A stretch of 64,000 bases of DNA. It comes from a bacterium (GTDB taxonomy: Bacteria > RBG-13-66-14). A program made the translations under genes and the position numbers. The DNA is taken from positions 22,231 to 86,230 of the forward strand of contig DATKYS010000118.1 of assembly GCA_035528375.1 (NCBI GenBank), written 5' to 3'. Position 1 is the first letter of the stretch; every line of letters begins with the position of its first letter. Below, piece after piece: positions 1 to 64,000 of the stretch. Below the pieces are notes generated by a model, which saw nothing but the letters and a program-made list of their open reading frames with translations, was not told the origin of the DNA and ran no database searches.

Positions 1-956
1 GGCTCCCGGAAGCGGCGCTGGAATCCGCCCTGCGACTGGCCTCCCTGGAGGGACTGACCGCCGACGCCCGGGGAGCGCTCGCGTCCGCCGGCCTGTCCTT
101 CGCCTGCGCCTCCAACCTGAGCGCCCGCGGTATCGAGCCGGATAAAATCCTCGCCCTGAACCCCGCCGACCGTGAACTGACGTGGCGAACGGCCCTCTTC
201 CTCCTGCGCGGCGGCCGGCCCGCCGAGGCGGAGGAACTGCTTGAGGAACTGACCGAAGGATACGGTTACGGTCCCGACGAGGAACAGCTCCTCGCCGCCC
301 GCATCGAGGCCGCCCTACTCCGGGGCGAGCCGGAACGGGCCTGGAAGCTCTCCGGACGGACACCGGACGACCTCGTCGAGCCGACCGACCCGGAGCTCCA
401 CTACCAGTTGACACTTCTCCAACTCACGCGCCTGGCGGAAAGGCTCGAGGGGGACCCGTCCTTCGATCCGGCGCCGGTCATGGATTGGGTCCGGCGGTAT
501 ATCGCGCGGAACGGGGACGACCCGCGGGCCACGGACCTCTTACGCCTGCTCCTGGCCTCGGGCTTCGCCGAGAGTTTTGAGGAAAAGGGGGCGTTCACCG
601 ACCTGGTGGAGGCCTATCTGGCCGGCATCCGGTGTGATTCGTCCGCGGAGGGACGTTGCCTTCGGGAAGCCCTGGCCGCCGGCGGTCCGCTGGGGGACGA
701 GGCGGCCGTCCAACTGGCCGACCTCCTGGCCGGGGAGGGGGATTACGCCTCGGCCCGCGACGTTCTCGCGGACGTCATCGCCGCCGCCACCGAGGGCACG
801 GGCGATCGGGCGTTGGCTCTGGCGGCCTGGCTCGACGCCGATTTTCTCGAGGACACCGAGGGCGCGACGGGTGACCTGACCGCGCTGATCAGCGACTACC
901 CCGGGTCGGTGCTGCTTGAGTACGCCCGCCGCGGCCTGGCCGTCCTGAACCGATGA
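1..956 (+). CDS. TPR-like helical repeat protein, 5' end outside window
   Basis: The reading frame is open from base 3 to a TGA at 954-956, so the true start lies upstream of the window. The visible 317 residues are rich in Ala, Leu and Glu and consist of amphipathic helices. Short helix pairs of tetratricopeptide type recur, for example around the segments GGRPAEAEELLEEL and AGEGDYASARDVLADV. Such proteins act as protein-interaction scaffolds. I cannot assign a partner or a specific family. The stop overlaps the start of the next gene (ATGA), so the two are probably co-transcribed and translationally coupled. Confidence 0.6.
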   Translation, partial: LPEAALESALRLASLEGLTADARGALASAGLSFACASNLSARGIEPDKILALNPADRELTWRTALFLLRGGRPAEAEELLEELTEGYGYGPDEEQLLAARIEAALLRGEPERAWKLSGRTPDDLVEPTDPELHYQLTLLQLTRLAERLEGDPSFDPAPVMDWVRRYIARNGDDPRATDLLRLLLASGFAESFEEKGAFTDLVEAYLAGIRCDSSAEGRCLREALAAGGPLGDEAAVQLADLLAGEGDYASARDVLADVIAAATEGTGDRALALAAWLDADFLEDTEGATGDLTALISDYPGSVLLEYARRGLAVLNR

Positions 957-1822
957 CTGAGCGCAACGGCGCGTCGCTCCGACGTCTCGACGAGATTTAC
1001 CGGAGCTGCGCCCTCTGCCCCCGGGCATGCGGGGTGGACCGGACGGCGGGGGAGAGGGGGTCCTGCGGCGTGGGACCGGTGCCGCCGGTCACCTCCGCCG
1101 GTCCCCACTTCGGAGAGGAGCCGGAGCTGGTCGGGGGCGGCGGTTCGGGGACCATCTTCTTCGGCGGCTGCAACCTCCACTGCCTCTTCTGCCAGAACGC
1201 CGACATCAGCCAGCGCGCGGTGGGGAGACCCGCGGGGCCCGAGGAACTGGCCCGATTGATGCTCACCCTGGAGGGGATGGACTGCCAGAACGTGAACCTG
1301 GTGACGCCGACCCACCTCGCCCCCCCGCTGGCCCGGGCGGTGAGCCTCGCCCGGGGGATGGGCCTGCGGGTGCCGCTGGTCTGGAACTGCGGGGGGTACG
1401 AGAGTCGGGAGGTCATCGCCCTGCTGGACGGTTTGGTTGAGATTTACATGCCCGACTTCAAGTACGGCCCCGACGCTCCCGCCGGGGAGCTCTCGGGGGC
1501 GCCGGACTACTTCGAGAAATGCTCCGAGGTTCTTTGCGAGATGCAGCGCCAGGTGGGGGTCCTGGAGACCGACGACCGCGGCGTAGCCCGGAAGGGGCTT
1601 TTAATCCGCCACCTGGTCCTCCCGGGCGGACTGGCCGACTCCCGGGGCGTCCTGCGGTTCATCGCCGAACTATCCACCGAAAGCTACGTCAACGTCATGG
1701 ACCAGTACCGCCCCTGCCACCGGGTGGGTGAGTACGGGGGCCTGAACCGGCGGCCGACCGCCGGCGAGGTGGAGGATGTCCGGGGGTACGCGCGGGGGCT
1801 GGGTCTTCACCGCGGATTTTGA
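953..1822 (+). CDS. PflX-like radical SAM protein (pyruvate formate-lyase activase-like)
   Basis: A 289-residue protein of the COG1313/PflX type. The N-terminus carries a Cys-rich segment (CALCPRACGV), followed by the radical SAM motif in GGCNLHCLFCQN, a CX3CX2C cluster that binds a 4Fe-4S centre. The later segments NLVTPTH, WNCGGY and YMPDFKYG are typical of this subfamily, which resembles pyruvate formate-lyase activating enzymes. The substrate is not established for the family. It overlaps the upstream gene by 4 nt and is followed by a terminator, so it is the last gene of its operon. The family call is firm; the function is open. Confidence 0.85.
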   Translation: MTERNGASLRRLDEIYRSCALCPRACGVDRTAGERGSCGVGPVPPVTSAGPHFGEEPELVGGGGSGTIFFGGCNLHCLFCQNADISQRAVGRPAGPEELARLMLTLEGMDCQNVNLVTPTHLAPPLARAVSLARGMGLRVPLVWNCGGYESREVIALLDGLVEIYMPDFKYGPDAPAGELSGAPDYFEKCSEVLCEMQRQVGVLETDDRGVARKGLLIRHLVLPGGLADSRGVLRFIAELSTESYVNVMDQYRPCHRVGEYGGLNRRPTAGEVEDVRGYARGLGLHRGF

Positions 1823-1846
1823 AGACGCACCAAACCGGTCAAAAAA

Positions 1847-1870
1847 GAGGCCCCACGGTCTCCCCTTTTT
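1847..1870 (+). terminator. Intrinsic terminator after the PflX-like gene
   Basis: GAGGCC, loop CCAC, GGTCTC (one G-T pair) is followed by CCCCTTTTT. It lies 25 nt after the stop of the radical SAM gene. Confidence 0.6.
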
Positions 1871-1901
1871 ATGACCTCCCAGGTGTTTTTTCTTCTTTCT
1901 T

Positions 1902-1927
1902 AAAAAAGGGAGGCCCCACGGCCTCCC
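1902..1927 (-). terminator. Intrinsic terminator of the secreted protein gene at 1951-2742
   Basis: A perfect 8-bp stem, GGGAGGCC/GGCCTCCC with a 4-nt loop, is followed on the minus strand by six T. It lies 24 nt beyond the stop codon and faces the plus-strand terminator at 1847. Confidence 0.8.
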
Positions 1928-1950
1928 CTCATTCAATCAAAACCGGCGGA

Positions 1951-2742
1951 TCACTGCGCGAAGACGCTCTTGAGGCTGCCCCAGGTTACCTCAGCCACAC
2001 CCGATACGTTGTCGGTGAGGAAGTTCATCATGTTCTTGAACATGTTGACCGTAACGGGCGTTTGTGACATACGCCACCATTCGGCGGCGTCACGGTTGCC
2101 GTTCCAGTACACCACGATGCCGCCTAGGGGCGGAACCACCTCCGTGACGAGGATTTTCGCCGGTCCCACGCCGTGGTCGCCGGTAACGGTGACGGCCACC
2201 GCGTACGTCACCGGCAGCTTCGGTTCGGCCATGTCGTGGTCGGAGGCATAGGCTATGATATCGTAGGTTCCGTCGTAAAAACCGGCCTCGCCGTCGGCGA
2301 CCCAGTTGTTCGGATTGGTGACGGTGAACTGTTCGCAGAAGGGGCAGTCGCCGTAGATTGCGGAGCCGACCAGTTCGGCCATCAGCGGGTCGTTGGGGCT
2401 GCCCAGGGAATCCTCCCCGGTCACCACCAGGAAGTTGCCCTCGCCGACCCACTTCTGCATGACCTGGTACTCGCTTTCCAGGATGGCCCGGTTGTCGTTG
2501 TACCAGAGGATGATGTCGTAATCCAAGAGGAATCTTAAATCCGCCGATTTATTCATAATCCAGTTGTTGTGCCAGTGATCGAAACTGATGCCCATGTCGG
2601 TGAGGACCTGCTCCACACTGTCCAGATTGTTGTTGTCGTCGGGCATGCCGTAATCGGGGGAGGAGTCGTCCAGGAGTAAAAGATTGTAAGCCGACGCACC
2701 GAGGACCATCGCGAAGCAAAGAGTGATAGCGGTAAGTTTCAT
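1951..2742 (-). CDS. Secreted protein of unknown function, 'LLLLDD' family (paralogue 1)
   Basis: A 263-residue protein with a signal peptide (MKLTAITLCFAMVLGASA). The mature protein begins with a hydrophobic strand ending in two Asp (NLLLLDD). Further on, an alternating beta/alpha pattern includes YDIILWYNDNRAI, GNFLVVTGEDSLG and GGIVVYWNGN. It is clearly a paralogue of the next gene (2836-3624), with which it shares WYNDNRAI, NDP(L/I)MA(E/Q)LVGS and YWNGN. The strand order resembles a class I glutamine-amidotransferase-like Rossmann fold, but I see no Cys-His-Glu triad, so this is inference. The start has a good ribosome-binding site (GGGGGACGAGAG). Function unknown; likely periplasmic or extracellular. 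Confidence 0.75.
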   Translation of the reverse strand: MKLTAITLCFAMVLGASAYNLLLLDDSSPDYGMPDDNNNLDSVEQVLTDMGISFDHWHNNWIMNKSADLRFLLDYDIILWYNDNRAILESEYQVMQKWVGEGNFLVVTGEDSLGSPNDPLMAELVGSAIYGDCPFCEQFTVTNPNNWVADGEAGFYDGTYDIIAYASDHDMAEPKLPVTYAVAVTVTGDHGVGPAKILVTEVVPPLGGIVVYWNGNRDAAEWWRMSQTPVTVNMFKNMMNFLTDNVSGVAEVTWGSLKSVFAQ

Positions 2743-2835
2743 CTCTCGTCCCCCCGATCAGAGGTTACTTTTTGTTGAAAAAATCTAATCCCGAGAAAAA
2801 CAGAACATACCGGAGATATTGTACACCAACCAGGG

Positions 2836-3624
2836 TTACGGTGTAAACACTCCCTTAATCCCGCCCCAGCTCATCTCCTGAACGGGCACCAGGGCGACGA
2901 AGTAATCCATCATGTTCCGGAACATGTTGACCGTCTCGGGCGACTGGGTAAAACGCCACCACTCGATGGAATCCCAGTTTCCGTTCCAGTAGACGATTAT
3001 CCCCCCGTTGCCCACGCCCTCGGTGAGCAGAATCTTCGCCGGTCCCATGACGTGACCGGTGAATGAGGTGGCGATTTTTCGCGTGCCGGGCGCCGGCTGG
3101 GCCCAGTCGTGGTCCGCGCCATCGGGGAGGATGTCGTAGCTACCGGAGAAATAACCCCAATCCCCGTCCATGATGAAGTTGTCCGATTCACCGACGGTGA
3201 AGGAATCGCAGAAGGGGTAGTCACCGCAGGTCGAAGAGCCCACCAGTTGGGCCATGATGGGGTCGTTGGGGTTCCCCAGGGAGTCGTAGCCGGTGACGAT
3301 GAGGATGTTGCCCTCCTCGACCCAGGCGTGAACCGCGTCGTACTCGGTCTGGTCTATGGCCCGGTTGTCGTTGTACCAGATAATGATCCGGTAGTCGTTC
3401 AGAAAATCGAGATCGGCGGTGATACCCGGATAGCGGAGTCGGTCGTTCCACTCGTGGTCGAAGGGGATGCCCATGTTTGTTAAAATATTCTCAACTCGGT
3501 CCAGATTGACGATGTTTGGATACCCATCAGGTCCGTCCTGGATGTTGTCGTCTACAAGCAGGACATCCACCGCCCCCGCCGCGGTGAAACCGAGGAAGAG
3601 CAACGCTAGAAGCATCCGTTTCAT
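2836..3624 (-). CDS. Secreted protein of unknown function, 'LLVDD' family (paralogue 2)
   Basis: 262 residues from an ATG at 3624 preceded by GGGAAGGGGGCGAGTC. A longer reading from 3750 would put the signal peptide (MKRMLLALLFLGFTAAGA) inside the protein, so I reject it. The mature part starts VDVLLVDDN and shares long stretches with the gene at 1951-2742, including WYNDNRAI, TGYDSLGNPNDPIMAQLVGS and IVYWNGNWD. Both have the 'CxxCPFC(D/E)' type segment (GDYPFCDSF here), which may hold a conserved Cys. There is a strong promoter at 3722-3750. The pair probably arose by tandem duplication. Function unknown. Confidence 0.78.
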   Translation of the reverse strand: MKRMLLALLFLGFTAAGAVDVLLVDDNIQDGPDGYPNIVNLDRVENILTNMGIPFDHEWNDRLRYPGITADLDFLNDYRIIIWYNDNRAIDQTEYDAVHAWVEEGNILIVTGYDSLGNPNDPIMAQLVGSSTCGDYPFCDSFTVGESDNFIMDGDWGYFSGSYDILPDGADHDWAQPAPGTRKIATSFTGHVMGPAKILLTEGVGNGGIIVYWNGNWDSIEWWRFTQSPETVNMFRNMMDYFVALVPVQEMSWGGIKGVFTP

Positions 3625-3721
3625 GACTCGCCCCCTTCCCTCAGCCTCCGGCAGACCGTTTCCACCCCTGAAACCGCCGGGGCGCGTCGGGAAACCTGGT
3701 TGATTCCTCCAAGCCATTTTA

Positions 3722-3750
3722 AATATAGCACCGGAGTTCCTCTGCGTCAA
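3722..3750 (-). promoter_or_regulatory. Sigma-70 promoter for the secreted gene at 2836-3624
   Basis: On the minus strand TTGACG, 17 nt, TATATT, with an extended -10 TG (TGC before TATATT). It predicts a leader of about 90 nt. It is back to back with the ispE promoter. Confidence 0.7.
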
Positions 3751-3763
3751 GAAAATGTACGGC

Positions 3764-3792
3764 TTGACTAATCGGGGCGCCCCATGCAGAAT
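3764..3792 (+). promoter_or_regulatory. Promoter for ispE, placed for a near-leaderless transcript
   Basis: TTGACT, 17 nt, CAGAAT. The -10 ends 8 nt before the ispE ATG at 3801, so transcription should begin about 1-2 nt upstream of the start codon. No ribosome-binding site is visible before that ATG. Confidence 0.55.
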
Positions 3793-3800
3793 CCGAACAG

Positions 3801-4682
3801 ATGGACGAGACTCGGTCTTTACTTCTCAGATGCCCCGCCAAGGTCAACCTCGGTCTCGCCGTTCTCGGTCGGCGCGACGACGGCTACCACGACGTGGAAA
3901 CAATCCTGGCGGCCATCTCCCTGGGGGACAACCTGACCGTGCACCGGGCGGACCGGCTCTCACTCGCGGTACACGGTCAGCCGGGCGTCCCGACCGACCG
4001 GCGCAACCTGGTTTGGCGGGCCGCCGAAGCCTTCGCCGCGGCCACCGGAACCACGCCGGATACGCGGATCGAGATATCCAAGCATATCCCCCCCGGAAGC
4101 GGGCTGGGTGGCGGATCCAGCGACACCGCGGGGACCCTGGCGGCCCTGAACCGGCTCCACGGCGACCCCCTCGACCGGGAGCGGCTGCACGGGCTGGCCG
4201 CCGGGCTTGGGGCCGACGTGCCGTTCTTTCTGGAGGGGGGAATCGCGTTGGCCGAGGGGCGCGGCGAGCGGTTGACGAGGCTCGCGCAAAAGAAAATCCA
4301 CATCGTCCTGGCCTTCCCCAAGGCCGCCGTTTCGACGGCCTGGGCCTACAAGCAGCTCACGGAGGAGGATTTCGCAAAACTCCCCCGGGAGGAAATCGAG
4401 GGCTGGCTCTCGGGCGGAGCCTCGCCGCCGGAGCTGCCCAACGCATTCTCCACCAAAATCATCCGCTTCTTCCACGAAATCGGCCGCACTCTGGACGCCC
4501 TCCGCGCCAGCGGCCTGAAACCGGTCAGCCTGTCCGGCTCCGGGGCCTGCTGCTTCGGCGTCGCCCGGGATGAAAAAGAGGCTTTTCAGCTCACCAGCGA
4601 GCTGGAATCGAGAGGAATAGCCTCGATTCCGACGGAAGTTATTGACAAAGGCGTCTCGATGGTCGAAAATAAAATAGCCTGA
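3801..4682 (+). CDS. ispE: 4-diphosphocytidyl-2-C-methyl-D-erythritol kinase IspE
   Basis: A 293-residue GHMP kinase of the MEP (non-mevalonate) isoprenoid pathway. It phosphorylates CDP-methylerythritol in the cytoplasm. The N-terminal substrate motif CPAKVNLGL is present. So are the glycine-rich ATP loop PPGSGLGGGSSD (residues 97-108), GADVPFFLEGG, and a C-terminal SGSGAC loop. The length is normal for the family. No Shine-Dalgarno precedes the ATG, and the promoter ends just upstream (see the leaderless finding). spoVG follows within 30 nt, a gene order also known from Firmicutes. A second MEP-pathway gene, ispF, lies at 44 kb. Confidence 0.95.
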   Translation: MDETRSLLLRCPAKVNLGLAVLGRRDDGYHDVETILAAISLGDNLTVHRADRLSLAVHGQPGVPTDRRNLVWRAAEAFAAATGTTPDTRIEISKHIPPGSGLGGGSSDTAGTLAALNRLHGDPLDRERLHGLAAGLGADVPFFLEGGIALAEGRGERLTRLAQKKIHIVLAFPKAAVSTAWAYKQLTEEDFAKLPREEIEGWLSGGASPPELPNAFSTKIIRFFHEIGRTLDALRASGLKPVSLSGSGACCFGVARDEKEAFQLTSELESRGIASIPTEVIDKGVSMVENKIA

Positions 4683-4710
4683 AGCTTTGTCACCCACGAG
4701 GAGGCAAATT

Positions 4711-5088
4711 GTGGAAATCACCGAGGTGAGGGTCAGCCTGCGCGATGAGGAAAAGCTAAAGGCTTACGCCTCCATCGTATTCGACAACTGTTTCATCGTC
4801 AAAGACCTGCGCGTCATTGACGGCAACGACCGTCTCTGGGTGGCCATGCCGAACAAGAAGCGCCGCGATGGTACGCGTCGCGACGTCTGCCACCCCCTGA
4901 ACGCCGAGACGCGGTCCAAGATCGAGGAAGCGGTTTTGGCGAAGTACGATGAGCTCATGCGGGAGGGCCTCTACGACAGTTCCCCCGAAGCCGGAGGAAC
5001 CGAGGTCCCCTCCGAGGTCCCCTCCGAGGTCCCCTCCGAGGACCCCTCCGAGGACCCCCCCGAGGAGTTCGAAGAAGGCGAAGCATAG
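4711..5088 (+). CDS. spoVG: SpoVG family regulator with a repeat-encoded acidic tail
   Basis: 125 residues from GTG at 4711, chosen because GAGGAGG lies 7 nt upstream. The first 85 residues match SpoVG (EITEVRVSLRDEEKLKAYAS, FDNCFIVKDLRVIDG, VAMPNKKR, DVCHPLN). SpoVG is a small DNA/RNA-binding regulator found in spore formers and many non-sporulating bacteria. The C-terminal extension is an acidic repeat of EVPS/EDPS units encoded by five 12-bp repeats. It sits directly after ispE, as in Bacillus, and upstream of tRNA-Gln. The core call is firm; the tail is unusual. Confidence 0.93.
   Translation: MEITEVRVSLRDEEKLKAYASIVFDNCFIVKDLRVIDGNDRLWVAMPNKKRRDGTRRDVCHPLNAETRSKIEEAVLAKYDELMREGLYDSSPEAGGTEVPSEVPSEVPSEDPSEDPPEEFEEGEA
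5002..5061. repeat. 12-bp in-frame tandem repeat in spoVG
   Basis: Five copies of GAGGTCCCCTCC or its variant GAGGACCCCTCC run head to tail. They encode EVPS three times, then EDPS and EDPP. Being a multiple of 3, copy-number change keeps the frame. Confidence 0.9.
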
Positions 5089-5189
5089 CCTCAGCGTTCA
5101 CGCACGGAACGAACGACCGTTCAACGGCAGCCGTCCGACGCACCAGCCCCGCACCCGGCCGTCGGGGAAGGGGTGATCCGGAATAGCCC

Positions 5190-5263
5190 TGGGGCGTCGA
5201 CAAGCGGTAAGTCAACGGCCTTTGGAGCCGTCATCGTAGGTTCGAATCCTACCGCCCCAGCCA
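5190..5263 (+). tRNA. tRNA-Gln (anticodon UUG)
   Basis: Cloverleaf found by eye. The acceptor stem TGGGGCG (5190-5196) pairs perfectly with CGCCCCA (5253-5259), followed by G and an encoded CCA. The D arm is GAC...GTC. The anticodon stem is ACGGC/GCCGT with loop CTTTGGA, so the anticodon is UUG and the amino acid Gln. The T arm is GTAGG TTCGAAT CCTAC. The weak T1-A72 first pair is typical of glutamine tRNAs. A terminator follows at 5295. Confidence 0.95.
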
Positions 5264-5294
5264 GGGGATTGGAAAATCGTCCCGATCGGGATAG

Positions 5295-5319
5295 AAAAAG
5301 CCGTGCCGAACGGCTTTTT
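5295..5319 (+). terminator. Intrinsic terminator after tRNA-Gln
   Basis: AAAAAGCCGT, loop GCCGA, ACGGCTTTTT. This is a 10-bp stem including the A/T tract, 31 nt after the tRNA. Confidence 0.85.
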
Positions 5320-5356
5320 CCACTTCTTTAAAATCCCCCCGACCACGACAATACGT

Positions 5357-5382
5357 AAAAAACCGGGGCCGCCGACCCCGGT
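5357..5382 (-). terminator. Intrinsic terminator for the minus-strand gene 5524-6435
   Basis: On the minus strand ACCGGGG, 7-nt loop, CCCCGGT, then TTTTT. It lies about 140 nt past the stop codon. The 5383-5523 interval between holds no gene I can support. Confidence 0.65.
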
Positions 5383-5523
5383 AAACCTCGTTCGCGCCCA
5401 TACCCTACCTGTGACGCGTCGGCCCGAAAGCCATAGTCGGGCACTCATGAGGACAACAAATCTTTTTCGCGCCTGTACTCTTTTTATCGGACCCAACCCG
5501 GAACCCGGACCCGAAAGATAAGC

Positions 5524-6435
5524 TCAGGGGAAACGGGTCAGGACGACGCCGGTCAGGGCGTCCACCACGAACTCGGTGAAAGCGGCCTCGTCGTCGGGGT
5601 TCATCCGCACGGCGAGCCTCTGAAAGATCCGGTAGGTGACGTTGTTGAGCCAGGGGTCACCGAGATTCTCCGGGTCGCCCTGGTGCACGAGGAAGATGCG
5701 GAAAAGCTCCCACCGGCTCTTTTCCTTATCACTCCGGTCGTCGGAGGCCCACGCGGCCTCCAGAGCGGCGGGGGAATCCACGGCGGGACGGCCCAGGGCG
5801 AGTCTCGCCGAACCCAGGGGCCAGTTCGCGAAATCGTCGGCGGGCAAATCCGGGGGGGAATCCTCCTGAACCGCCGGTTGGGCCCCCGTGCTGAGCGCCA
5901 CGCGCAGAATCCGCTTCAGCCCGTTGGAGTAGAAGGCGACCACCCATTCCCGGCTCCGGCCCCCCGAGGGCTCATCGCCGGAGGCGGCGGCGTAGGCAAT
6001 TGCGTCGTGGGACCAGCCGCGTCCCAGCGGTTCGGCAAGATCGAGGGCCTCCAGGACGGTCCAGTCGTCCTTCGCGTAGAGCTCGACCAGCCCGCCGGTC
6101 GCCCGTTCAAAGAACCCGCGGAACCCGTCCTTCCACGCCAGCTCGCCCGCGGTTCCGTCCGACACCAGCTCGACCTCGGCCACGTCCTCCCGCACCCCGG
6201 TCACCTCGAGGAGGCTGCCCGGCGGCAGCGGGGTCTCACCGGTGGAGGTTTTCAACATGGAGGAGATGCCCGGCTTGAGCTGAACCACGTCGCCGACCCG
6301 GGGTGGCTGGAGGTGGGGGGGCGGGGCGGTGCGCTGGCACTGAAAAATCTCACCGAAGACGACCAGAAGAAGAAAGCCGACGCCGACGACACTCAGGATG
6401 GACCACATCAGTAACCTCTGACTCCGACTCGCCAT
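5524..6435 (-). CDS. Membrane-anchored protein of unknown function
   Basis: 303 residues from ATG at 6435. An in-frame ATG at 6483 is possible, but it lies inside the promoter found at 6484-6512, so the shorter form is preferred. The N-terminus (ASRSQRLLM) leads into one transmembrane helix (WSILSVVGVGFLLLVVFGEI), then a Pro-rich linker (APPPHLQPPRVGD). The rest is a soluble domain that should face the periplasm, with a possible small beta-barrel around VGDVVQLKPG and LLEVTGVRED. I do not recognise a family. A single Cys (FQCQR) follows the membrane helix. It is a monocistronic unit with its own promoter and terminator. Confidence 0.6.
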   Translation of the reverse strand: MASRSQRLLMWSILSVVGVGFLLLVVFGEIFQCQRTAPPPHLQPPRVGDVVQLKPGISSMLKTSTGETPLPPGSLLEVTGVREDVAEVELVSDGTAGELAWKDGFRGFFERATGGLVELYAKDDWTVLEALDLAEPLGRGWSHDAIAYAAASGDEPSGGRSREWVVAFYSNGLKRILRVALSTGAQPAVQEDSPPDLPADDFANWPLGSARLALGRPAVDSPAALEAAWASDDRSDKEKSRWELFRIFLVHQGDPENLGDPWLNNVTYRIFQRLAVRMNPDDEAAFTEFVVDALTGVVLTRFP

Positions 6436-6483
6436 CGCCGCACCGGCCTTTTCACTTAACGCGGGGTTTCGACATCCGTACAT

Positions 6484-6512
6484 ATATTACCCCAGATGAC
6501 CGGGTAAGGCAA
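6484..6512 (-). promoter_or_regulatory. Promoter for the gene at 5524-6435
   Basis: On the minus strand TTGCCT, 17 nt, TAATAT. The predicted start near 6477 gives a leader of about 40 nt to the ATG at 6435. Confidence 0.5.
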
Positions 6513-6657
6513 GTTGTAATGAAAAGGGAACTTATCCCTTCCTAACGCGTGGGGCGCGGAACAAAGCGATTCGGTGTAACGTATAAGCGGAATGTAAGCG
6601 CGTATTCAACACGGTACCGCGGGACTTGCGCGCAAGGCCCGCGGGGGAGGTACATCC

Positions 6658-7866
<1,209 letters not shown>

Positions 7867-7890
7867 CGTTAAAGGCCGGGATTTGAGGTG

Positions 7891-7920
7891 AAAAGGCGGG
7901 TGGAACGACCCGCCTTTTTT
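7891..7920 (+). terminator. Intrinsic terminator after htrA
   Basis: AAAAGGCGGGT, loop GGAACG, ACCCGCCTTTTTT: an 11-bp stem with a T tract. Confidence 0.9.
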
Positions 7921-7947
7921 CACTGCGGATGGAAAATCTACTTCTCC

Positions 7948-7976
7948 TTGGCCCTCACCGTCTTGTATGGTAGGAT
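7948..7976 (+). promoter_or_regulatory. Promoter for purB-purC
   Basis: TTGGCC, 17 nt, TAGGAT, directly after the htrA terminator. It predicts a leader of about 20 nt before purB. Confidence 0.5.
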
Positions 7977-8004
7977 AGGGGTGAGTCGTTTAAAAAGACC
8001 GCCC

Positions 8005-9300
8005 ATGATCCACCGGTACGAAATCCCCGAAATCCGGAAAATCTTCTCCGACGAGGGCCGGTTCAACACCTGGCTGGAGGTGGAGCTGGCGGCGGCGGCG
8101 GCCATGGCCGAGCTGGGGCTCGTTCCGGCGGAGGCCGTCCGCGTCTGCCGGGAGAGGGCCCGGATAGACCCGAAGCGGATCGAAGAGATCGAGAAAATCA
8201 CCCGTCACGACGTCATCGCCTTCCTGGAGCACCTCGAGGAGACCGTCGGTCCCGAGGCCCGGCACCTGCACCTGGGGATGACCTCCTCCGACGTGCTGGA
8301 TACCGCCCTCGCCCTCCAGATAAACCGTGCGCACCGCGTGCTCCTGGACGATCTGGAACAGCTCCTCTCGGCGGTGCGCGAACAAGCCTTGAAGTACAAA
8401 GACACCCCGTGCATCGGTCGCAGCCACGGCGTCCACGCCGAACCGACCACCTTCGGCCTCAAGCTCGCCGTCTCCTACGCCCAGTTCAAGCGTGACCACG
8501 AGCGGCTCTCCGCGACGGCCGAGGGCCTGCGCGTCGGCCAGATATCCGGGGCGGTCGGCACCTACACCTCGCTCTCCCCGGAAATCGAGGAGCGTACGTG
8601 CGCCAAGCTGGGCCTCAAGCCGGCGCCGATCTCCACCCAGATTCTGCAGCGGGACCGCCACGCGGCCTACCTCTCGGCCCTGGCGATTCTGGGGGCGGAC
8701 CTGGAGCGTCTGGCCCTCGAAATCCGACACCTGCAGAGAACCGAGGTCGCCGAGGCCTTCGAGCCCTTCACCAAGGGGCAGAAGGGCTCCTCGGCCATGC
8801 CCCACAAACGGAACCCCATCATCACCGAGCGCGTCGCCGGCATGGCGCGCCTGCTGCGCTCAAACGCCCACGCCGCCCTGGAGAACGTCGCCCTCTGGCA
8901 CGAGCGGGACATCAGCCACTCCTCCGTGGAGCGGGTGATAATCCCCGACGGCTTCCACCTGGCGGTGTACATGCTGCGCAAGATGGTCTTCGTCGTGCGG
9001 GGCCTGGTGGTGGACGAAAAGCGCATGGCGGAGAACCTCGCCCTCACCGGTGGGCTGACGGCCAGCTCCGGCCTGCTGGTCGAGCTGATTCGGGCCGGCC
9101 TCGAGCGCAAGGCGGCCTACGAGCTCGTCCAGAGGCACGCCCTGGCCGCCTGGGAGGGGAGGGGCGATTTCAGGACCGCCGTCGAAAGTGACCCCGTAGT
9201 CGCCGAAAACCTCGACCGGGAGGTCGTCGAACGCTGCTTCGAACAAAAACCGAGATTCATTGACGTGACTTACCGTCGTCTGGGTATAATAGGGGACTGA
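8005..9300 (+). CDS. purB: Adenylosuccinate lyase PurB
   Basis: 431 residues from ATG at 8005; an upstream in-frame extension would run through the terminator and promoter. The enzyme acts twice in purine synthesis: it releases fumarate from SAICAR and from adenylosuccinate. Family marks include the N-terminal YEIPEIRKIFSDE, the active-site region SHGVHAEPTTFG and the fumarase/lyase signature GSSAMPHKRNP, which holds the flexible catalytic loop. It lies directly upstream of purC, whose product SAICAR is its substrate, so the two form a purine operon. No clear Shine-Dalgarno precedes the ATG. Confidence 0.95.
   Translation: MIHRYEIPEIRKIFSDEGRFNTWLEVELAAAAAMAELGLVPAEAVRVCRERARIDPKRIEEIEKITRHDVIAFLEHLEETVGPEARHLHLGMTSSDVLDTALALQINRAHRVLLDDLEQLLSAVREQALKYKDTPCIGRSHGVHAEPTTFGLKLAVSYAQFKRDHERLSATAEGLRVGQISGAVGTYTSLSPEIEERTCAKLGLKPAPISTQILQRDRHAAYLSALAILGADLERLALEIRHLQRTEVAEAFEPFTKGQKGSSAMPHKRNPIITERVAGMARLLRSNAHAALENVALWHERDISHSSVERVIIPDGFHLAVYMLRKMVFVVRGLVVDEKRMAENLALTGGLTASSGLLVELIRAGLERKAAYELVQRHALAAWEGRGDFRTAVESDPVVAENLDREVVERCFEQKPRFIDVTYRRLGIIGD
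9260..9290 (+). promoter_or_regulatory. Possible internal promoter for purC
   Basis: TTGACG, 19 nt, TATAAT within the last codons of purB. The -10 is a perfect match but the spacing is long. Confidence 0.35.
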
Positions 9301-9335
9301 CTGGAGCTTTATCTTATTCCGAGAAGGGGACCACC

Positions 9336-10043
9336 ATGGCCGAAGAGCGCGTTCTTTACGAGGGCAAGGCCAAGATAACCTACGCCACCGAAGACCCCAA
9401 CGTCGTGCGCCTCTACTACAAAGACTCGGCCACCGCCTTCGACGGCAAGAAAAAGGGCACCATCAAGGACAAGGGGCCCATCAACAACGCCATCACCGAG
9501 GTGTTCTTCAAGCTCCTGGAAGAGGCCGGCGTGGCCACCCACTACATTGACCGCCCGTCGGATCGTGATATGCGCGTCAAGATGCTGCGCATGATACCCC
9601 TGGAGATCGTGGTGCGCAACGTGACCGCGGGCTCGCTCTCGAAAAGGATGGGCATCCCAGAGGGCACCGCCCTTTCGAGCACCATCCTCGAGTACTACTA
9701 CAAGGACGACTCCCTGGGCGACCCGATGCTGTGCGAGAGCCACGTCCACGCGCTCGAAATCTGCTCCAAGGAAAACCTCGCAAAAATCGCCAAGACGGCG
9801 TTCAAGGTCAACGAGGTGCTCACCCCCTTCCTCTCCCAGCGGGACATCAAGCTGATAGACTTCAAGCTCGAGTTCGGCTACGACTCCGAGGGCAAAATCC
9901 TCCTGGGGGATGAGATAAGCCCCGACTCCTGCCGCTTCTGGGACGCCAAGACCAACGAGAAGATGGACAAGGACCGCTTCCGGCGAGACCTGGGACAGGT
10001 GGAAGATTTCTACGCCGAGCTTCTGCGGCGCATCACCTCGTGA
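9336..10043 (+). CDS. purC: SAICAR synthetase PurC
   Basis: 235 residues, the usual bacterial length. It joins CAIR and aspartate using ATP to form SAICAR in purine synthesis. Characteristic segments are LYEGKAKITYAT (nucleotide-binding start), AFDGKKKGTI, EIVVRNVTAGS and the signature around LIDFKLEFGYD with GDEISPDSCRFWD. GAGAAGGGG lies 7-8 nt before the ATG. It follows purB by 35 nt and is closed by a terminator at 10101. Confidence 0.96.
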   Translation: MAEERVLYEGKAKITYATEDPNVVRLYYKDSATAFDGKKKGTIKDKGPINNAITEVFFKLLEEAGVATHYIDRPSDRDMRVKMLRMIPLEIVVRNVTAGSLSKRMGIPEGTALSSTILEYYYKDDSLGDPMLCESHVHALEICSKENLAKIAKTAFKVNEVLTPFLSQRDIKLIDFKLEFGYDSEGKILLGDEISPDSCRFWDAKTNEKMDKDRFRRDLGQVEDFYAELLRRITS

Positions 10044-10100
10044 GCTGACGGTGGATGAAACGAGGGGTCGTGGGGACCCCGGATAAAACTGCCAACCATA

Positions 10101-10129
10101 AAGGGACGCCTGCGCGGCGTCCCCTTTTT
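10101..10129 (+). terminator. Intrinsic terminator after purC
   Basis: GGGACGCC, loop TGCGC, GGCGTCCC followed by CTTTTT. Confidence 0.85.
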
Positions 10130-10159
10130 CATATCAACGGCGACCGGCTTCACGCGGTA

Positions 10160-11185
10160 TCAGAGGGCCAGGGCCTCGTTCAGAAGGCGCTCGAACTCGG
10201 CCGAATCGGCGACCACGGCCATCCGGCGACGCAGCTCCCCCGCTCCCTCCACCCCGCGGAGGTAGTGCAGGGCGAAGCGCCGCACCCGGAACATCGCCCG
10301 CTTCTCGCCGTAGAAATCGCAGAGCAGCCGCCCGTGCCTGCGCGTCCACCCGACCCGCTCCGGCCAGTCCGCCTCGGGTCCGACCTCCTCCCCCCCCAGC
10401 ACCTGCGCCATGCGCCGCGCCTGCCAGGGCTCACCGATGAGCGCCCGACCCGCCATCACCGCGTGGCACCCCGTGGATTCCAGCATACGGCGCGCGTCCT
10501 CGGGGTTCTTCACGTCGCCGTTGCCGATGACGGGACAACGCACCGCTCCCACGAGCTCGGCGATGGCCGACCAGTCGGAGACGCCGGAGAAACCATCCTC
10601 CCACGTGCGGGGATGGAGCGTGAGGGCGGTGATTCCCAGCCCGTCCAGCTCCGTCGCCAGGCGCAGGAAAATCCTCGGGTCCGAGGCGAAGCCCAGGCGC
10701 AGCTTGGCGGTGACCGGTAGAGAGGTGGACTCCAGGGTCGCCGACGCAATCTCGACGGCCAGCGGCAGGTCGCGCATGAGTGCCACCCCGTTCCCCGATC
10801 GCACGACCTTCTTCGCCGGGCAGCCGAAGTTCAGGTCGAGGGCGTCGTAGCCGCAGAGCTCGACGAACCGGGCAGCGTAGGCGAAGGCTTCCGGGAGGTG
10901 GCCGAAGAGCTGGCAGACCACCGGCACGCCCAGGTCGGGGTGCAGGCGGGGGAGGGGGCGGGGCGGATCTCCGGGCCGCCCGGGTTCCGGGGTCAGCATG
11001 GCCCGCGTCTTACGGCCCCCCCGGAAAAGCCCGTCGGCGGTGGTCATCTCCGTCCAGAAGGCGCTAATCCCCTCCCCGGCGAGGAGACGGTACCAGGGTA
11101 CGTCGCTGGTGCCGGCCAGGGGGGCGGAGACGAGCCCGCCGGTAATCCGCTCCCGGAATGTTTTTACGAGGTCCGGTTTGGACAT
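10160..11185 (-). CDS. tRNA-dihydrouridine synthase (Dus family)
   Basis: A 341-residue flavoenzyme that reduces uridines in the tRNA D-loop using NADPH and FMN. It is a TIM barrel starting LVSAPLAGTSDVPWY. The key motif LDLNFGCPAKKVVRSGNG carries the catalytic Cys. TAKLRLG, LTLHPRTWEDGFSG and VIGNGDV contribute the FMN phosphate site, followed by GRALIGEPW. A Dus subtype (A, B or C) cannot be decided by eye; DusB is the most common in bacteria outside Proteobacteria. It lies downstream of recG and a secreted protein on the same strand. Confidence 0.93.
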   Translation of the reverse strand: MSKPDLVKTFRERITGGLVSAPLAGTSDVPWYRLLAGEGISAFWTEMTTADGLFRGGRKTRAMLTPEPGRPGDPPRPLPRLHPDLGVPVVCQLFGHLPEAFAYAARFVELCGYDALDLNFGCPAKKVVRSGNGVALMRDLPLAVEIASATLESTSLPVTAKLRLGFASDPRIFLRLATELDGLGITALTLHPRTWEDGFSGVSDWSAIAELVGAVRCPVIGNGDVKNPEDARRMLESTGCHAVMAGRALIGEPWQARRMAQVLGGEEVGPEADWPERVGWTRRHGRLLCDFYGEKRAMFRVRRFALHYLRGVEGAGELRRRMAVVADSAEFERLLNEALAL

Positions 11186-11248
11186 GGGCGTTAAATGGAG
11201 GGCAAGGTCCGGGCCCCTTGCCTGTTCAGTACATCGGATTGAATTCGT

Positions 11249-12349
11249 CTACCCGCCGACGAGCCACCGGATGCTCCGTCCCAGGAACGCCAGCGCCTCG
11301 GTCTCGGAGGAGATGTTCTCCCAGGCGAAGGAGAGGAAGACCGAGCGGTGATTCCCGCTCTCGGAGGCCACGCCGCAGACGTCGCCGCGGGTGCGGTTCG
11401 TGAAAAGGACCTGCGCCCCGGCGGAGGCGGTGAAGCCGTCGCTCCAGTTCCCCACGATTTGCCTGTCACCGAAGAGGGACAGGGAGAGACCGGCGTTCAG
11501 CTCCCCCTCGGGCTCGGCGATGGCCACGAGGGTCTTGGCGTCGGCGCGCCAGTCCTTGACCCCCAACGCCTCCTCCAGGGAACCCGACGAGGCCGTCCCG
11601 CTCCGGGAGACCTGGCCCAGGTAGTTCTGGCTCACGAGGAGGAGCCGACCGCCGTCGTCCAGGTACCGCCGCAGCGCCCGGCGGTCGCTCTCGCTCAGGC
11701 AGACCTTGAGCGCGTCCAGGCCGGTGAAGTAGATGACCAGCCGGTAAGGTTCCAGCTCGGCGTAGGTGGGGCCGCTGGAGTTGTGGCTGACCACGCGGGT
11801 GTCGTAGTTCACCCCGAGCGCGTCCAGCGCCGCGGTGTACCGTTCGTGGACGTCCACCCCGTAGGGGTTGCCGTTGTTCACGCCGTCGTCGTCGTCCACC
11901 AGGAGCACCGGCCCGACATCCAGCCCCGAAAGGTCCGGCGGGCCCTTGGGCTCGACGGTGACCGGCGTCTCGACCACCGCGGTCCGCGCCGAGATTTCGA
12001 GCACGGCCCGCAGCGGGTCGCGGGCCAGGTAGGCCTTGTACGACCCGGCCGTGGCCGCGGGGTAAACCAGGAAGACGGCGTCCGCGCCGGACTGGTAAAA
12101 ATTCCCCCCGACGACGTGCCCCACGGGACCGCCCAGACGTCCCCCGCTGTCGAGGTGCGCCGCGCGCGCGATGAGCCCCAGGCTGGCCTCCCCGGCGGTC
12201 AGCGAGTCGGACACCTGCACCGTGCACTCCTCGTCCAGGTAGAGCACGACGTAGGTCACGTCCTCCTGGGCGTAGCAGCGGACGTTGGTCACGCGCGCCC
12301 CGAAGGCCGCGACCGCCAGCGCGAGAAAGATGAAAACCGCTCTTTTCAC
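11249..12349 (-). CDS. Secreted protein of unknown function, possible third 'LLVDD' family member
   Basis: 366 residues from GTG at 12349, chosen for AAGGGGAG 4-5 nt upstream; a longer reading has no better start. The signal peptide is KRAVFIFLALAVAAFGA. Residues to about 160 form a beta-rich domain. After that GPVLLVDDDDGVNNGNPYG begins a second domain, with YRLVIYFTGLDAL and GGRLLLVSQNYLG. That strand pattern, and the LLVDD start followed by a long helix, recalls the secreted pair at 1951-3624. This is inference from motif order; overall identity is low. It may belong to a glutamine-amidotransferase-like fold. Function unknown. Confidence 0.65.
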   Translation of the reverse strand: MKRAVFIFLALAVAAFGARVTNVRCYAQEDVTYVVLYLDEECTVQVSDSLTAGEASLGLIARAAHLDSGGRLGGPVGHVVGGNFYQSGADAVFLVYPAATAGSYKAYLARDPLRAVLEISARTAVVETPVTVEPKGPPDLSGLDVGPVLLVDDDDGVNNGNPYGVDVHERYTAALDALGVNYDTRVVSHNSSGPTYAELEPYRLVIYFTGLDALKVCLSESDRRALRRYLDDGGRLLLVSQNYLGQVSRSGTASSGSLEEALGVKDWRADAKTLVAIAEPEGELNAGLSLSLFGDRQIVGNWSDGFTASAGAQVLFTNRTRGDVCGVASESGNHRSVFLSFAWENISSETEALAFLGRSIRWLVGG

Positions 12350-12385
12350 CGACTCCCCTTTTTCCAACCATTCTACCAGAAAGGA

Positions 12386-12409
12386 GACAAGGGGTTTAAA
12401 CCCCTTGTC
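12386..12409. repeat. Dispersed palindromic repeat, copy 1 (24-bp perfect)
   Basis: CAAGGGGTTTAAACCCCTTG at 12388-12407, extended to GAC...GTC (24 bp perfect dyad), with outer AAAGGA/TCCTTT imperfect arms. Other copies are at 48101, 59737 and 61280. It lies between recG and the gene at 11249. Confidence 0.9.
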
Positions 12410-12436
12410 CTTTGTCAAGGGCTGATTCGGTCCCGC

Positions 12437-14803
12437 CTACGCCACGACCCCCAGGTCGCCGGAGCCGTAAACCGATTCCAGGCGCCGTTTGAGCCGGGGG
12501 TGTTTTTCCAGCTCCGGGTCGTCCTCGAGCAGGCGCCGGGCCGCTTCCCGGGCCTCCTCGAGCATCCTCCGGTCGGTGACCAGCGTGGCCAGGGCCACGT
12601 CGGGCAGACCGTGCTGCCGCGTCCCGAGGAGCTCACCTGGGCCGCGCAGCTCGAGGTCCAGCTCGGCCAGGCGGAAGCCGTCGTCGGTCTCGGTCATCGC
12701 CCGCAGGCGCCGTTTGGCCGCGTCGGTCAGCCCCCTCCCCGAGACGAGGTAACAGCGGGCGGAGTGCGGGCTTCTCGCCACCCGGCCCCGGAGCTGGTGC
12801 AGCTGCGACAGGCCGAACTGCTGGGCCTCCTCCACCACCATCACCGTGGCGTTGGGCACGTCTATCCCCACCTCCACCACCGTGGTGGCGACCAAGACGT
12901 CCAGTTTGCCGGTGGCGAAGGAGCGCATCGTCCTCTCCTTCTCCAAAGAATCCAGGCGACCGTGGACCAGCCCGAGCCTCAACTCGGCCAGGGGGCCCTC
13001 CCGGAGTTCGTCGTAGCGCGCGGTGGCGGCGGCGAGGCCTTTTTCCAAAGATTCCTCCACCAGCGGGCAGACGACGAAGGCCTGACGCCCGCGGGCGGCC
13101 TCCTCCCGGATGAAATCGAAGGCCTCCCGGGCGTTCCTCCCCGAGAGCCACCGGGTCTCCACGGGGCGGCGACCGGGGGGGAGCTCGTCAATGACCGAGG
13201 AATCCAGGTCGCCGTAAACGGTGAGCGCCAGGGAGCGGGGGATGGGTGTGGCCGTCATCACCAGGACGTTGGTCGAGGGCGGGCAGAGCCTGCCGCGTTG
13301 GGCCACGCCGAAGCGGTGCTGCTCGTCAACCACGGCCAGACCCAGGCGGGGGAAAACGACTCCCTCCTGGATGAGCGCGGTGGTACCGATGGTTACGCCG
13401 GGCTCGCCGGCAGCAATCGCCTCGAGTGCCGGCCTCCGGGCGCGGTCCTTCACGCCGCCCGTGACGAGATGGCAGGGCACGCCGAGCGGATCGAGAACGC
13501 GGCGGAAGGTGCGGTGGTGCTGTCGGGCGAGCACCTCGGTGGGCGCCATGAGCGCCGCCTGCCACCCGGCTTCCACCGCCAGGAGCATCGCCAGGAGGGC
13601 CACGACCGTCTTCCCCGACCCAACGTCGCCCTGGAGGAGACGGTTCATGGGTCTCGACTGGGCCAGGTCGTGGCGGATGCGTTCCAGGACGCGTTTCTGC
13701 GCTCCGGTGAGCTCGAAGCCCAGCTTGTCGAGGGCGCGGCGGACCAACTCGCCCCCGGCCTCGATCCTGCCGCCCGAGGTTTTATCAAGGCGCATCCGCT
13801 CGCGCAGGACCGCCAACTGCAAGAGGAACAGGCCGTCGAAGGCCAGGCGCCGGCGGGCTCTCTCGGGGGCGTCGAGGTCGGGCGGGTAGTGGAGGTGCTC
13901 GAACGCCTCGGCCAGCCCCGGCAGCCCCCGGGGCGCCCACACCTCTTCGGGAACGTGGTCCTGGAGTTTCGGCAGGTACCGGTCGAGAACGCGGCGGACG
14001 AGCGTGCGGAGGTAGCGCTGACCGAGCCCCTCCGTCAGGCCGTAGGTGGGCACGATGCGTCCGAAGGCCAGGGGGTCCTCGCCCGCGTCCAGGAACTCGA
14101 AATCGGGGTTGATGAGAGCGCCGCCGTCCTGAGGGCTGACCTTGCCGAAGGCCACCAGGCGGCGGCCGGGCCTGAGCTTTTCCGCCAGGTACAGCGCGTT
14201 GAACCAGGTGAGGACGAGGCTCCCGCCCTCTCCGGTCAAAATCGCGCTCAGGCGCGGTTTTCGACCCCTGAAACCGCGGATGAGCTCCACGCTCCTGAGC
14301 TCGCCGACCACGGTGACCTCCTCCCCCGCCCGCAGCCGGTCCAGCGGGACCAGGCGCGACCGGTCCTGGTAACCGCGGGGCTCGCAGGCGAAGAGATCGT
14401 CCACGGTGAAGAGGCCGAGCCTCTTCAGGCGCTCGTACCGGGCGGGACCGACGCCCTTCTCGTAGAGCAGGGGACGCCCGGCCAGATCGTCCACACTCCA
14501 CCCATCTTTCGGCAGGGGAGGTTCGGACGGCTTCGGGCACGCCTTTTGCTTCAGATATTCACGCCATTCCCGGGTGAATTTACGCAGGCGGTCCGCCCGC
14601 CGGTCGGCGGGCAGGGAATCCAGACCGAGGACGAGATCCCGGCAACGCCCCAGGGCGTCGGAGTCCGATTCCAACTCGTCCAGCCAGCCCAGGAGCCGCG
14701 CCCCCAGGTCCGGCATCCGGTCGGCCAGGGCGTATCCGCTCCGCTCGAGGGCCTCCAACGGGCGGGCTATCCGGCGGGCGACGCTTTCAAGTCCGGTCTC
14801 CAC
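12437..14803 (-). CDS. recG: ATP-dependent DNA helicase RecG
   Basis: 788 residues from GTG at 14803. RecG remodels stalled replication forks and Holliday junctions. The wedge (OB) domain runs about 90-240 (YEKGVGPARYERLKRLGL, VVGELRSVELIRG). The helicase core has Walker A LLQGDVGSGKT, the DEQH box VVDEQHRFGV and motif III TATPIPRS. Motif VI falls in LHQLRGRVARS, and the TRG-like end DGFRLAELDLELRGPGELLG is present. An ATG 32 codons upstream would run through the promoter of the divergent protease gene in AT-richer DNA, so it is rejected. The promoter at 14811 touches the GTG, suggesting leaderless initiation. Confidence 0.94.
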   Translation of the reverse strand: METGLESVARRIARPLEALERSGYALADRMPDLGARLLGWLDELESDSDALGRCRDLVLGLDSLPADRRADRLRKFTREWREYLKQKACPKPSEPPLPKDGWSVDDLAGRPLLYEKGVGPARYERLKRLGLFTVDDLFACEPRGYQDRSRLVPLDRLRAGEEVTVVGELRSVELIRGFRGRKPRLSAILTGEGGSLVLTWFNALYLAEKLRPGRRLVAFGKVSPQDGGALINPDFEFLDAGEDPLAFGRIVPTYGLTEGLGQRYLRTLVRRVLDRYLPKLQDHVPEEVWAPRGLPGLAEAFEHLHYPPDLDAPERARRRLAFDGLFLLQLAVLRERMRLDKTSGGRIEAGGELVRRALDKLGFELTGAQKRVLERIRHDLAQSRPMNRLLQGDVGSGKTVVALLAMLLAVEAGWQAALMAPTEVLARQHHRTFRRVLDPLGVPCHLVTGGVKDRARRPALEAIAAGEPGVTIGTTALIQEGVVFPRLGLAVVDEQHRFGVAQRGRLCPPSTNVLVMTATPIPRSLALTVYGDLDSSVIDELPPGRRPVETRWLSGRNAREAFDFIREEAARGRQAFVVCPLVEESLEKGLAAATARYDELREGPLAELRLGLVHGRLDSLEKERTMRSFATGKLDVLVATTVVEVGIDVPNATVMVVEEAQQFGLSQLHQLRGRVARSPHSARCYLVSGRGLTDAAKRRLRAMTETDDGFRLAELDLELRGPGELLGTRQHGLPDVALATLVTDRRMLEEAREAARRLLEDDPELEKHPRLKRRLESVYGSGDLGVVA

Positions 14804-14810
14804 GCTCCCT

Positions 14811-14839
14811 AGTCTACCAACCCCGGCGCATCCCGACAA
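14811..14839 (-). promoter_or_regulatory. Promoter for recG, placed for a near-leaderless transcript
   Basis: On the minus strand TTGTCG, 17 nt, TAGACT. The -10 ends 8 nt before the GTG at 14803. Confidence 0.4.
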
Positions 14840-14852
14840 TGTTTCTAATAAA

Positions 14853-14881
14853 TTGACAGTCGGGATTTTTTCCGCTAGATT
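14853..14881 (+). promoter_or_regulatory. Promoter for the clostripain-like protease
   Basis: TTGACA, 17 nt, TAGATT. It predicts a leader of about 65 nt. Confidence 0.7.
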
Positions 14882-14952
14882 GTTGGTGGATTGGTACATT
14901 TTACGGCGTAGACCCTTTTGACATTTTTTATTTCAGACAAAGGAGCCCGTAA

Positions 14953-17475
14953 ATGAAGAAGCTGATGTTGGTCCTCATCCTCCTGACGCTGCCCCTGGCT
15001 GCGCTGGCCGAGTCCTGGACCGTCATGGTATGGCTCAACAACCAGAACAACCTGAAAACCTACGGCTGGGACGACGTCAACGAGATGGAGGACTGCAACT
15101 ACAGCGCCTACCCCGACGGGGTGGACGTTATCGTGATGGTTGGATGGGACCCCGACAACCAAACCAAGCTTTTCCACATAGAAACCGACCCCGGCGGCTA
15201 CGCCTCGGGCGGCTACGGGGACATCGTCTCCACTGAGATCACCGGCCACGGCATCTGGACCGGCAACGTGGCCAACATGGACGATCCCCAAATCTTCGAG
15301 AACTTCATCCAGTGGGTCACCGACAACTACCCCGCCGACAACTACCTCCTCGACGCCTGGGACCACGGCAGCGGCATCTTCCTGGAGGACGAGACCAAGG
15401 ACTGGATAGACCGCGGGATGTGCAGCAACCTGAAAATCTGGCAGATCGAGGAGGCCCTGGAGAACGTCGGCGAGTTCATAGACGTCATCGGCTTCGACGT
15501 CTGTCTGGGCGGGCAGATAGAGAACGGCTACCAGTATCTGGGCGACGTGGGCATCTGCATCTGCAGCGAGGACTCGGAACCCGGCGACGGGTGGGATTAC
15601 CAGGCGTTCAACATTTTCGAGGAGGACTCGAGCGTCACCCCGGAGGAGATAGCCGCCCGCATCGTCAACGATTACCTGGACTTCTACGGTTCCGGCGTGA
15701 CCCAGGCCGCCCAGAACGTGAAGAACTGGTCCACCGTCATGGAAGGCGATTGGGCGGACCTCTGCCAGTCGCTCTTCGACAACTGCTACACCTACCAGGA
15801 CCGGATAACCGTCGCCCGGAACTCCGCCGACTACTGGAACACGCCCGACGACCGCGACCTGTACCAGTTCGTGGAAGCCCTGGCGGGAGACGGTTCCCTG
15901 CCCGGCGATCTGCACACCAAGGCCGCGCAGGTCGTCGCCGACCTCGAGGACTACGTTCTCGCCGGCGGGATGCACAACCCCATTGACTCCGGCGACGGGA
16001 TGGCCGTCTACTTCCCCGCGAACGGATCGGACCACCCGAACTGGGCCACCTACACCACCCTCATCAACTTCTCCGACACGCTGTGGGACGAATTTTTGGA
16101 AATGTACGCCGATCCCTACCCCGTGCAGCCGGTTTCCATCGCCTTCGATTCCGTCGTCTACGACGATTCCGCAGGCGGCAACGGCGACGGAAAGCTCGAC
16201 CCCGGCGAGGCGATTGAAGCGACCATAACCCTGCTCAACGACGGCACGGACACCGCGACGAGCGTCGCCGCCACCCTCATCATTGATGACGCCTACTTCA
16301 CCGTCACGGATGCGTCCGGCGACTTCGGCCCCATCCCCCCCGGTGGAACCGCCTCCGACACGTTCAGGTTCAGCATCGGCAGCTTCTGCCCCGACCACTA
16401 CTACACCTACGCCGACCTGGCCATCACCGCCGACGGCGGCTACGCCACCGAGGCCACCTTCGGCATCGTCGTCGGGGTGGGCTTCGAGGACGACGTGGAG
16501 TCGGGCGAGGACTTCTGGACCCACGGCGGCACCGGCGACCAGTGGCACGTCTCCACCGAGGACGCGCACTCCCCCACCCACTCCTGGAAGTGCGGAGACA
16601 CCGGCTCCGGCGGCTACGGCAACGGCCAGAATTCCTGGATCAAGACCTGCCCCATCTTCGTGGACGCGGACCACGACGAGCTGAGCTTCTGGACCAGATA
16701 CGACATGGAATCGGGCTACGACTTCGTCTACCTCGACGTTTCGGTGGACGGGGGTGCCTGGGTCCAGAAGGACGTCTTCAGCGGGACGAACCTGGAATGG
16801 ACCAGGAAGAGTTACGATTTCTCCCCCTACACGGACGATATCGTCGAGGTGCGGTTCCGCTTCTCCTCCGACGGCGGTCTTACCTTAGAGGGCTTCTACT
16901 TTGACGACGTCTGTGTGGAAGAGCAGACCTCGGACATCGGCTCCGTGGCCTTCTCCGGCGAGGCCGTGGACGAGGGGATCCTGCTCGCCTGGAGACCGGA
17001 CAACCCGGCGGAAATCACGGGGGTGAACGTACTCCGCGAGGAAAAGGATGGCTACGTCCGGCTGAACGAAACTCCCCTGACCGGCGGACGCTACCTGGAC
17101 CTCGATGTCTCACCCGGTTCGAGCTACCGCTACGAGCTGGAGGCGCTGGGCGCCGACGGCTCCAGGAACTTGTACGGCCCCATCGAGGTGGCCGGTTCGG
17201 GCGCCGGGGCGCGGGTCACGAGACTGGAGCCGTGCTACCCCTGCCCGGCCGTAACCTTCACCACGGTTCCCTTCACCCTGGCCACCGACGGGTCCGTCCG
17301 GATAGACGTGTACGACCTGGCCGGCCGCCTGGTACAGACCGTCGCCCGCGGTGAATTCGCGGCGGGTCGCCACGAGGTCTCCTGGGGGACCGACGGCGTC
17401 GCCAACGGCGTTTACCTGATCCGCCTGGCGGGCGGAGGGACGACGGCGACGCAGCGGGTAGTCGTCTCCCGGTAA
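14953..17475 (+). CDS. Secreted clostripain-like (C11) cysteine protease with C-terminal sorting domain
   Basis: 840 residues with signal peptide (MKKLMLVLILLTLPLAALA) and a good ribosome-binding site (AAAGGAG). Residues 20-390 are a C11 peptidase: VMVWLNNQNNL at the start, His138 in WDHGSG and Cys184 in GFDVCLGG form the catalytic dyad. A CARDB-like beta domain follows (about 395-510). Next is a MAM/jelly-roll-like domain (about 515-655, FEDDVESGEDFWTHGG), then an Fn3-like domain. The end (about 755-840) resembles type IX/Por sorting or FlgD-like domains (IDVYDLAGRLVQ, GVYLIRLAGG). Probably exported and surface-held or released. The Fn3-plus-sorting end is shared with the metalloprotease at 24.5 kb. 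Confidence 0.9.
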   Translation: MKKLMLVLILLTLPLAALAESWTVMVWLNNQNNLKTYGWDDVNEMEDCNYSAYPDGVDVIVMVGWDPDNQTKLFHIETDPGGYASGGYGDIVSTEITGHGIWTGNVANMDDPQIFENFIQWVTDNYPADNYLLDAWDHGSGIFLEDETKDWIDRGMCSNLKIWQIEEALENVGEFIDVIGFDVCLGGQIENGYQYLGDVGICICSEDSEPGDGWDYQAFNIFEEDSSVTPEEIAARIVNDYLDFYGSGVTQAAQNVKNWSTVMEGDWADLCQSLFDNCYTYQDRITVARNSADYWNTPDDRDLYQFVEALAGDGSLPGDLHTKAAQVVADLEDYVLAGGMHNPIDSGDGMAVYFPANGSDHPNWATYTTLINFSDTLWDEFLEMYADPYPVQPVSIAFDSVVYDDSAGGNGDGKLDPGEAIEATITLLNDGTDTATSVAATLIIDDAYFTVTDASGDFGPIPPGGTASDTFRFSIGSFCPDHYYTYADLAITADGGYATEATFGIVVGVGFEDDVESGEDFWTHGGTGDQWHVSTEDAHSPTHSWKCGDTGSGGYGNGQNSWIKTCPIFVDADHDELSFWTRYDMESGYDFVYLDVSVDGGAWVQKDVFSGTNLEWTRKSYDFSPYTDDIVEVRFRFSSDGGLTLEGFYFDDVCVEEQTSDIGSVAFSGEAVDEGILLAWRPDNPAEITGVNVLREEKDGYVRLNETPLTGGRYLDLDVSPGSSYRYELEALGADGSRNLYGPIEVAGSGAGARVTRLEPCYPCPAVTFTTVPFTLATDGSVRIDVYDLAGRLVQTVARGEFAAGRHEVSWGTDGVANGVYLIRLAGGGTTATQRVVVSR

Positions 17476-17495
17476 GCGATTCCCCTACGCAAACG

Positions 17496-17519
17496 AGGGG
17501 GACCCGCGGGTCCCCCTTT
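17496..17519 (+). terminator. Intrinsic terminator after the clostripain-like gene
   Basis: GGGGGACCC GC GGGTCCCCC followed by TTT: a near-perfect 20-bp dyad. Confidence 0.8.
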
Positions 17520-17558
17520 CCGCTGCGAAGTTTTTTCCACCTCGCCTCTTCCGGCGAA

Positions 17559-17587
17559 TTGACACGACGGGTGGGCCTTGGTAAGCT
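17559..17587 (+). promoter_or_regulatory. Promoter for the NYN-domain gene
   Basis: A perfect TTGACA, 17 nt, TAAGCT. Confidence 0.5.
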
Positions 17588-17633
17588 AGCGCCTCCCAAG
17601 GCCGAATACTAAAAAAACATCCGGGGTGAGAAA

Positions 17634-18143
17634 ATGAAGGTCGCTCTCTTCGTGGACGGCGTCAACATGTTCTACGCCCAGAAGAAGCTGGGCTGGCACC
17701 TGGACTATAAACGCATCCTCCACTACTTCATCCCCGATCCCGAGGACCTGTACAACGCCTTTTACTACACCGGCGTGCAGAACCCCACCGAAGCCAAGGA
17801 GGAAAACTTCCTCAACGCGCTGACCATGATGGGTTACACCGTGCGGCGCAAGAAGGTGAAGGTCATCTTCGACCTGGATTCCGGGGAGGAGATACGCAAG
17901 GCCAACCTTGACACCGAGATGGTCGTGGACATGTTCAACACGGTGGAGAACTACCAGCGCGCGATCATCTTCTCGGGCGACTCCGACTTCGAGCGGGCCC
18001 TGGAGCTGTTGCGCACCCGGGGCAAGGAGGTCATCGTCGTCTCGACCCGCGGGATGGTGGCCATCGAGCTCATCAACTCGGCGGACCGCTACTACGACCT
18101 GCAGTACCTGCGCGAGGAGTTCGAGAAGCTGCCGGGCACCTAG
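17634..18143 (+). CDS. NYN/LabA-like PIN-fold domain protein (putative ribonuclease)
   Basis: A 169-residue single-domain protein. The start KVALFVDGVNMFYAQ has the first conserved Asp of the NYN (PIN-like) fold. VVDMFNTV, IFSGDSDFERAL and STRGMVAIELINSADRYYDL supply the other acidic residues and the NYN/LabA pattern. NYN domains are metal-dependent nucleases acting on RNA; LabA-like members (DUF88) are common but mostly uncharacterised. It is an isolated gene with its own promoter and a UUCG-loop terminator. Family assignment is firm; nuclease activity is inference from preserved acidic positions. Confidence 0.88.
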   Translation: MKVALFVDGVNMFYAQKKLGWHLDYKRILHYFIPDPEDLYNAFYYTGVQNPTEAKEENFLNALTMMGYTVRRKKVKVIFDLDSGEEIRKANLDTEMVVDMFNTVENYQRAIIFSGDSDFERALELLRTRGKEVIVVSTRGMVAIELINSADRYYDLQYLREEFEKLPGT

Positions 18144-18172
18144 CCGGTCCGACCCGTGAACGGCCATAAAAG

Positions 18173-18194
18173 AAAGGCGCTTCGGCGCCTTTTT
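18173..18194 (+). terminator. Intrinsic terminator after the NYN gene
   Basis: AAAGGCGC, UUCG tetraloop, GCGCCTTTTT. Confidence 0.9.
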
Positions 18195-18262
18195 CGCTGG
18201 CGGCCCGCGAAGGACCCCGGACACAAAACGACTCGCCTTCACGGGGTCGGTGTCCGCTCACA

Positions 18263-18997
18263 TCAGAGTATCCACCTGCGGCGGATGTTGCGCAGGCTCA
18301 GGAGGAAGAGGAGGGTACAGAAGCCGGCCAGGGCGGTGAAATCCAACCAGAGTGGGATGTAGGCCGCACCGCCCAGGCCGTCGCGCAGGGCGTCGACCCC
18401 ATAGGTTACCGGCAGGGTGTAGGAAAGCGGCCGCAGCCAGCCGGGCAGACTGCTGAGCGGGATGAAGAGGCCGCAGAGAAAGACCATGGGGAAGCGCAGG
18501 AAGTTTGAGAAGGTTTGGGCCTCGAAGACCTCGCTCACGCTGACGGCGACGAAGAGGCCGACCAGGGCGGAACCGAAGGCGGTGAGGAGCACCGCAGGGA
18601 CGACGACGAGCCATCGCACCGGACCGACGTCGGCCAGAAGCAGCCCTGCGGTCAACGGGACGGCGGAGTTTAGCACACCGAATAGGACCGCCCCACCCAG
18701 CTTGGCCAACATCAGCGTCTCCAAGGTAAGCGGGGCCATGAGCAGGCGGTCGAAGGAGGCGGACCTGCGCTCGAAGGTGATGGTGACGGCCAGCATCGAG
18801 GTGGTGCCGAAGAGCACGCTCATCGCCGTGACCCCCGGCAGAAGGTGGGCGATGTCCACATCGCCGCCGGAGCGCAGGAAGAACATGAGCGTCCAGGCCA
18901 GGGGGAAGATCAGGCCCCAGCTTATGTTAGGCGGTTTGAAGTAGTAGGCCCGCAGGTCCTTCCGCAGGACCGCCCAGAAAGCTACGGCCTCAGTCAC
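18263..18997 (-). CDS. ABC-2 type transporter permease
   Basis: A 244-residue integral membrane protein with about six hydrophobic segments (IFPLAWTLMFFL, VTAMSVLFGTTSMLAVTI, LVVVPAVLLTAFGSALVGLF, VFLCGLFIPLS and others). The spacing and the motif ITFERRSASFDRLLMAPLTL are typical of ABC-2 (DrrB/NodJ-type) permeases. It starts with GTG, overlapping the end of the ATPase gene by 8 nt, so the two are translationally coupled. Together they should form an exporter or drug/lipid/polysaccharide efflux pump. The substrate cannot be told. Confidence 0.9.
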   Translation of the reverse strand: MTEAVAFWAVLRKDLRAYYFKPPNISWGLIFPLAWTLMFFLRSGGDVDIAHLLPGVTAMSVLFGTTSMLAVTITFERRSASFDRLLMAPLTLETLMLAKLGGAVLFGVLNSAVPLTAGLLLADVGPVRWLVVVPAVLLTAFGSALVGLFVAVSVSEVFEAQTFSNFLRFPMVFLCGLFIPLSSLPGWLRPLSYTLPVTYGVDALRDGLGGAAYIPLWLDFTALAGFCTLLFLLSLRNIRRRWIL

Positions 18998-19964
18998 GGC
19001 GACCTCCCTTCTCGAGTCGCAGCCGCCCGGCCTCGACGCCGGTGACCCGGACGAAGACCTCCTCCAGGCTCCGGCGTAACCGCTGCGCCTCGAGCAGCCT
19101 TCGGCCGTGCTCGGCGAGGAAGGCCGCCAGGGGCGTCAGGTCCATTTCGTCGGTGGAGTGCAGGCAAAGGCGGTTGCCCGCCCTGGACTCCCATTCCAGA
19201 CCGGGGAACCGCCTGCGCAGTTTCTCCACCAGACCCGCCGGCACGGTGTCCAGCTCCAGCTCCAGGCTGCGGCGCCCCCGCAGCTCCTCCAGTAGCTTGT
19301 CCACGGTGTCGCACCGCACGATACGCCCCTCGACGATGAAGGCCACCCGGTCGCAGAGGCGTTCGGCTTCTTCAATGTAGTGTGTGGTGAGGAAGATGGT
19401 CGTCCCCATCTGGGAGAGCCCGGAGAGGAGGCGGCGGATTTCACGGGCGTTGGGCACGTCGACGCCGGTGGTGGGCTCGTCTAAAAAGAGCAGCCTCGGC
19501 CTGTGGATGAGGGCGGCGGCGATGGCGAGCCGGCGGCCCATCCCGCGGGAGTAACCGGAGAAACGCCGGTCGGCGGCCTTCTCGAGGTCGAAGGCCGCCA
19601 GGAGCTCGCCGGCCCTGCGACGCCGCTCTTCACGCTCGACGCCGTAGAGGGCGGCGCAGAACTCCAGGTTGTCACGTCCGGTCAGCTCGGGGTAGAGGCT
19701 GCTCGTGTCGGGCACGACGCCGAAAAGGTGCTGGGCGGCCTTGATGCGCCTTGTGTATTCCTCCCCATAATAATGAATGCGCCCGGCGTCGGGTCGCGCC
19801 AGGCCGGTGAGCATCTTTATTGTGGTCGTCTTGCCGGCGCCGTTGGGCCCCAGAAAACCGAAGACCTCTCCGGGGAACACGTCGAAATCCGCGCCGTCGA
19901 CGGCGGTAACGTCGCCGAAGCGTTTGACGAGGCCCCGGACCCGGACTGCGGGGACGTCAGTCAT
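18990..19964 (-). CDS. ABC transporter ATP-binding protein (ABC-2 exporter)
   Basis: 324 residues from ATG at 19964, which overlaps the stop of the upstream gene (ATGA); longer readings enter that gene. Walker A is GPNGAGKTTT, the signature FSGYSRGMGRRL (a variant of LSGGQ), and Walker B LLFLDEPTTGVD. The switch His is in LTTHYIEEAERLCDR. The C-terminal about 100 residues resemble the regulatory tail of DrrA-type ATPases. It powers the permease encoded next. The GYSRGM form of the signature is frequent in this subfamily. Confidence 0.94.
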   Translation of the reverse strand: MTDVPAVRVRGLVKRFGDVTAVDGADFDVFPGEVFGFLGPNGAGKTTTIKMLTGLARPDAGRIHYYGEEYTRRIKAAQHLFGVVPDTSSLYPELTGRDNLEFCAALYGVEREERRRRAGELLAAFDLEKAADRRFSGYSRGMGRRLAIAAALIHRPRLLFLDEPTTGVDVPNAREIRRLLSGLSQMGTTIFLTTHYIEEAERLCDRVAFIVEGRIVRCDTVDKLLEELRGRRSLELELDTVPAGLVEKLRRRFPGLEWESRAGNRLCLHSTDEMDLTPLAAFLAEHGRRLLEAQRLRRSLEEVFVRVTGVEAGRLRLEKGGRRD

Positions 19965-21055
19965 CGGACGGGTTCCGGCTCCACCGACTCGAGACCCGTC
20001 CGGGGCGGTCGGCCCGTGTACGGATCCAGCCCCAGGTAGTCCAGCACCTCGCGCAGGGTGAAACCGGGCAGGCTGCACCGGATTCTCGTGGTCGCCTTCC
20101 ACTTAGGCCCCTCCTGGGAACGGGCCGCGGCCAGCGCCTCCTCGATCAGCGCGCGCTCGCTCTCGGAAAGACCCGCGAAGGGATCGTCCAGGGTCTCCGC
20201 CTCCGGCTCCTCTCCGGCGAGGGACTCGCCCTCCAGGCTGCGTTTCTCCTCCGCCTGCGTCAGCTCCGTCTCCAGAATCTCGTAGACGACGCGCTCGGCG
20301 AACTGCAGGTACTCGCCCAGTTTGACCTCGGACACCAGGGGGGCGTCCTCCAGGGGGGGAGGACCGAGCTCAATCCGTTCGTCCAGGAGCGCGGCCAGCT
20401 CACCCGGTGCGCGGCGCTCGGCCTCCATCTCCGCCGCCCCGACGTCGCGCTCGGCCGTCCGGGGGTCCTGGTAGGCCATCTGTTTCTCGTACTCCAGAAC
20501 CCAATCCACGTCGTAGGAACGGTCCAGCTCGCGGTCGAAGACGACGTCCACGGCGTCCAGGGAGTCGGAGCCGACCTGCGCGCAGTACCCACGCAGCTTC
20601 ACCGCCGTGGCGTACCGGAAGCCTTCTTCCATAACGAGGTTCCGATCTAACTGGTCCAGCACCATCTCGCCCAGCCGGTCCCACTCGAAGACGTCCCCCG
20701 AAGGGAAAAGGGCGACCAGCTCATCGAGCACCCGGCAGCCGTCGGAGCACTTCCCCTGGTCCAGCAAAAGGGTGCTCCAGAGCAGGAGCAGGTCGTCCTT
20801 GTGCTCCCCGTCGTTGTAGGTGTAGGCGAAGGTGACCAGGGTCAAGGCCCCCTCGTAATCGCCCTCCCGGTAAGCCTCCTCGGCCAGGCCCAGCAGGCGC
20901 TCCGTCTCGGCGTCGGAGAGGTTCCCGAAGAAGACGGTGGCGGTCACGTCCCCGTAAACCCCCACCGTTTTGACGTTCAACACAACGGCCAGCACCGCGG
21001 CCCCCAGTGTGACGACCACCAGAATCACGATGATGAGGGTGCGTTTTCCGGCCAT
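19961..21055 (-). CDS. Membrane-anchored protein of unknown function, first gene of the ABC exporter operon
   Basis: 364 residues. One N-terminal transmembrane helix (TLIIVILVVVTLGAAVLAVVL) is followed by a mostly helical, acidic, soluble region. The part around YREGDYEGALTLVTFAYTYNDG resembles a TPR unit. A Glu-rich segment (about 275-320) is followed by KWKATTRIRCSLPGFTLREVLDYLG. No family recognised. It overlaps the ABC ATPase gene by 4 nt, so it may be a partner or adaptor of the exporter, but that is only inference from position. It shares a divergent intergenic region with priA. Confidence 0.6.
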   Translation of the reverse strand: MAGKRTLIIVILVVVTLGAAVLAVVLNVKTVGVYGDVTATVFFGNLSDAETERLLGLAEEAYREGDYEGALTLVTFAYTYNDGEHKDDLLLLWSTLLLDQGKCSDGCRVLDELVALFPSGDVFEWDRLGEMVLDQLDRNLVMEEGFRYATAVKLRGYCAQVGSDSLDAVDVVFDRELDRSYDVDWVLEYEKQMAYQDPRTAERDVGAAEMEAERRAPGELAALLDERIELGPPPLEDAPLVSEVKLGEYLQFAERVVYEILETELTQAEEKRSLEGESLAGEEPEAETLDDPFAGLSESERALIEEALAAARSQEGPKWKATTRIRCSLPGFTLREVLDYLGLDPYTGRPPRTGLESVEPEPVR

Positions 21056-21067
21056 TTTACCCGCGCT

Positions 21068-21096
21068 TTGACCCGTCGTTTATACCGTTGCATAAT
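21068..21096 (+). promoter_or_regulatory. Promoter for priA
   Basis: TTGACC, 17 nt, CATAAT, each 5 of 6 to consensus. Leader about 50 nt. Confidence 0.7.
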
Positions 21097-21151
21097 CTAC
21101 CAGACCGGAGGGGGAGGGGTCAACTCGGAAACGGACGGGGGACGGACGCCG

Positions 21152-23575
21152 ATGGGCACCGATGACGGACAGCTCTACGTCGAGGTCGCGCTGAACCTGG
21201 AGCTCCGGCGGACCCTCACCTACTCCCTGCCGCCGGGGATGCGGGCCGAACCGGGCGCGCGGGTTCACGTTCCGCTCCGGGGCGCGACAGCCCTGGGTTT
21301 CGTCGTGGAAGTCCTTGACCAACCACCGGGGGGAATGGACCCCGCCGCGATCCAGCCCGTGAAAGGGGTGTTGGACGACCGGTCGCTCTTCGACGAAAAG
21401 CGGCTCACCCTGGGCCGCTGGCTGGCCGATTACTACTCGGAGCCCCCGGGCGTCACGCTGGACGCCATGCTCCCCGTCGGGTCCCGCACGCGCCGGATGT
21501 ACGGCTACGGCCCGACCGGGCCGCCACTGGACCTGGGGGGGACCGTCGCCGAAATCTGGAATCGGCTCCAGGACGGCCCCATCAACAGACGCAGGTTGAT
21601 CCACGGTCTGGGGAAGGGGGCGGGGGCGGAGTTGGACCGCCTGGTCGCCGAGGGCCATCTGCGTACCTGGGACGAGCCGGCGGCGCCGCCGGTCACCGCG
21701 AAGGAGGGCCTCGCCGTCCGATTGATCGCCGACCCGCCGGAGCTGGGGGATTTTGGGAAAAAGTCACCCGCCGGGGCCCGCGCCCTGGCGTACCTCATCT
21801 CCCACACCGCGGGCCGGGACGCCGTCTGGGCCGCCGACGCCTGCCGGTCGGCCGAGGTCGGCTACTCCACCCTCCACGCCCTGGAAAAGAAAAAACTGGT
21901 GGAGCTCTTCCCCGTGGAGCGGTTGGATGAGGGGGACCCCGCCCCGCCGCCGCGCCACCGGCTCACCGACGAGCAGGACCGGGCCCTGGAGAGGATTACC
22001 GCCTCGCTGGGCGGCTACAGCGCCTTCCTCCTCGACGGCGTGACCGGCTCCGGGAAGACCGAGGTTTACCTCCGGGCGACGGAGGCGTGCCTGGCCGGGG
22101 ACCGGAGCGTCATCGTGCTGGTGCCCGAGATAGCCCTGACGGCCCAACTGATGCGCCTGTTCCGCCGGTGGTTCGGGGACGGGGTCGCCCTGTTGCACTC
22201 GCGGCAGGGGTTCGCCCAGCGCCGCTCGGAGTGGCTGCGTCTTTACGAGGGAAAGGCCAGGGTGGCCCTGGGGCCGCGCTCCGCCGTGTTCGCCCCGGTG
22301 AGGAACCTCGGCCTGGTGGTGATGGACGAGGAGCACGAGGACGCCTACAAGCAGCAGGAGCAGCCCCGGTACCACGCCCGGGAGGTCGCGGCCAAGCGGT
22401 GCCGGATCGAGGGGGCGACACTGGTGCTGGGCAGCGCCACCCCCAGCGTCTGGACGGCACAGTTGGTTCTGGAGGAGAGGATCGAGCGGCTCCGGCTCAC
22501 GGAGCGGGTGGACGGGGCGAGCTTCCCCACGGTCCAACTGGTGGACGTGCGCGGCCGGCCCCGCGACCAGCTCGTGCCGACCGAGCTACTGGAGGCGCTC
22601 AACCACGAGATAGGGAAGGGGCGGCAGGCGATAATCCTCCTCAACCGCCGCGGTTTCGCCACACAGGTCCGGTGTGAGACCTGCGGCTACATCCCCCTCT
22701 GCCCGGGCTGCGGCATACCCCTTGTGCTCCACGAGCCGGGCGGCGAGCTGCGCTGCCACCACTGCGGGCACCGGGAGGTCAAACCGAAGGCATGCCCCTC
22801 CTGCGGCGATCCGGACGCCCTGGGGATATTCGGCGCGGGCACCCAGCGGGTGGAACATGAGCTGGTCCGCCAGCTTCCCTTCGCCCGGGTGGTCCGGCTG
22901 GACACGGACGCCGCGACCGGGGCCGCGGGCCACGAGAAGGTGCTCTCCCGCTTCGCCTCCGGTCAGGCCGATATCCTGTTGGGCACGCAGATGGTGGCCA
23001 AGGGGCTGCACTTCCCGAAAGTGACGCTGGTGGGCGTCCTGCGGGCCGACGCCGGACTGGCCGTCCCCGATTTCCGCGCCGCCGAGCGAACCTTCAACCT
23101 TCTCTCCCAGGTCATCGGCCGGGCCGGACGGGGGGTCTGGCCGGGGAGGGCGATTCTGGCCGCCCACGCGCCCGAGCACTACGCCGTACGGGCCGCGGTT
23201 CGGAGCGATTACGACCTCTTCCTCACCGAGGAGCTGAGGCAGCGCCGCATCGGCAACTGGCCCCCCTTCGTCCGCCTGGCTTCGCTCGTATTCTCGGCGG
23301 AGAAGCCGGACGCCGCCCTGGCAACGGCGGAGAAAACGAAACACGCCGTCCTGTCCGCATTCGTGGAGAGCGGCTACGACGAGCGGCTGGTGCAGCTCCT
23401 CGGCCCGGCCCCGGCGCCGTTGCAGCGGCTGGCGGGGCGCTGGCGGTTCCAGCTTCTGGTCAAGGCCTCAAGCGGGGCGGCGCTCTCCCGGGGGGTGGAG
23501 ACGGCCTTGCGGACGGGTGGGGGCGGCGGCGCGGTACGGCTGACCGTGGACGTGGACCCGGTATCCCTGATGTAG
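21152..23575 (+). CDS. priA: Primosomal helicase PriA
   Basis: 807 residues from ATG at 21152; upstream in-frame sequence contains the promoter. PriA restarts stalled replication forks. The N-terminal DNA-binding domain (YVEVALNLELRRTLTYSLP) is followed by a winged-helix part and the helicase core. Walker A is [17 protein letters not shown], the DEEH box VVMDEEHEDAYKQ, and motif III LGSATPSV. The zinc-binding insertion has eight Cys in CETC, CPGC, CHHC and CPSC pairs (about residues 508-555). Motif VI falls in QVIGRAGRG. Length and order are normal. Confidence 0.96.
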   Translation: MGTDDGQLYVEVALNLELRRTLTYSLPPGMRAEPGARVHVPLRGATALGFVVEVLDQPPGGMDPAAIQPVKGVLDDRSLFDEKRLTLGRWLADYYSEPPGVTLDAMLPVGSRTRRMYGYGPTGPPLDLGGTVAEIWNRLQDGPINRRRLIHGLGKGAGAELDRLVAEGHLRTWDEPAAPPVTAKEGLAVRLIADPPELGDFGKKSPAGARALAYLISHTAGRDAVWAADACRSAEVGYSTLHALEKKKLVELFPVERLDEGDPAPPPRHRLTDEQDRALERITASLGGYSAFLLDGVTGSGKTEVYLRATEACLAGDRSVIVLVPEIALTAQLMRLFRRWFGDGVALLHSRQGFAQRRSEWLRLYEGKARVALGPRSAVFAPVRNLGLVVMDEEHEDAYKQQEQPRYHAREVAAKRCRIEGATLVLGSATPSVWTAQLVLEERIERLRLTERVDGASFPTVQLVDVRGRPRDQLVPTELLEALNHEIGKGRQAIILLNRRGFATQVRCETCGYIPLCPGCGIPLVLHEPGGELRCHHCGHREVKPKACPSCGDPDALGIFGAGTQRVEHELVRQLPFARVVRLDTDAATGAAGHEKVLSRFASGQADILLGTQMVAKGLHFPKVTLVGVLRADAGLAVPDFRAAERTFNLLSQVIGRAGRGVWPGRAILAAHAPEHYAVRAAVRSDYDLFLTEELRQRRIGNWPPFVRLASLVFSAEKPDAALATAEKTKHAVLSAFVESGYDERLVQLLGPAPAPLQRLAGRWRFQLLVKASSGAALSRGVETALRTGGGGGAVRLTVDVDPVSLM

Positions 23576-23579
23576 CGCC

Positions 23580-23608
23580 TTGACCGGTGGACGAGCCGCC
23601 GGTATACT
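23580..23608 (+). promoter_or_regulatory. Promoter for the pilin gene
   Basis: TTGACC, 17 nt, TATACT, both 5 of 6. It starts right after the priA stop. Confidence 0.75.
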
Positions 23609-23641
23609 TGGGGCGCGTCCACAGTCCACCGAGGAATTTTG

Positions 23642-24157
23642 ATGAAGAGCCCCTTCGACCGCATCCGAGAGCGTCTGGCGGCAATTATGGCCGCGCCGTC
23701 GCGGATATTCGGCATCCGCGGCCTGACCCTCATCGAGCTGATGATCGTCCTGGCCATCATCGCCATCCTCATCGCCATCGCCGTGCCCAACATCATTGAC
23801 TACATCTCCGACGCCAACCGTACCGCCTGCATCACCAACCAGTCGAACCTAGAGGTCGAGATAGCGCGGTACAAGTCCACCCACCCCGGCGCCCGGATAG
23901 GCCCGGCCGGGGCGCGGCTCTCCGACCCCAACGCCCACCCCAACGCCCAGGAGCTGATGGCCAACTCCTCCAACCCGGAAAACATCCGCCGGATGCTCAC
24001 CTGTCCCGAGGCCGGGCAGGACGGCTCGGCGCCCGGCTACCACTACGCCTATTCCGACGACCAGGGGCACATCGAGTGCGCCATGGACAACGCGGGATTA
24101 GTGCGCGCCGAGGGCGCTGACTTCAACCACGACCGCTTCAACGTTGGAGAAGAGTAG
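23642..24157 (+). CDS. Type IV pilin-like protein
   Basis: 171 residues from ATG at 23642 (GAGGAATTTTG upstream). The prepilin site is plain: IRG|LTLIELMIVLAIIAIL, with the conserved Glu at +5 and a hydrophobic helix that packs in the pilus core. The leader is 27 residues, long for a pilin; an internal Met at residue 16 would give a 12-residue leader but lacks an obvious ribosome-binding site. The rest is a short globular domain with Cys pairs (TACITN, MLTCPEAG, IECAMD). It could be a major pilin or a type II secretion pseudopilin. No pilus assembly genes are nearby. Confidence 0.85.
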   Translation: MKSPFDRIRERLAAIMAAPSRIFGIRGLTLIELMIVLAIIAILIAIAVPNIIDYISDANRTACITNQSNLEVEIARYKSTHPGARIGPAGARLSDPNAHPNAQELMANSSNPENIRRMLTCPEAGQDGSAPGYHYAYSDDQGHIECAMDNAGLVRAEGADFNHDRFNVGEE

Positions 24158-24505
24158 CCTTTCTGTGGCTTCACTTCACCCTTTTTCTCTCCCGCTCATA
24201 CCGTTAATTTTCCCTGCCATGCTCCGGGACAAGAATATCGGGCGCTGACACCCCTCTTTAGCCTGAATCCCGGGCAAAACGACACCCTCGCCTCATCATT
24301 AGAATTTCGTGATATTGAGGTCTATAATCCGCGCGAAACGTCCGTGGCAAAAAAAAAAGACGGTCTGACCGCCTCTTAAGATTAAGATTGTCGAAGAGCA
24401 GCAACCTCCAAACCGACCGTTTCCACCGCTGATAACCCTCACGAAAACCCGCCCCGCGCGAGGCCGGCCCCTCCGGCGACGCGGGCTGACAATCGAGGAG
24501 TAATC
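24158..24505. other. Intergenic region with a structured 5' leader
   Basis: No gene is visible. A TATAAT at 24323-24328 lacks a good -35. An A10 run at 24349-24358 precedes a small hairpin. Just upstream of the next ribosome-binding site, CCCGCG (24453-24458) pairs with CGCGGG (24480-24485), enclosing an inner GCCGG/CCGGC stem. Confidence 0.4.
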
Positions 24506-26401
24506 ATGAGAAGCGCGATTGCGATGCTTTTGATCATCACCGCCGCGGCCCTGGCCATCACCGAGGCCCCGCTCTTTTTCTCCGAGATGCAGAGAGCCGA
24601 CGCGGACAGGCCCCGGGTCGGCCCCGCGCCGCCCGGAACCGCCGAGTACAACATTGGAGACCACCTCCAGCTCTGGAAGTGGAACCTTTCCGGCTACCCG
24701 ACTCAGGACCTCGTGGACTGCACCATCCGCGGAAAAAGAGACCACGGCTACGTCGTCGTGGACGACACGGTCTGGGGAAGTCAGGTGAACCAGACCGACG
24801 TCAACCAGATTCTCGAGGCCTGGGAGAACTCCTCGGACGGCCCCCGCCCCGGCGACGGCATCTACGAGATAAACACCACGACCTTCGGGCCGTGCCCCGA
24901 CGAGATTGACGGGGACCCGCGCGTGTTCCCTTTCTACTACGACCTGGACATCTCCGCCGACGGCTTCTGGATGTTCTACGACGAGTACCCCGACGGCGAG
25001 TACGAATGGCACTCCAACGAGCGGGAAATCGTCTACCTGAACAGCTCGGACAACGACCCCGGCGGGGACTACATGATAGCCGTCGCCGCCCACGAGTGCC
25101 AGCACATGCTCCACTGGTACCAGGACTCCGACGAGCTCGCCTGGGTGGACGAGGGCTGCGCCGAGCTGGCCATGTTCCTCTACGGGCATCCCGACTCCAT
25201 CAGCGGCTTCAACGGCAACTCGGACAACGACCTGACGGCCTGGAACGGCGCCTGGGCTGACTACATCAAGACCTACCTCTGGACGCTCTACCTCTACGAG
25301 CACTACGGCGAGGGCTCCGCCGACCCGGTGGACCTCGTATGGGAGCTGGTCCACGAGCAGGCGAACTCCATCACCGGGGTGAACAACGCCCTGGACACCG
25401 TGGACGCCGGGACCACCTTCGAGGATATCCTGCCCGACTGGGTCGCCGCGAACTTCCTCGACCTGGCGGACTCCGACCTCTTCGATGGCCGGTACAGCTA
25501 TTTCGGCGAAGACTTGCCGCTCTTCACCCCCGCCTCGATCCACAACAACTACCCCGCCTCGGGCTCCAACAGCCTCTCCCGCTACGCCGGGGAGTACGTG
25601 CTCTTCGTGGAGCCCGGACGCGGGCCTGAAATCACCGAATGGCTCTACGGAACCTTCGACGGCCACGACGCCTCCGACTTCACCGTGGACGTCCTGCGCA
25701 TAGACTCGGGCGACGAGTCGGCCACCGAGGTCGCGCGCCTCGACCTGGACTCGGAGAACTGGTCCACCTTCGACGCGCCGGAATTCCCGTACACCCACGA
25801 CCGGGTGGTGCTCGTGACGACGAGGCCGACCGCGGCGGGGCCCGGAACCTACGACTACCACGCTGACGTGAGCGAAACCGGCGTCGGGGACGCGGAATTC
25901 AGCGCCGCGCGCACCGGGGACGGCGTCCTGACCCGGTGGAGCTCGCCAGAGGCGCGGACGGTCGTCCTTCTGCGCGAGGACGGGGCGGAGGAGACAACGG
26001 TAGTCCGGCTGGATTCCACCGAGGGTCGCTATCTCGACCGGGAGGCCCCGGATGCCGGCTGTTACTACGTTCTCGAAGTGACGGACCTCTCCGGGCGGCG
26101 GACGCGCCTCGGACCGGTGGAGGTGGGTCCCGCCGAGAGCGACCGCGCCGGTCTCACTCTCAGCGCGCCTTACCCCTCGCCCTCCTCCGACCGGGTGACC
26201 TTCGAATTCACCGTCCCCGGCGATGGAGCGGCCCGATTCGTCATTTACGACCTCGCCGGTCGCGAGCTGTTCTCGACGGCGGTGACGCCGGCGGAGGGAC
26301 GCGTGGTGTGGGATTCCTCGGCCGCGGCTCCGGGGGTGTACCTGGCACGGCTCGCCGGTGACGGGTGGACGGTCGGCCGCCGGCTGGTCATCGTCCGCTG
26401 A
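24506..26401 (+). CDS. Secreted zinc metalloprotease (HExxH) with C-terminal sorting domain
   Basis: 631 residues with a signal peptide (MRSAIAMLLIITAAALA) and ribosome-binding site GAGGAG. The zinc motif is HECQH (residues 196-200), followed by WVDEGCAE, where Glu216 is the likely third ligand. This arrangement recalls the M30 (hyicolysin) type HEFQHM...NEG. A beta-rich region follows, then an Fn3-like domain (about 475-555) and an approximately 75-residue sorting-type end (FVIYDLAGRELF, GVYLARLAGD). The last two domains are homologous to those on the clostripain-like protease at 15 kb. Probably an exported protease of the same route. Peptidase subfamily is inference. Confidence 0.85.
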   Translation: MRSAIAMLLIITAAALAITEAPLFFSEMQRADADRPRVGPAPPGTAEYNIGDHLQLWKWNLSGYPTQDLVDCTIRGKRDHGYVVVDDTVWGSQVNQTDVNQILEAWENSSDGPRPGDGIYEINTTTFGPCPDEIDGDPRVFPFYYDLDISADGFWMFYDEYPDGEYEWHSNEREIVYLNSSDNDPGGDYMIAVAAHECQHMLHWYQDSDELAWVDEGCAELAMFLYGHPDSISGFNGNSDNDLTAWNGAWADYIKTYLWTLYLYEHYGEGSADPVDLVWELVHEQANSITGVNNALDTVDAGTTFEDILPDWVAANFLDLADSDLFDGRYSYFGEDLPLFTPASIHNNYPASGSNSLSRYAGEYVLFVEPGRGPEITEWLYGTFDGHDASDFTVDVLRIDSGDESATEVARLDLDSENWSTFDAPEFPYTHDRVVLVTTRPTAAGPGTYDYHADVSETGVGDAEFSAARTGDGVLTRWSSPEARTVVLLREDGAEETTVVRLDSTEGRYLDREAPDAGCYYVLEVTDLSGRRTRLGPVEVGPAESDRAGLTLSAPYPSPSSDRVTFEFTVPGDGAARFVIYDLAGRELFSTAVTPAEGRVVWDSSAAAPGVYLARLAGDGWTVGRRLVIVR

Positions 26402-26438
26402 ACCGGCGAAGCGCCACTTTAAAAGTAAGGTTCTTCAC

Positions 26439-26464
26439 GGGGATGGCGAAAGTCATCCCCTTTT
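26439..26464 (+). terminator. Intrinsic terminator after the metalloprotease
   Basis: GGGGATG, 8-nt loop, CATCCCC, TTTT. Confidence 0.8.
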
Positions 26465-26576
26465 CGCGCCGGGGACGCCCGGCGACCGGGGCGGCTGTGG
26501 TAGAATAAACGTCGAGAAAATCCGACGGCCCCGCACGTCCGAACCGACCCACCACCCGACTCCCGGGAGTCACGCC

Positions 26577-27521
<945 letters not shown>

Positions 27522-27525
27522 CTCT

Positions 27526-28458
27526 ATGCGCAAAAGACTGATTCTCACGGCCGCCGCGCTTCTCATGGCGGCGGCCTGCTCAGACATAGACCTGGCGCCC
27601 TTCTGGAGCGAGTACGAGCTGCCGGAAGGCCCGGCGCTGGGCCTGCGCGACATCGCGGCCACCCCGACGGGAGAGGTGTGGGTCGTGGGCCAGGTTGGGG
27701 AGGCGTGGTACTGCGACGGGGACTCTTGGATAAACATAAACAGCGGTCATGACGACTACGAGCTGACCGGCGTGGCCCCGGACGAGGGCGGCGGCTGCTG
27801 GGCGGTGGGCGCCGACTCCGAGGAGAAGGGTTGCATCCTCCGCTATGACCCCGCCGAAGGATGGAGTGAGGTCGGCCCGCCCGGGACGCCGGCCTTCCTC
27901 GCCGACGTGGCCGCGAGAAGCGATGGCTCGGTGGTAACAGTGGGCTCCGAGGGCCAGGTCTGGCGGCGGCGGACGGACTGGGAATTGGTCTGGAGTGACG
28001 CCGACTACATCTGGCGGGCGGTGGACGTTCACGCCTCCGGCGAGGCGCTCGTTGTCGGCGTGAGAATTTCCACGGGCAACGGCGCCTACCTGCATTTCAA
28101 CTACACCGACGACGATTATACCGTTGAAGATATAGACGGTGGGCGGCTGGAGGATTGCGCCCTGACGGATTCCGACGCCGGCTGGGCCGTGGACGCCGAC
28201 GGCTGCATCTACCGTTACGATGCCGGGACGATGGATACGGTCGCCGACACCGGCGTTCTCCTGCGCGGGCTGGCCGTCGAGCCGGACCGCGACGACGCCC
28301 TCTGGCTCTGCGGTCCCGGCGGAACGCTGGTTCACTACGTCAACGGCGAGCTGGAGTACCCCGATTCACACACCGATGAGAACCTGCACGACCTGGTGCT
28401 GGTCAACGCCGACGAGGGTTGGGCCGCGGCCCAGACACTCCTTTTGGAGTACCGCTGA
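27526..28458 (+). CDS. Lipoprotein with beta-propeller-like repeats
   Basis: 310 residues. The lipobox is MAAAC (Cys19), so the mature protein should be lipid-anchored. The remainder consists of repeated strands with 'GxVWVVGxxG' character: GEVWVVGQVGEAW, GGCWAVGADSEE, GSVVTVGSEGQVW, GEALVVGVRIS and DAGWAVDADGCIYRY. This is the pattern of Ycf48/BNR-type propellers. Such proteins act as binding platforms. The specific role is unknown. It is tightly packed between prs and a glycosyltransferase, with whose start it overlaps by 1 nt (TGATG). Confidence 0.75.
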   Translation: MRKRLILTAAALLMAAACSDIDLAPFWSEYELPEGPALGLRDIAATPTGEVWVVGQVGEAWYCDGDSWININSGHDDYELTGVAPDEGGGCWAVGADSEEKGCILRYDPAEGWSEVGPPGTPAFLADVAARSDGSVVTVGSEGQVWRRRTDWELVWSDADYIWRAVDVHASGEALVVGVRISTGNGAYLHFNYTDDDYTVEDIDGGRLEDCALTDSDAGWAVDADGCIYRYDAGTMDTVADTGVLLRGLAVEPDRDDALWLCGPGGTLVHYVNGELEYPDSHTDENLHDLVLVNADEGWAAAQTLLLEYR

Positions 28459-30158
28459 TGCGCGACCTCGTCATAGACTTCAACTACCCCGAGGGGGCCC
28501 GGTGGCCCCCGGCCGACGAGCGCATCCGCCTCGACGACCTCCCCCCGACGGGAGGTTTCGGCCTCTTCCGCGCGGTGCGCGCCGCGGCTAGGTATCCGCA
28601 CTACCGGCGCGTCTACCTCGCGTGCAAGGACCAGCGCCACGTGAAAACCTGGCTCCTCCTCGCTGCCCTTTCCCTGGCCGAGGAGGTCTGGTATGTCATG
28701 CTCTTCACGCCGGTTCAGCGGATCACCAAGGGCGGGCTCCTCTGGACGCTGCCCTTTTTTCGGAAAATCCCGTCCCGCGTGGCGGCGCGGGAATTCACCC
28801 GACGTCTCCGGGCGACCGTCCCCCGCGGCGCACCGCTCAAGACGGGGGGCGTCCTCCTGCTGGCCCACTCGTACCCGCCCTCCGCGGGGGGAATCCAGAC
28901 CTCGATGGTCCACGCCGCCGAGGGTTTTACCGAACGCGGCCTCCCCGTCCGCGTGCTTGACTGTTACCGCACGGGCTGGCGTTCCTACGACGCGGACAGC
29001 CCGGTGCCCATCCGGCGCGTCTACACCGGGAGGCGCTTCCGGCTGGGAGAGTGCCGTAGATTGGCGCGCCGTGCCGCCGAGGCCGCCCGCCCCCTCCCCG
29101 GCCGGCCGCCGTCCCGGGAAGTGGTAGGGACGATCGGAAAATTCCTCACCGCCTGCCCCGCGTGGAAGGCCGCCGAGTTTCTGGGAAATTTCGAGGCCGC
29201 CTGCCGGCTCATCTCCGAGGGCTCGCCGGACACCATCCACGTAGGGTACTGCCACCCGGATTCCCTGGCGGCGATGCTTCTGGCGGCGATCGGCGGCTGG
29301 CCATACCTCATCTACGCCCACGGCACCGAGACCCTCCGCTTCTCCAAGGATAAGCGCCTGGCACCCTTCTTCGCCAAAGGTTTCCGAGCGGCGGCGGCGG
29401 TGCTCGCCAACGCACATTACTGCGCCGAGATAGTGGAGCGGGGCCACGGCGTACCCCCCGACCGGATAGAAATCATCCACCCCGGGGTGGATTTTGGCCA
29501 CTTCGACGCCCCGCCGCCCGAGGTCCTTCTCGACGAGCTCCGCCGGCGCCACGACATCTCGCCCGTCAACAGGGTGCTCTTCATCGTCGGGCGGGTGATC
29601 CCGCTCAAGGGGTTCGACACCGTTCTGCGGGCCCTGCCCCGGGTTCTGGAAGAATTCCCCGAGACCGTGCTCCTCCTGGGCGGCGACGGCTTCTACCTTC
29701 CGCGCATTCGCGGGATGGTCGGGGAGCTGGGCTTGACGGACGCGGTGCGCCTCCTGGGGCGGATTCCCGACGACGAGCTGGCGGCCTGTTATCACCTGGC
29801 CGACCTGTACGTGATGCCCAGCCGAGACGACCCGCCGGGCTCCTTCGAGGGATTCGGCATCGTTTTCATGGAGGCCGGGGCGGCGGGGACGCCGCAGATC
29901 GGCGGCCGGTCCGGGGGGATTCCCGACGCCGTGCGCGACGGGGAGACGGGCCTTCTTTGCGACCCGTGGGACCCGGACGACCTGGCGGAAAAAATCCTCC
30001 GCCTCTGGCGTGACCCGGACCTCTTGAAAAAGTTGGGCGAGGGGGCCCGGCGATGGGCCGCGGAGCAGGACTGGGAGCTGGTGATCGGGAGGAAGATGGC
30101 CCTGGATGAGCGGATGCGGAAATCGGCGGCCACCGGGGAGTGGACGCCGCCGGGTTAG
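28458..30158 (+). CDS. Family 4-type glycosyltransferase with an N-terminal extension
   Basis: 566 residues from ATG at 28458. A normal GT-B enzyme begins near residue 132 (GVLLLAHSYPPSAGGIQTSM), where the GG loop binds the acceptor side. The nucleotide-sugar half contains FIVGRVIPLKGFD, LLLGGDGFYLPRI, RLLGRIPDDEL and the donor motif FEGFGIVFMEAGAAG (E-x7-E). The first approximately 130 residues are an extra region with a hydrophobic stretch (TWLLLAALSLAEEVWYVMLF), possibly a membrane-associating domain. The product is likely a cell-surface or lipid-linked glycan. The 3' end overlaps the convergent nagZ gene by 4 nt. Confidence 0.88.
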   Translation: MRDLVIDFNYPEGARWPPADERIRLDDLPPTGGFGLFRAVRAAARYPHYRRVYLACKDQRHVKTWLLLAALSLAEEVWYVMLFTPVQRITKGGLLWTLPFFRKIPSRVAAREFTRRLRATVPRGAPLKTGGVLLLAHSYPPSAGGIQTSMVHAAEGFTERGLPVRVLDCYRTGWRSYDADSPVPIRRVYTGRRFRLGECRRLARRAAEAARPLPGRPPSREVVGTIGKFLTACPAWKAAEFLGNFEAACRLISEGSPDTIHVGYCHPDSLAAMLLAAIGGWPYLIYAHGTETLRFSKDKRLAPFFAKGFRAAAAVLANAHYCAEIVERGHGVPPDRIEIIHPGVDFGHFDAPPPEVLLDELRRRHDISPVNRVLFIVGRVIPLKGFDTVLRALPRVLEEFPETVLLLGGDGFYLPRIRGMVGELGLTDAVRLLGRIPDDELAACYHLADLYVMPSRDDPPGSFEGFGIVFMEAGAAGTPQIGGRSGGIPDAVRDGETGLLCDPWDPDDLAEKILRLWRDPDLLKKLGEGARRWAAEQDWELVIGRKMALDERMRKSAATGEWTPPG

Positions 30159-31468
30159 CGCAGGGCGCCGTCCATGAGGGAACGGTGCTCGATCGAGCCA
30201 CAGACCGAGACGTCGGGCGGGTCGTCCAGCAGCAGCCTCCACTCGAGGGGGTCAAGCCCCAGGCGCAGACAGAGCTCCCCGAAGGCGCGGTCGTAATCGC
30301 CGAACCCGGGCAGCGGCAGCCCCAGGGCCAGCTTAAAGAGCCACACCCGCAGAACGTGGCGGCGGAGCGAATCGCGCTCCAGGCCGCCTTCTTTCAACGC
30401 CGCCAGGACGGTGTCCCGGGCCTCGGTCATCCGGGCGGCCGTGTGGCAGATGAGCACCAGATCGGCCCCGGCCCCGAGCGCCATCACCGCCGCCTCGGGA
30501 AGCCCGTAGTTCTTCACTATCGCACCCATCTCCAGGTCGTCGGTCACCGCCACGCCGTCGAAGCCTATTTCGCCCCGCAGGGCGTCGTAGGCCGCCGGGG
30601 AGAGGCTGGCGGGCAGGTCGGGGTCCAGAGTAGGGACGACCACGTGGCTGACCATCGCCGCCTTGAGCCACTGACCGTCGGTCAAAAGCGCGCGGAAGGG
30701 TGGCCACTCGTAAGCCTCGAGGTGCTCCCGGTCCACGCCGATGACCGGCAGGTCGTAGTGGGCGTCCACGGCGGCCTCGCCCTTTCCGGGGAAGTGCTTG
30801 GCGCAGACGGCGACGCCGGACGCGAGAATCCCCCGGGCCACGGCGGCGGCGTACTCGCACACCACCTGCGGGTCCGAGGAAAAGGATCGGTCTCCGATGC
30901 CCGGGTTGGCCGGGTTCGTCAAAACGTCCACCACCGGGGCCAGGTTCCAGTTGCAACCCACCGCGGCCAGCTCCCGGCCGACGACCTCCCCCACCGTCTC
31001 GGCACCCGCGGGGTCCGTCCTCCCCGGCAGCTCGCCCATGGCCGGGATTGCGGTGAAGCCGTCCTTCAGCCGACGGACCCTTCCCCCCTCCTGGTCCACG
31101 GCGATGAGAAGGCCGGGCAGGCCCAGTTCCGCAGCCTCCGCCTGCAGGGCGCCGGTCAGCCCCCGGAGCCGGTCGGCGTCGGCGATGTTCCGGGTGAAGA
31201 GGATGACCCCGGCGGGCCGGAGCCCGGCGAGCCTCTCCACCGTCGCGTCGTTCAGGTCGAGGCCGTCCACCCCGACCACGAAGAGCTGCCCGACCAGCTC
31301 CTCGTCGGAGAGCTCCCCGATGCGCTCTAAAAGCGCGTTCCGCACGTCGTAATGCTCCAGGGCGATTTCCTCGGCGAAGGGGCCGAAACCCAGCCGGTTC
31401 GGCAGGAAGGCCAGGACGAGCGCGGCCGCCAGAAGGATCGGTACGGCTGTGAAGAGGACGACCTTCAA
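30155..31468 (-). CDS. GH3 beta-N-acetylhexosaminidase (NagZ-like)
   Basis: 437 residues from TTG at 31468. An N-terminal signal or anchor helix (VVLFTAVPILLAAALVLAFL) makes it exported. The GH3 catalytic barrel contains VDQEGGRVRRL, WNLAPVVDV, the NagZ loop KHFPGKGEAAVDAHYDLP (His-Asp acid/base dyad) and the nucleophile Asp in VTDDLEMGAI. NagZ enzymes remove GlcNAc from muropeptides in cell-wall recycling. Most Gram-negative NagZ are cytoplasmic and about 340 residues, so this one is a membrane-anchored type as in Gram-positives. It is downstream of the partner-switching operon, after a 223-nt gap. Confidence 0.9.
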   Translation of the reverse strand: MKVVLFTAVPILLAAALVLAFLPNRLGFGPFAEEIALEHYDVRNALLERIGELSDEELVGQLFVVGVDGLDLNDATVERLAGLRPAGVILFTRNIADADRLRGLTGALQAEAAELGLPGLLIAVDQEGGRVRRLKDGFTAIPAMGELPGRTDPAGAETVGEVVGRELAAVGCNWNLAPVVDVLTNPANPGIGDRSFSSDPQVVCEYAAAVARGILASGVAVCAKHFPGKGEAAVDAHYDLPVIGVDREHLEAYEWPPFRALLTDGQWLKAAMVSHVVVPTLDPDLPASLSPAAYDALRGEIGFDGVAVTDDLEMGAIVKNYGLPEAAVMALGAGADLVLICHTAARMTEARDTVLAALKEGGLERDSLRRHVLRVWLFKLALGLPLPGFGDYDRAFGELCLRLGLDPLEWRLLLDDPPDVSVCGSIEHRSLMDGALR

Positions 31469-31691
31469 CGTTCCGCCTTTTTTCGGGTCACGGCGACGCC
31501 GTCTCGGAACGCCGTCGCGTTCATACCGATCACACCACCCAACGGGGGTCGGTCGTTCCGCCGCGGCGAAATGACTTCCCTGTAATGAAGAGGGCTCTCA
31601 CGCCCTCCGGCATCAAATACCGCACCACAGTGTGCCGATGAATCCAAGACGCGCCGTCGCAGACAATCGCAGAAAAAGCGGCCCACCGACC

Positions 31692-32141
31692 TCAGTGCTT
31701 GATGTCCAGCATCTCGACGACGGCATCGGCCCGCTTCACCAGTTCCACCGGCGCCCTGCGGCCGGTGAGGACCAGCTCCAAGGGGAATCCCACACGGAAC
31801 ACCGTCTCGACGTCCGCGAGGGGGATAAAACCGGCCTCCACCGCGTCCAGGAGCCCGTCCAGCACCAGCAGGTCATGGCCCCGGGCCTCGATTAGGTCGA
31901 GAGCCGTCCGCCAGCCCTTTTCCGCCGAGCTCCGCCCGCCCTCGCCGAGGTCGCAGGGAAAAACCTCGATTCCCAGCTTGACCGCCGACTCGGCCTCCCC
32001 GGACGTTTCCGGCCTCAGAAACCGCACCACCGCCACCCGTCCACCATTACCGCGCCGGCCCATCGCCAGGCCGAAAGCGGCGGCGCTGCCGGTCTCGACC
32101 TCGCCGGAATAGATCCTGACCCTGCGATCCGTATCAGCCAC
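31692..32141 (-). CDS. BtuR/CobO-like protein with a degenerate P-loop
   Basis: 149 residues from GTG at 32141 (AAGGAG 6 nt upstream). The fold matches ATP:corrinoid adenosyltransferases of the BtuR/CobA/CobO type. It has VRIYSG, GGRVAVVRFL, HDLLVLDGLLDAVEAGFIPL, ELVLTGRRAPVELVKRADAV and a final EMLDIKH. In true enzymes the segment after 'YSG' is a P-loop of GNGKGKTT type that binds ATP; here it reads EVETGSAAA, with both Lys and the Thr pair lost. It therefore probably cannot bind ATP the usual way and may have a regulatory or binding role. It is the last gene after the STAS-GAF-HD gene (30-nt gap). Confidence 0.8.
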   Translation of the reverse strand: MADTDRRVRIYSGEVETGSAAAFGLAMGRRGNGGRVAVVRFLRPETSGEAESAVKLGIEVFPCDLGEGGRSSAEKGWRTALDLIEARGHDLLVLDGLLDAVEAGFIPLADVETVFRVGFPLELVLTGRRAPVELVKRADAVVEMLDIKH

Positions 32142-32171
32142 TCCATGCTCCTTGAAGCGGGATAAATCCGG

Positions 32172-34217
32172 TCAGACCTCGTCGCCGTGCTTGGCGGTGA
32201 TCAGCCGGACGAAGAGGGACACCACCTTCGGGTCGTAGCGCGAGCCGGCCTCGGCCTCGAGCTCGGCCAGGGCCGACCGGGCGGTTTTGGGCTGCTGGTA
32301 CCGTCGTCCCGAGATCATCGCGTCGTAGGAGTCCGCGACCGCCACCAGGCGTGCGCCGACGTAAACCTCCTCGCCCGCGAGCCCCAGGGTGTAACCCTTC
32401 CCGTCCCAGCGCTCGTGATGCTGGCGGACGGTCTTGATGCACTCCTCGTCGAAACCGAGGAGCTTGAGGATGTCCGCGCCGACCTCGGGGTGCGCCTCCA
32501 CCTGTCTCTGCTCCTCCTCGGAGAGCTGCACCGTGTCCTGGATGGTGGCGTCGGCCAGGGTGGCTATCATGCCGACGTCGTGCAGAATGGCGCCGTAGAC
32601 GATCTGGTGGATCTCCTGCCGGGGAAGGTCCATCATCTGCGCGAGCTTGGCCACGTAACGGCTGACGCGCTCGGAGTGACCGCGGGTGTAGGGATCGCGG
32701 GAGTCTATGGCGGCGATGAGACGGCCGACGGTGTCGCGGTCGTGCTTGTGCAGGCGCTGGAACAGGCGGGCGTTCTCCAGGTGGACGGACACCTGCTTGG
32801 AGAGGCTCCAGATGAGGTGCAGATCCTCGGCGTCGTAATCCAGTTGCCCGACCTTGGGCCCCAGGGCCAGGATGCCGAGGAACTCGCGCGTAGAGACGAG
32901 CCCGCAGACCATCGTAAAACCCAGCTCGGTCAGCTTCTGCTTCAGGCTGCCCGAGCCGTCCTCGGTCAGGGCGTCCAGCGGCAACGGCTTCTTCGTCGTC
33001 AAGAGCTCACGGCGGACGTCCTCGGAGAGAACCTGGGAGTAGGTCAGGTCGAGCTCGTCGGTGATGCCCTTGGCGAGCTTGAGGTTCAGGTGGTCGCCCT
33101 CCATCAGGAAGACCGCCGTGCGGCTGACGCCGAGCTGGCCGATGACGATGACCAGGAAGGTGTTCAACAGCTCGTGAACGGCGAATTGGCCGCTGAAATC
33201 ACGGGCGGCCTGGAACATGGTCTTGAGCTCGAGGGTCTTGCGGGTGAGCTTTTTACCGGCAAGGGTCAGCTCCTCGTCCGCCTGCGTCAGCCGCTCCGAA
33301 GCAGCCGCCAGTTCACCGACTAAAGGCTCGACCGAGAGGTGGTAGAGGATGAACCAGTTGAGCTGGCGGCCCAGGAGGGCGAGGGCTTCGACCTCACCCT
33401 CGATGATGGGGCTGGGACCGAAACAGATGAACGCGTGGAGACCCTCGCCCGAGCGGATGCGGAGAATGCCCTGCGTGCCCGCCATCTGTAGCGTCTCAAG
33501 CTCCTCCGACGAGGGGAACGTACGGCGCCAGCGCGGGAAGAGGAGGAAGTCGCTCTTCGCGCCGCGCAGACGGTCCACGAAATCCCCGTCCACGGGCAGG
33601 CGAAAGCCCGGGCCGATGCCGATCCCCTGGCCCGCGACGACCAGGGGCGCGAAAAATCCGTCGCCCGTCTGGTTGAAGAGCGCCATCCACGGGATGCCGA
33701 AGACGTCAACGGCGGCGCTGAGGGCCAGCGCGATGGGCTGATCAGAGCTCCTGAGACGGACCAGGATGTCTGAAAACTCGAGCACGTCCTTGGGGGTGGC
33801 CAGGGAGCGAAGGGGGACCTCGATGGGGGACTCGGGCACCAGGACTTCGGACGTCGTGGGGGTCAGGTGGGAAAAATGGTCCAGGGCCTCGTCAACCGAG
33901 TCGTAAATTTTAAAGTAATCCAGAAGGTCCAGGGATTCCAGCACGCGACGGATGCGGGGGGGGATGAGCGCGAAAACGATGTCGCCGTCCGAGGCCCGGA
34001 CCTCCTTGGCCACGGAGATAAAGGCGCCCACGCCCGCGCTGGAGATGAACTCGAGCTTATCGAGGATGAAGACGGTGTTGTACACACCCTCGCCCAGGCA
34101 GACCTCGAAGAGTTTCTGGATGTCCGTCGAGCCCTCGATGCCGAGCATGCCGGAAATTTCGTAGACGCGGACGCCGTCCGGGGTGGTGCGGTTGAGGGTT
34201 ATGGAGAGCTCGTGCAT
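32172..34217 (-). CDS. STAS - GAF - HD-GYP-like signalling protein
   Basis: 681 residues. Residues 1-115 are a STAS (anti-sigma antagonist) domain with the conserved Ser59/Ser60 in EFISSAGVGAF, the phosphorylation site in SpoIIAA/RsbV relatives. Residues about 140-300 and 335-490 are GAF-like sensor regions joined by a helical segment (LTQADEELTLAGKKLTRKT). Residues 494-681 form an HD-GYP-like domain: HSERV, HDVG (His546, Asp547) and HHERWDGKGYT (GYT in place of GYP, 608-610). HD-GYP domains hydrolyse cyclic di-GMP. The RsbW-like kinase gene lies just upstream, suggesting partner switching that controls an HD-GYP output. Activity is inference. Confidence 0.87.
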   Translation of the reverse strand: MHELSITLNRTTPDGVRVYEISGMLGIEGSTDIQKLFEVCLGEGVYNTVFILDKLEFISSAGVGAFISVAKEVRASDGDIVFALIPPRIRRVLESLDLLDYFKIYDSVDEALDHFSHLTPTTSEVLVPESPIEVPLRSLATPKDVLEFSDILVRLRSSDQPIALALSAAVDVFGIPWMALFNQTGDGFFAPLVVAGQGIGIGPGFRLPVDGDFVDRLRGAKSDFLLFPRWRRTFPSSEELETLQMAGTQGILRIRSGEGLHAFICFGPSPIIEGEVEALALLGRQLNWFILYHLSVEPLVGELAAASERLTQADEELTLAGKKLTRKTLELKTMFQAARDFSGQFAVHELLNTFLVIVIGQLGVSRTAVFLMEGDHLNLKLAKGITDELDLTYSQVLSEDVRRELLTTKKPLPLDALTEDGSGSLKQKLTELGFTMVCGLVSTREFLGILALGPKVGQLDYDAEDLHLIWSLSKQVSVHLENARLFQRLHKHDRDTVGRLIAAIDSRDPYTRGHSERVSRYVAKLAQMMDLPRQEIHQIVYGAILHDVGMIATLADATIQDTVQLSEEEQRQVEAHPEVGADILKLLGFDEECIKTVRQHHERWDGKGYTLGLAGEEVYVGARLVAVADSYDAMISGRRYQQPKTARSALAELEAEAGSRYDPKVVSLFVRLITAKHGDEV

Positions 34218-34402
34218 GGCCGTGGGTGCCCCGGTTAATAGGAAACGAAATTACGTCCCCGGTAAAACGGACGTGGAGGGGTGGTTATCTTCTTTAATAG
34301 CCAATCACAAACCGTGCCAGCTCCGTAGAGGCGTGCCGAGGTGGTGAATCCACGAGCCGCCATCCGGATCGAAACCGCAAAACTACTGCGGGTCGGGGCT
34401 TT

Positions 34403-34885
34403 TCAAGGCGTAGGTCGCACCTTGAACCCCTTCTTCATCTCCAGAACGTTCAGGCCGTCCCGGTTGTAGAAGTTGACCTCGTCCATCAGGTTGTGGATCA
34501 TCCAGAGGCCCAGCCCTCCGTCGGCCCCCCTGTCAATGAGCTCCCACACGTCGGGCGAGGTGCGACCTCCGGTGCGACCTCCGGTGCGACCCACGTCGTC
34601 GGGAGGCCGGAAGGGGGGTCCCGAATCGTAGATGAAGATGATTGCCGCGGATTCCTGTATCTCCAGCTCCACCTTGATGTCGAGCTTCGGGGAGTCTTTG
34701 TAGGCGTGCTCGATGACGTTGGCGCAGCCCTCGTAAACCGCCAGGGTTATGTCGTCGCGCACGGTTCCCGGTACGCCGTGCAGGGAAGCCACCCGGTTGA
34801 CGAACCGCTTGATACCCGCCAGGGCCTCGAGGTCGGATTTCAACCGGATGCTGTACTTGTTGTGCTTCATCCTCGCCGGGTTCAC
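34403..34885 (-). CDS. RsbW-like anti-sigma factor / serine kinase (HATPase)
   Basis: 160 residues from GTG at 34885 (GGGGG about 9 nt upstream); an ATG at 34870 is an alternative. The fold is the HATPase_c kinase of SpoIIAB/RsbW. The N box is LAVYEGCANVIEHAYK (Glu and Asn that bind Mg-ATP), the G1 box IFIYDSGPPF and the G2 box DGGLGLWMIHNLMDEV. Between the G boxes lies a GRTGGRTGGRT insertion from a 12-bp DNA repeat. In known systems such proteins phosphorylate a STAS partner and hold a sigma factor. Here the STAS domain is on the downstream gene product. The promoter overlaps an operator-like dyad. Confidence 0.88.
   Translation of the reverse strand: MNPARMKHNKYSIRLKSDLEALAGIKRFVNRVASLHGVPGTVRDDITLAVYEGCANVIEHAYKDSPKLDIKVELEIQESAAIIFIYDSGPPFRPPDDVGRTGGRTGGRTSPDVWELIDRGADGGLGLWMIHNLMDEVNFYNRDGLNVLEMKKGFKVRPTP
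34560..34592. repeat. 12-bp in-frame tandem repeat in the RsbW-like gene
   Basis: GTGCGACCTCCG twice, then 9 bp of a third copy. It codes for the GRT/GG insertion next to the ATP-lid region. Confidence 0.85.
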
Positions 34886-34921
34886 GGGACCCCCGAAACC
34901 CGCGTTCGGAGGGTAATTACG

Positions 34922-34966
34922 GCCCTATCAGCAAGCAATGATAGGGCTTGGCGTAAAAAAAGTCAA
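34922..34966 (-). promoter_or_regulatory. Promoter of the RsbW-like operon overlapped by an inverted-repeat operator
   Basis: On the minus strand TTGACT (34961-34966), 17 nt, TATCAT (34938-34943). The arms GCCCTATCA (34922-34930) and TGATAGGGC (34939-34947) form a perfect 9-bp dyad with an 8-nt centre covering the -10 and the start point. This is the classic repressor position; as RNA the start lies inside, so a DNA operator is more likely than a hairpin. Confidence 0.65.
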
Positions 34967-35097
34967 CGCAGCCGATTTTAAAGCTCACGCTCGATAACTA
35001 TTTGATATACAACGAATTAGGCTCTATGAACCCCGGGGCGGGTGGGGCTTTATCCCTCTAAAAGGGCTGATGGAGCGGTTTTTTCGTAAATTTTTTC

Positions 35098-35127
35098 TTG
35101 ACAAGCCTTGGAAAGCCTGTTTATAGT
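35098..35127 (+). promoter_or_regulatory. Strong promoter for hup
   Basis: Perfect TTGACA, 18 nt, TATAGT, with an AT-rich tract upstream (TTTTTTCGTAAATTTTTTC) like an UP element. Leader about 140 nt. Confidence 0.8.
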
Positions 35128-35274
35128 AGCTTCGTCGGTTGCAGAAAAGCGTAAACGCGCTTTAAACAACGCTTCACATGTAGTGACCCCCGGTTTCAGT
35201 TTAAACTGAGCCGGCAAGCAGAAGTTCCATAAAACGAGACAGGCGCGAAAGCGCCGCTACCCCAAGGGGGAAAA

Positions 35275-35547
35275 ATGACCAAGCAAGACCTCATCGATCG
35301 CATCGCCAGCCAGACCGGACTCACCAAGCGCCAGGCTGGCCAGGCCCTCAATGCCGTTGTTGACGGCATCAAGGGCGCCATGAAGAAGGGCGAGCGCGTG
35401 ACCCTCGTCGGCTTCGGCACCTTCTTCGTCGCCCAGCGGAAGTCCCGCACCGGCCGCAACCCGCGGACACAGCAGAAAATCAACATCCCGGCCCGCAAGG
35501 TTCCGAACTTCCGTGCCGGCAAAGAGCTCAAGCACCTGGTTCGGTAA
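35275..35547 (+). CDS. hup: HU family DNA-binding protein
   Basis: 90 residues, the standard HU length. The N-terminal helices (TKQDLIDRIASQTGLTKRQA) and the beta-arm region are intact: GFGTFFVAQRKSRTGRNPRT, with the invariant RxGRNP at the arm tip, and VPNFRAGKELKHLV at the end. HU is an abundant nucleoid protein that bends DNA. The strong promoter with an AT-rich upstream tract, the AAGGGGGAAAA ribosome-binding site and the terminator fit high expression. Confidence 0.97.
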   Translation: MTKQDLIDRIASQTGLTKRQAGQALNAVVDGIKGAMKKGERVTLVGFGTFFVAQRKSRTGRNPRTQQKINIPARKVPNFRAGKELKHLVR

Positions 35548-35564
35548 CGGGATAACCCGTTCGC

Positions 35565-35593
35565 AAAAAGGGCCCCCCAAAGGGGCCCTTTTT
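35565..35593 (+). terminator. Intrinsic terminator after hup
   Basis: AAAAAGGGCCCC, loop CCAAA, GGGGCCCTTTTT: a 12-bp perfect stem. Confidence 0.92.
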
Positions 35594-35742
35594 AAAGCGG
35601 AGATACACGGCTTCACCGACCGCATTCCACTTCTTCGTGAGAAGGATCCCCCGAAGGGGCCCCATTTTAACGGGTGTCGAGGATAAAGAAAAGCCCGCGA
35701 AGGTAGACCGAGACGGGTCCTCGAAGGGGCCCTTTTTAACGC
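35576..35742 (+). repeat. Three spaced copies of a terminator-like element downstream of hup
   Basis: GGGGCCC followed by a T-rich stretch and TTAA starts at 35582, 35656 and 35726 (spacing 74 and 70). Copies 2 and 3 share GAAGGGGCCC and TTTTAAC. Each is preceded by a CCC/CCT segment that can pair with the GGGG. Confidence 0.7.
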
Positions 35743-35848
35743 TCAAGAAGCCCGCGAAAAATCCACGCCGCACCTCGTAGGCCGGAGATTACCATCCCCG
35801 CCGAATAAGACCGATCCACCAGTCGGCGCACAGGAACGTTATAGAACG

Positions 35849-35868
35849 GGCGGGTCAGGAGACCCGCC
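35849..35868. repeat. Strong palindromic hairpin (REP-like)
   Basis: GGCGGGTC, AGGA, GACCCGCC: a perfect 8-bp stem. A second weaker dyad, GTAGG...CCTAC, is at 35912-35931 over the stop of the next gene. The T run lies on the wrong side for a minus-strand terminator, so a REP-like repeat fits better. Confidence 0.5.
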
Positions 35869-35927
35869 TCTACGTTAAAAAAACCACCCCAGGCCGGCCC
35901 CCGAAGTCCCCGTAGGTCGTACCTGCC

Positions 35928-37034
35928 CTACACCGGGTTCTCCGCCACCCGAGCTCGCGATACAGCGGCGGGTCGTTCGGCTGGTCGTTTACGCCAGAGC
36001 ATGTCCACGAAGGCCTCGAGCCTCGTCTGCAATCCCGCCCGCCCCGTGGACTCGTCAATGTCCAGCGACAGCACCGCCATGCCGGTCTGGGCGCCGATGC
36101 GCGGCAGTATGCTCTTGGCAACAATCTCCGGGATGCAGGTGAACGGCGACAACTGTATGACGCCGTCGAAGCCTTCCCGCGCGTAAATGACGCTCTCTCC
36201 GACGCTCTCCCGCCCATCCCCCCCGACCCAGAACTCCAGGAACAGCCTCGACGCCCGGGCAATCCGGTGTTTGGTCCATCGCCGGTAGATTCCGCCCAGC
36301 AGCCACTTGGTGACGTAAAGGCTCCGGTGGACCTCGACGCCAAGGTAGCCCAGGGTCCGTTCTACGTCGCAGTTGGCGAAGGCGTCCAGGACGACGAAAA
36401 TTTCCCCGACGATGCCGACGCGGAGCGGCTCGAAGTCGCGCCTGGTGGGCACGTGGTGGGAGAAGAAACGCCCTATACACTCCACCAGGTCGTCGTAGCG
36501 GTGGATGGTGGGTATCTTCGCTACGCGCGCGAGCGCCAGGGCCATGGCCTGGTCCGTCGAGCCGGGGTGGAGCTCGCGCGGACGGTAGAAATGGGACAGG
36601 CGCTCGATCTCCTCCACCACCTTGAGCAAGCGCCACGCATACACGGTCTGGGTAATCCGCTCCGCCCAGGTCATGCCCGGGCTCATCCGCTTGATGTTGG
36701 CGATGACGGGCGGCTCGAGGAGGTAGAGCTCCAGGGGGTGGCCGTGCTCGGCCAGTATCTGGCGGTGCAGCACGCCGTAGAGCCCGGCGCGGCAAGGGCC
36801 TCTGCCCCCCGAGGTGAAGATGGCCTGAATCTCGGGGTGCTGCGCCAGCGCCTGGAAGTACTGACCCGTGATTATCTTGAAGGGGAAGCAGACGAACTCG
36901 GGGCTGTAGCGCGTGCCCAGGGAGAGGGTGTGCTTGGTCGTGGGGGGCGGGATGAAGACCCGGTGCCCGAATCCCTCCAGAAAGCGCCGGTAGCCGAGGT
37001 GGCAGAGCCCCATGCGGGGGGTGGTGATGTTCAT
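35928..37034 (-). CDS. 2-hydroxyacyl-CoA dehydratase-related protein (COG3580/3581 type)
   Basis: 368 residues. Conserved Cys-containing segments match the CoA-activase/2-hydroxyglutaryl-CoA dehydratase-like group: MGLCHLGY, EFVCFPFKIITGQY, SGGRGPCRAGLYG, then FTCIPEIVAKSILP and MAVLSLDIDESTGRAG. These Cys probably hold an iron-sulfur cluster. In characterised relatives an ATP-driven activator donates an electron to a dehydratase; many COG3580/3581 members have no known substrate. No activator ATPase gene is next to it here. It is monocistronic and divergent from the gene at 37142. Confidence 0.8.
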   Translation of the reverse strand: MNITTPRMGLCHLGYRRFLEGFGHRVFIPPPTTKHTLSLGTRYSPEFVCFPFKIITGQYFQALAQHPEIQAIFTSGGRGPCRAGLYGVLHRQILAEHGHPLELYLLEPPVIANIKRMSPGMTWAERITQTVYAWRLLKVVEEIERLSHFYRPRELHPGSTDQAMALALARVAKIPTIHRYDDLVECIGRFFSHHVPTRRDFEPLRVGIVGEIFVVLDAFANCDVERTLGYLGVEVHRSLYVTKWLLGGIYRRWTKHRIARASRLFLEFWVGGDGRESVGESVIYAREGFDGVIQLSPFTCIPEIVAKSILPRIGAQTGMAVLSLDIDESTGRAGLQTRLEAFVDMLWRKRPAERPAAVSRARVAENPV

Positions 37035-37141
37035 GCTCCCGCCAAACTGCGGCGAACTGCGCCGTCGGCTGCTATAATAGCCCCGGAAGCACCCCGATGT
37101 CTACCGGTTCCCGGGACTGCCCGCCCGGGGGTGCGGACAGG

Positions 37142-37627
37142 ATGAGCGACTTGCAGCGTTCAATCGCAGTCTTCGCCCTACTCGCCCTTGCCGCATCCGC
37201 CTCCGGCGCGGGCACCGCCGTGTTCCCCCTCGACCCCGGCGAGTGGCTCTCCGGCGGTTTGGCGGCGTGGCTCGGCCGGGCGCTGGACGCCGCGGGGTAC
37301 GGGGCGGAGATGGCGGACCCGACGATAGCGCCGGGCGACCTGGCGGGGATGAACCGGGCGGCCGCCGCGGGCGGCTTTGAGCGTCTCCTCGTCGTCAACT
37401 GCGGCTACCTCGGGGACCGGGTCACCGTCGAGCTCCTCCTCTTCGACACCGCCGGGGAAACGCTGGTCGGCTCCTGGCGGGGATTGATCAGTTACGACGC
37501 CCTCCAAAGAGAGCTACCCTCCGGCCTGAGGGCGATTTTCGGGGATATCCGCCTCCCCGAGGCCGAGGATCCCGCCACTTTCCTGGACGACCGCCGGGCG
37601 GACTTCACCGCCTCCCTCGGAGGGTGA
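37142..37627 (+). CDS. Exported protein of unknown function
   Basis: 161 residues from ATG at 37142; a start 15 codons upstream would bury the signal peptide. The N-terminus SIAVFALLALAASASGA is a signal sequence. The mature domain alternates helices and strands (FERLLVVNCGYLGDRVTVELLLFDTAG, LVGSWRGLISYDAL). That pattern resembles the periplasmic domains that compute scores from a small alpha/beta sandwich, such as CsgG- or TolB-N-like domains, but I cannot assign a family. Its stop overlaps the rnhA start (TGATG), so it belongs to the same operon as rnhA and apbE. Confidence 0.6.
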   Translation: MSDLQRSIAVFALLALAASASGAGTAVFPLDPGEWLSGGLAAWLGRALDAAGYGAEMADPTIAPGDLAGMNRAAAAGGFERLLVVNCGYLGDRVTVELLLFDTAGETLVGSWRGLISYDALQRELPSGLRAIFGDIRLPEAEDPATFLDDRRADFTASLGG

Positions 37628-38049
37628 TGGAAGAGGTGCAGGCCAGGCTCTTCACCGACGGGGGGGCCCGGGGAAACCCCGGCCCCGCGGCCTACGGGCT
37701 CGTGCTCTACGATGCGGACGGAAACGAGCTTCTCCGTCGCGCGAAAGAGATAGGCCGCGCCACGAACAACGTCGCCGAGTACTCCGCCGTCATCGCCGGC
37801 CTGGAGCTCGCCCGCCGACTCGGGCTCACCGGGCTGGACGTTTACCTGGACGCCCAGCTCGTCGTCCGCCAGCTCACCGGCGAGTACAGGACGAAAGACC
37901 CCCGCCTCGCCGAGCTGAAGGCCCGGGCGCTCGCCCTCGCTCGGGAACTGACCCGAGTCCGCTTTCACTTCATCCCCCGGGAGAAGAACCGCCTCGCCGA
38001 TTCCCTCGTCAACGCGGCCCTCGACGGCCGGGACCCCGACACCCTATGA
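37627..38049 (+). CDS. Ribonuclease H I-like protein
   Basis: 140 residues from ATG at 37627 with GGAGG 4 nt upstream. The RNase H fold is complete: Asp11 in FTDGGARGNPGPAAYG, Glu51 in ATNNVAEYSAV, Asp75 in VYLDAQLVV and Asp125 in NRLADSLVN form the four-acid metal site. NNVAEY and the short length match the archaeal-type/RnhA subgroup that lacks the basic protrusion. It degrades RNA in RNA-DNA hybrids. It is in the middle of an overlapping three-gene operon. Confidence 0.9.
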   Translation: MEEVQARLFTDGGARGNPGPAAYGLVLYDADGNELLRRAKEIGRATNNVAEYSAVIAGLELARRLGLTGLDVYLDAQLVVRQLTGEYRTKDPRLAELKARALALARELTRVRFHFIPREKNRLADSLVNAALDGRDPDTL

Positions 38050-39029
38050 GAAAAATCCTCCGAGCCGCGCCCCTCCTCCTCCCGCTGATAGTGTCCTGCG
38101 CCGCCGAGGAGCGGGACGGCTTCTTCGCCATGGACACCGTGGTGGAGCTCTGCGCCGTGGGCGGGGAGAGCGCCCTGGACGCGGCCCGACGAGCGGTGGA
38201 GGACGTGGAGGGCTGGGCCGACTGCTACGACCCCGAGGCGGAGTTGTACCGGCTCAACCTGTCGGCGGGCGGGGGACCGGTGCGGGTCTCTAAGGGTCTG
38301 GCGGAGGTCCTGGAGGTGTCACTCCGGGTCGCCGAGAAATCCGGCGGCGCCTTCGACCCCACCGTCCTGCCCCTCGTAGAAGCCTACGGGTTCAACGGGG
38401 AGAAACGGAGGGTGCCCGGCGACGAGGAAATTTCGAGGATACTCCCCCGCGTGGATTACCGGCGGGTCGGGCTCGCCGGGGACGGCGTGGATATTCCGGA
38501 AGGAGTCGCCCTGGACCTGGGCGGCGTAGCCAAGGGGTACGCCGCAGACCGGGCCCTTGAGGCGATGAAAGAAGCCGGCGCCGAGGCGGGACTGGTCAAC
38601 ATCGGCGGGGACATCGCCGTGTTCGGGGAAAGGGCCGGCGGCGGTTCGTGGACCATCGGGGTCCAGCACCCCCGTGCGCCGGGGGAGCTCTTCGCCGTCC
38701 TGGAGCTACAGAGCGGGGCGGTGGCCACCTCGGGGGATTACGAGCGCTACTTCATCGAGGACGGCGTGCGCTACCACCACATCCTCGATCCGAGGACGGG
38801 CCGGCCCGCGCGTGGGCTCGTCTCGGTGACCGTCACCGCGCCCGTGTGCGTCCTGGCCGACGCCTACGCCACCGCCGTGTTCGTCCTGGGGCCGGAGGAA
38901 GGGCTGAGGCTCCTGGAGGCCGACGACGACCTGGAGGGGCTGCTCATTTTCGCCAAGACCGACGGGGGGCTCGATTTCACCGTCACGGACGGTCTCGAGG
39001 GAAGGCTGGAGCTCCTGAGCGGTAAATAA
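38046..39029 (+). CDS. apbE: FAD:protein FMN transferase ApbE (lipoprotein)
   Basis: 327 residues. The lipobox LIVSC (Cys18) places it in the envelope. The ApbE core is intact: FFAMDTVVEL, GGAFDPTVLPLV, VALDLGGVAKGYAADRAL, LVNIGGDIAVFG and YHHILDPRTGRPA, with the C-terminal Asp in VLADAYATAVFVLG. ApbE attaches FMN to Thr of periplasmic targets such as the NqrB/NqrC or RnfG/D subunits. No such target is encoded nearby. It overlaps rnhA by 4 nt (ATGA). Confidence 0.94.
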   Translation: MRKILRAAPLLLPLIVSCAAEERDGFFAMDTVVELCAVGGESALDAARRAVEDVEGWADCYDPEAELYRLNLSAGGGPVRVSKGLAEVLEVSLRVAEKSGGAFDPTVLPLVEAYGFNGEKRRVPGDEEISRILPRVDYRRVGLAGDGVDIPEGVALDLGGVAKGYAADRALEAMKEAGAEAGLVNIGGDIAVFGERAGGGSWTIGVQHPRAPGELFAVLELQSGAVATSGDYERYFIEDGVRYHHILDPRTGRPARGLVSVTVTAPVCVLADAYATAVFVLGPEEGLRLLEADDDLEGLLIFAKTDGGLDFTVTDGLEGRLELLSGK

Positions 39030-39048
39030 AAAAGGGCTCCGAGAGCCC
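39028..39048 (-). terminator. Intrinsic terminator of the MscS-cNMP gene
   Basis: On the minus strand GGGCTC, TCG, GAGCCC, TTTTTT; 19 nt past the stop codon. Confidence 0.8.
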
Positions 39049-39066
39049 CGTCGTATAGTCCGCGCG

Positions 39067-40920
39067 CTAGAACCCGAAGAACTCCCGCATCTGACCGAGA
39101 ATCGCCCGGCGGATGCGGTCCGTTTTTTCCTTATCCGCCATCGTTTTCTGCTCGTCCTGGGTGAGGTATTTCGACAGCAGGGCCAGGTTCTGGGTCACCC
39201 TCTCGCTGGCGGCCGCGGCCAATTGCGCGCTCACCTCGGGGTGTCCCTGCAGGATTTCCCTGAAGTCCTCCTTGCCCAGGGCGTAAACCTCGCTCTCCTC
39301 GGTGGCGACGACGGTGGCGGTCCTCGCCTCGCCCGTCAGCAGGCTCATCTCGCCGAAGAAGTTGCCCGGCCCCAGCTCGGCCACCTTGACCCCGAAGCGG
39401 TGCTTCGCCTTCGCTTTCTTTACGAAGACCTCGAACCGGCCGCTCCCGATGAGGTAGAAGGTGTCGCCCTGTTCCCCCTGCTCGATGACGACCTCCCTCC
39501 GGGCGAACATCAGGGTCTTGAAGGCTCGGGCCAGCGTATCGAACACTGCAGGCGAAAGAGGCGAGAAGAGCTCCACCTTGCGGAGCATCTCGATCCGGCG
39601 GTTGAGCGCCCGTCGAGCGCCCTCCTCCAGAACCCGCTCATCTACCTGGCGGAGGTAAACGTCGCGGATGGGGAAGGGAATCGTAATGCCCGCGCGCTTG
39701 AAAGCGTACCAGAGCCGGTTCATCACCTCGGCCCGCACGTTGCGCAACCTCGAGTAATCGAAGATGAAGAAACGGACCCGGTACTCGATGGAAAAGTCCT
39801 TGTAATCCATGAGATAGAGGCATTGCTGAGCCGGTTCGATCCCCTCCACGTCATCCAGCACTTCGTGGACGATGCGGCGGACCTTCTCGGGCGGGTCCTG
39901 GTAGCTGGTGCCGATGAGCAGATCGGCCACGTGCTTCGTCGTGGGGTGGGAGTAGTTGCACAGGTCCGTGGAGGCGACGACGCTGTTCGGCAGGATGACG
40001 TCGTCCCCGTCGAAGGTGCGGATGCGCACCTCGCGCCAGTTCATCTGCACCACCTGGCCCTCGAACTCCTTGAATGCCACCCAGTCGCCGATTTCGAAGG
40101 GCTTGCTGGCCTGGATGCTCATCCCGGCGAAGACGTTCCCCAGTGTGTCCTGGAGCGCCAGGCCCAAAACCAGGGAGAGCACCGCCGACGAGGCCAGGAG
40201 CGCCGAGAGGTCCAGGCTCGTCGCGGTCCCGACGACGGCCACGACCGCGACTATGTACGCGATTCCGCGGACGACCTGCTGGAACAGGGCGGGCATCGTC
40301 TTGCCCTGCTTTTTCTTCCGGCTACGCTCCAGGATGAAGTAGCTGAAGATGTTTATAACGAGGAAGGCCGCCGAGAGGCTGGCGATGGACGTGACCACGC
40401 TGTAGAACCAGCCTTTGGTCGCGTCCACCCAGACCAGGGCGCCCAGGACGCCTATGGACAGCATGAGGATGCGGAGGAAGAAGTTGTACCGACGGGCCAG
40501 ACGCCAATCGGGCTTCCCCCTCTTGCGCATGATGCCCTTCACGCCGAGCATCACCAGGCCGTAGAGGATGAAGAGGCCGACGAGTAACACGGCGCCGACC
40601 AGGAAGGCCTCCCAATAACCCGGCAGGGCGGAGAGCCAGGCGAAGAGCTGGCTGATGGGCCCCAGCGCCTTGCCCACCTCCTCGGTGGCCTTCTCTATCT
40701 TCTCCTCGGTGTCGGGCTCGACCTCGGCGGCGTGGGTCTCGGCGCAGGTCCGGGCCTTCTCCTCGATCAGGGCGGGTAGCTCGGTCCCCTTGGGGTGGGG
40801 CAGCTTGAACCCGGCCTCCCGGAGCACCTCCTCCGCCTGTAATGGCGGCGCTTCCACCGGAGTCTGCGCCGCGGCGGGGAGGAGGAACACGAGCACTGCG
40901 ATGAAGAGCATCCGTTTCAA
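39067..40920 (-). CDS. MscS-type channel fused to a cyclic-nucleotide-binding domain
   Basis: 617 residues; the first codon is TTG at 40920, with an ATG at 40911 as alternative. A signal peptide (VLVFLLPAAAQT) and a periplasmic helical part (to about 95) precede four to five membrane helices. The MscS core follows: the pore helix LLASSAVLSLVLGLALQDTLGN, the beta domain FEIGDWVAFKEFEGQVVQMNWREV and PNSVVAS. From about 455 a cNMP-binding domain appears (VVIEQGEQGDTFYLIGSG, GPGNFFGEMSLLTGEARTATV), including the phosphate-binding GEMSLLTGEART. Fused MscS-CNB channels (bCNG type) are known and may be ligand-modulated; ligand unknown here. Confidence 0.92.
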   Translation of the reverse strand: MKRMLFIAVLVFLLPAAAQTPVEAPPLQAEEVLREAGFKLPHPKGTELPALIEEKARTCAETHAAEVEPDTEEKIEKATEEVGKALGPISQLFAWLSALPGYWEAFLVGAVLLVGLFILYGLVMLGVKGIMRKRGKPDWRLARRYNFFLRILMLSIGVLGALVWVDATKGWFYSVVTSIASLSAAFLVINIFSYFILERSRKKKQGKTMPALFQQVVRGIAYIVAVVAVVGTATSLDLSALLASSAVLSLVLGLALQDTLGNVFAGMSIQASKPFEIGDWVAFKEFEGQVVQMNWREVRIRTFDGDDVILPNSVVASTDLCNYSHPTTKHVADLLIGTSYQDPPEKVRRIVHEVLDDVEGIEPAQQCLYLMDYKDFSIEYRVRFFIFDYSRLRNVRAEVMNRLWYAFKRAGITIPFPIRDVYLRQVDERVLEEGARRALNRRIEMLRKVELFSPLSPAVFDTLARAFKTLMFARREVVIEQGEQGDTFYLIGSGRFEVFVKKAKAKHRFGVKVAELGPGNFFGEMSLLTGEARTATVVATEESEVYALGKEDFREILQGHPEVSAQLAAAASERVTQNLALLSKYLTQDEQKTMADKEKTDRIRRAILGQMREFFGF

Positions 40921-40945
40921 ATCAACATCCCATTCATCCCGGGCG

Positions 40946-40954
40946 ATTTTAACA
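40946..40954 (-). promoter_or_regulatory. Extended -10 promoter for the MscS-cNMP gene
   Basis: On the minus strand TGTTAAAAT (TG-n-TAAAAT). No clear -35. Confidence 0.35.
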
Positions 40955-41022
40955 CATGTGCGTCAGGTAACCTCCGGGCATAGATGACCACAGGTCCCGA
41001 ACCACCCCGGCGGACCCGGGAC

Positions 41023-42225
41023 TTAACCGCCCTCCGGGCGGTACTTCGCGACCCAGGCGGTGAGGCGGTCAACGAAGCTGTGCAGGTTGACCAGGCTGTT
41101 GGCGAAGCTGAAACGGATGTAGCCCTCGCCGGCGGCGCCGAAGGCGGTACCGTGGAGCGCGGCGATGTGGGCCTCGTTGAGAAGGCGGTCGTTAATTTCC
41201 TTGGACGGCATCCCCAGGCTCGAGAGGTCGGCGAAGGCGTAGAAGGCGCCCTTGGGCTCGCTTACCTTGAGGCAGTCGAGCCGGCGCAGGGCGGGGATGA
41301 GGTATGCTCGGCGCGCGGTGAATTCCCGGCGCATCCGCTCCACGGCGTTCCAGCTCTCGGGGTTCTTTATCGCCTCCAGCGCCCCGTACTGGTTGAAGGT
41401 GCAGGTGCAGGAGTTGGAGTTGGTGGTCAGGGTCGCCAGCTTCTTGGCCAGGGATTCGGGGACGACGCCGTACCCCAGGCGCCAGCCGGTCATGGCGAAG
41501 GTCTTGCTCCAGCCGTCCACCATTATCAGGCGGGGCTTGAGGGCGGGAGAGGCGAGCGCCGAGACGTGGGGCTCGTCGTAGACGATGGAGGAGTACACCT
41601 CGTCGGAGAGGACCCAGAACCCGTACTTCTCGGACAATTCGGCGATCCGGGAGTAATCCTCCGCGGCGAACATCCCGCCGGTGGGGTTGTGGGGGCTGTT
41701 GGTGACGAGTATCCGGATTTTGTCGGAGGCCGCTTTGTCGGCGAGCCAGTCCAGGTCGGGCCGGAACCCCGTCTCCGGGAGGAGGGGGTAGGTCTCTATC
41801 CGCGCTCCGACTATCATTGCCGCAGCCTCGTAGGCCGGGAAGTTGATGTCGGGGATGAGCACAAGCTCCCCGGGGTTGACCAGCGCCTGGATACTGAAGA
41901 AGATGAGCGGCTTGGCCCCGGGGGCGATGACGACCTCGGCGGGGCGCACGGGGGTGTGGTACGCGCCGGTGACGTGCTCGGCCACCGCCTCGCGCAGGGC
42001 CGGCAGGCCGGCGCTGGGGGCGTAGTGGGTCTGTCCGGCGTCCAGGGCGCTCTTGGCGGCGGAGATGATGTTCGGCGGCGTGGGGAAATCGGGCTCCCCC
42101 ACCTCCAGGTGCACCACGTCAATCCCCCGGGACTCCAGGGCCATGGCCTTCTGCTTTATCTCGAAGCCGGTCTCACGACCGAAGCCGGTCAGGCGGTCGG
42201 CGAAACGGATGTCATCTGCGGCCAC
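41023..42225 (-). CDS. Class I/II aminotransferase (aspartate aminotransferase-like)
   Basis: 400 residues from GTG at 42225 with AAAGGAG 4 nt upstream; a longer reading starts before that site. It is a PLP enzyme of fold type I, subgroup I-gamma. Motifs: HLEVGEPDFPTPP, TNSPHNPTGG, LSDEVYSSIVYD and the PLP Lys in VDGWSKTFAMTGWRLGY. FSFANS carries the substrate carboxylate Arg (RFSFA). Typical products are aspartate/glutamate or aromatic transamination. Specificity cannot be decided by eye. It is 20 nt downstream of an RNA methyltransferase gene. Confidence 0.93.
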   Translation of the reverse strand: MAADDIRFADRLTGFGRETGFEIKQKAMALESRGIDVVHLEVGEPDFPTPPNIISAAKSALDAGQTHYAPSAGLPALREAVAEHVTGAYHTPVRPAEVVIAPGAKPLIFFSIQALVNPGELVLIPDINFPAYEAAAMIVGARIETYPLLPETGFRPDLDWLADKAASDKIRILVTNSPHNPTGGMFAAEDYSRIAELSEKYGFWVLSDEVYSSIVYDEPHVSALASPALKPRLIMVDGWSKTFAMTGWRLGYGVVPESLAKKLATLTTNSNSCTCTFNQYGALEAIKNPESWNAVERMRREFTARRAYLIPALRRLDCLKVSEPKGAFYAFADLSSLGMPSKEINDRLLNEAHIAALHGTAFGAAGEGYIRFSFANSLVNLHSFVDRLTAWVAKYRPEGG

Positions 42226-42245
42226 GTTCTCTCCTTTATTTGATT

Positions 42246-42974
42246 TCAAAGTCCCCGGCGCTGGCGGAGCGCCTCGAAGGCGGCCACCCCGAAGGCCACG
42301 CTGGCGTTGAGCGACTCCACCTCGCCGAAGAGCGGGATGCAGACGAGGAAATCGCAGGCCAGCTCCACGGCGTGCCCGACCCCCCGGCTCTCGGCGCCCA
42401 CGACGAGCGCCAGCGGACCCGTCAGGTCGGTGGAGTAGATGGTCTCACCGGCGTCCCCGGAAAGCCCCACGCACCAGACGCCCAGTTCTTTCAAACGCCG
42501 GAGCGCCTGGGCGACGTTCGAGACAACGGCCAGCGGCAGGTGGGCCGTCGCCCCGGCCGAGGCCCGCACCACGGTCCCGGTGACCGGCGAGGCGCGGCGG
42601 ACGGGTATGACCGCGCCGTGGCACCCGGCGCACTCGGCGGTCCGCAGCACCGCGCCCAGGTTGTGCGGGTCCTCCAGGTGGTCGGTCACCGCGAGGAAGG
42701 GCTTCTCACCGCGCTCTTCGGCAATCCAGACCAGGTCCTCCACCGTGAACGCCCGCCGGTCAACCTCGGCCGCCACGCCCTGGTGCCTCTGCGAGCGGCA
42801 GATCTGAACCAGTTCCCTCTCCGGGATGACCGAAACCGTGATGCCGCACTTCCGGGCGCCGTCGGCCAGGACGGAGACCTTCCGACCGCACTCGCGCGCT
42901 ACGTACAGCCGCTTCACGCCGACGCCGGCGCGCAGCGCCTCCTGGACGGGCCTGTAACCGTAGATAAGCTCCAA
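42246..42974 (-). CDS. TrmH-family RNA 2'-O-methyltransferase (RlmB-like)
   Basis: 242 residues from TTG at 42974, which yields MELIYGYRPVQEALRAG, the standard RlmB N-terminus; a GTG at 43022 (258 residues) overlaps the upstream gene and is the alternative. The N-terminal L30e-like RNA-binding domain is followed by the SPOUT knot: LEDPHNLGAVLRTAECAG, LVVGAESRGV and IPLFGEVESLNASVA. RlmB methylates G2251 of 23S rNA; related TrmH methylates tRNA. No strong ribosome-binding site is present, so translation is likely coupled to the upstream gene. Confidence 0.9.
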   Translation of the reverse strand: MELIYGYRPVQEALRAGVGVKRLYVARECGRKVSVLADGARKCGITVSVIPERELVQICRSQRHQGVAAEVDRRAFTVEDLVWIAEERGEKPFLAVTDHLEDPHNLGAVLRTAECAGCHGAVIPVRRASPVTGTVVRASAGATAHLPLAVVSNVAQALRRLKELGVWCVGLSGDAGETIYSTDLTGPLALVVGAESRGVGHAVELACDFLVCIPLFGEVESLNASVAFGVAAFEALRQRRGL

Positions 42975-42984
42975 AGTGGATAGC

Positions 42985-43944
42985 TCAACGCCAGCAGGCG
43001 TAGGTGATTTCGGCGTCCTCACCGGCCAGGGGCCGGCTCTCCAGGGTTTCCAGATTAACGATGCGGCTCATCCAGCGTGGATCGTCGTAAACCGTGATGA
43101 GAAGCCATTCCCCGTCGGGACTGGGCCGGGGGAAGAGGACCAGGCCCTCGATGCCGGCCACGCGCTCCGCGGTCGGCGAACCCTTGGATTCCGCCGGGTC
43201 GTCGAGGCGCCGGATGGAGCCGACGGGCACCTCCCCGACATACTCGAAGCTGTCGAAGTAGAGCGCGCCGTCGGGTGCGAACCAGGGCGAGCCCTCGTCG
43301 GACGGAGTGTCGTAAACCGCGAACAGCGACTCGGTGGCTATCTCGCAGCCCCAGAGGCCCCAGTCCATTTTGGCGCCGCCGGCGCCGTCCCGGTTGCTGG
43401 AAAAAACGACCACCGACCCGTCCGGCGAGAGTGTCGGGGATTGGTAGTCGGCCTCCCCCGGGGTCAGTTGCCGGAGACCTCCGTCGTCGAGAATGAAAAT
43501 CTGCCAGCGTCCGGTTACCGGCTCCAGGGCGTCGAAGACGACCCCATCGGCCCGGGGGGCCGCCGCCGAGGACAGTCCGGCGGGATAGGACGCCAGGTCG
43601 AACCGCCGCTCCGGCTCGCCGAAACGGTCCCCCGAGAAGGCGAGGGACCAGAGGGCGGGCTCACCAACGTCGGCCCCGGCCCAGGCCCAGAGCTCCCGGC
43701 CGTCCGGGGTGAAGACCAGCTGGTCCACCGGCCCGGTGAAGGGCAGCTCCACCGGATCGCCGAACCGGAGCCCCGTAGGTTGCACCTCGTCGCCCAGAAC
43801 CGGCATGTAGAAGGCCCGGCTCGTATCGGCCTTCGGCGAGCCGTCCCGGAGGACGAAAGCCACGCCCATCGGCCGCCGCCCGATTTTGCAGGACGCGACC
43901 ATCAACAAACCGAGAATCAACAATATACGCAGAGCGGTTTTCAC
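42985..43944 (-). CDS. Lipoprotein with WD40/TolB-like propeller
   Basis: 319 residues from GTG at 43944 (GAGGG upstream). The lipobox is MVASC. The mature protein has TolB-like blades: LVFTPDGRELWAWAG, SPTLSPDGSVVVFSSNRDG, SPWFAPDGALYFDS and RPSPDGEWLLITVYDD. Each holds the 'SPDGxxIxF' type turn. Propellers of this sort are protein-interaction platforms in the envelope; TolB itself works with the Tol-Pal system, but this lacks the TolB N-terminal domain. It is the first gene of an operon with the RNA methyltransferase and the aminotransferase. Role unknown. Confidence 0.78.
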   Translation of the reverse strand: MKTALRILLILGLLMVASCKIGRRPMGVAFVLRDGSPKADTSRAFYMPVLGDEVQPTGLRFGDPVELPFTGPVDQLVFTPDGRELWAWAGADVGEPALWSLAFSGDRFGEPERRFDLASYPAGLSSAAAPRADGVVFDALEPVTGRWQIFILDDGGLRQLTPGEADYQSPTLSPDGSVVVFSSNRDGAGGAKMDWGLWGCEIATESLFAVYDTPSDEGSPWFAPDGALYFDSFEYVGEVPVGSIRRLDDPAESKGSPTAERVAGIEGLVLFPRPSPDGEWLLITVYDDPRWMSRIVNLETLESRPLAGEDAEITYACWR

Positions 43945-44021
43945 CAAAGCCCTCGCTTTCGGACCGCGAAACCGGAAAGGAATGGGGGCTTGAGCGCCTC
44001 GTCAACCCCTCACGCGCTCGT

Positions 44022-44489
44022 TCATTCGACCAGCGCAACCGCCCAAGCCGCGATGCCCTCGCCCCGACCGGTGCAGCCGAGCCCCTCGGTGGTGGTGGCC
44101 TTGATGGAGACCCCGGCCGCGTGAGGCCCGAGAATCCGCCCCAGCCTCTCGCGCATCGCCGGGACGTGGGGCGCCAGCTTCGGCCGCTCGCAGGCGACGA
44201 CCGCGTCCACGTTGATTACCCGCAATCCCGACCCGGCGAGCATCCCCGCCACCTCGGCCAGAAGGGCGCAGGAATCGGCCCCGGCGTAGCGGGGATCGTC
44301 GTCGGGAAACTGTTGGCCGATGTCGGGCAGCCCCGCCGCCCCCAACAGGGCGTCCATCACCGCGTGGACCAGCACGTCGGCGTCGGAGTGCCCGGCGAGC
44401 CCCAGCTCGAAGGGAATCTCGATCCCGCCCAGGACCAGCCGCCGGTCGGGCGTCAGCCGGTGCACGTCGAACCCGATTCCGACCCTCAT
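44022..44489 (-). CDS. ispF: 2-C-methyl-D-erythritol 2,4-cyclodiphosphate synthase IspF
   Basis: 155 residues from ATG at 44489; a very long upstream reading on this strand is antisense to other genes. IspF closes the cyclodiphosphate ring in the MEP isoprenoid pathway. Visible sites are the metal ligands Asp8 and His10 in GFDVH and the segments GLAGHSDADVLVHAVMDALLG, LPDIGQQFPDDDP and KATTTEGLG near the end. No IspD lies next to it, and it is not fused. It has a strong promoter at 44524. Confidence 0.96.
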   Translation of the reverse strand: MRVGIGFDVHRLTPDRRLVLGGIEIPFELGLAGHSDADVLVHAVMDALLGAAGLPDIGQQFPDDDPRYAGADSCALLAEVAGMLAGSGLRVINVDAVVACERPKLAPHVPAMRERLGRILGPHAAGVSIKATTTEGLGCTGRGEGIAAWAVALVE

Positions 44490-44523
44490 GGGAGAAAACC
44501 GCCTAAGCCGTTGCACGGTGTGG

Positions 44524-44552
44524 ATTTTAGGTTTATCCCGCCGGGGTGTCAA
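44524..44552 (-). promoter_or_regulatory. Promoter for ispF
   Basis: On the minus strand perfect TTGACA, 17 nt, TAAAAT. Confidence 0.8.
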
Positions 44553-44617
44553 CACGGTCGGCTCAAGAGGTCTCATCCGCGGCGGACCGGGATTCACCGG
44601 ACGGAACCGCCGGCGTG

Positions 44618-44626
44618 TGCTATACT
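44618..44626 (+). promoter_or_regulatory. Extended -10 promoter for the polysaccharide deacetylase operon
   Basis: TGCTATACT (TG-n-TATACT). No -35 match, as usual for extended -10 sites. Leader about 13 nt. Confidence 0.45.
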
Positions 44627-44645
44627 TGCGGCGACGCACCGCGAT

Positions 44646-45776
44646 ATGCCAAGATACATCCTCATCGTTCTGACGGTTATCTCCTCGCTCGCCGCGGCCG
44701 GCGACCTCCGCCCGGACCTCTCGAGCCTGGACGACTACACCCGCCGGGTGGAGTTCGACCCGCTCGAGTCCGTGGCGCTCAAGCCCGACCTCACCAGCCT
44801 CACCGATTACCGCGCCCCGGAGACATTCCGCATCGAGGCGAAGCTGCGCGGCGAGCCCTCGCCGGGTGAATCCGCCGCGGTGTGGGAGGAGATAAGCCAC
44901 GCCCAGGCGACCGGTGAATCTCTCCTGCGGCGCGAGCCCGTCGTCTGGGAAACCCTCGCCGACTACCACCCCTACGAGAAGGTGGGGCAGTGGCGTCTTC
45001 TGTACGACGTGGCCCGGGCGGACGAGTGGGCCGACCCTCGGCGCGAGCGCGGCGAGAGGCCTAAGGTCTCCATTTTGATGTACCACGACCTCCGCGACGT
45101 CTCCCGGTACTCCACCGTCATCACCCCCTGGCAGTTCGAGGAGGAGGTCCGCTGGCTGACGGAGTCGGGATACGAGTTCATCACCATCGGTCAGTTGCTG
45201 GACGCCGTCTATTCCGGAGGCGGAGACCTGCCGCCCCGCTGCGTGGCGCTGACCTTCGACGACGGCTGGAGCGGCGTTTACCGTTACGCCTACCCGATTC
45301 TGAAGCGGTACGGCGCCACGGCCACCCTCTACCTCTACACCAACTACATCGGCGTCGGCGGCCGGTCCAACACCTGGGACCAGTACCGGGAGATGCTGGC
45401 CAACGGCTTCGAGATCGGCAGCCACACGGTTTCCCACTGCGACCTGACCAACCGGGGCGCGTGGCGCGGCCGGGGCTCCAAGCCCCCGTCGGGACATGGA
45501 ACCTACACCCAACGGCTGATGCACGAGCTGGTGGACTCGAGGATGATCCTCGAGGAGCACCTGGGAGTGCCCGTCCGGAGCCTGGCCCTGCCCTATGGCG
45601 CCTACGACGACTACGTGCTCAAGAGCGCGCTCCTGGCCGGCTACGAGGGCATCCTTACCATCAAGGCCGGCAACACCTACGTGGACGCAGACACGAACGA
45701 GATAGAGCTCCGGCGCTGGAACGTCGTTCCGTCCATGGGTCTGGCGACCTTCATCGAACGCCTGGACAGGGAATGA
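44646..45776 (+). CDS. Secreted polysaccharide deacetylase (NodB domain)
   Basis: 376 residues from ATG at 44646. The N-terminus (YILIVLTVISSLAAAGD) is a signal peptide. Residues 25-135 are an unassigned domain with repeated 'LDDYTRR / LTDYRAP / LADYHPY' segments. The CE4 deacetylase domain (about 140-370) shows the first metal Asp in ALTFDDGWSG (203-207), His260 and His264 in GSHTVSH, and ILMYHDL at the start. The family removes acetyl groups from peptidoglycan, chitin or poly-GlcNAc. Substrate unknown. The stop overlaps rsmB by 4 nt (ATGA). Confidence 0.9.
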   Translation: MPRYILIVLTVISSLAAAGDLRPDLSSLDDYTRRVEFDPLESVALKPDLTSLTDYRAPETFRIEAKLRGEPSPGESAAVWEEISHAQATGESLLRREPVVWETLADYHPYEKVGQWRLLYDVARADEWADPRRERGERPKVSILMYHDLRDVSRYSTVITPWQFEEEVRWLTESGYEFITIGQLLDAVYSGGGDLPPRCVALTFDDGWSGVYRYAYPILKRYGATATLYLYTNYIGVGGRSNTWDQYREMLANGFEIGSHTVSHCDLTNRGAWRGRGSKPPSGHGTYTQRLMHELVDSRMILEEHLGVPVRSLALPYGAYDDYVLKSALLAGYEGILTIKAGNTYVDADTNEIELRRWNVVPSMGLATFIERLDRE

Positions 45777-47110
45777 CGGCGCGACCCGACGCCCGATCGG
45801 CGGCTTGGGAGGCGCTCCGGGGCGTGGCCGCCGGGAAGGGGGACGCCGAGCCCCTGCTGCGCAAGCTGCTGGCCGGTACCGCGCTGCCGTCCGTGGAGAG
45901 GCGGCTGGCCTTCGAGCTGACCCTGGGAACCCTGCGCAAGCGGGGTTGTCTCGACTACGGGCTGGAACGGTATCTGACCCGGCCCCTGCGGGAGCTGCAC
46001 CCCGACCTGCGCGAGCTCCTGCGCCTGGGGGCCTACCAGCTCCTTGAGCTGGACCGGGTCCCGGCCTACGCCGCCGTGGACCGGACGGTGGAGCTGGCCC
46101 GAAACTTCAGCACGACGCGGAAGGCCGCGGGGCTGGTCAACGCCGTCCTGCGGCGCCTGAGCGAGGGCCGCCCCGAACCGCCCGATCGCGAAGCGGACCC
46201 CGTCGGTCACCTGACCGTCACCGGCAGCCACCCCCGCTGGCTGGTGAAACGGTGGCTGGAACGGTACGGATTCGAGGAGACCGCGCGGCTCTGCGCCGTG
46301 GACAACGAGCCGCCCGACACCTTCGTTTTCCTCAACCCCTTCCGGACGGCCGGGGAGGTTTCTGGGGAAATAATCCCGGACGCCGAGGCGGTGCAGGGGT
46401 TCTCCGGTTGTTACCGACTCGCCCGCGGGGCGGACCTGACCTCGACCGGGGCGTACGCGGAAGGAAAGGTGTACGCCGCCGACCCGGCGACGGCGCTGGC
46501 GGCGACGGCGCTGGACCCCCGACCCGGCGAAATTATTTTAGACGCCTGCTCGGCCCCCGGGGGCAAACTTTTCCACCTGCACCGGTTGGCCGGCGGGGGC
46601 TTAAAAACCGTGGCGCTGGAGGTTTCACCCCGGCGGTGCGCCGTCCTGACCGAAAATATAAACCGGCTCGGCCTGCCCGCGGCGGTGGTCAACGGAGACC
46701 TGTCCCTCCCGCCACTCGCCAAACACAGCTTCGATAAAATTCTTCTCGACGCACCCTGTTCGAACACCGGGGTGCTCCGGCGCCGGGTCGAAGCGCGGTG
46801 GCGGCGCAAGCCGGAGGATTTGAAGGGGTTGGCGCGCCTGCAACTCGACCTGCTTACCTCGGCCTCCCGTTTGGTAAAATCGGGGGGACTCGTGGCCTAC
46901 TCCACCTGCTCCCTGGAACCCGAGGAGAACGAGGGGGTGGTGGGCAGGTTTTTGAGCGGACGGGGCGATTTTCAACGGGTGCCCGCCGCCCTCGGGCTGG
47001 ACGACGACCTGCGGGGACGCTTCGGCGATTCCGAGGGCGACATCCGCGCCCTGCCGCACCTGACAGGAACCGACGGAGCCTTCGTGGCGCTCGTGCGGAG
47101 GGTGAGGTAG
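45773..47110 (+). CDS. rsmB: 16S rRNA (cytosine-967-C5)-methyltransferase RsmB
   Basis: 445 residues from ATG at 45773. The N-terminal NusB-like RNA-binding domain (ARSAAWEALRGVAAG, ELLRLGAYQLLELDRVPAYAAVD) distinguishes RsmB from other m5C enzymes. The SAM domain has ILDACSAPGGKLFHL, the two catalytic Cys in LDAPCSNTGVLRR and YSTCSLEPEENE, and the RRKP region between. It acts on the 30S subunit RNA. It is coupled to the deacetylase gene upstream and followed by a PASTA protein gene. Confidence 0.95.
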   Translation: MTARPDARSAAWEALRGVAAGKGDAEPLLRKLLAGTALPSVERRLAFELTLGTLRKRGCLDYGLERYLTRPLRELHPDLRELLRLGAYQLLELDRVPAYAAVDRTVELARNFSTTRKAAGLVNAVLRRLSEGRPEPPDREADPVGHLTVTGSHPRWLVKRWLERYGFEETARLCAVDNEPPDTFVFLNPFRTAGEVSGEIIPDAEAVQGFSGCYRLARGADLTSTGAYAEGKVYAADPATALAATALDPRPGEIILDACSAPGGKLFHLHRLAGGGLKTVALEVSPRRCAVLTENINRLGLPAAVVNGDLSLPPLAKHSFDKILLDAPCSNTGVLRRRVEARWRRKPEDLKGLARLQLDLLTSASRLVKSGGLVAYSTCSLEPEENEGVVGRFLSGRGDFQRVPAALGLDDDLRGRFGDSEGDIRALPHLTGTDGAFVALVRRVR

Positions 47111-47164
47111 CCTTTCCGGCGGCGGATGGGGTATGATTGGAAGACTCGAAACAAACGGTGGCGG

Positions 47165-48091
47165 ATGAACGACCAGAAAGACAGCGGTACCGGTTACGGT
47201 TCGCAACCCCAGGACCGGCCCAAGTTCGAGGGGTTCGGCTTCGGTGATCCGGCCCGGCAACCGACCCCCCGTTCCGAGAGGCCGAAATCCCCGAAACTCG
47301 CCCGCCTGGGGACCGTGCTGCTCTACATCGCCCTGGCCGTGGGCGCCCTCGTCGTCGGCATGCTTCTGGCCAATTTCATCATCATGCCGTTGTTGGTCGG
47401 TGGCGAGGAGGTCGAGGTCCCCGACCTGACGAACATGAGCTTCGAGGCGGCGACCGCCCTCTTGGTCGAGATGGGTCTCAACTACGAGAAGGTGGCCGAG
47501 GAGTACTCGGCGGACGTGCCGGCCGGTTACGTCGTCAGCCAGCGTCAGGAACCGGGGATGAACGTGCGTCCGGACCGGATCATCGAGCTCACCGTCTCCG
47601 CCGGTTCCGAGGATGTCCGCATTCCCAACGTGACCAAAATGAGCCAGCGCCAAGCCGAGGACGTCCTCCGCCGCGCCGGGCTGGTGGTGGGAAAGGTCCG
47701 CGAGAGCTACGACCCCAACGTCCCCGAGAGCTCGGTCATCGGCCAGAACCCCGAACCGGGGCGCGAGGTGCCGCGCGGAACCAGAATAGACCTCCTCGTC
47801 TCCCTGGGCTCCGAGGAAACCACCTTCAAGATGCCCAACCTGGTCGGCGCCGACTACCGCACCGCCGTCAGCCGTGTCTCCACCTGGGAATTGGTGATGG
47901 GGGACACCACCTTCGAGTTTTCCGCGAGTATCCCGCCGGGCCACATCATCCGCCAGCACCCCGAGGTCGGCGCGACGGTGGCCCGGGGCGACACGGTCAC
48001 GGTCGTAATAAGCAAGGGCCCGCCCACCGGCGGTGAGACGGTCCCGACGCCGGAGGGTGGCGGGGAAACGCCGCCGCCGGACACCTTCTAA
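47165..48091 (+). CDS. Membrane protein with three PASTA domains
   Basis: 308 residues from ATG at 47165 (GGTGGCGG upstream); an ATG at 47126 would start inside a TATGAT -10-like site. An approximately 47-residue cytoplasmic N-terminus is followed by one transmembrane helix (VLLYIALAVGALVVGMLLANFI). Three PASTA domains follow (about 83-150, 151-220, 221-292), each with VPDLTNMSFEAA / IPNVTKMSQRQAE / MPNLVGADYRTA starts. A Pro/Gly tail ends it. PASTA domains bind muropeptides or other PASTA modules. Unlike PknB-type proteins there is no kinase domain. The extracellular face is predicted. Confidence 0.9.
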   Translation: MNDQKDSGTGYGSQPQDRPKFEGFGFGDPARQPTPRSERPKSPKLARLGTVLLYIALAVGALVVGMLLANFIIMPLLVGGEEVEVPDLTNMSFEAATALLVEMGLNYEKVAEEYSADVPAGYVVSQRQEPGMNVRPDRIIELTVSAGSEDVRIPNVTKMSQRQAEDVLRRAGLVVGKVRESYDPNVPESSVIGQNPEPGREVPRGTRIDLLVSLGSEETTFKMPNLVGADYRTAVSRVSTWELVMGDTTFEFSASIPPGHIIRQHPEVGATVARGDTVTVVISKGPPTGGETVPTPEGGGETPPPDTF

Positions 48092-48100
48092 GGAAGGAGA

Positions 48101-48150
48101 CAAGGGGTTTAACCGAGCGAAGCGAGCTATGCCCCTGGCAAAACCCCTTG
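48101..48150. repeat. Palindromic repeat copy 2, interrupted by a GAGCGAAGCG-type repeat
   Basis: The left half CAAGGGGTTTAA (48101-48112) and right half AACCCCTTG (48142-48150) of the 20-bp palindrome are separated by CGAGCGAAGCGAGCTATGCC (48114-48133) and CCTGGCAAA. The inserted part belongs to the repeat family found at 52.3 and 52.5 kb. Confidence 0.8.
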
Positions 48151-48156
48151 CCTGAG

Positions 48157-48801
48157 ATGGCCGTAAAAATCGTTCCCAGCATCCTCTCGGCCGACCAGGC
48201 CGACCTGGGCGCCGTCGTCCGCCGGCTCCTGGCCGCCGGGTTGGAGACAATCCACCTCGACGTCATGGACGGCAACTTCGTGCCGCCCATAACCTTCGGC
48301 GCCAAGCTCCTGGCCGATTTGAAGGGCGCGGTGGGGGGCGTTTACGACGCGCACCTCATGGTCGCCCGCCCCGGGGAGCAGCTCGAGCTCTTCGCCGAGG
48401 CGGGGGCGGACTGGATAACGGTGCACCAGGAGGCCGCGCCCCACGTACACCGACTCCTCGACCGCATCAAAGCCCTCGGCAAAAAGGCCGGCGTCTCCAT
48501 CAACCCCGGCACCCCGGTCGTCCAGCTCGAACCGCTCCTGGAATCGGCCGACCTCTTCCTGATCATGACGGTCAACCCCGGCTGGGGGGGGCAGGGGATG
48601 ATAGAGTCCTGCCTGGACAAGGTCCGCTGGCTGAAGGAGCGCGTGGATACGCCGGTGATTGTGGACGGGGGGGTCAACGAGCGGACGATGGCGAAGGTGG
48701 CCGCCAGCGGCGCGGACCTGGCCGTGGTCGGAAGCGCCCTCTTCAAGGGCGACCTGGGCGAAATCCTGTCCCGCCTACGGGCGGAGGGCGCGGCCTCCTG
48801 A
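48157..48801 (+). CDS. rpe: Ribulose-phosphate 3-epimerase
   Basis: 214 residues from ATG at 48157; a TTG three codons earlier is possible. It is a TIM-barrel enzyme of the pentose phosphate pathway. Diagnostic segments: VPSILSADQADLG, HLDVMDGNFVPPITFG with the metal His-Asp, AHLMVARPGE, MTVNPGWGGQ and VDGGVNERTM. The length is standard. The start lies just after the composite repeat, and no ordinary Shine-Dalgarno is visible, so the leader is partly repeat DNA. Confidence 0.95.
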   Translation: MAVKIVPSILSADQADLGAVVRRLLAAGLETIHLDVMDGNFVPPITFGAKLLADLKGAVGGVYDAHLMVARPGEQLELFAEAGADWITVHQEAAPHVHRLLDRIKALGKKAGVSINPGTPVVQLEPLLESADLFLIMTVNPGWGGQGMIESCLDKVRWLKERVDTPVIVDGGVNERTMAKVAASGADLAVVGSALFKGDLGEILSRLRAEGAAS

Positions 48802-48835
48802 ACCACGGCGACCACAGGTTTTTTGAGTAATCCCC

Positions 48836-48855
48836 GGGGCTGACGCGTCAGCCCC
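48836..48855. other. 20-bp perfect palindrome between rpe and ffh
   Basis: GGGGCTGACGCGTCAGCCCC, followed by only TTT. It could be a weak rpe terminator or an operator for ffh. Confidence 0.45.
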
Positions 48856-48871
48856 TTTCCGAGCCGACGCC

Positions 48872-50239
48872 ATGTTCGACCGCATAACCGACCGACTCTC
48901 CGCCGTCTTCAAGAAGCTCACCGGGCGGGGGAAGCTCACCGAACCGAATGTCGCCGACGCCCTGCGGGAGGTGCGCGTCGCCCTCCTGGAGGCCGACGTG
49001 AACCTCGCCGTGGTGAAGGAATTCCTGGAGGATGTGCGGGAGGGTGCGCTGGGCGGGGCCGTGCTGGGCTCGCTGACGCCGGGGCAGCAGTTCGTCGGCG
49101 TGGTGCAGCGGGAACTGACCACCCTCTTGGGGAAAAATTCCGGCGAGTTCAACCTCCCGCTGCCGGCCACGGTGATGCTGGTGGGCCTGCAGGGGTCGGG
49201 GAAGACGACCACGGCGGCCAAGCTGGCCCGCTGGTACACTAGGCACGGCAACCGGCGCTCGCTCCTGGCGGCCTGCGACGTCCAGCGACCCGCGGCCCGG
49301 GAGCAGTTGGAGGTACTGGCCGAGCGCGTCGGCGCCGAGGCGTTCCCCGGGAAAGATTTCACCGAGGACGCCATGGGCACGGCGCTGGCCGCCATGCGCC
49401 AGGCCGACCGGCGTAACCTGGACCTGACGGTGGTGGACACGGCGGGCCGGCTGCAGATTGACGAGCCACTGATGGCCGAGCTGGCGGAGATGAAGGGGAA
49501 GCTCCGGCCCCAGGCGGTTTTCCTGGTCGTGGACGCCGCGTCGGGCCAGGAGGCGCTCAACGTCGCCAACGTCTTCCACGGGCGCCTGGGGCTGGACGGG
49601 ATGATCGTGAGCAAGCTGGACGGCGACGCCCGCGGCGGATGCATTCTCTCCATCGCCGGCGGCCTGGGGGTGCCCATCCGCTTCGTCGGTTTGGGCGAGA
49701 CCCCCGACGACCTGGAACCCTTCGACCCCGACCGCCTCTCCCGGCGCATCCTCGGCCTGGGCGACGTGGTGGGGCTGGTGGAGAAGGCTCGGTATGCCTT
49801 CGATACCCGTCAGGCCGAGCATCTGGCGAATAAGGCCGTCACGGGCAGCTTCGACCTGGAGGATTTCGCCGACCAACTGCGGGGGATAAAAAAGATGGGC
49901 CGGATGACCGACCTCCTGGCGCTGGTCCCGGGCATGCGCCAGTTCGCCCGGGAAGCCGACGGAGAGGGGCTGGACCAGGGGATGAAGCGGGCCCTGGCGA
50001 TAATGGATTCCATGACCCCCGACGAGCGCCGGCACCCCAACGTCATCCAGGGCTCGCGGCGGCGGCGTATCGCCGCGGGCTCGGGCACCACCACCGCCGA
50101 AGTGAACCGCCTGCTGGCCCAGTACCGCGCCATGGCCAAGGCCTTCGACGGGCTCTCGGGAAAGAACGGCCGGCGGATGATGCGCCGGCTCGGGATAGAC
50201 CCCTCGAAGCTGGACGACGCCCTCCCTCCGGGCCTTTAA
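48872..50239 (+). CDS. ffh: Signal recognition particle protein Ffh
   Basis: 455 residues. The N domain (FDRITDRLSAVFKKL, VADALREVRVALLEADVN) leads to the GTPase G domain: G1 VGLQGSGKTTTAAKLA, DVQRPAAREQL, VDTAGRL and SKLDGDARGG. The Met-rich M domain follows, with MRQFAREADGEG, DSMTPDERRHP and GSRRRRIAAGSGT, the RNA-binding stretch. It pairs with 4.5S RNA and FtsY to deliver membrane proteins. The M domain appears slightly short at its end (about 25 residues past the RIAAGSG helix region). Confidence 0.97.
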   Translation: MFDRITDRLSAVFKKLTGRGKLTEPNVADALREVRVALLEADVNLAVVKEFLEDVREGALGGAVLGSLTPGQQFVGVVQRELTTLLGKNSGEFNLPLPATVMLVGLQGSGKTTTAAKLARWYTRHGNRRSLLAACDVQRPAAREQLEVLAERVGAEAFPGKDFTEDAMGTALAAMRQADRRNLDLTVVDTAGRLQIDEPLMAELAEMKGKLRPQAVFLVVDAASGQEALNVANVFHGRLGLDGMIVSKLDGDARGGCILSIAGGLGVPIRFVGLGETPDDLEPFDPDRLSRRILGLGDVVGLVEKARYAFDTRQAEHLANKAVTGSFDLEDFADQLRGIKKMGRMTDLLALVPGMRQFAREADGEGLDQGMKRALAIMDSMTPDERRHPNVIQGSRRRRIAAGSGTTTAEVNRLLAQYRAMAKAFDGLSGKNGRRMMRRLGIDPSKLDDALPPGL

Positions 50240-50243
50240 CCTC

Positions 50244-50819
50244 CTACTCCAGCCTGCGCCGCAGGTAGCGGTTGTAGACCACCGCCGCCGGGTTATGCCC
50301 CGTCACCCGGTCCTTGGCGATGAGCGTCACCACGGGGATGGACGAGCCCAGGCCCAAAATGGCGTCGTGGCCCACGCAGAGCCCGACGCTGCCGATGAGG
50401 CCCACGCCGTCGAGCCCCAGTTGCGCCGCCTGGCCCAGGGGGTTGCAACTGGACTCGTCCGCGCCCCCGTGAATCCGGGGATGCCCCAGCTCCTCTTTGG
50501 ACAAAGCGCCCATCTTGCAGCAGGCCGAGGAGACCTCGAAACCGCGCCGCTCCAGGAACCCGGCGATGACGGCCGCCTCCTCGGCGGAGCCGATGCAGAA
50601 GGCGAGCCCGATCTTCCGGAGGCCCAGCTTTTTCGCCAGGAGGGCGAACTCCTCGATGCGGGTCAGGCGGCAGTAGCCCTCCGCCTCCACCTCCGCCGCG
50701 GCGTCGAAGAGGGGGCGCAGCCCGGGCGAGTACCGGGCGGTCATCTCCTCCCGCGAAAAACCGCCGCAGTTCAGGCCCTCCCCGCAGCGGTACTCGTATT
50801 TACACTCGTGACAGCGCAT
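50244..50819 (-). CDS. DUF1847 family Cys-rich protein
   Basis: 191 residues. The N-terminus MRCHECKYEYRCGEGLNC has four Cys that likely bind a metal (zinc or an iron-sulfur cluster). Later Cys occur in LAFCIG, SSACCKMG and LCVGHD. The pattern IGLAFCIGSAEEAAVI, ESSCNPLGQA and GSVGLCVGHDAIL matches DUF1847, a widespread family with no assigned function. It lies 9 nt downstream of a lipoprotein gene and ends back to back with ffh (3-nt gap). Confidence 0.8.
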   Translation of the reverse strand: MRCHECKYEYRCGEGLNCGGFSREEMTARYSPGLRPLFDAAAEVEAEGYCRLTRIEEFALLAKKLGLRKIGLAFCIGSAEEAAVIAGFLERRGFEVSSACCKMGALSKEELGHPRIHGGADESSCNPLGQAAQLGLDGVGLIGSVGLCVGHDAILGLGSSIPVVTLIAKDRVTGHNPAAVVYNRYLRRRLE

Positions 50820-50828
50820 TTCCCCGCT

Positions 50829-51410
50829 TTACTTCAGCGTGTAGTAGTTCAGCAACCAGCGATAGTTTGATTCCCGGTCCCCGTCGTCGTCCACACGGAC
50901 CTCAACGATACCGACACCCTCCTTGAAAAAGACATTCTTGATAATCTGGTCGTTGTCCTTGACCGTGACCCAGACCAAATCCTCGTAGTGCCCGGACGGC
51001 GTTTCGGAGAATATGTCTATCTGGTCGATACTGCAATACCAAAGCACGCCGTCATCGTCGGTGTATGTCCAGGAGTTATCTTTCTCGATGGGGGTTTTCA
51101 GGTAGACGTGCCAGTTGGTTTCATCCGCCGGCCTGGCCTGGAACTCGCCGCCCTCGGTGTTACGCCAGAGCCACTGTTCCGTCGTATCGCCCCAGTTCAA
51201 TTCCACGCGCCAGGCGCCGTCCTCGGAGCCCAAAACGGACCAGTTCATCGGGTCGCCGTCGTCGGGCAGGTCCCAGGCGTAGTCCCACTCGTTGCCCTGG
51301 GCCAGGGGGACGTAGGCGTCCGTCGGGTTGGGCTCGGGGGTGGTGGTCGTGTCGCAGCCGGCGAGGAGGACCGCCAGGGCGGCCGCGGAGAGAAGAAGCG
51401 TCCTTTTCAT
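50829..51410 (-). CDS. Lipoprotein of unknown function
   Basis: 193 residues from ATG at 51410 (GCGAGG upstream); longer readings pass through the promoter. The lipobox is LLAGC (Cys19), followed by a Thr/Pro linker (DTTTTPEPNPTD). The mature domain is beta-rich, aromatic and acidic (YVPLAQGNEWDYAWD, WSVLGSEDGAWRVEL, VEVRVDDDGD). The opening 'PLxxGNxWxY' is common in bacterial lipoproteins of unknown role. First gene of a two-gene operon with the DUF1847 gene. Confidence 0.7.
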   Translation of the reverse strand: MKRTLLLSAAALAVLLAGCDTTTTPEPNPTDAYVPLAQGNEWDYAWDLPDDGDPMNWSVLGSEDGAWRVELNWGDTTEQWLWRNTEGGEFQARPADETNWHVYLKTPIEKDNSWTYTDDDGVLWYCSIDQIDIFSETPSGHYEDLVWVTVKDNDQIIKNVFFKEGVGIVEVRVDDDGDRESNYRWLLNYYTLK

Positions 51411-51442
51411 CGAAACCTCGCGGTGGGTCGTCCTTCGCCGCG

Positions 51443-51471
51443 ATGATACCAAGCCCGCCCCGCACTGGCAA
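51443..51471 (-). promoter_or_regulatory. Promoter for the lipoprotein-DUF1847 operon
   Basis: On the minus strand TTGCCA, 17 nt, TATCAT. It is 10 bp from the divergent promoter at 51481. Confidence 0.65.
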
Positions 51472-51480
51472 GCCCCGCGC

Positions 51481-51511
51481 TTGACACGCATGCCGCGGCG
51501 CGGGATATAAT
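51481..51511 (+). promoter_or_regulatory. Promoter for the secreted gene at 51545
   Basis: Perfect TTGACA and perfect TATAAT, but a 19-nt spacer. Confidence 0.55.
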
Positions 51512-51544
51512 GGGAATGAAAAAGAATCAATCCCGCGAGGCGGC

Positions 51545-52237
51545 ATGAGACCTACCCTGACCATCCTGCTCCTGGCGTCCCTCCCCGCGGCGGCCGACGT
51601 GGCGCCGGGCCGCTGGGTGGAGGACCGCCCCGGAGGCGCGGCGCCCGAGCACCCTACAATCTCCATGTCCGACGAGGAGGTCACCGTCTTTTTCTGGGAG
51701 GACGTCGTCCTGGTCGAGGCGTGGTACGACATGACCAACGCGGGGCCCTCCGGTCTGACCCCGATGATGCTGCCCATGTACTTCATCTACCCCGGCGGGG
51801 GACCGGACGAGGACTTCGAGCCGTGGGTGCGGATGAGCGTGAACGGAGAGGAACTGGAGACGCGGGCCTTCCTGCGGCCCCAGTACGACGAGGCGGGGGA
51901 GTGGTCGGCGACCATGGTCATGGCGCTCTTCAAGTACGACCTTCCCCCGTACGAGACCACGCGGCTTTTCGCCAGCTACCTGGCGCCCTACGTGTGGCGT
52001 GAGGACGGCGGCTGCTTCGAGTACCCCCTGGGCACGGGGGGCGGCTGGCACTCCCCCATCGGCCACGGCACCCTCTACCTGCGCCCGGGCCCGGGGGCGG
52101 ATTGGGGCGTGGTCGAGGATTTTGGTGAAAAGCACCTGCCCGAGCCGACCTTCGATGGCGAGACGGCCGTCTGGGAGTTCACCGACCTGGAACCCCCGCC
52201 GGACACATGCTACTGGCTCAGAGTGAGGGGGATGTGA
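51545..52237 (+). CDS. Secreted protein of unknown function
   Basis: 230 residues from ATG at 51545 with GCGAGGCGG upstream. A signal peptide (LTILLLASLPAAADVA) is followed by a beta-rich domain: EEVTVFFWEDVVLVEAWYDM, MLPMYFIYPGGG, TTRLFASYLAPYVWR and YLRPGPGADWG. The order of strands and the GxxxxxYxxFIYP region recall proteins with an immunoglobulin-like or DUF4424-type fold, but the match is too weak to call. No neighbours on the same strand until the response regulator. A terminator follows at 52338. Confidence 0.65.
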   Translation: MRPTLTILLLASLPAAADVAPGRWVEDRPGGAAPEHPTISMSDEEVTVFFWEDVVLVEAWYDMTNAGPSGLTPMMLPMYFIYPGGGPDEDFEPWVRMSVNGEELETRAFLRPQYDEAGEWSATMVMALFKYDLPPYETTRLFASYLAPYVWREDGGCFEYPLGTGGGWHSPIGHGTLYLRPGPGADWGVVEDFGEKHLPEPTFDGETAVWEFTDLEPPPDTCYWLRVRGM

Positions 52238-52258
52238 CACCAGTTTGGCGCGCCAAAA

Positions 52259-52288
52259 CGAAGCGAAGCGAGCTACACCCCGGCGAAA
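52259..52288 (+). repeat. GAGCGGAGCG-type repeat, single copy
   Basis: CGAAGCGAAGCGAGCTACAC then CCCGGCGAAA. It matches the units at 52510 and 52560 and the insert at 48114. Confidence 0.75.
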
Positions 52289-52337
52289 TGGGGGGCGCTT
52301 CAGGAAAACGCGCGATTCAGCGGCGGTGTTTTTTTAT

Positions 52338-52361
52338 GCGGGGGTGACGCCCCGCTTTTTT
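52338..52361 (+). terminator. Intrinsic terminator for the secreted gene 51545-52237
   Basis: GCGGGG, 6-nt loop, CCCCGC, TTTTTT. Confidence 0.8.
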
Positions 52362-52499
52362 ATACCGGGCGCCGGACCGCGTCCGGCGGGCCTCTCCGTT
52401 TCAACGACGGGATCCGCCCTCCGTCCCTGGTACACATCTTGCGTCCAAGGAGGCAGACCATTCAAAATCGGTAATTCACCCCGCGAGGAACATGAAAAA

Positions 52500-52590
52500 C
52501 GAAGCGAACCGAGCGGAGCGAGCTATGCCTCTGGCAAACCGAGTTACGCCCCGGCGAAACGAGCGGAGCGTGCTATGCCCCCGGCGAAAC
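52500..52590 (+). repeat. GAGCGGAGCG-type repeat cluster at the 5' end of the response regulator gene
   Basis: Two near-full units (52510-52539 and 52560-52590) share CGAGCGGAGCG, GCTATGCC and GGC(A/G)AAAC-like ends. Partial units lie at 52500 and 52540. They run into the coding frame, which would read NEANRAERAMPLANR and similar. Confidence 0.8.
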
Positions 52591-53379
52591 GTACTCATCA
52601 TTGACGACGAGGAAAACCTCCTGGAGCCGCTCACCCTGGGCCTAGAGCAACTTTCCCCGGGGTTCTCCTACACCGCCACCTCCGACCCGGTGGAGGGGAT
52701 GGTGCTGCTGGACCGGATGCACGTGGACGTCCTGGTCACCGACATGATAATGCCCTACGTCACCGGCCTGGACATCATCGAGCAGGTCGTCAACCATTTC
52801 CCCCAGACCGCCTGCATTTTAATGACGGCCTACGGCTCGCCGGACATCGAGCTGATTCTGGACGAGTACTCGGTCAGCTACGTCGAGAAGCCGCTGGACC
52901 TGGACGTGCTCCACCGGATGATAGTCAACCTGACGAGGGAATCCAAAACCGGGACCGACATGAGCGGGGTCATACTGCCCACCTTCGTCCGGGTGCTGGC
53001 GACGAAGGAGCTGACCTGCCGGGTGGACATCGAGTGCCGGGAGAAGAAGAAGGGGACGCTATTCTTCTCGCAGGGGGAGCTCTTCAACGCCAAGCTCGGC
53101 AACCTGTCGCCCGAGGCGGCGGCGGAAGCCATGCTGACCTGCGAAAAGTCGAAGATAACCATCCACCAGTTCAAGCACCCCTTCCGCCGGAAAATCCATC
53201 GGAGCATGGAGGAGATTCTGCACGTGACGTCGGGGGAGGAAGAGGAACCCTTCGCCACCATCGGCGGTGCGGATTCCTTCGACGATCCCGACTGCGGTTA
53301 CCTCGACACGGGGAACCTCATCGGGCTCCTCTCCGCCGGCGTCACGCTGAAGTACAACCTGCTCCCGCGGAAGGAGTGA
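52570..53379 (+). CDS. Response regulator with C-terminal PATAN/DUF4388-like domain
   Basis: 269 residues from GTG at 52570 (GGAG in the repeat 5 nt upstream); an ATG at 52492 would add 26 repeat-encoded residues. The receiver domain starts VLIIDDEENLLEP with the acidic pair, the phospho-Asp is in VLVTDMIMPYVTGLD, and MTAYGS and YVEKPLDLD give the Thr and Lys. From about residue 135 (MSGVILPTFVRVLATKEL, GTLFFSQGELFNAKLGNLS) the protein matches the DUF4388/PATAN domain known from gliding and polarity regulators such as PatA. No histidine kinase is adjacent. Target unknown. Confidence 0.88.
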   Translation: MLCPRRNVLIIDDEENLLEPLTLGLEQLSPGFSYTATSDPVEGMVLLDRMHVDVLVTDMIMPYVTGLDIIEQVVNHFPQTACILMTAYGSPDIELILDEYSVSYVEKPLDLDVLHRMIVNLTRESKTGTDMSGVILPTFVRVLATKELTCRVDIECREKKKGTLFFSQGELFNAKLGNLSPEAAAEAMLTCEKSKITIHQFKHPFRRKIHRSMEEILHVTSGEEEEPFATIGGADSFDDPDCGYLDTGNLIGLLSAGVTLKYNLLPRKE

Positions 53380-53400
53380 GGCCGGTCCAGACGCAAAAAA

Positions 53401-53424
53401 AAGGAACGCCCGGTGGCGTTCCTT
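53401..53424 (-). terminator. Bidirectional terminator between the response regulator and rpoD
   Basis: AAGGAACGCC, CGGT, GGCGTTCCTT: a 10-bp stem. On the minus strand eight T follow, so it mainly serves rpoD; on plus TTTATATT follows. Confidence 0.85.
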
Positions 53425-53443
53425 TATATTGGTATAAAACGGT

Positions 53444-55258
<1,815 letters not shown>

Positions 55259-55304
55259 GGGCTCCTCCAAACCGAACCGGTTGCCGTACCTTCAAGAGCG
55301 GGCA

Positions 55305-55333
55305 ATGATAAGAAAATCCTGGCGGCGATACAA
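55305..55333 (-). promoter_or_regulatory. Promoter for rpoD
   Basis: On the minus strand TTGTAT, 17 nt, TATCAT. Leader about 40 nt. rpoD is thus not solely dependent on dnaG read-through. Confidence 0.65.
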
Positions 55334-55525
55334 GGGAGATTTCGGAAGTGTTTTCGGGGATTGTGACAAGGATAACTCGTGGAACAAAAACAAGTTACAT
55401 ATTACGCTGCGACCCGCGTCGCGGAAAAACGCCGCATTTTTTGCTCACGGTAAGTATAGCCGGAGTCGAACCGAATTTCCAAGGAACCCCTTGACATTAC
55501 CCCTTTTAAGTCAACGAGATGGCGT

Positions 55526-55551
55526 AAAAAGGGCCGGAGGGCTCCCGACCC
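55526..55551 (-). terminator. Intrinsic terminator after dnaG
   Basis: On the minus strand GGGTCGG, 7-nt loop, CCGGCCC (one T-G pair), TTTTT. Confidence 0.8.
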
Positions 55552-55604
55552 GATCATGAAACGCGGTGTAATTGAACGACTTGCAATGCCGCAGGCTCGC
55601 GCGT

Positions 55605-57368
55605 CTACCCCTCCTTGACCTTCAGGGAATCAATCCGGGTCAGGAGCTTCCTATAGCGCTCCTCGTCCCCCTTCCGGTACGCCTCCTTCAGCTCCGCCTT
55701 CAGCCGGATGAGCTCGGTCTCGAGGTTGCGGCGCCGGAAAGCGGCCAGGCAGTCCACGAGGGCCTTCTCCCGCTCCTCCTCGTCCAGCTCCATCGCCATC
55801 ACCCTGAAGAATGCCTCCCGTGCGGCCGGTTCCAGCTTCTCCGCGGCGGGGCCGACGTCGGCGAGCCTCTCCGCCCGAACCGCCTCGTAGGCCGACTCCA
55901 AGGCGGGGCGGATGGATTCGGGAAAGTCGTCCGGGTGGATTTCCCCGACCACGCGTCCGGCCCGCTCCCGGTCGTTGAAGAGGAGGAAGAGGAGCAGCCG
56001 CACGCTCTGCTCGAGAGGAGTCGGCCTGATCCGTCTCGACGCGGCGCCCCGGTCGCCGGCGACCGCCCTCGTCTCGCGGATGGCGCGTCGCAGGTCTTGG
56101 CGCAGAGACCGGTTGCTCACCCCGAGCTTGTCGGCGAAGCGGTCTATGAGCACGTCCCGGGCCATGCTCCCCGTGAGGACGAAGAGGTGCCCGGCCAGCT
56201 CCTCCACGAGCTTCCCGCGTCCCAGGGTGTCGGCGGGGCGGTGACGGCCGATCAGGGTGAGGACCAGGAACTCCTCTATACCCACGGCCGCGTCGAGAAC
56301 CGAGGACAGCGCGGCGGGGCCGTCATCCCGAATCACGTCGTCGGGGTCCCTCCCCGAAGGGGGCGTGGCCACCCGCACGGCCAGCCCGGCGTTGACCAGG
56401 TGTAAAAGGGAACGGAGGGCGGCCGCCTGTCCGGCGGAATCGCCGTCGAAGAGCACGACCACGCCGTGATCGGCGGCGAACCGGCCCAGGAGCTTGGCCT
56501 GCTCCTCGGTGAGGGCGGTGCCCAACGGGGCGACCGCCGTCGCGAAACCGGCGCCGTGAAGGCTGACGACGTCCAGGTAACCCTCGACCAGGAGGGCCGG
56601 GGAATCGCGCAGCCCCTTGCGGGCCAGATCGAGGCCGTAGAGCACCGACCCCTTGTGGTAGATCGGCGACTCCGGCGAGTTGACGTACTTGGGTGTATCG
56701 GGGGCGTCGGAGAGGTCCCGCCCGCCGAAGCCGATGACCCTGCCCCGGGGGTCGCGGACGGGGAAGACGAGCCTGTCCCGCAGCCGGTCGTAGAGCCCGC
56801 CCGATTTGCCCTTGGTGCAGAGCCCGGAAGCCAGAAGAAGCTCGGGGCGGACGCCGTCGCGGGGGAGCCGCTTGGCCAGGAAATCCCACTCGGGCGGCGC
56901 GTACCCGAGGCCGAAGGCGGCCTGCATCTCCGCCGAAACCCTGCGCCGGGCGAGGAACTCGCGGCCCTTGATCCCGGCGGGCGAGGTGAGGACGCGCTGG
57001 TAGAGCGTGGTCGCCCGCTCGAGGGTCCGGTAGGCGTCGTCCCGCTCCCCGCGGCGGTCCCCCGTCCGGTCGGCGGTTTCATTTATTTCGACGTTGAACT
57101 TGCGCGCCAGGTGCCGGACCGCCTCGAGGAAGTCCATCTTCTCCAGCTCCATGACGAAGCTGAATACGTCGCCGCCCACGCCGCAACCGAAGCAGTGGTA
57201 GAACTGGCGCGTGGCGTGGACGTTGAAGGAGGGGGTCTTCTCCTCGTGGAACGGGCAGAGGCCGACGTAGTTCTGGCCGCGGCGCTTGAGCTGGACGTAC
57301 TCGCCCACCACGGCGACGATGTCGGCCGCCCGCCGGACACGCTCCAAACTGGCGTCGTCAATGGCCAT
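55605..57368 (-). CDS. dnaG: DNA primase DnaG
   Basis: 587 residues. The zinc-ribbon domain has Cys38, His41, Cys59 and Cys62 in LCPFHEEKTPSF and YHCFGCGVGGD. The core includes FPVRDPRGRVIGFGGR and the TOPRIM motifs LLVEGYLDVVSLH and VVVLFDGDSAGQ. The C-terminal helicase-binding part is present. It makes RNA primers at the fork. Its ATG directly abuts the mutS2 stop (TAAATG). The dnaG-rpoD order is the classic macromolecular-synthesis arrangement. Confidence 0.97.
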   Translation of the reverse strand: MAIDDASLERVRRAADIVAVVGEYVQLKRRGQNYVGLCPFHEEKTPSFNVHATRQFYHCFGCGVGGDVFSFVMELEKMDFLEAVRHLARKFNVEINETADRTGDRRGERDDAYRTLERATTLYQRVLTSPAGIKGREFLARRRVSAEMQAAFGLGYAPPEWDFLAKRLPRDGVRPELLLASGLCTKGKSGGLYDRLRDRLVFPVRDPRGRVIGFGGRDLSDAPDTPKYVNSPESPIYHKGSVLYGLDLARKGLRDSPALLVEGYLDVVSLHGAGFATAVAPLGTALTEEQAKLLGRFAADHGVVVLFDGDSAGQAAALRSLLHLVNAGLAVRVATPPSGRDPDDVIRDDGPAALSSVLDAAVGIEEFLVLTLIGRHRPADTLGRGKLVEELAGHLFVLTGSMARDVLIDRFADKLGVSNRSLRQDLRRAIRETRAVAGDRGAASRRIRPTPLEQSVRLLLFLLFNDRERAGRVVGEIHPDDFPESIRPALESAYEAVRAERLADVGPAAEKLEPAAREAFFRVMAMELDEEEREKALVDCLAAFRRRNLETELIRLKAELKEAYRKGDEERYRKLLTRIDSLKVKEG

Positions 57369-59717
<2,349 letters not shown>

Positions 59718-59736
59718 GCGAATGTCCGCTGGGAGA

Positions 59737-59756
59737 CAAGGTGTTTAAACCCCTTG
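59737..59756. repeat. Palindromic repeat copy 3 (one mismatch)
   Basis: CAAGGTGTTTAAACCCCTTG with GGGAGA on its left, between the roadblock-like gene and mutS2. Confidence 0.85.
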
Positions 59757-59761
59757 CCCCC

Positions 59762-59782
59762 AAAAAGGGCGGCCGACCGCCC
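59762..59782 (-). terminator. Intrinsic terminator after the roadblock-like gene
   Basis: On the minus strand GGGCGG, TCGG, CCGCCC, TTTTT. Confidence 0.85.
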
Positions 59783-59808
59783 TGCAGGAGAAGGGTACGG
59801 TCTTCGGG

Positions 59809-60180
59809 CTAGGAGAGGAGTTCGGAGAGCTCCCCGATGGCATTATTCGTGGCCCGGCGGTAGGGGCGACTGCGCGGAAAAACGGCGGCCAGGACGTAAT
59901 CCACGCCGTCCACGAGGAAGAAGCGGAAACAGTACTTCATCCCCCCCACGGACGTGGCTAAAATCTCGTCCAGCTCGACCCCGGAGGAATCCCGGCGGAG
60001 CTCGGCGATGGGGGTCTGGAGTTGGAGGGATATGAGGTTCAGGAGGTCCACGTGCCCGCCCCGGCCCCAGGAGCAGATGATGAGCCCGTCCTCACCCACC
60101 AGGGCGACCTCCTCGAAGGCCGATTTATCGCCGATGCGGGTCAGCACCGCAGCGATGCGATCGTAGAGGCTTTCCGTCAA
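59809..60180 (-). CDS. Roadblock/LC7-like small protein
   Basis: 123 residues from TTG at 60180, chosen for a perfect AAGGAGG 5 nt upstream. It runs TESLYDRIAAVLTRIG, VALVGEDGLIICSWG, then VDLLNLISLQLQTPI and CFRFFLVDGVDYVLAAVF. A strand-helix-strand layout with a 'GLIIxS' turn is typical of Roadblock/LC7 domains, which in bacteria often partner small GTPases (MglB-type) or act as regulators. No GTPase gene is nearby. The family call is by eye and moderate. It is coupled to the FecCD permease gene (10-nt gap). Confidence 0.6.
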   Translation of the reverse strand: MTESLYDRIAAVLTRIGDKSAFEEVALVGEDGLIICSWGRGGHVDLLNLISLQLQTPIAELRRDSSGVELDEILATSVGGMKYCFRFFLVDGVDYVLAAVFPRSRPYRRATNNAIGELSELLS

Positions 60181-60190
60181 AGGAACCTCC

Positions 60191-61195
60191 TTAGAGCAGC
60201 TCCCCGCGCCCACTTCGCCGGTAGATGTGGAAGAAGAAAGGTCCCCCGGCCAGGGCCAGCGCCGCCCCCAGCGGCAGGGACGGCAGACGGAGGTACACGA
60301 GGGCCAGCCGCACGAGGTTGTCCGCGGCTAATACTAGCACAGCCCCCACCAGGGCCGCCAGCGGGAAAAGGCGCCGATGTCCGGCGCCGGCGGTCACGCG
60401 GACCAGGTGCGGGGCCACCAGACCGACGAAGGGGACGATGCCGGCGAAGGCCGTCACCGCGGCGGTGGCGAGCGAGGCGGCCAGGAGGATGCCACGCCGA
60501 GTCCGCTTCAGCTCAACGCCCAGGGAGTGGGCCTGCGCCTCCCCCAGGGCCAGGGCGTCCAGGGCCGGGGCGCAAAGGAAAAGGTACACCCCAGCGGCGA
60601 CGACGATAACGGCCGTGATCAAAAGCGGCCACCACTCCACGTAGGGGGTGGATAAATCGCCCAGGAGCCAGGCCAGCACGGCACCCTGGCTGAACACCGG
60701 CAGCCAGGCCAGGATGACCAGAATCACGCCCGAGAGAGTGGCGTTGGTCACCACGCCCGCCACGATGAGCCCCGAGCGCGAGCCCCTCTCCCGCCCGGCC
60801 AGGCCCCAAACCGCGAGCGCCGCGCCCAGACCCCCGGCGAAGGCGAAGACCTGGCGGCCGAGGCAGCCCAGGAGGCCCGCGCCTATGCCGAGGAGCGCCG
60901 CCAGAGCGACGCCCGTCCCGGCCCCGGCGCTCACGCCGGTGAGAAATGGATCGGCCAGGGGATTACGCGTCAACCCCTGCAGCGCGGCTCCGGCCATCCC
61001 CAAAGCCGCGCCCACCACCAGGCCCAGGAAGGTTCTTCCGAGGCGCAGGACGAAGATGCCCGTGAGCAGCGGATCGGACCCCGCGAGGAGCCGGGCGCAC
61101 TCGCCGGGGCCGAGACCCGGCCCCACGAAAAGACCGACGAAGAGTCCGCCCGCGCCGAGAACGACGAGAAACGCCACGGATGCGCGTCTATCCAT
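60191..61195 (-). CDS. FecCD-type ABC transporter permease (iron-siderophore/cobalamin type)
   Basis: 334 residues with about ten hydrophobic helices, as in BtuC/FhuB/FecCD. Signature segments: LRLGRTFLGLVVGAALGMAGAALQGLTRNPLADPFLTG (residues about 50-87), LLGDLSTPYVEWW, AQAHSLGVELKRTR (the ATPase-contact loop), FVGLVAPHLVR and LPLGAALALAGGPFFF at the end. It should import a metal chelate or cobalamin. No binding protein or ATPase is encoded nearby, so it would need partners from elsewhere. The ATG lacks a ribosome-binding site and lies only a few nt from a promoter. Confidence 0.9.
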   Translation of the reverse strand: MDRRASVAFLVVLGAGGLFVGLFVGPGLGPGECARLLAGSDPLLTGIFVLRLGRTFLGLVVGAALGMAGAALQGLTRNPLADPFLTGVSAGAGTGVALAALLGIGAGLLGCLGRQVFAFAGGLGAALAVWGLAGRERGSRSGLIVAGVVTNATLSGVILVILAWLPVFSQGAVLAWLLGDLSTPYVEWWPLLITAVIVVAAGVYLFLCAPALDALALGEAQAHSLGVELKRTRRGILLAASLATAAVTAFAGIVPFVGLVAPHLVRVTAGAGHRRLFPLAALVGAVLVLAADNLVRLALVYLRLPSLPLGAALALAGGPFFFHIYRRSGRGELL

Positions 61196-61204
61196 ACGTG
61201 GTGG

Positions 61205-61234
61205 ATACTACGGGGCGTCGGGGCGTCAAGTCAA
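61205..61234 (-). promoter_or_regulatory. Promoter for the FecCD permease, placed for a leaderless transcript
   Basis: On the minus strand TTGACT, 18 nt, TAGTAT. The -10 ends 10 nt before the ATG at 61195. Confidence 0.4.
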
Positions 61235-61279
61235 GGGTCGCGACTTCGACCGCGGTTGGGCGGGGACCGAATGCTGAGA

Positions 61280-61299
61280 CAAGGGGTTTAAACCCCTTG
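61280..61299. repeat. Palindromic repeat copy 4 (perfect 20 bp)
   Basis: CAAGGGGTTTAAACCCCTTG with GCTGAGA on its left, between the FecCD permease promoter and the transposase-like gene. Confidence 0.9.
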
Positions 61300-61311
61300 C
61301 CTTTATGGAAA

Positions 61312-61404
61312 ACCAAGGCGTCGAGCCTTGGTCGGTCGGGTCGTGCTCACTCGGTCGTCGGGATTGGGCGCCCTGTCGGCGAAAAGCCCTGGTCGGTTGG
61401 GTCG
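61312..61404. repeat. Hairpin and direct repeat beside the transposase-like gene
   Basis: ACCAAGGC (61312-61319), GTCGA, GCCTTGGT form an 8-bp hairpin. GCCTTGGTCGGTCGGGTCG (61325) recurs as GCCCTGGTCGGTTGGGTCG (61386), 17 of 19 identical. Confidence 0.75.
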
Positions 61405-61431
61405 CACGGCTGCCGGGCCGCAACTTTCCGC

Positions 61432-62139
61432 TCAACTCCTCAGAAGGTTCAGCAGGCGGTTCAGCTTTCTATCCCGCGACAGTTTCCGGTGGTTGAATTT
61501 CCACGCATACTCGGCGAGGTACAGCGGGAGGCGGGTGTAGCGGATGCCGCCCCTCCCGACCAGATTTTCCCTGAGGTAGCTCCAGAAGTTCGAGAGCAGC
61601 TCATCCTGACCCTTCGCGTCAACCTGACACGCCTCGTAGATGTACCCCGCTTCGGGCCCGTCCGTGGGAGTCCAGTAAGCGATGGAGAGCGAGACGGGCT
61701 CCTTTTTAAATTTGCGGATAAGGTCCGATTTCCCTTCCGCGGGCAGGGCCGTGGCGTAAACCAGGTCATTCCGCCCGATTAAAATGTAAAGCGGCCGGCG
61801 GCGCGTATTAATCCACGGAAAAGAGCGTGATACGCCTTCGAGGACCGCCTCGTTATGTCGTGATAATATATCTTTTAGAGAAGCCGCCAGCGCCCGGCGC
61901 AGAACCATCAGGGCCCGCAATACGCGGCGTCTTTCTATATGGGTTTCCGTGGAAATATAATTACTGCTGTTGTTATTGATAAAGTGCCGAATAATCGCTT
62001 CCCACTGTTCGGTACGCAACCTCAGCGGAAGCCGATCAGGCTTCCACTCGTACCGGCAGGCGCTGCACATGAGCTTGTCCCTGCGCACGCGGTACAGTTT
62101 GGCGTTTCCGCACCTGGGACATATACTATTTGAAATCAT
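61432..62139 (-). CDS. IS1595/ISXO2-like transposase-related protein, possibly degenerate
   Basis: 235 residues. The N-terminal zinc ribbon ICPRCGNAKLYRV...LMCSACRYEWKP fits IS1595-family transposases. The C-terminal FWSYLRENL...LYLAEYAWKFNHRK matches the ISXO2-like end. The middle does not show the usual DE(T/V)YVGG acid motif, although a PTDG segment may mark the second Asp. Catalytic competence is therefore doubtful. The gene is lower in GC than its neighbours, lacks a clear Shine-Dalgarno, and I find no matching terminal inverted repeats. It may be a relic or a recruited protein. Confidence 0.7.
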   Translation of the reverse strand: MISNSICPRCGNAKLYRVRRDKLMCSACRYEWKPDRLPLRLRTEQWEAIIRHFINNNSSNYISTETHIERRRVLRALMVLRRALAASLKDILSRHNEAVLEGVSRSFPWINTRRRPLYILIGRNDLVYATALPAEGKSDLIRKFKKEPVSLSIAYWTPTDGPEAGYIYEACQVDAKGQDELLSNFWSYLRENLVGRGGIRYTRLPLYLAEYAWKFNHRKLSRDRKLNRLLNLLRS

Positions 62140-62204
62140 AGCAATGCGAGTGGCTGAACTGGAACTATGTCAATATGATACAGATAGCTCAACACAGATT
62201 TTAG

Positions 62205-62233
62205 ATGTTATATTAAAGTGACCCAGGTGTCAA
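62205..62233 (-). promoter_or_regulatory. Promoter for the transposase-like gene
   Basis: On the minus strand perfect TTGACA, 17 nt, TAACAT. Confidence 0.55.
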
Positions 62234-62249
62234 CTATTGTCTGCACCCC

Positions 62250-62278
62250 TTGACAACGAAGACGCTCGCTGGTAACTT
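62250..62278 (+). promoter_or_regulatory. Promoter for uvrB
   Basis: Perfect TTGACA, 17 nt, TAACTT. Leader about 35 nt. No LexA-type operator recognised. Confidence 0.55.
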
Positions 62279-62318
62279 TTACGGCTTGCTAAGTGCAACT
62301 TTTGTACCAGGAGCCGGC

Positions 62319-64000
62319 GTGTCCAAGTTCCAGCTCGTCACCGATTACGTGCCAAAGGGGGACCAGCCCGGAGCCATCGCCGTGCTCGTGAATGCGCTCG
62401 GGGAGGGTAAAAAACACAACGTGCTCCTCGGCGTCACCGGCTCGGGCAAGACCTTCTCCGTGGCCAACGTGGTGGCGCGGGTCAACCGCCCCACCCTCGT
62501 CATCAGCCCCAACAAGACCCTGGCGGCCCAGCTCTACTCCGAGTTCAAGACCCTCTTCCCCTACTCGGCCGTGGAGTACTTCGTCAGCTACTACGACTAC
62601 TACCAGCCCGAGGCCTACATCCCCTCCACCGACACCTACATCGAGAAGGACTCCTCGATCAACGAGCAGATAGACAAGCTGCGCCTGTCGGCCACCGCCT
62701 CCCTCCTCAGCCGGCGCGACGTCTTGATCGTGGCATCCGTCTCCTGCATCTACGGCATCGGCACCCCCGAGGACTACGAGGCGATGAGCGTGAAGCTCTT
62801 CGCGGGCGACCACTTCGAGCGGGACGAGCTTCTGGAAAAGCTCGTGGACATCCAGTACACGAGGAACGACATAGACTTCAGCCGCGGCCACTTCCGCGTG
62901 GCCGGCGACATCGTGGACGTCTACCCGGCCTACGGCGACACCGGCCTGCGCGTCGAGTTTTTCGGCGACGAGATAGACCGACTGTCGGTCATAGACCCGC
63001 TCACGGGGAACCGGGTAAACGACCTGGCGACGATGACCGTCTTCCCCGCCCGCCACTTCGTCAGCCAGACTTGGCGCCTGGAGCGGGCCATCCGCTCCAT
63101 CGAGGAGGAGCTCGACGAAAGGCTCCAGGTTCTGTTGAGGGAGAACAAACTCCTCGAGGCCCAGCGCCTGGAGAGCCGCACCCGCTACGACCTGGACATG
63201 CTGCGCGAGGTGGGCTACTGCAACGGCATCGAGAACTACTCCCGCCACCTCACCGCCCGACCGCCGGGCAGCAGGCCCAACGTCCTCTTGGACTTCTTCC
63301 CCAAGGACTGGCTCCTGGTCATTGACGAGAGCCACGTGGCCCTGCCCCAGCTCCACGGGATGTACAACGGCGACTACTCGCGCAAGAGCACACTGGTGGA
63401 GCACGGCTTCCGCCTGCCCTCGGCCCTGGACAACCGACCGCTCAAGTTCGAGGAGTTCGAGAGCATGGTGAACCAGGTCATCTACACCTCGGCCACACCC
63501 AGCGCCTACGAGCTGGAGCAGGCCGCCCGGAACGGCGTCGTCACCGAGCAGATAATCCGCCCCACCGGCCTGGTGGACCCGGAGGTCATCATCCGGAACT
63601 CCGAGGGGCAGATAGACGACCTCATGGCGGAAATCCGGGAACGGATAGCCATGGGCCACCGGACACTGGTGACCTGCATGACCAAGCGCATGGCCGAGGA
63701 TTTGGCCGAGTACCTCTCCGAGGCCGGTATCAGCTCGCGCTACCTGCACTCCGAGATTAACACCATCGAGCGTGTGGAGATAATCCGCGGCCTCCGGCTG
63801 GGCGAGTTCGACGTCCTGGTGGGGATCAACCTCCTGCGCGAGGGGCTGGACCTGCCCGAGGTCTCCCTGGTGGCGATTCTGGACGCGGACAAGGAGGGTT
63901 TCCTGCGGAACGCGCGCAGCCTCATACAAACAATAGGCCGATGCGCTCGCAACGTCAAGGGCCGCGTCGTCATGTACTGCCGAGACGGCAAGCCCGGCGC
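62319..64000 (+). CDS. uvrB: Excinuclease ABC subunit B (3' end outside window)
   Basis: 560 residues are visible from GTG at 62319 (CCAGGAG upstream); the frame is still open at the window end. UvrB is the DNA-damage verification helicase of nucleotide excision repair. Motifs: [12 protein letters not shown], Walker [17 protein letters not shown], the beta-hairpin [32 protein letters not shown] ([11 protein letters not shown]), TSATPS, and [19 protein letters not shown]. The Q-x-x-G-R-x-x-R region (TIGRCARN) is visible near the end. Coding quality is normal. Confidence 0.97.

Follow-up and report, generated by a model that had tools for sequence, protein, structure and literature searches.

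A conserved kinase-fusion gene pair in Candidatus Coatesbacteria suggests a partner switch that may be wired in cis, through a STAS domain, to an atypical HD-GYP domain

To our knowledge, partner switches are mostly described as controls of sigma factors, and the known cases that bear on cyclic-di-GMP (c-di-GMP) act on separate cyclases. In SiaABCD of Pseudomonas aeruginosa, which combines a membrane HAMP-PP2C phosphatase, a kinase and a STAS-fold substrate, that substrate is SiaC, a stand-alone DUF1987 protein (Thr68) activating the separate diguanylate cyclase SiaD; the target is thus a c-di-GMP enzyme, with no sigma factor involved (PMC7647112, PMC8457831). The phosphorylation state of a STAS protein likewise controls a c-di-GMP enzyme in HsbR-HsbA-HsbD of P. 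aeruginosa (PMC5085249) and in BgrUWV-BgrR of Sinorhizobium (cited in PMC8457831), and in both systems the STAS protein stands apart from its target, a GGDEF cyclase. RsbU-RsbW-RsbV and SpoIIE-SpoIIAB-SpoIIAA resemble the locus presented here in the families and motifs of their phosphatase, kinase and STAS protein, and in the fold and phosphosite of the last; however, their STAS protein stands alone and a SigB/F/G-type sigma factor, which they have, is lacking from the genome under study.

The locus lies on a Candidatus Coatesbacteria contig, within a window of 64,000 nucleotides that comprises the whole stretch of DNA analyzed. The best reading of our analysis is that it encodes a SiaABCD-like switch, but one operating in cis, in which a STAS receiver would act on a c-di-GMP-related HD-GYP output. 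Its features are as follows:

34938..34966, minus strand: candidate sigma-70-like promoter ahead of the kinase gene (by consensus alone)
34403..34885, minus strand: RsbW-type serine kinase of the GHKL class (Pfam HATPase_c_2, 4.6e-25; PDB RsbW 6m36)
34870, minus strand: ATG, the likely true start of the kinase, giving a product of about 155 aa
32172..34217, minus strand: STAS-GAF-GAF-HD-GYP fusion of 681 aa (Pfam, AF2 model, PDB matches, conservation in the phylum)
33870..34217, minus strand: STAS domain, residues 1-116 (Pfam STAS, 3.5e-14; SpoIIAA profile alignment; model)
34038-34040, minus strand: codon of the predicted phosphosite Ser60, equivalent to SpoIIAA Ser58
33339..33800, minus strand: first, divergent GAF-like domain, residues about 140-293 (GAF_2/GAF_3 matches of relatives; AF2 model)
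32754..33182, minus strand: second GAF domain, residues 346-488 (Pfam GAF_3, 1.3e-5; PmGH alignment)
32187..32738, minus strand: HD-GYP domain, residues 494-677 (Pfam HD_5, 4.2e-33; PmGH 4mcw alignment)
31692..32141, minus strand: BtuR/CobA-like protein devoid of the Walker A motif (Pfam CobA_CobO_BtuR, 1.1e-23)

The order of three genes given by the first-pass annotation is thereby borne out, all of them being real by Pfam, with the strand now assigned as minus. Rfam detected no RNA switch at the locus, its sole match in the window being a tRNA.

The fusion is present in 13 of 14 Coatesbacteria genomes, spread over 5 families, and RsbW lies directly upstream of it in 12 of these 13, the pair being split by a scaffold gap of 100 N in the remaining one (G003). 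The kinase-fusion pair is hence a conserved module. The two genes are 185 bp apart in the window, whereas in relatives from other genera their spacing ranges from a 4-bp overlap to a gap of 20 bp, and dN/dS between the window genome (G000) and G009 is 0.13-0.24 in the STAS, second GAF and HD-GYP domains. A single origin of the fusion is favored, but weakly (tree support 60/75; 62% of bootstrap trees). A search with the STAS alignment against 386 genomes at least 80% complete, of which about 375 belong to other phyla, gave no STAS match in an open frame of at least 600 aa outside the phylum among the matches listed (to about E 4e-14, so that fusions that are rarer or more remote may exist), and the longer frames looked at there were STAS-TPR, STAS-HATPase or STAS-HTH proteins, or spurious. 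Plasmids returned matches to the HD-GYP region alone among those listed, none spanning 80% of the query, and the portion of the open-access literature naming both domains that we covered reports no STAS-HD-GYP fusion. As for other c-di-GMP-related proteins, GGDEF proteins occur in all 14 genomes of the phylum and PilZ in 11 of them.

The best solved relative of the kinase is RsbW (6m36, 8.5e-24), and its N, G1 and G2 boxes and catalytic glutamate are intact, with E52, N56, D87/G89/F92 and G124/G126 invariant in 12 sequences. A third part of the switch, absent from the earlier annotation, is a SpoIIE phosphatase with a HAMP domain, whose motifs GGDYYD, ADVSGK, YTDG and DDMT are visible in the sequence. 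One clear SpoIIE per genome was found in 13 of 14 genomes of the phylum; in the window genome it is a HAMP-SpoIIE protein unlinked to the kinase-fusion locus (G000:C132:23225-24904), and it is linked to the module in families f2, f3 and f5. Five genomes (G001, G002, G004, G005 and G007) have a SpoIIE-RsbW-fusion operon with SpoIIE first, as does G006 across a contig break. The STAS model superimposes on SpoIIAA (1thn_B) with a Z of 18.4 and an rmsd of 1.6 A over 113 residues. Profile alignment places Ser60 at SpoIIAA Ser58 and Ser59 at SpoIIAA Asp57; both serines, proposed originally as the phosphorylatable Ser59/60, are invariant among the fusions. The fusion contains the sole STAS domain of the window genome, where no stand-alone STAS protein of the kind acting in SigB/SigF control was found. 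As this genome encodes one STAS domain, exactly one stand-alone RsbW and one SpoIIE, each has a single visible partner.

Like the GAF-HD-GYP phosphodiesterase PmGH (4mcw; PMC4159591) and REC-HD-GYP enzymes, the fusion shows the common GAF plus HD-GYP arrangement and metal ligands, aligning to PmGH with an E of 1.2e-61 over profile positions 327-666. The GAF-like sensors noted previously are present and number two: the second matches Pfam GAF_3 in 12 of 12 relatives, and the first, which in the window protein has diverged beyond recognition by Pfam, has GAF_2/GAF_3 matches in 4-5 of 12 relatives, and a separate AF2 model of it matches GAF domains. All seven metal ligands of the Y/F subfamily (H514, H546, D547, H576, H600, H601 and D629) are identified in the window protein by alignment to PmGH and by conservation, D629 being Asn in G001 and G002. 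The fusion differs from PmGH in having STAS in front, Y510 at the E185 position (Y/F-type) and Met at K225; the catalytic D183/K225 pair is therefore incomplete, with D508 kept and M550 in place of the lysine, and the GYP motif reads GYT. In 11 of 12 fusions another residue stands in place of the lysine, the window's family having Met, two families Tyr and one Arg, and the one fusion that keeps it (G001) has lost D305 and D308; it is retained in 17 of 17 non-fused HD-GYP paralogs examined in the phylum. K225A abolishes the activity of PmGH (PMC4159591). Thus, the suggested c-di-GMP hydrolase holds good for the metal ligands in the window lineage but not for the catalytic lysine, and HD-GYP may here have weak enzyme activity or serve as a receptor for c-di-GMP. 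This replacement in most fusions of a lysine kept in the paralogs counts against the proposed switch.

The sequences show the gene content, its conserved linkage, the occurrence of each of the three parts just once in the window genome, and the intact motifs of kinase, phosphatase and phosphosite together with the metal ligands; from these features we infer phosphorylation, a direction of flow, a nucleotide and an output. A SpoIIE/PP2C phosphatase in the membrane, built of an extracytoplasmic region, HAMP and SpoIIE, would act with the RsbW kinase to set the phosphorylation of Ser60, with RsbW bound to unphosphorylated STAS and released from the phosphorylated form. The N-terminal STAS domain would fill the place of the receiver in REC-HD-GYP proteins, and its state, along with the two GAF domains, would set the action of HD-GYP on c-di-GMP, by either slow hydrolysis or binding and signaling; no sigma factor would be needed. 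Given that the STAS target is fused to HD-GYP, an outside signal may be wired directly into second-messenger control. The HD-GYP enzyme activity is putative; unlike SiaC, the predicted substrate is a true STAS (PF01740, Ser60) in one chain with two GAFs and an HD-GYP of the breakdown type. We give about an even chance to a switch by serine phosphorylation that feeds directly into a c-di-GMP-type output, and slightly less than that to the fuller proposal that STAS in cis is a serine-phosphorylation receiver passing an outside signal, throughout the phylum and without a sigma factor, to an atypical HD-GYP with its lysine replaced. The earlier idea that phosphorylation switches c-di-GMP breakdown gains from the dedicated RsbW-STAS pair, the fusion, the conserved linkage, the invariant serine and the lack of a SigB-type sigma factor in the genome, and loses in that the case for a hydrolase is weakened. 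LOV-STAS and RsbR proteins use STAS as an output rather than an input, which counts against the proposed switch. On the other hand, c-di-GMP enzymes usually carry input domains N-terminally, where STAS sits relative to HD-GYP (PMC9239204).

That position also bears on the main rival, in which flow is reversed: GAF and HD-GYP would sense, the latter as a c-di-GMP receptor, and unphosphorylated STAS would pull RsbW off an RpoS-like group-2 sigma factor. The window genome encodes four sigma factors, RpoD, two group-2 (RpoS-like) and one ECF, and sigma frames similar in size to the group-2 ones occur in most relatives. RpoS is under partner-switch control in Shewanella, through CrsR-CrsA, and in P. 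aeruginosa, through HsbR-HsbA (PMC6482189). The presence of two RpoS-like factors, RpoS being a possible partner-switch target (PMC6482189), counts against the proposed switch. Reverse flow would further suit the eroded lysine and has a precedent in DvhD, an HD-GYP protein that only binds c-di-GMP (PMC13090378); however, DvhD has HD changed to SQ, while the fusion keeps metal ligands that a pure receptor would not need. Known HD-GYP proteins normally take their input at the N-terminal domain, which also speaks against this rival. None of the four sigma factors adjoins the module. The lack of a sigma-B type factor nearby, as first annotated, holds genome-wide: no SigB/F/G-type factor was found in the whole window genome, none of the four reaching the cut-off of the SigB/F/G model (234 bits), with which the group-2 factors score 94-113 bits, and such a factor was accordingly rejected as the target. 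We regard reverse flow to an RpoS-like factor as unlikely.

Reverse flow could also bypass sigma factors, with ligands of GAF and HD-GYP regulating RsbW via STAS and RsbW acting on another protein. Kinases of the RsbW type are known to act on targets other than sigma factors, e.g. SypE-SypA, and the eroded HD-GYP site would fit, but there is no second STAS substrate in the window genome, so that any further RsbW target would belong to a different class of protein; we hold this version to be distinctly improbable. Least probable is that the BtuR-like protein, RsbW and the fusion form one functional unit, for instance tying cobalamin to the switch. The three genes share a strand with tight spacing and are linked in 5 genomes, but all of these belong to the window's family, and BtuR is missing from the locus in families f2-f5. 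Its P-loop, intact in G012 and G013, is destroyed in the window's genus, and its dN/dS exceeds that of the fusion. The three-gene unit is thus largely refuted by the gene order of relatives, which rules out BtuR as a core part; of the linkage expected in related genomes only that of RsbW and the fusion extends beyond the window's family.

The preferred reading, a SiaABCD-like switch in cis, offers a compact three-protein case, with kinase, phosphatase and substrate occurring once each in the window genome, for testing the direction and specificity of partner switches. The conservation of the fusion across an uncultivated phylum raises the question of what role is played by an HD-GYP site that has its catalytic lysine replaced but its metal ligands kept. 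If the reading is true, the module would do with partner-switch parts what REC-HD-GYP proteins do in two-component signaling.

The window's genome (2.63 Mb, 100% complete; contig C118) belongs to the Coatesbacteria, its closest named relative being Ca. Coatesbacteria RBG_13_66_14 (MFAF01000052), where the fusion protein is 92% identical. Pfam and NCBIfam models back the assignment of each of the three genes, which lie in the order that the first-pass annotation had described:

34885..34403, minus strand, RsbW-type kinase
34217..32172, minus strand, STAS-GAF-GAF-HD-GYP fusion protein of 681 aa
32141..31692, minus strand, BtuR-like protein

The top PDB sequence match of the kinase is RsbW (6m36, E 8.5e-24), and its residues E52, N56, D87, G89, G124 and G126 are invariant. 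The kinase gene also contains GGTGCGACCTCC repeated perfectly in tandem (12-bp unit, 2.8 copies, window 34559-34591). This repeat is shorter or absent in the close relatives and adds a repeated Gly-Arg-Thr-Gly to the ATP-lid region, between boxes G1 and G2. In the fusion, the predicted STAS structure superimposes on SpoIIAA of the SpoIIAB-SpoIIAA complex (Z 18.4, 1.6 A, 113 residues), and the GAF and HD-GYP domains match the GAF-HD-GYP phosphodiesterase PmGH (4mcw) with E 1.2e-61. The divergent first GAF, modelled separately (mean pLDDT 65.5), matches GAF domains. With a mean pLDDT of 70.8 and a pTM of 0.47, the full-length model is of intermediate confidence and serves for domain folds, not for domain packing.

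Kinase and fusion form a conserved module. The fusion occurs in 13 of the 14 Coatesbacteria genomes searched, running off a contig end in G011 and not being found in G008, a 70% complete genome; an RsbW gene lies directly upstream in 12 of these 13. Within the window's genus the two genes are 180-283 bp apart; elsewhere the spacing ranges from 20 bp down to an overlap of 4 bp. In G003 a run of 100 N interrupts the kinase, and a 145-bp piece of this gene is found again, at 96.6% identity, next to a second 100-N gap adjoining SpoIIE (gaps at L080:7570-7669 and L166:3872-3971, each flanking the duplicated sequence); this is probably a single operon split by a scaffolding error. The kinase-fusion part of the proposed three-gene linkage thus holds in relatives, whereas BtuR follows the fusion only in the window's family. 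The BtuR/CobA-like protein itself (window 31692-32141, minus strand) has its Walker A motif changed from GDGKGKTT in G012 and G013 to GEVETGSA in the window's genus; despite this, dN/dS of 0.26-0.34 indicates some purifying selection, and it is probably a non-adenosyltransferase.

Outside the phylum, no STAS-HD-GYP fusion was found among the matches listed from ~375 sampled genomes or from plasmids, nor in passages of papers that mention both domains. Proteins of other phyla (L160:1169-2224, L161:1194-2195 and L163:1102-2130, all plus strand) appear by eye to join an N-terminal STAS to a C-terminal RsbW-like ATPase through a Cys-rich, zinc-ribbon-like linker, possibly placing kinase and substrate in a single chain.

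One clear SpoIIE phosphatase is present per phylum genome, G010 excepted (G002 has an additional weak match, 25 bits). Its gene lies immediately upstream of RsbW in G001, G002, G004, G005 and G007, and the SpoIIE contig of G006 terminates within the kinase start, so the ancestral operon was probably SpoIIE-RsbW-fusion. In the window's genome a HAMP-SpoIIE protein is encoded away from this locus, on contig C132, beside a gene reading as trmFO; a sCache sensor is also seen in a relative's SpoIIE protein.

Ser59 and Ser60 of the fusion STAS, noted at first pass as phosphorylatable, are invariant across all sequences, and Ser60, the predicted phosphosite, aligns with Ser58, the known phosphosite of SpoIIAA. 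In the HD-GYP domain, PmGH D183, H189, H221/D222, H250, H276/H277, D305 and D308 correspond to D508, H514, H546/D547, H576, H600/H601, D629 and D632, GYP to GYT, and E185 to Y510, placing the domain in the Y/F subfamily. K225 corresponds to M550. In PmGH, K225A and D183A each abolish activity and GYP changes have little effect (PMC4159591). The K225 position is Met in the fusions of G000, G009, G010, G012 and G013, Tyr in G003-G007 and Arg in G002; only G001 has Lys, and there D305 is Asn and D308 Ser. Each of the 17 non-fused HD-GYP domains compared from the phylum has this Lys, so the active-site change is specific to the fused clade, in which the other metal ligands are kept. The suggested c-di-GMP hydrolase of the window retains the metal ligands but lacks the catalytic lysine; dN/dS of 0.13-0.15 within the genus indicates purifying selection on the domain. 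GGDEF proteins occur in phylum genomes and a PilZ protein in 11 of 14, making c-di-GMP plausible in Coatesbacteria cells. One GGDEF of the window's genome (L012:340-2499, minus strand) is joined to C-terminal NHL repeats, by its domain content an unusual diguanylate cyclase architecture.

The window's genome encodes exactly one STAS domain and one stand-alone RsbW, the remaining RsbW matches lying inside long frames at 36 bits or less; kinase and phosphatase therefore have one visible STAS substrate. This exclusivity applies to the window's genome, some other families of the phylum carrying further STAS proteins. Among these are STAS-TPR proteins of 511-573 aa (L165:1455-3176 and L167:1754-3289, plus strand), with small stand-alone STAS genes close by and a C-terminal region resembling, by eye, the metallo-beta-lactamase fold. 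The sigma factors are RpoD, two group-2 RpoS/RpoD-like factors and one ECF. The absence of a sigma-B type factor nearby, remarked on at first pass, extends genome-wide: no SigB/F/G-type factor was found, the group-2 factors scoring 94-113 bits with the SigB/F/G model, whose cut-off is 234 bits, so the canonical target is missing. The main rival reverses the flow, with HD-GYP as sensor and STAS releasing an RpoS-like factor from RsbW; CrsR-CrsA acts likewise (PMC6482189), and we consider this rather unlikely here.

Our best reading, held with about as much doubt as conviction, is a phospho-switched STAS controlling the HD-GYP domain in the same chain. A membrane signal would alter SpoIIE activity; RsbW would add the Ser60 phosphate and SpoIIE remove it; unphosphorylated STAS would hold RsbW, and phosphorylated STAS would not; and STAS state plus GAF ligands would set the HD-GYP domain. 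The same logic operates in HsbA-HsbD (PMC5085249) and in SiaABCD, whose diguanylate cyclase is controlled by a STAS-fold protein with a state that depends on a kinase and a HAMP-PP2C phosphatase (PMC7647112, PMC8457831). Unlike in these systems, the substrate in Coatesbacteria would be a true STAS in cis, and its partner an HD-GYP rather than a GGDEF domain.
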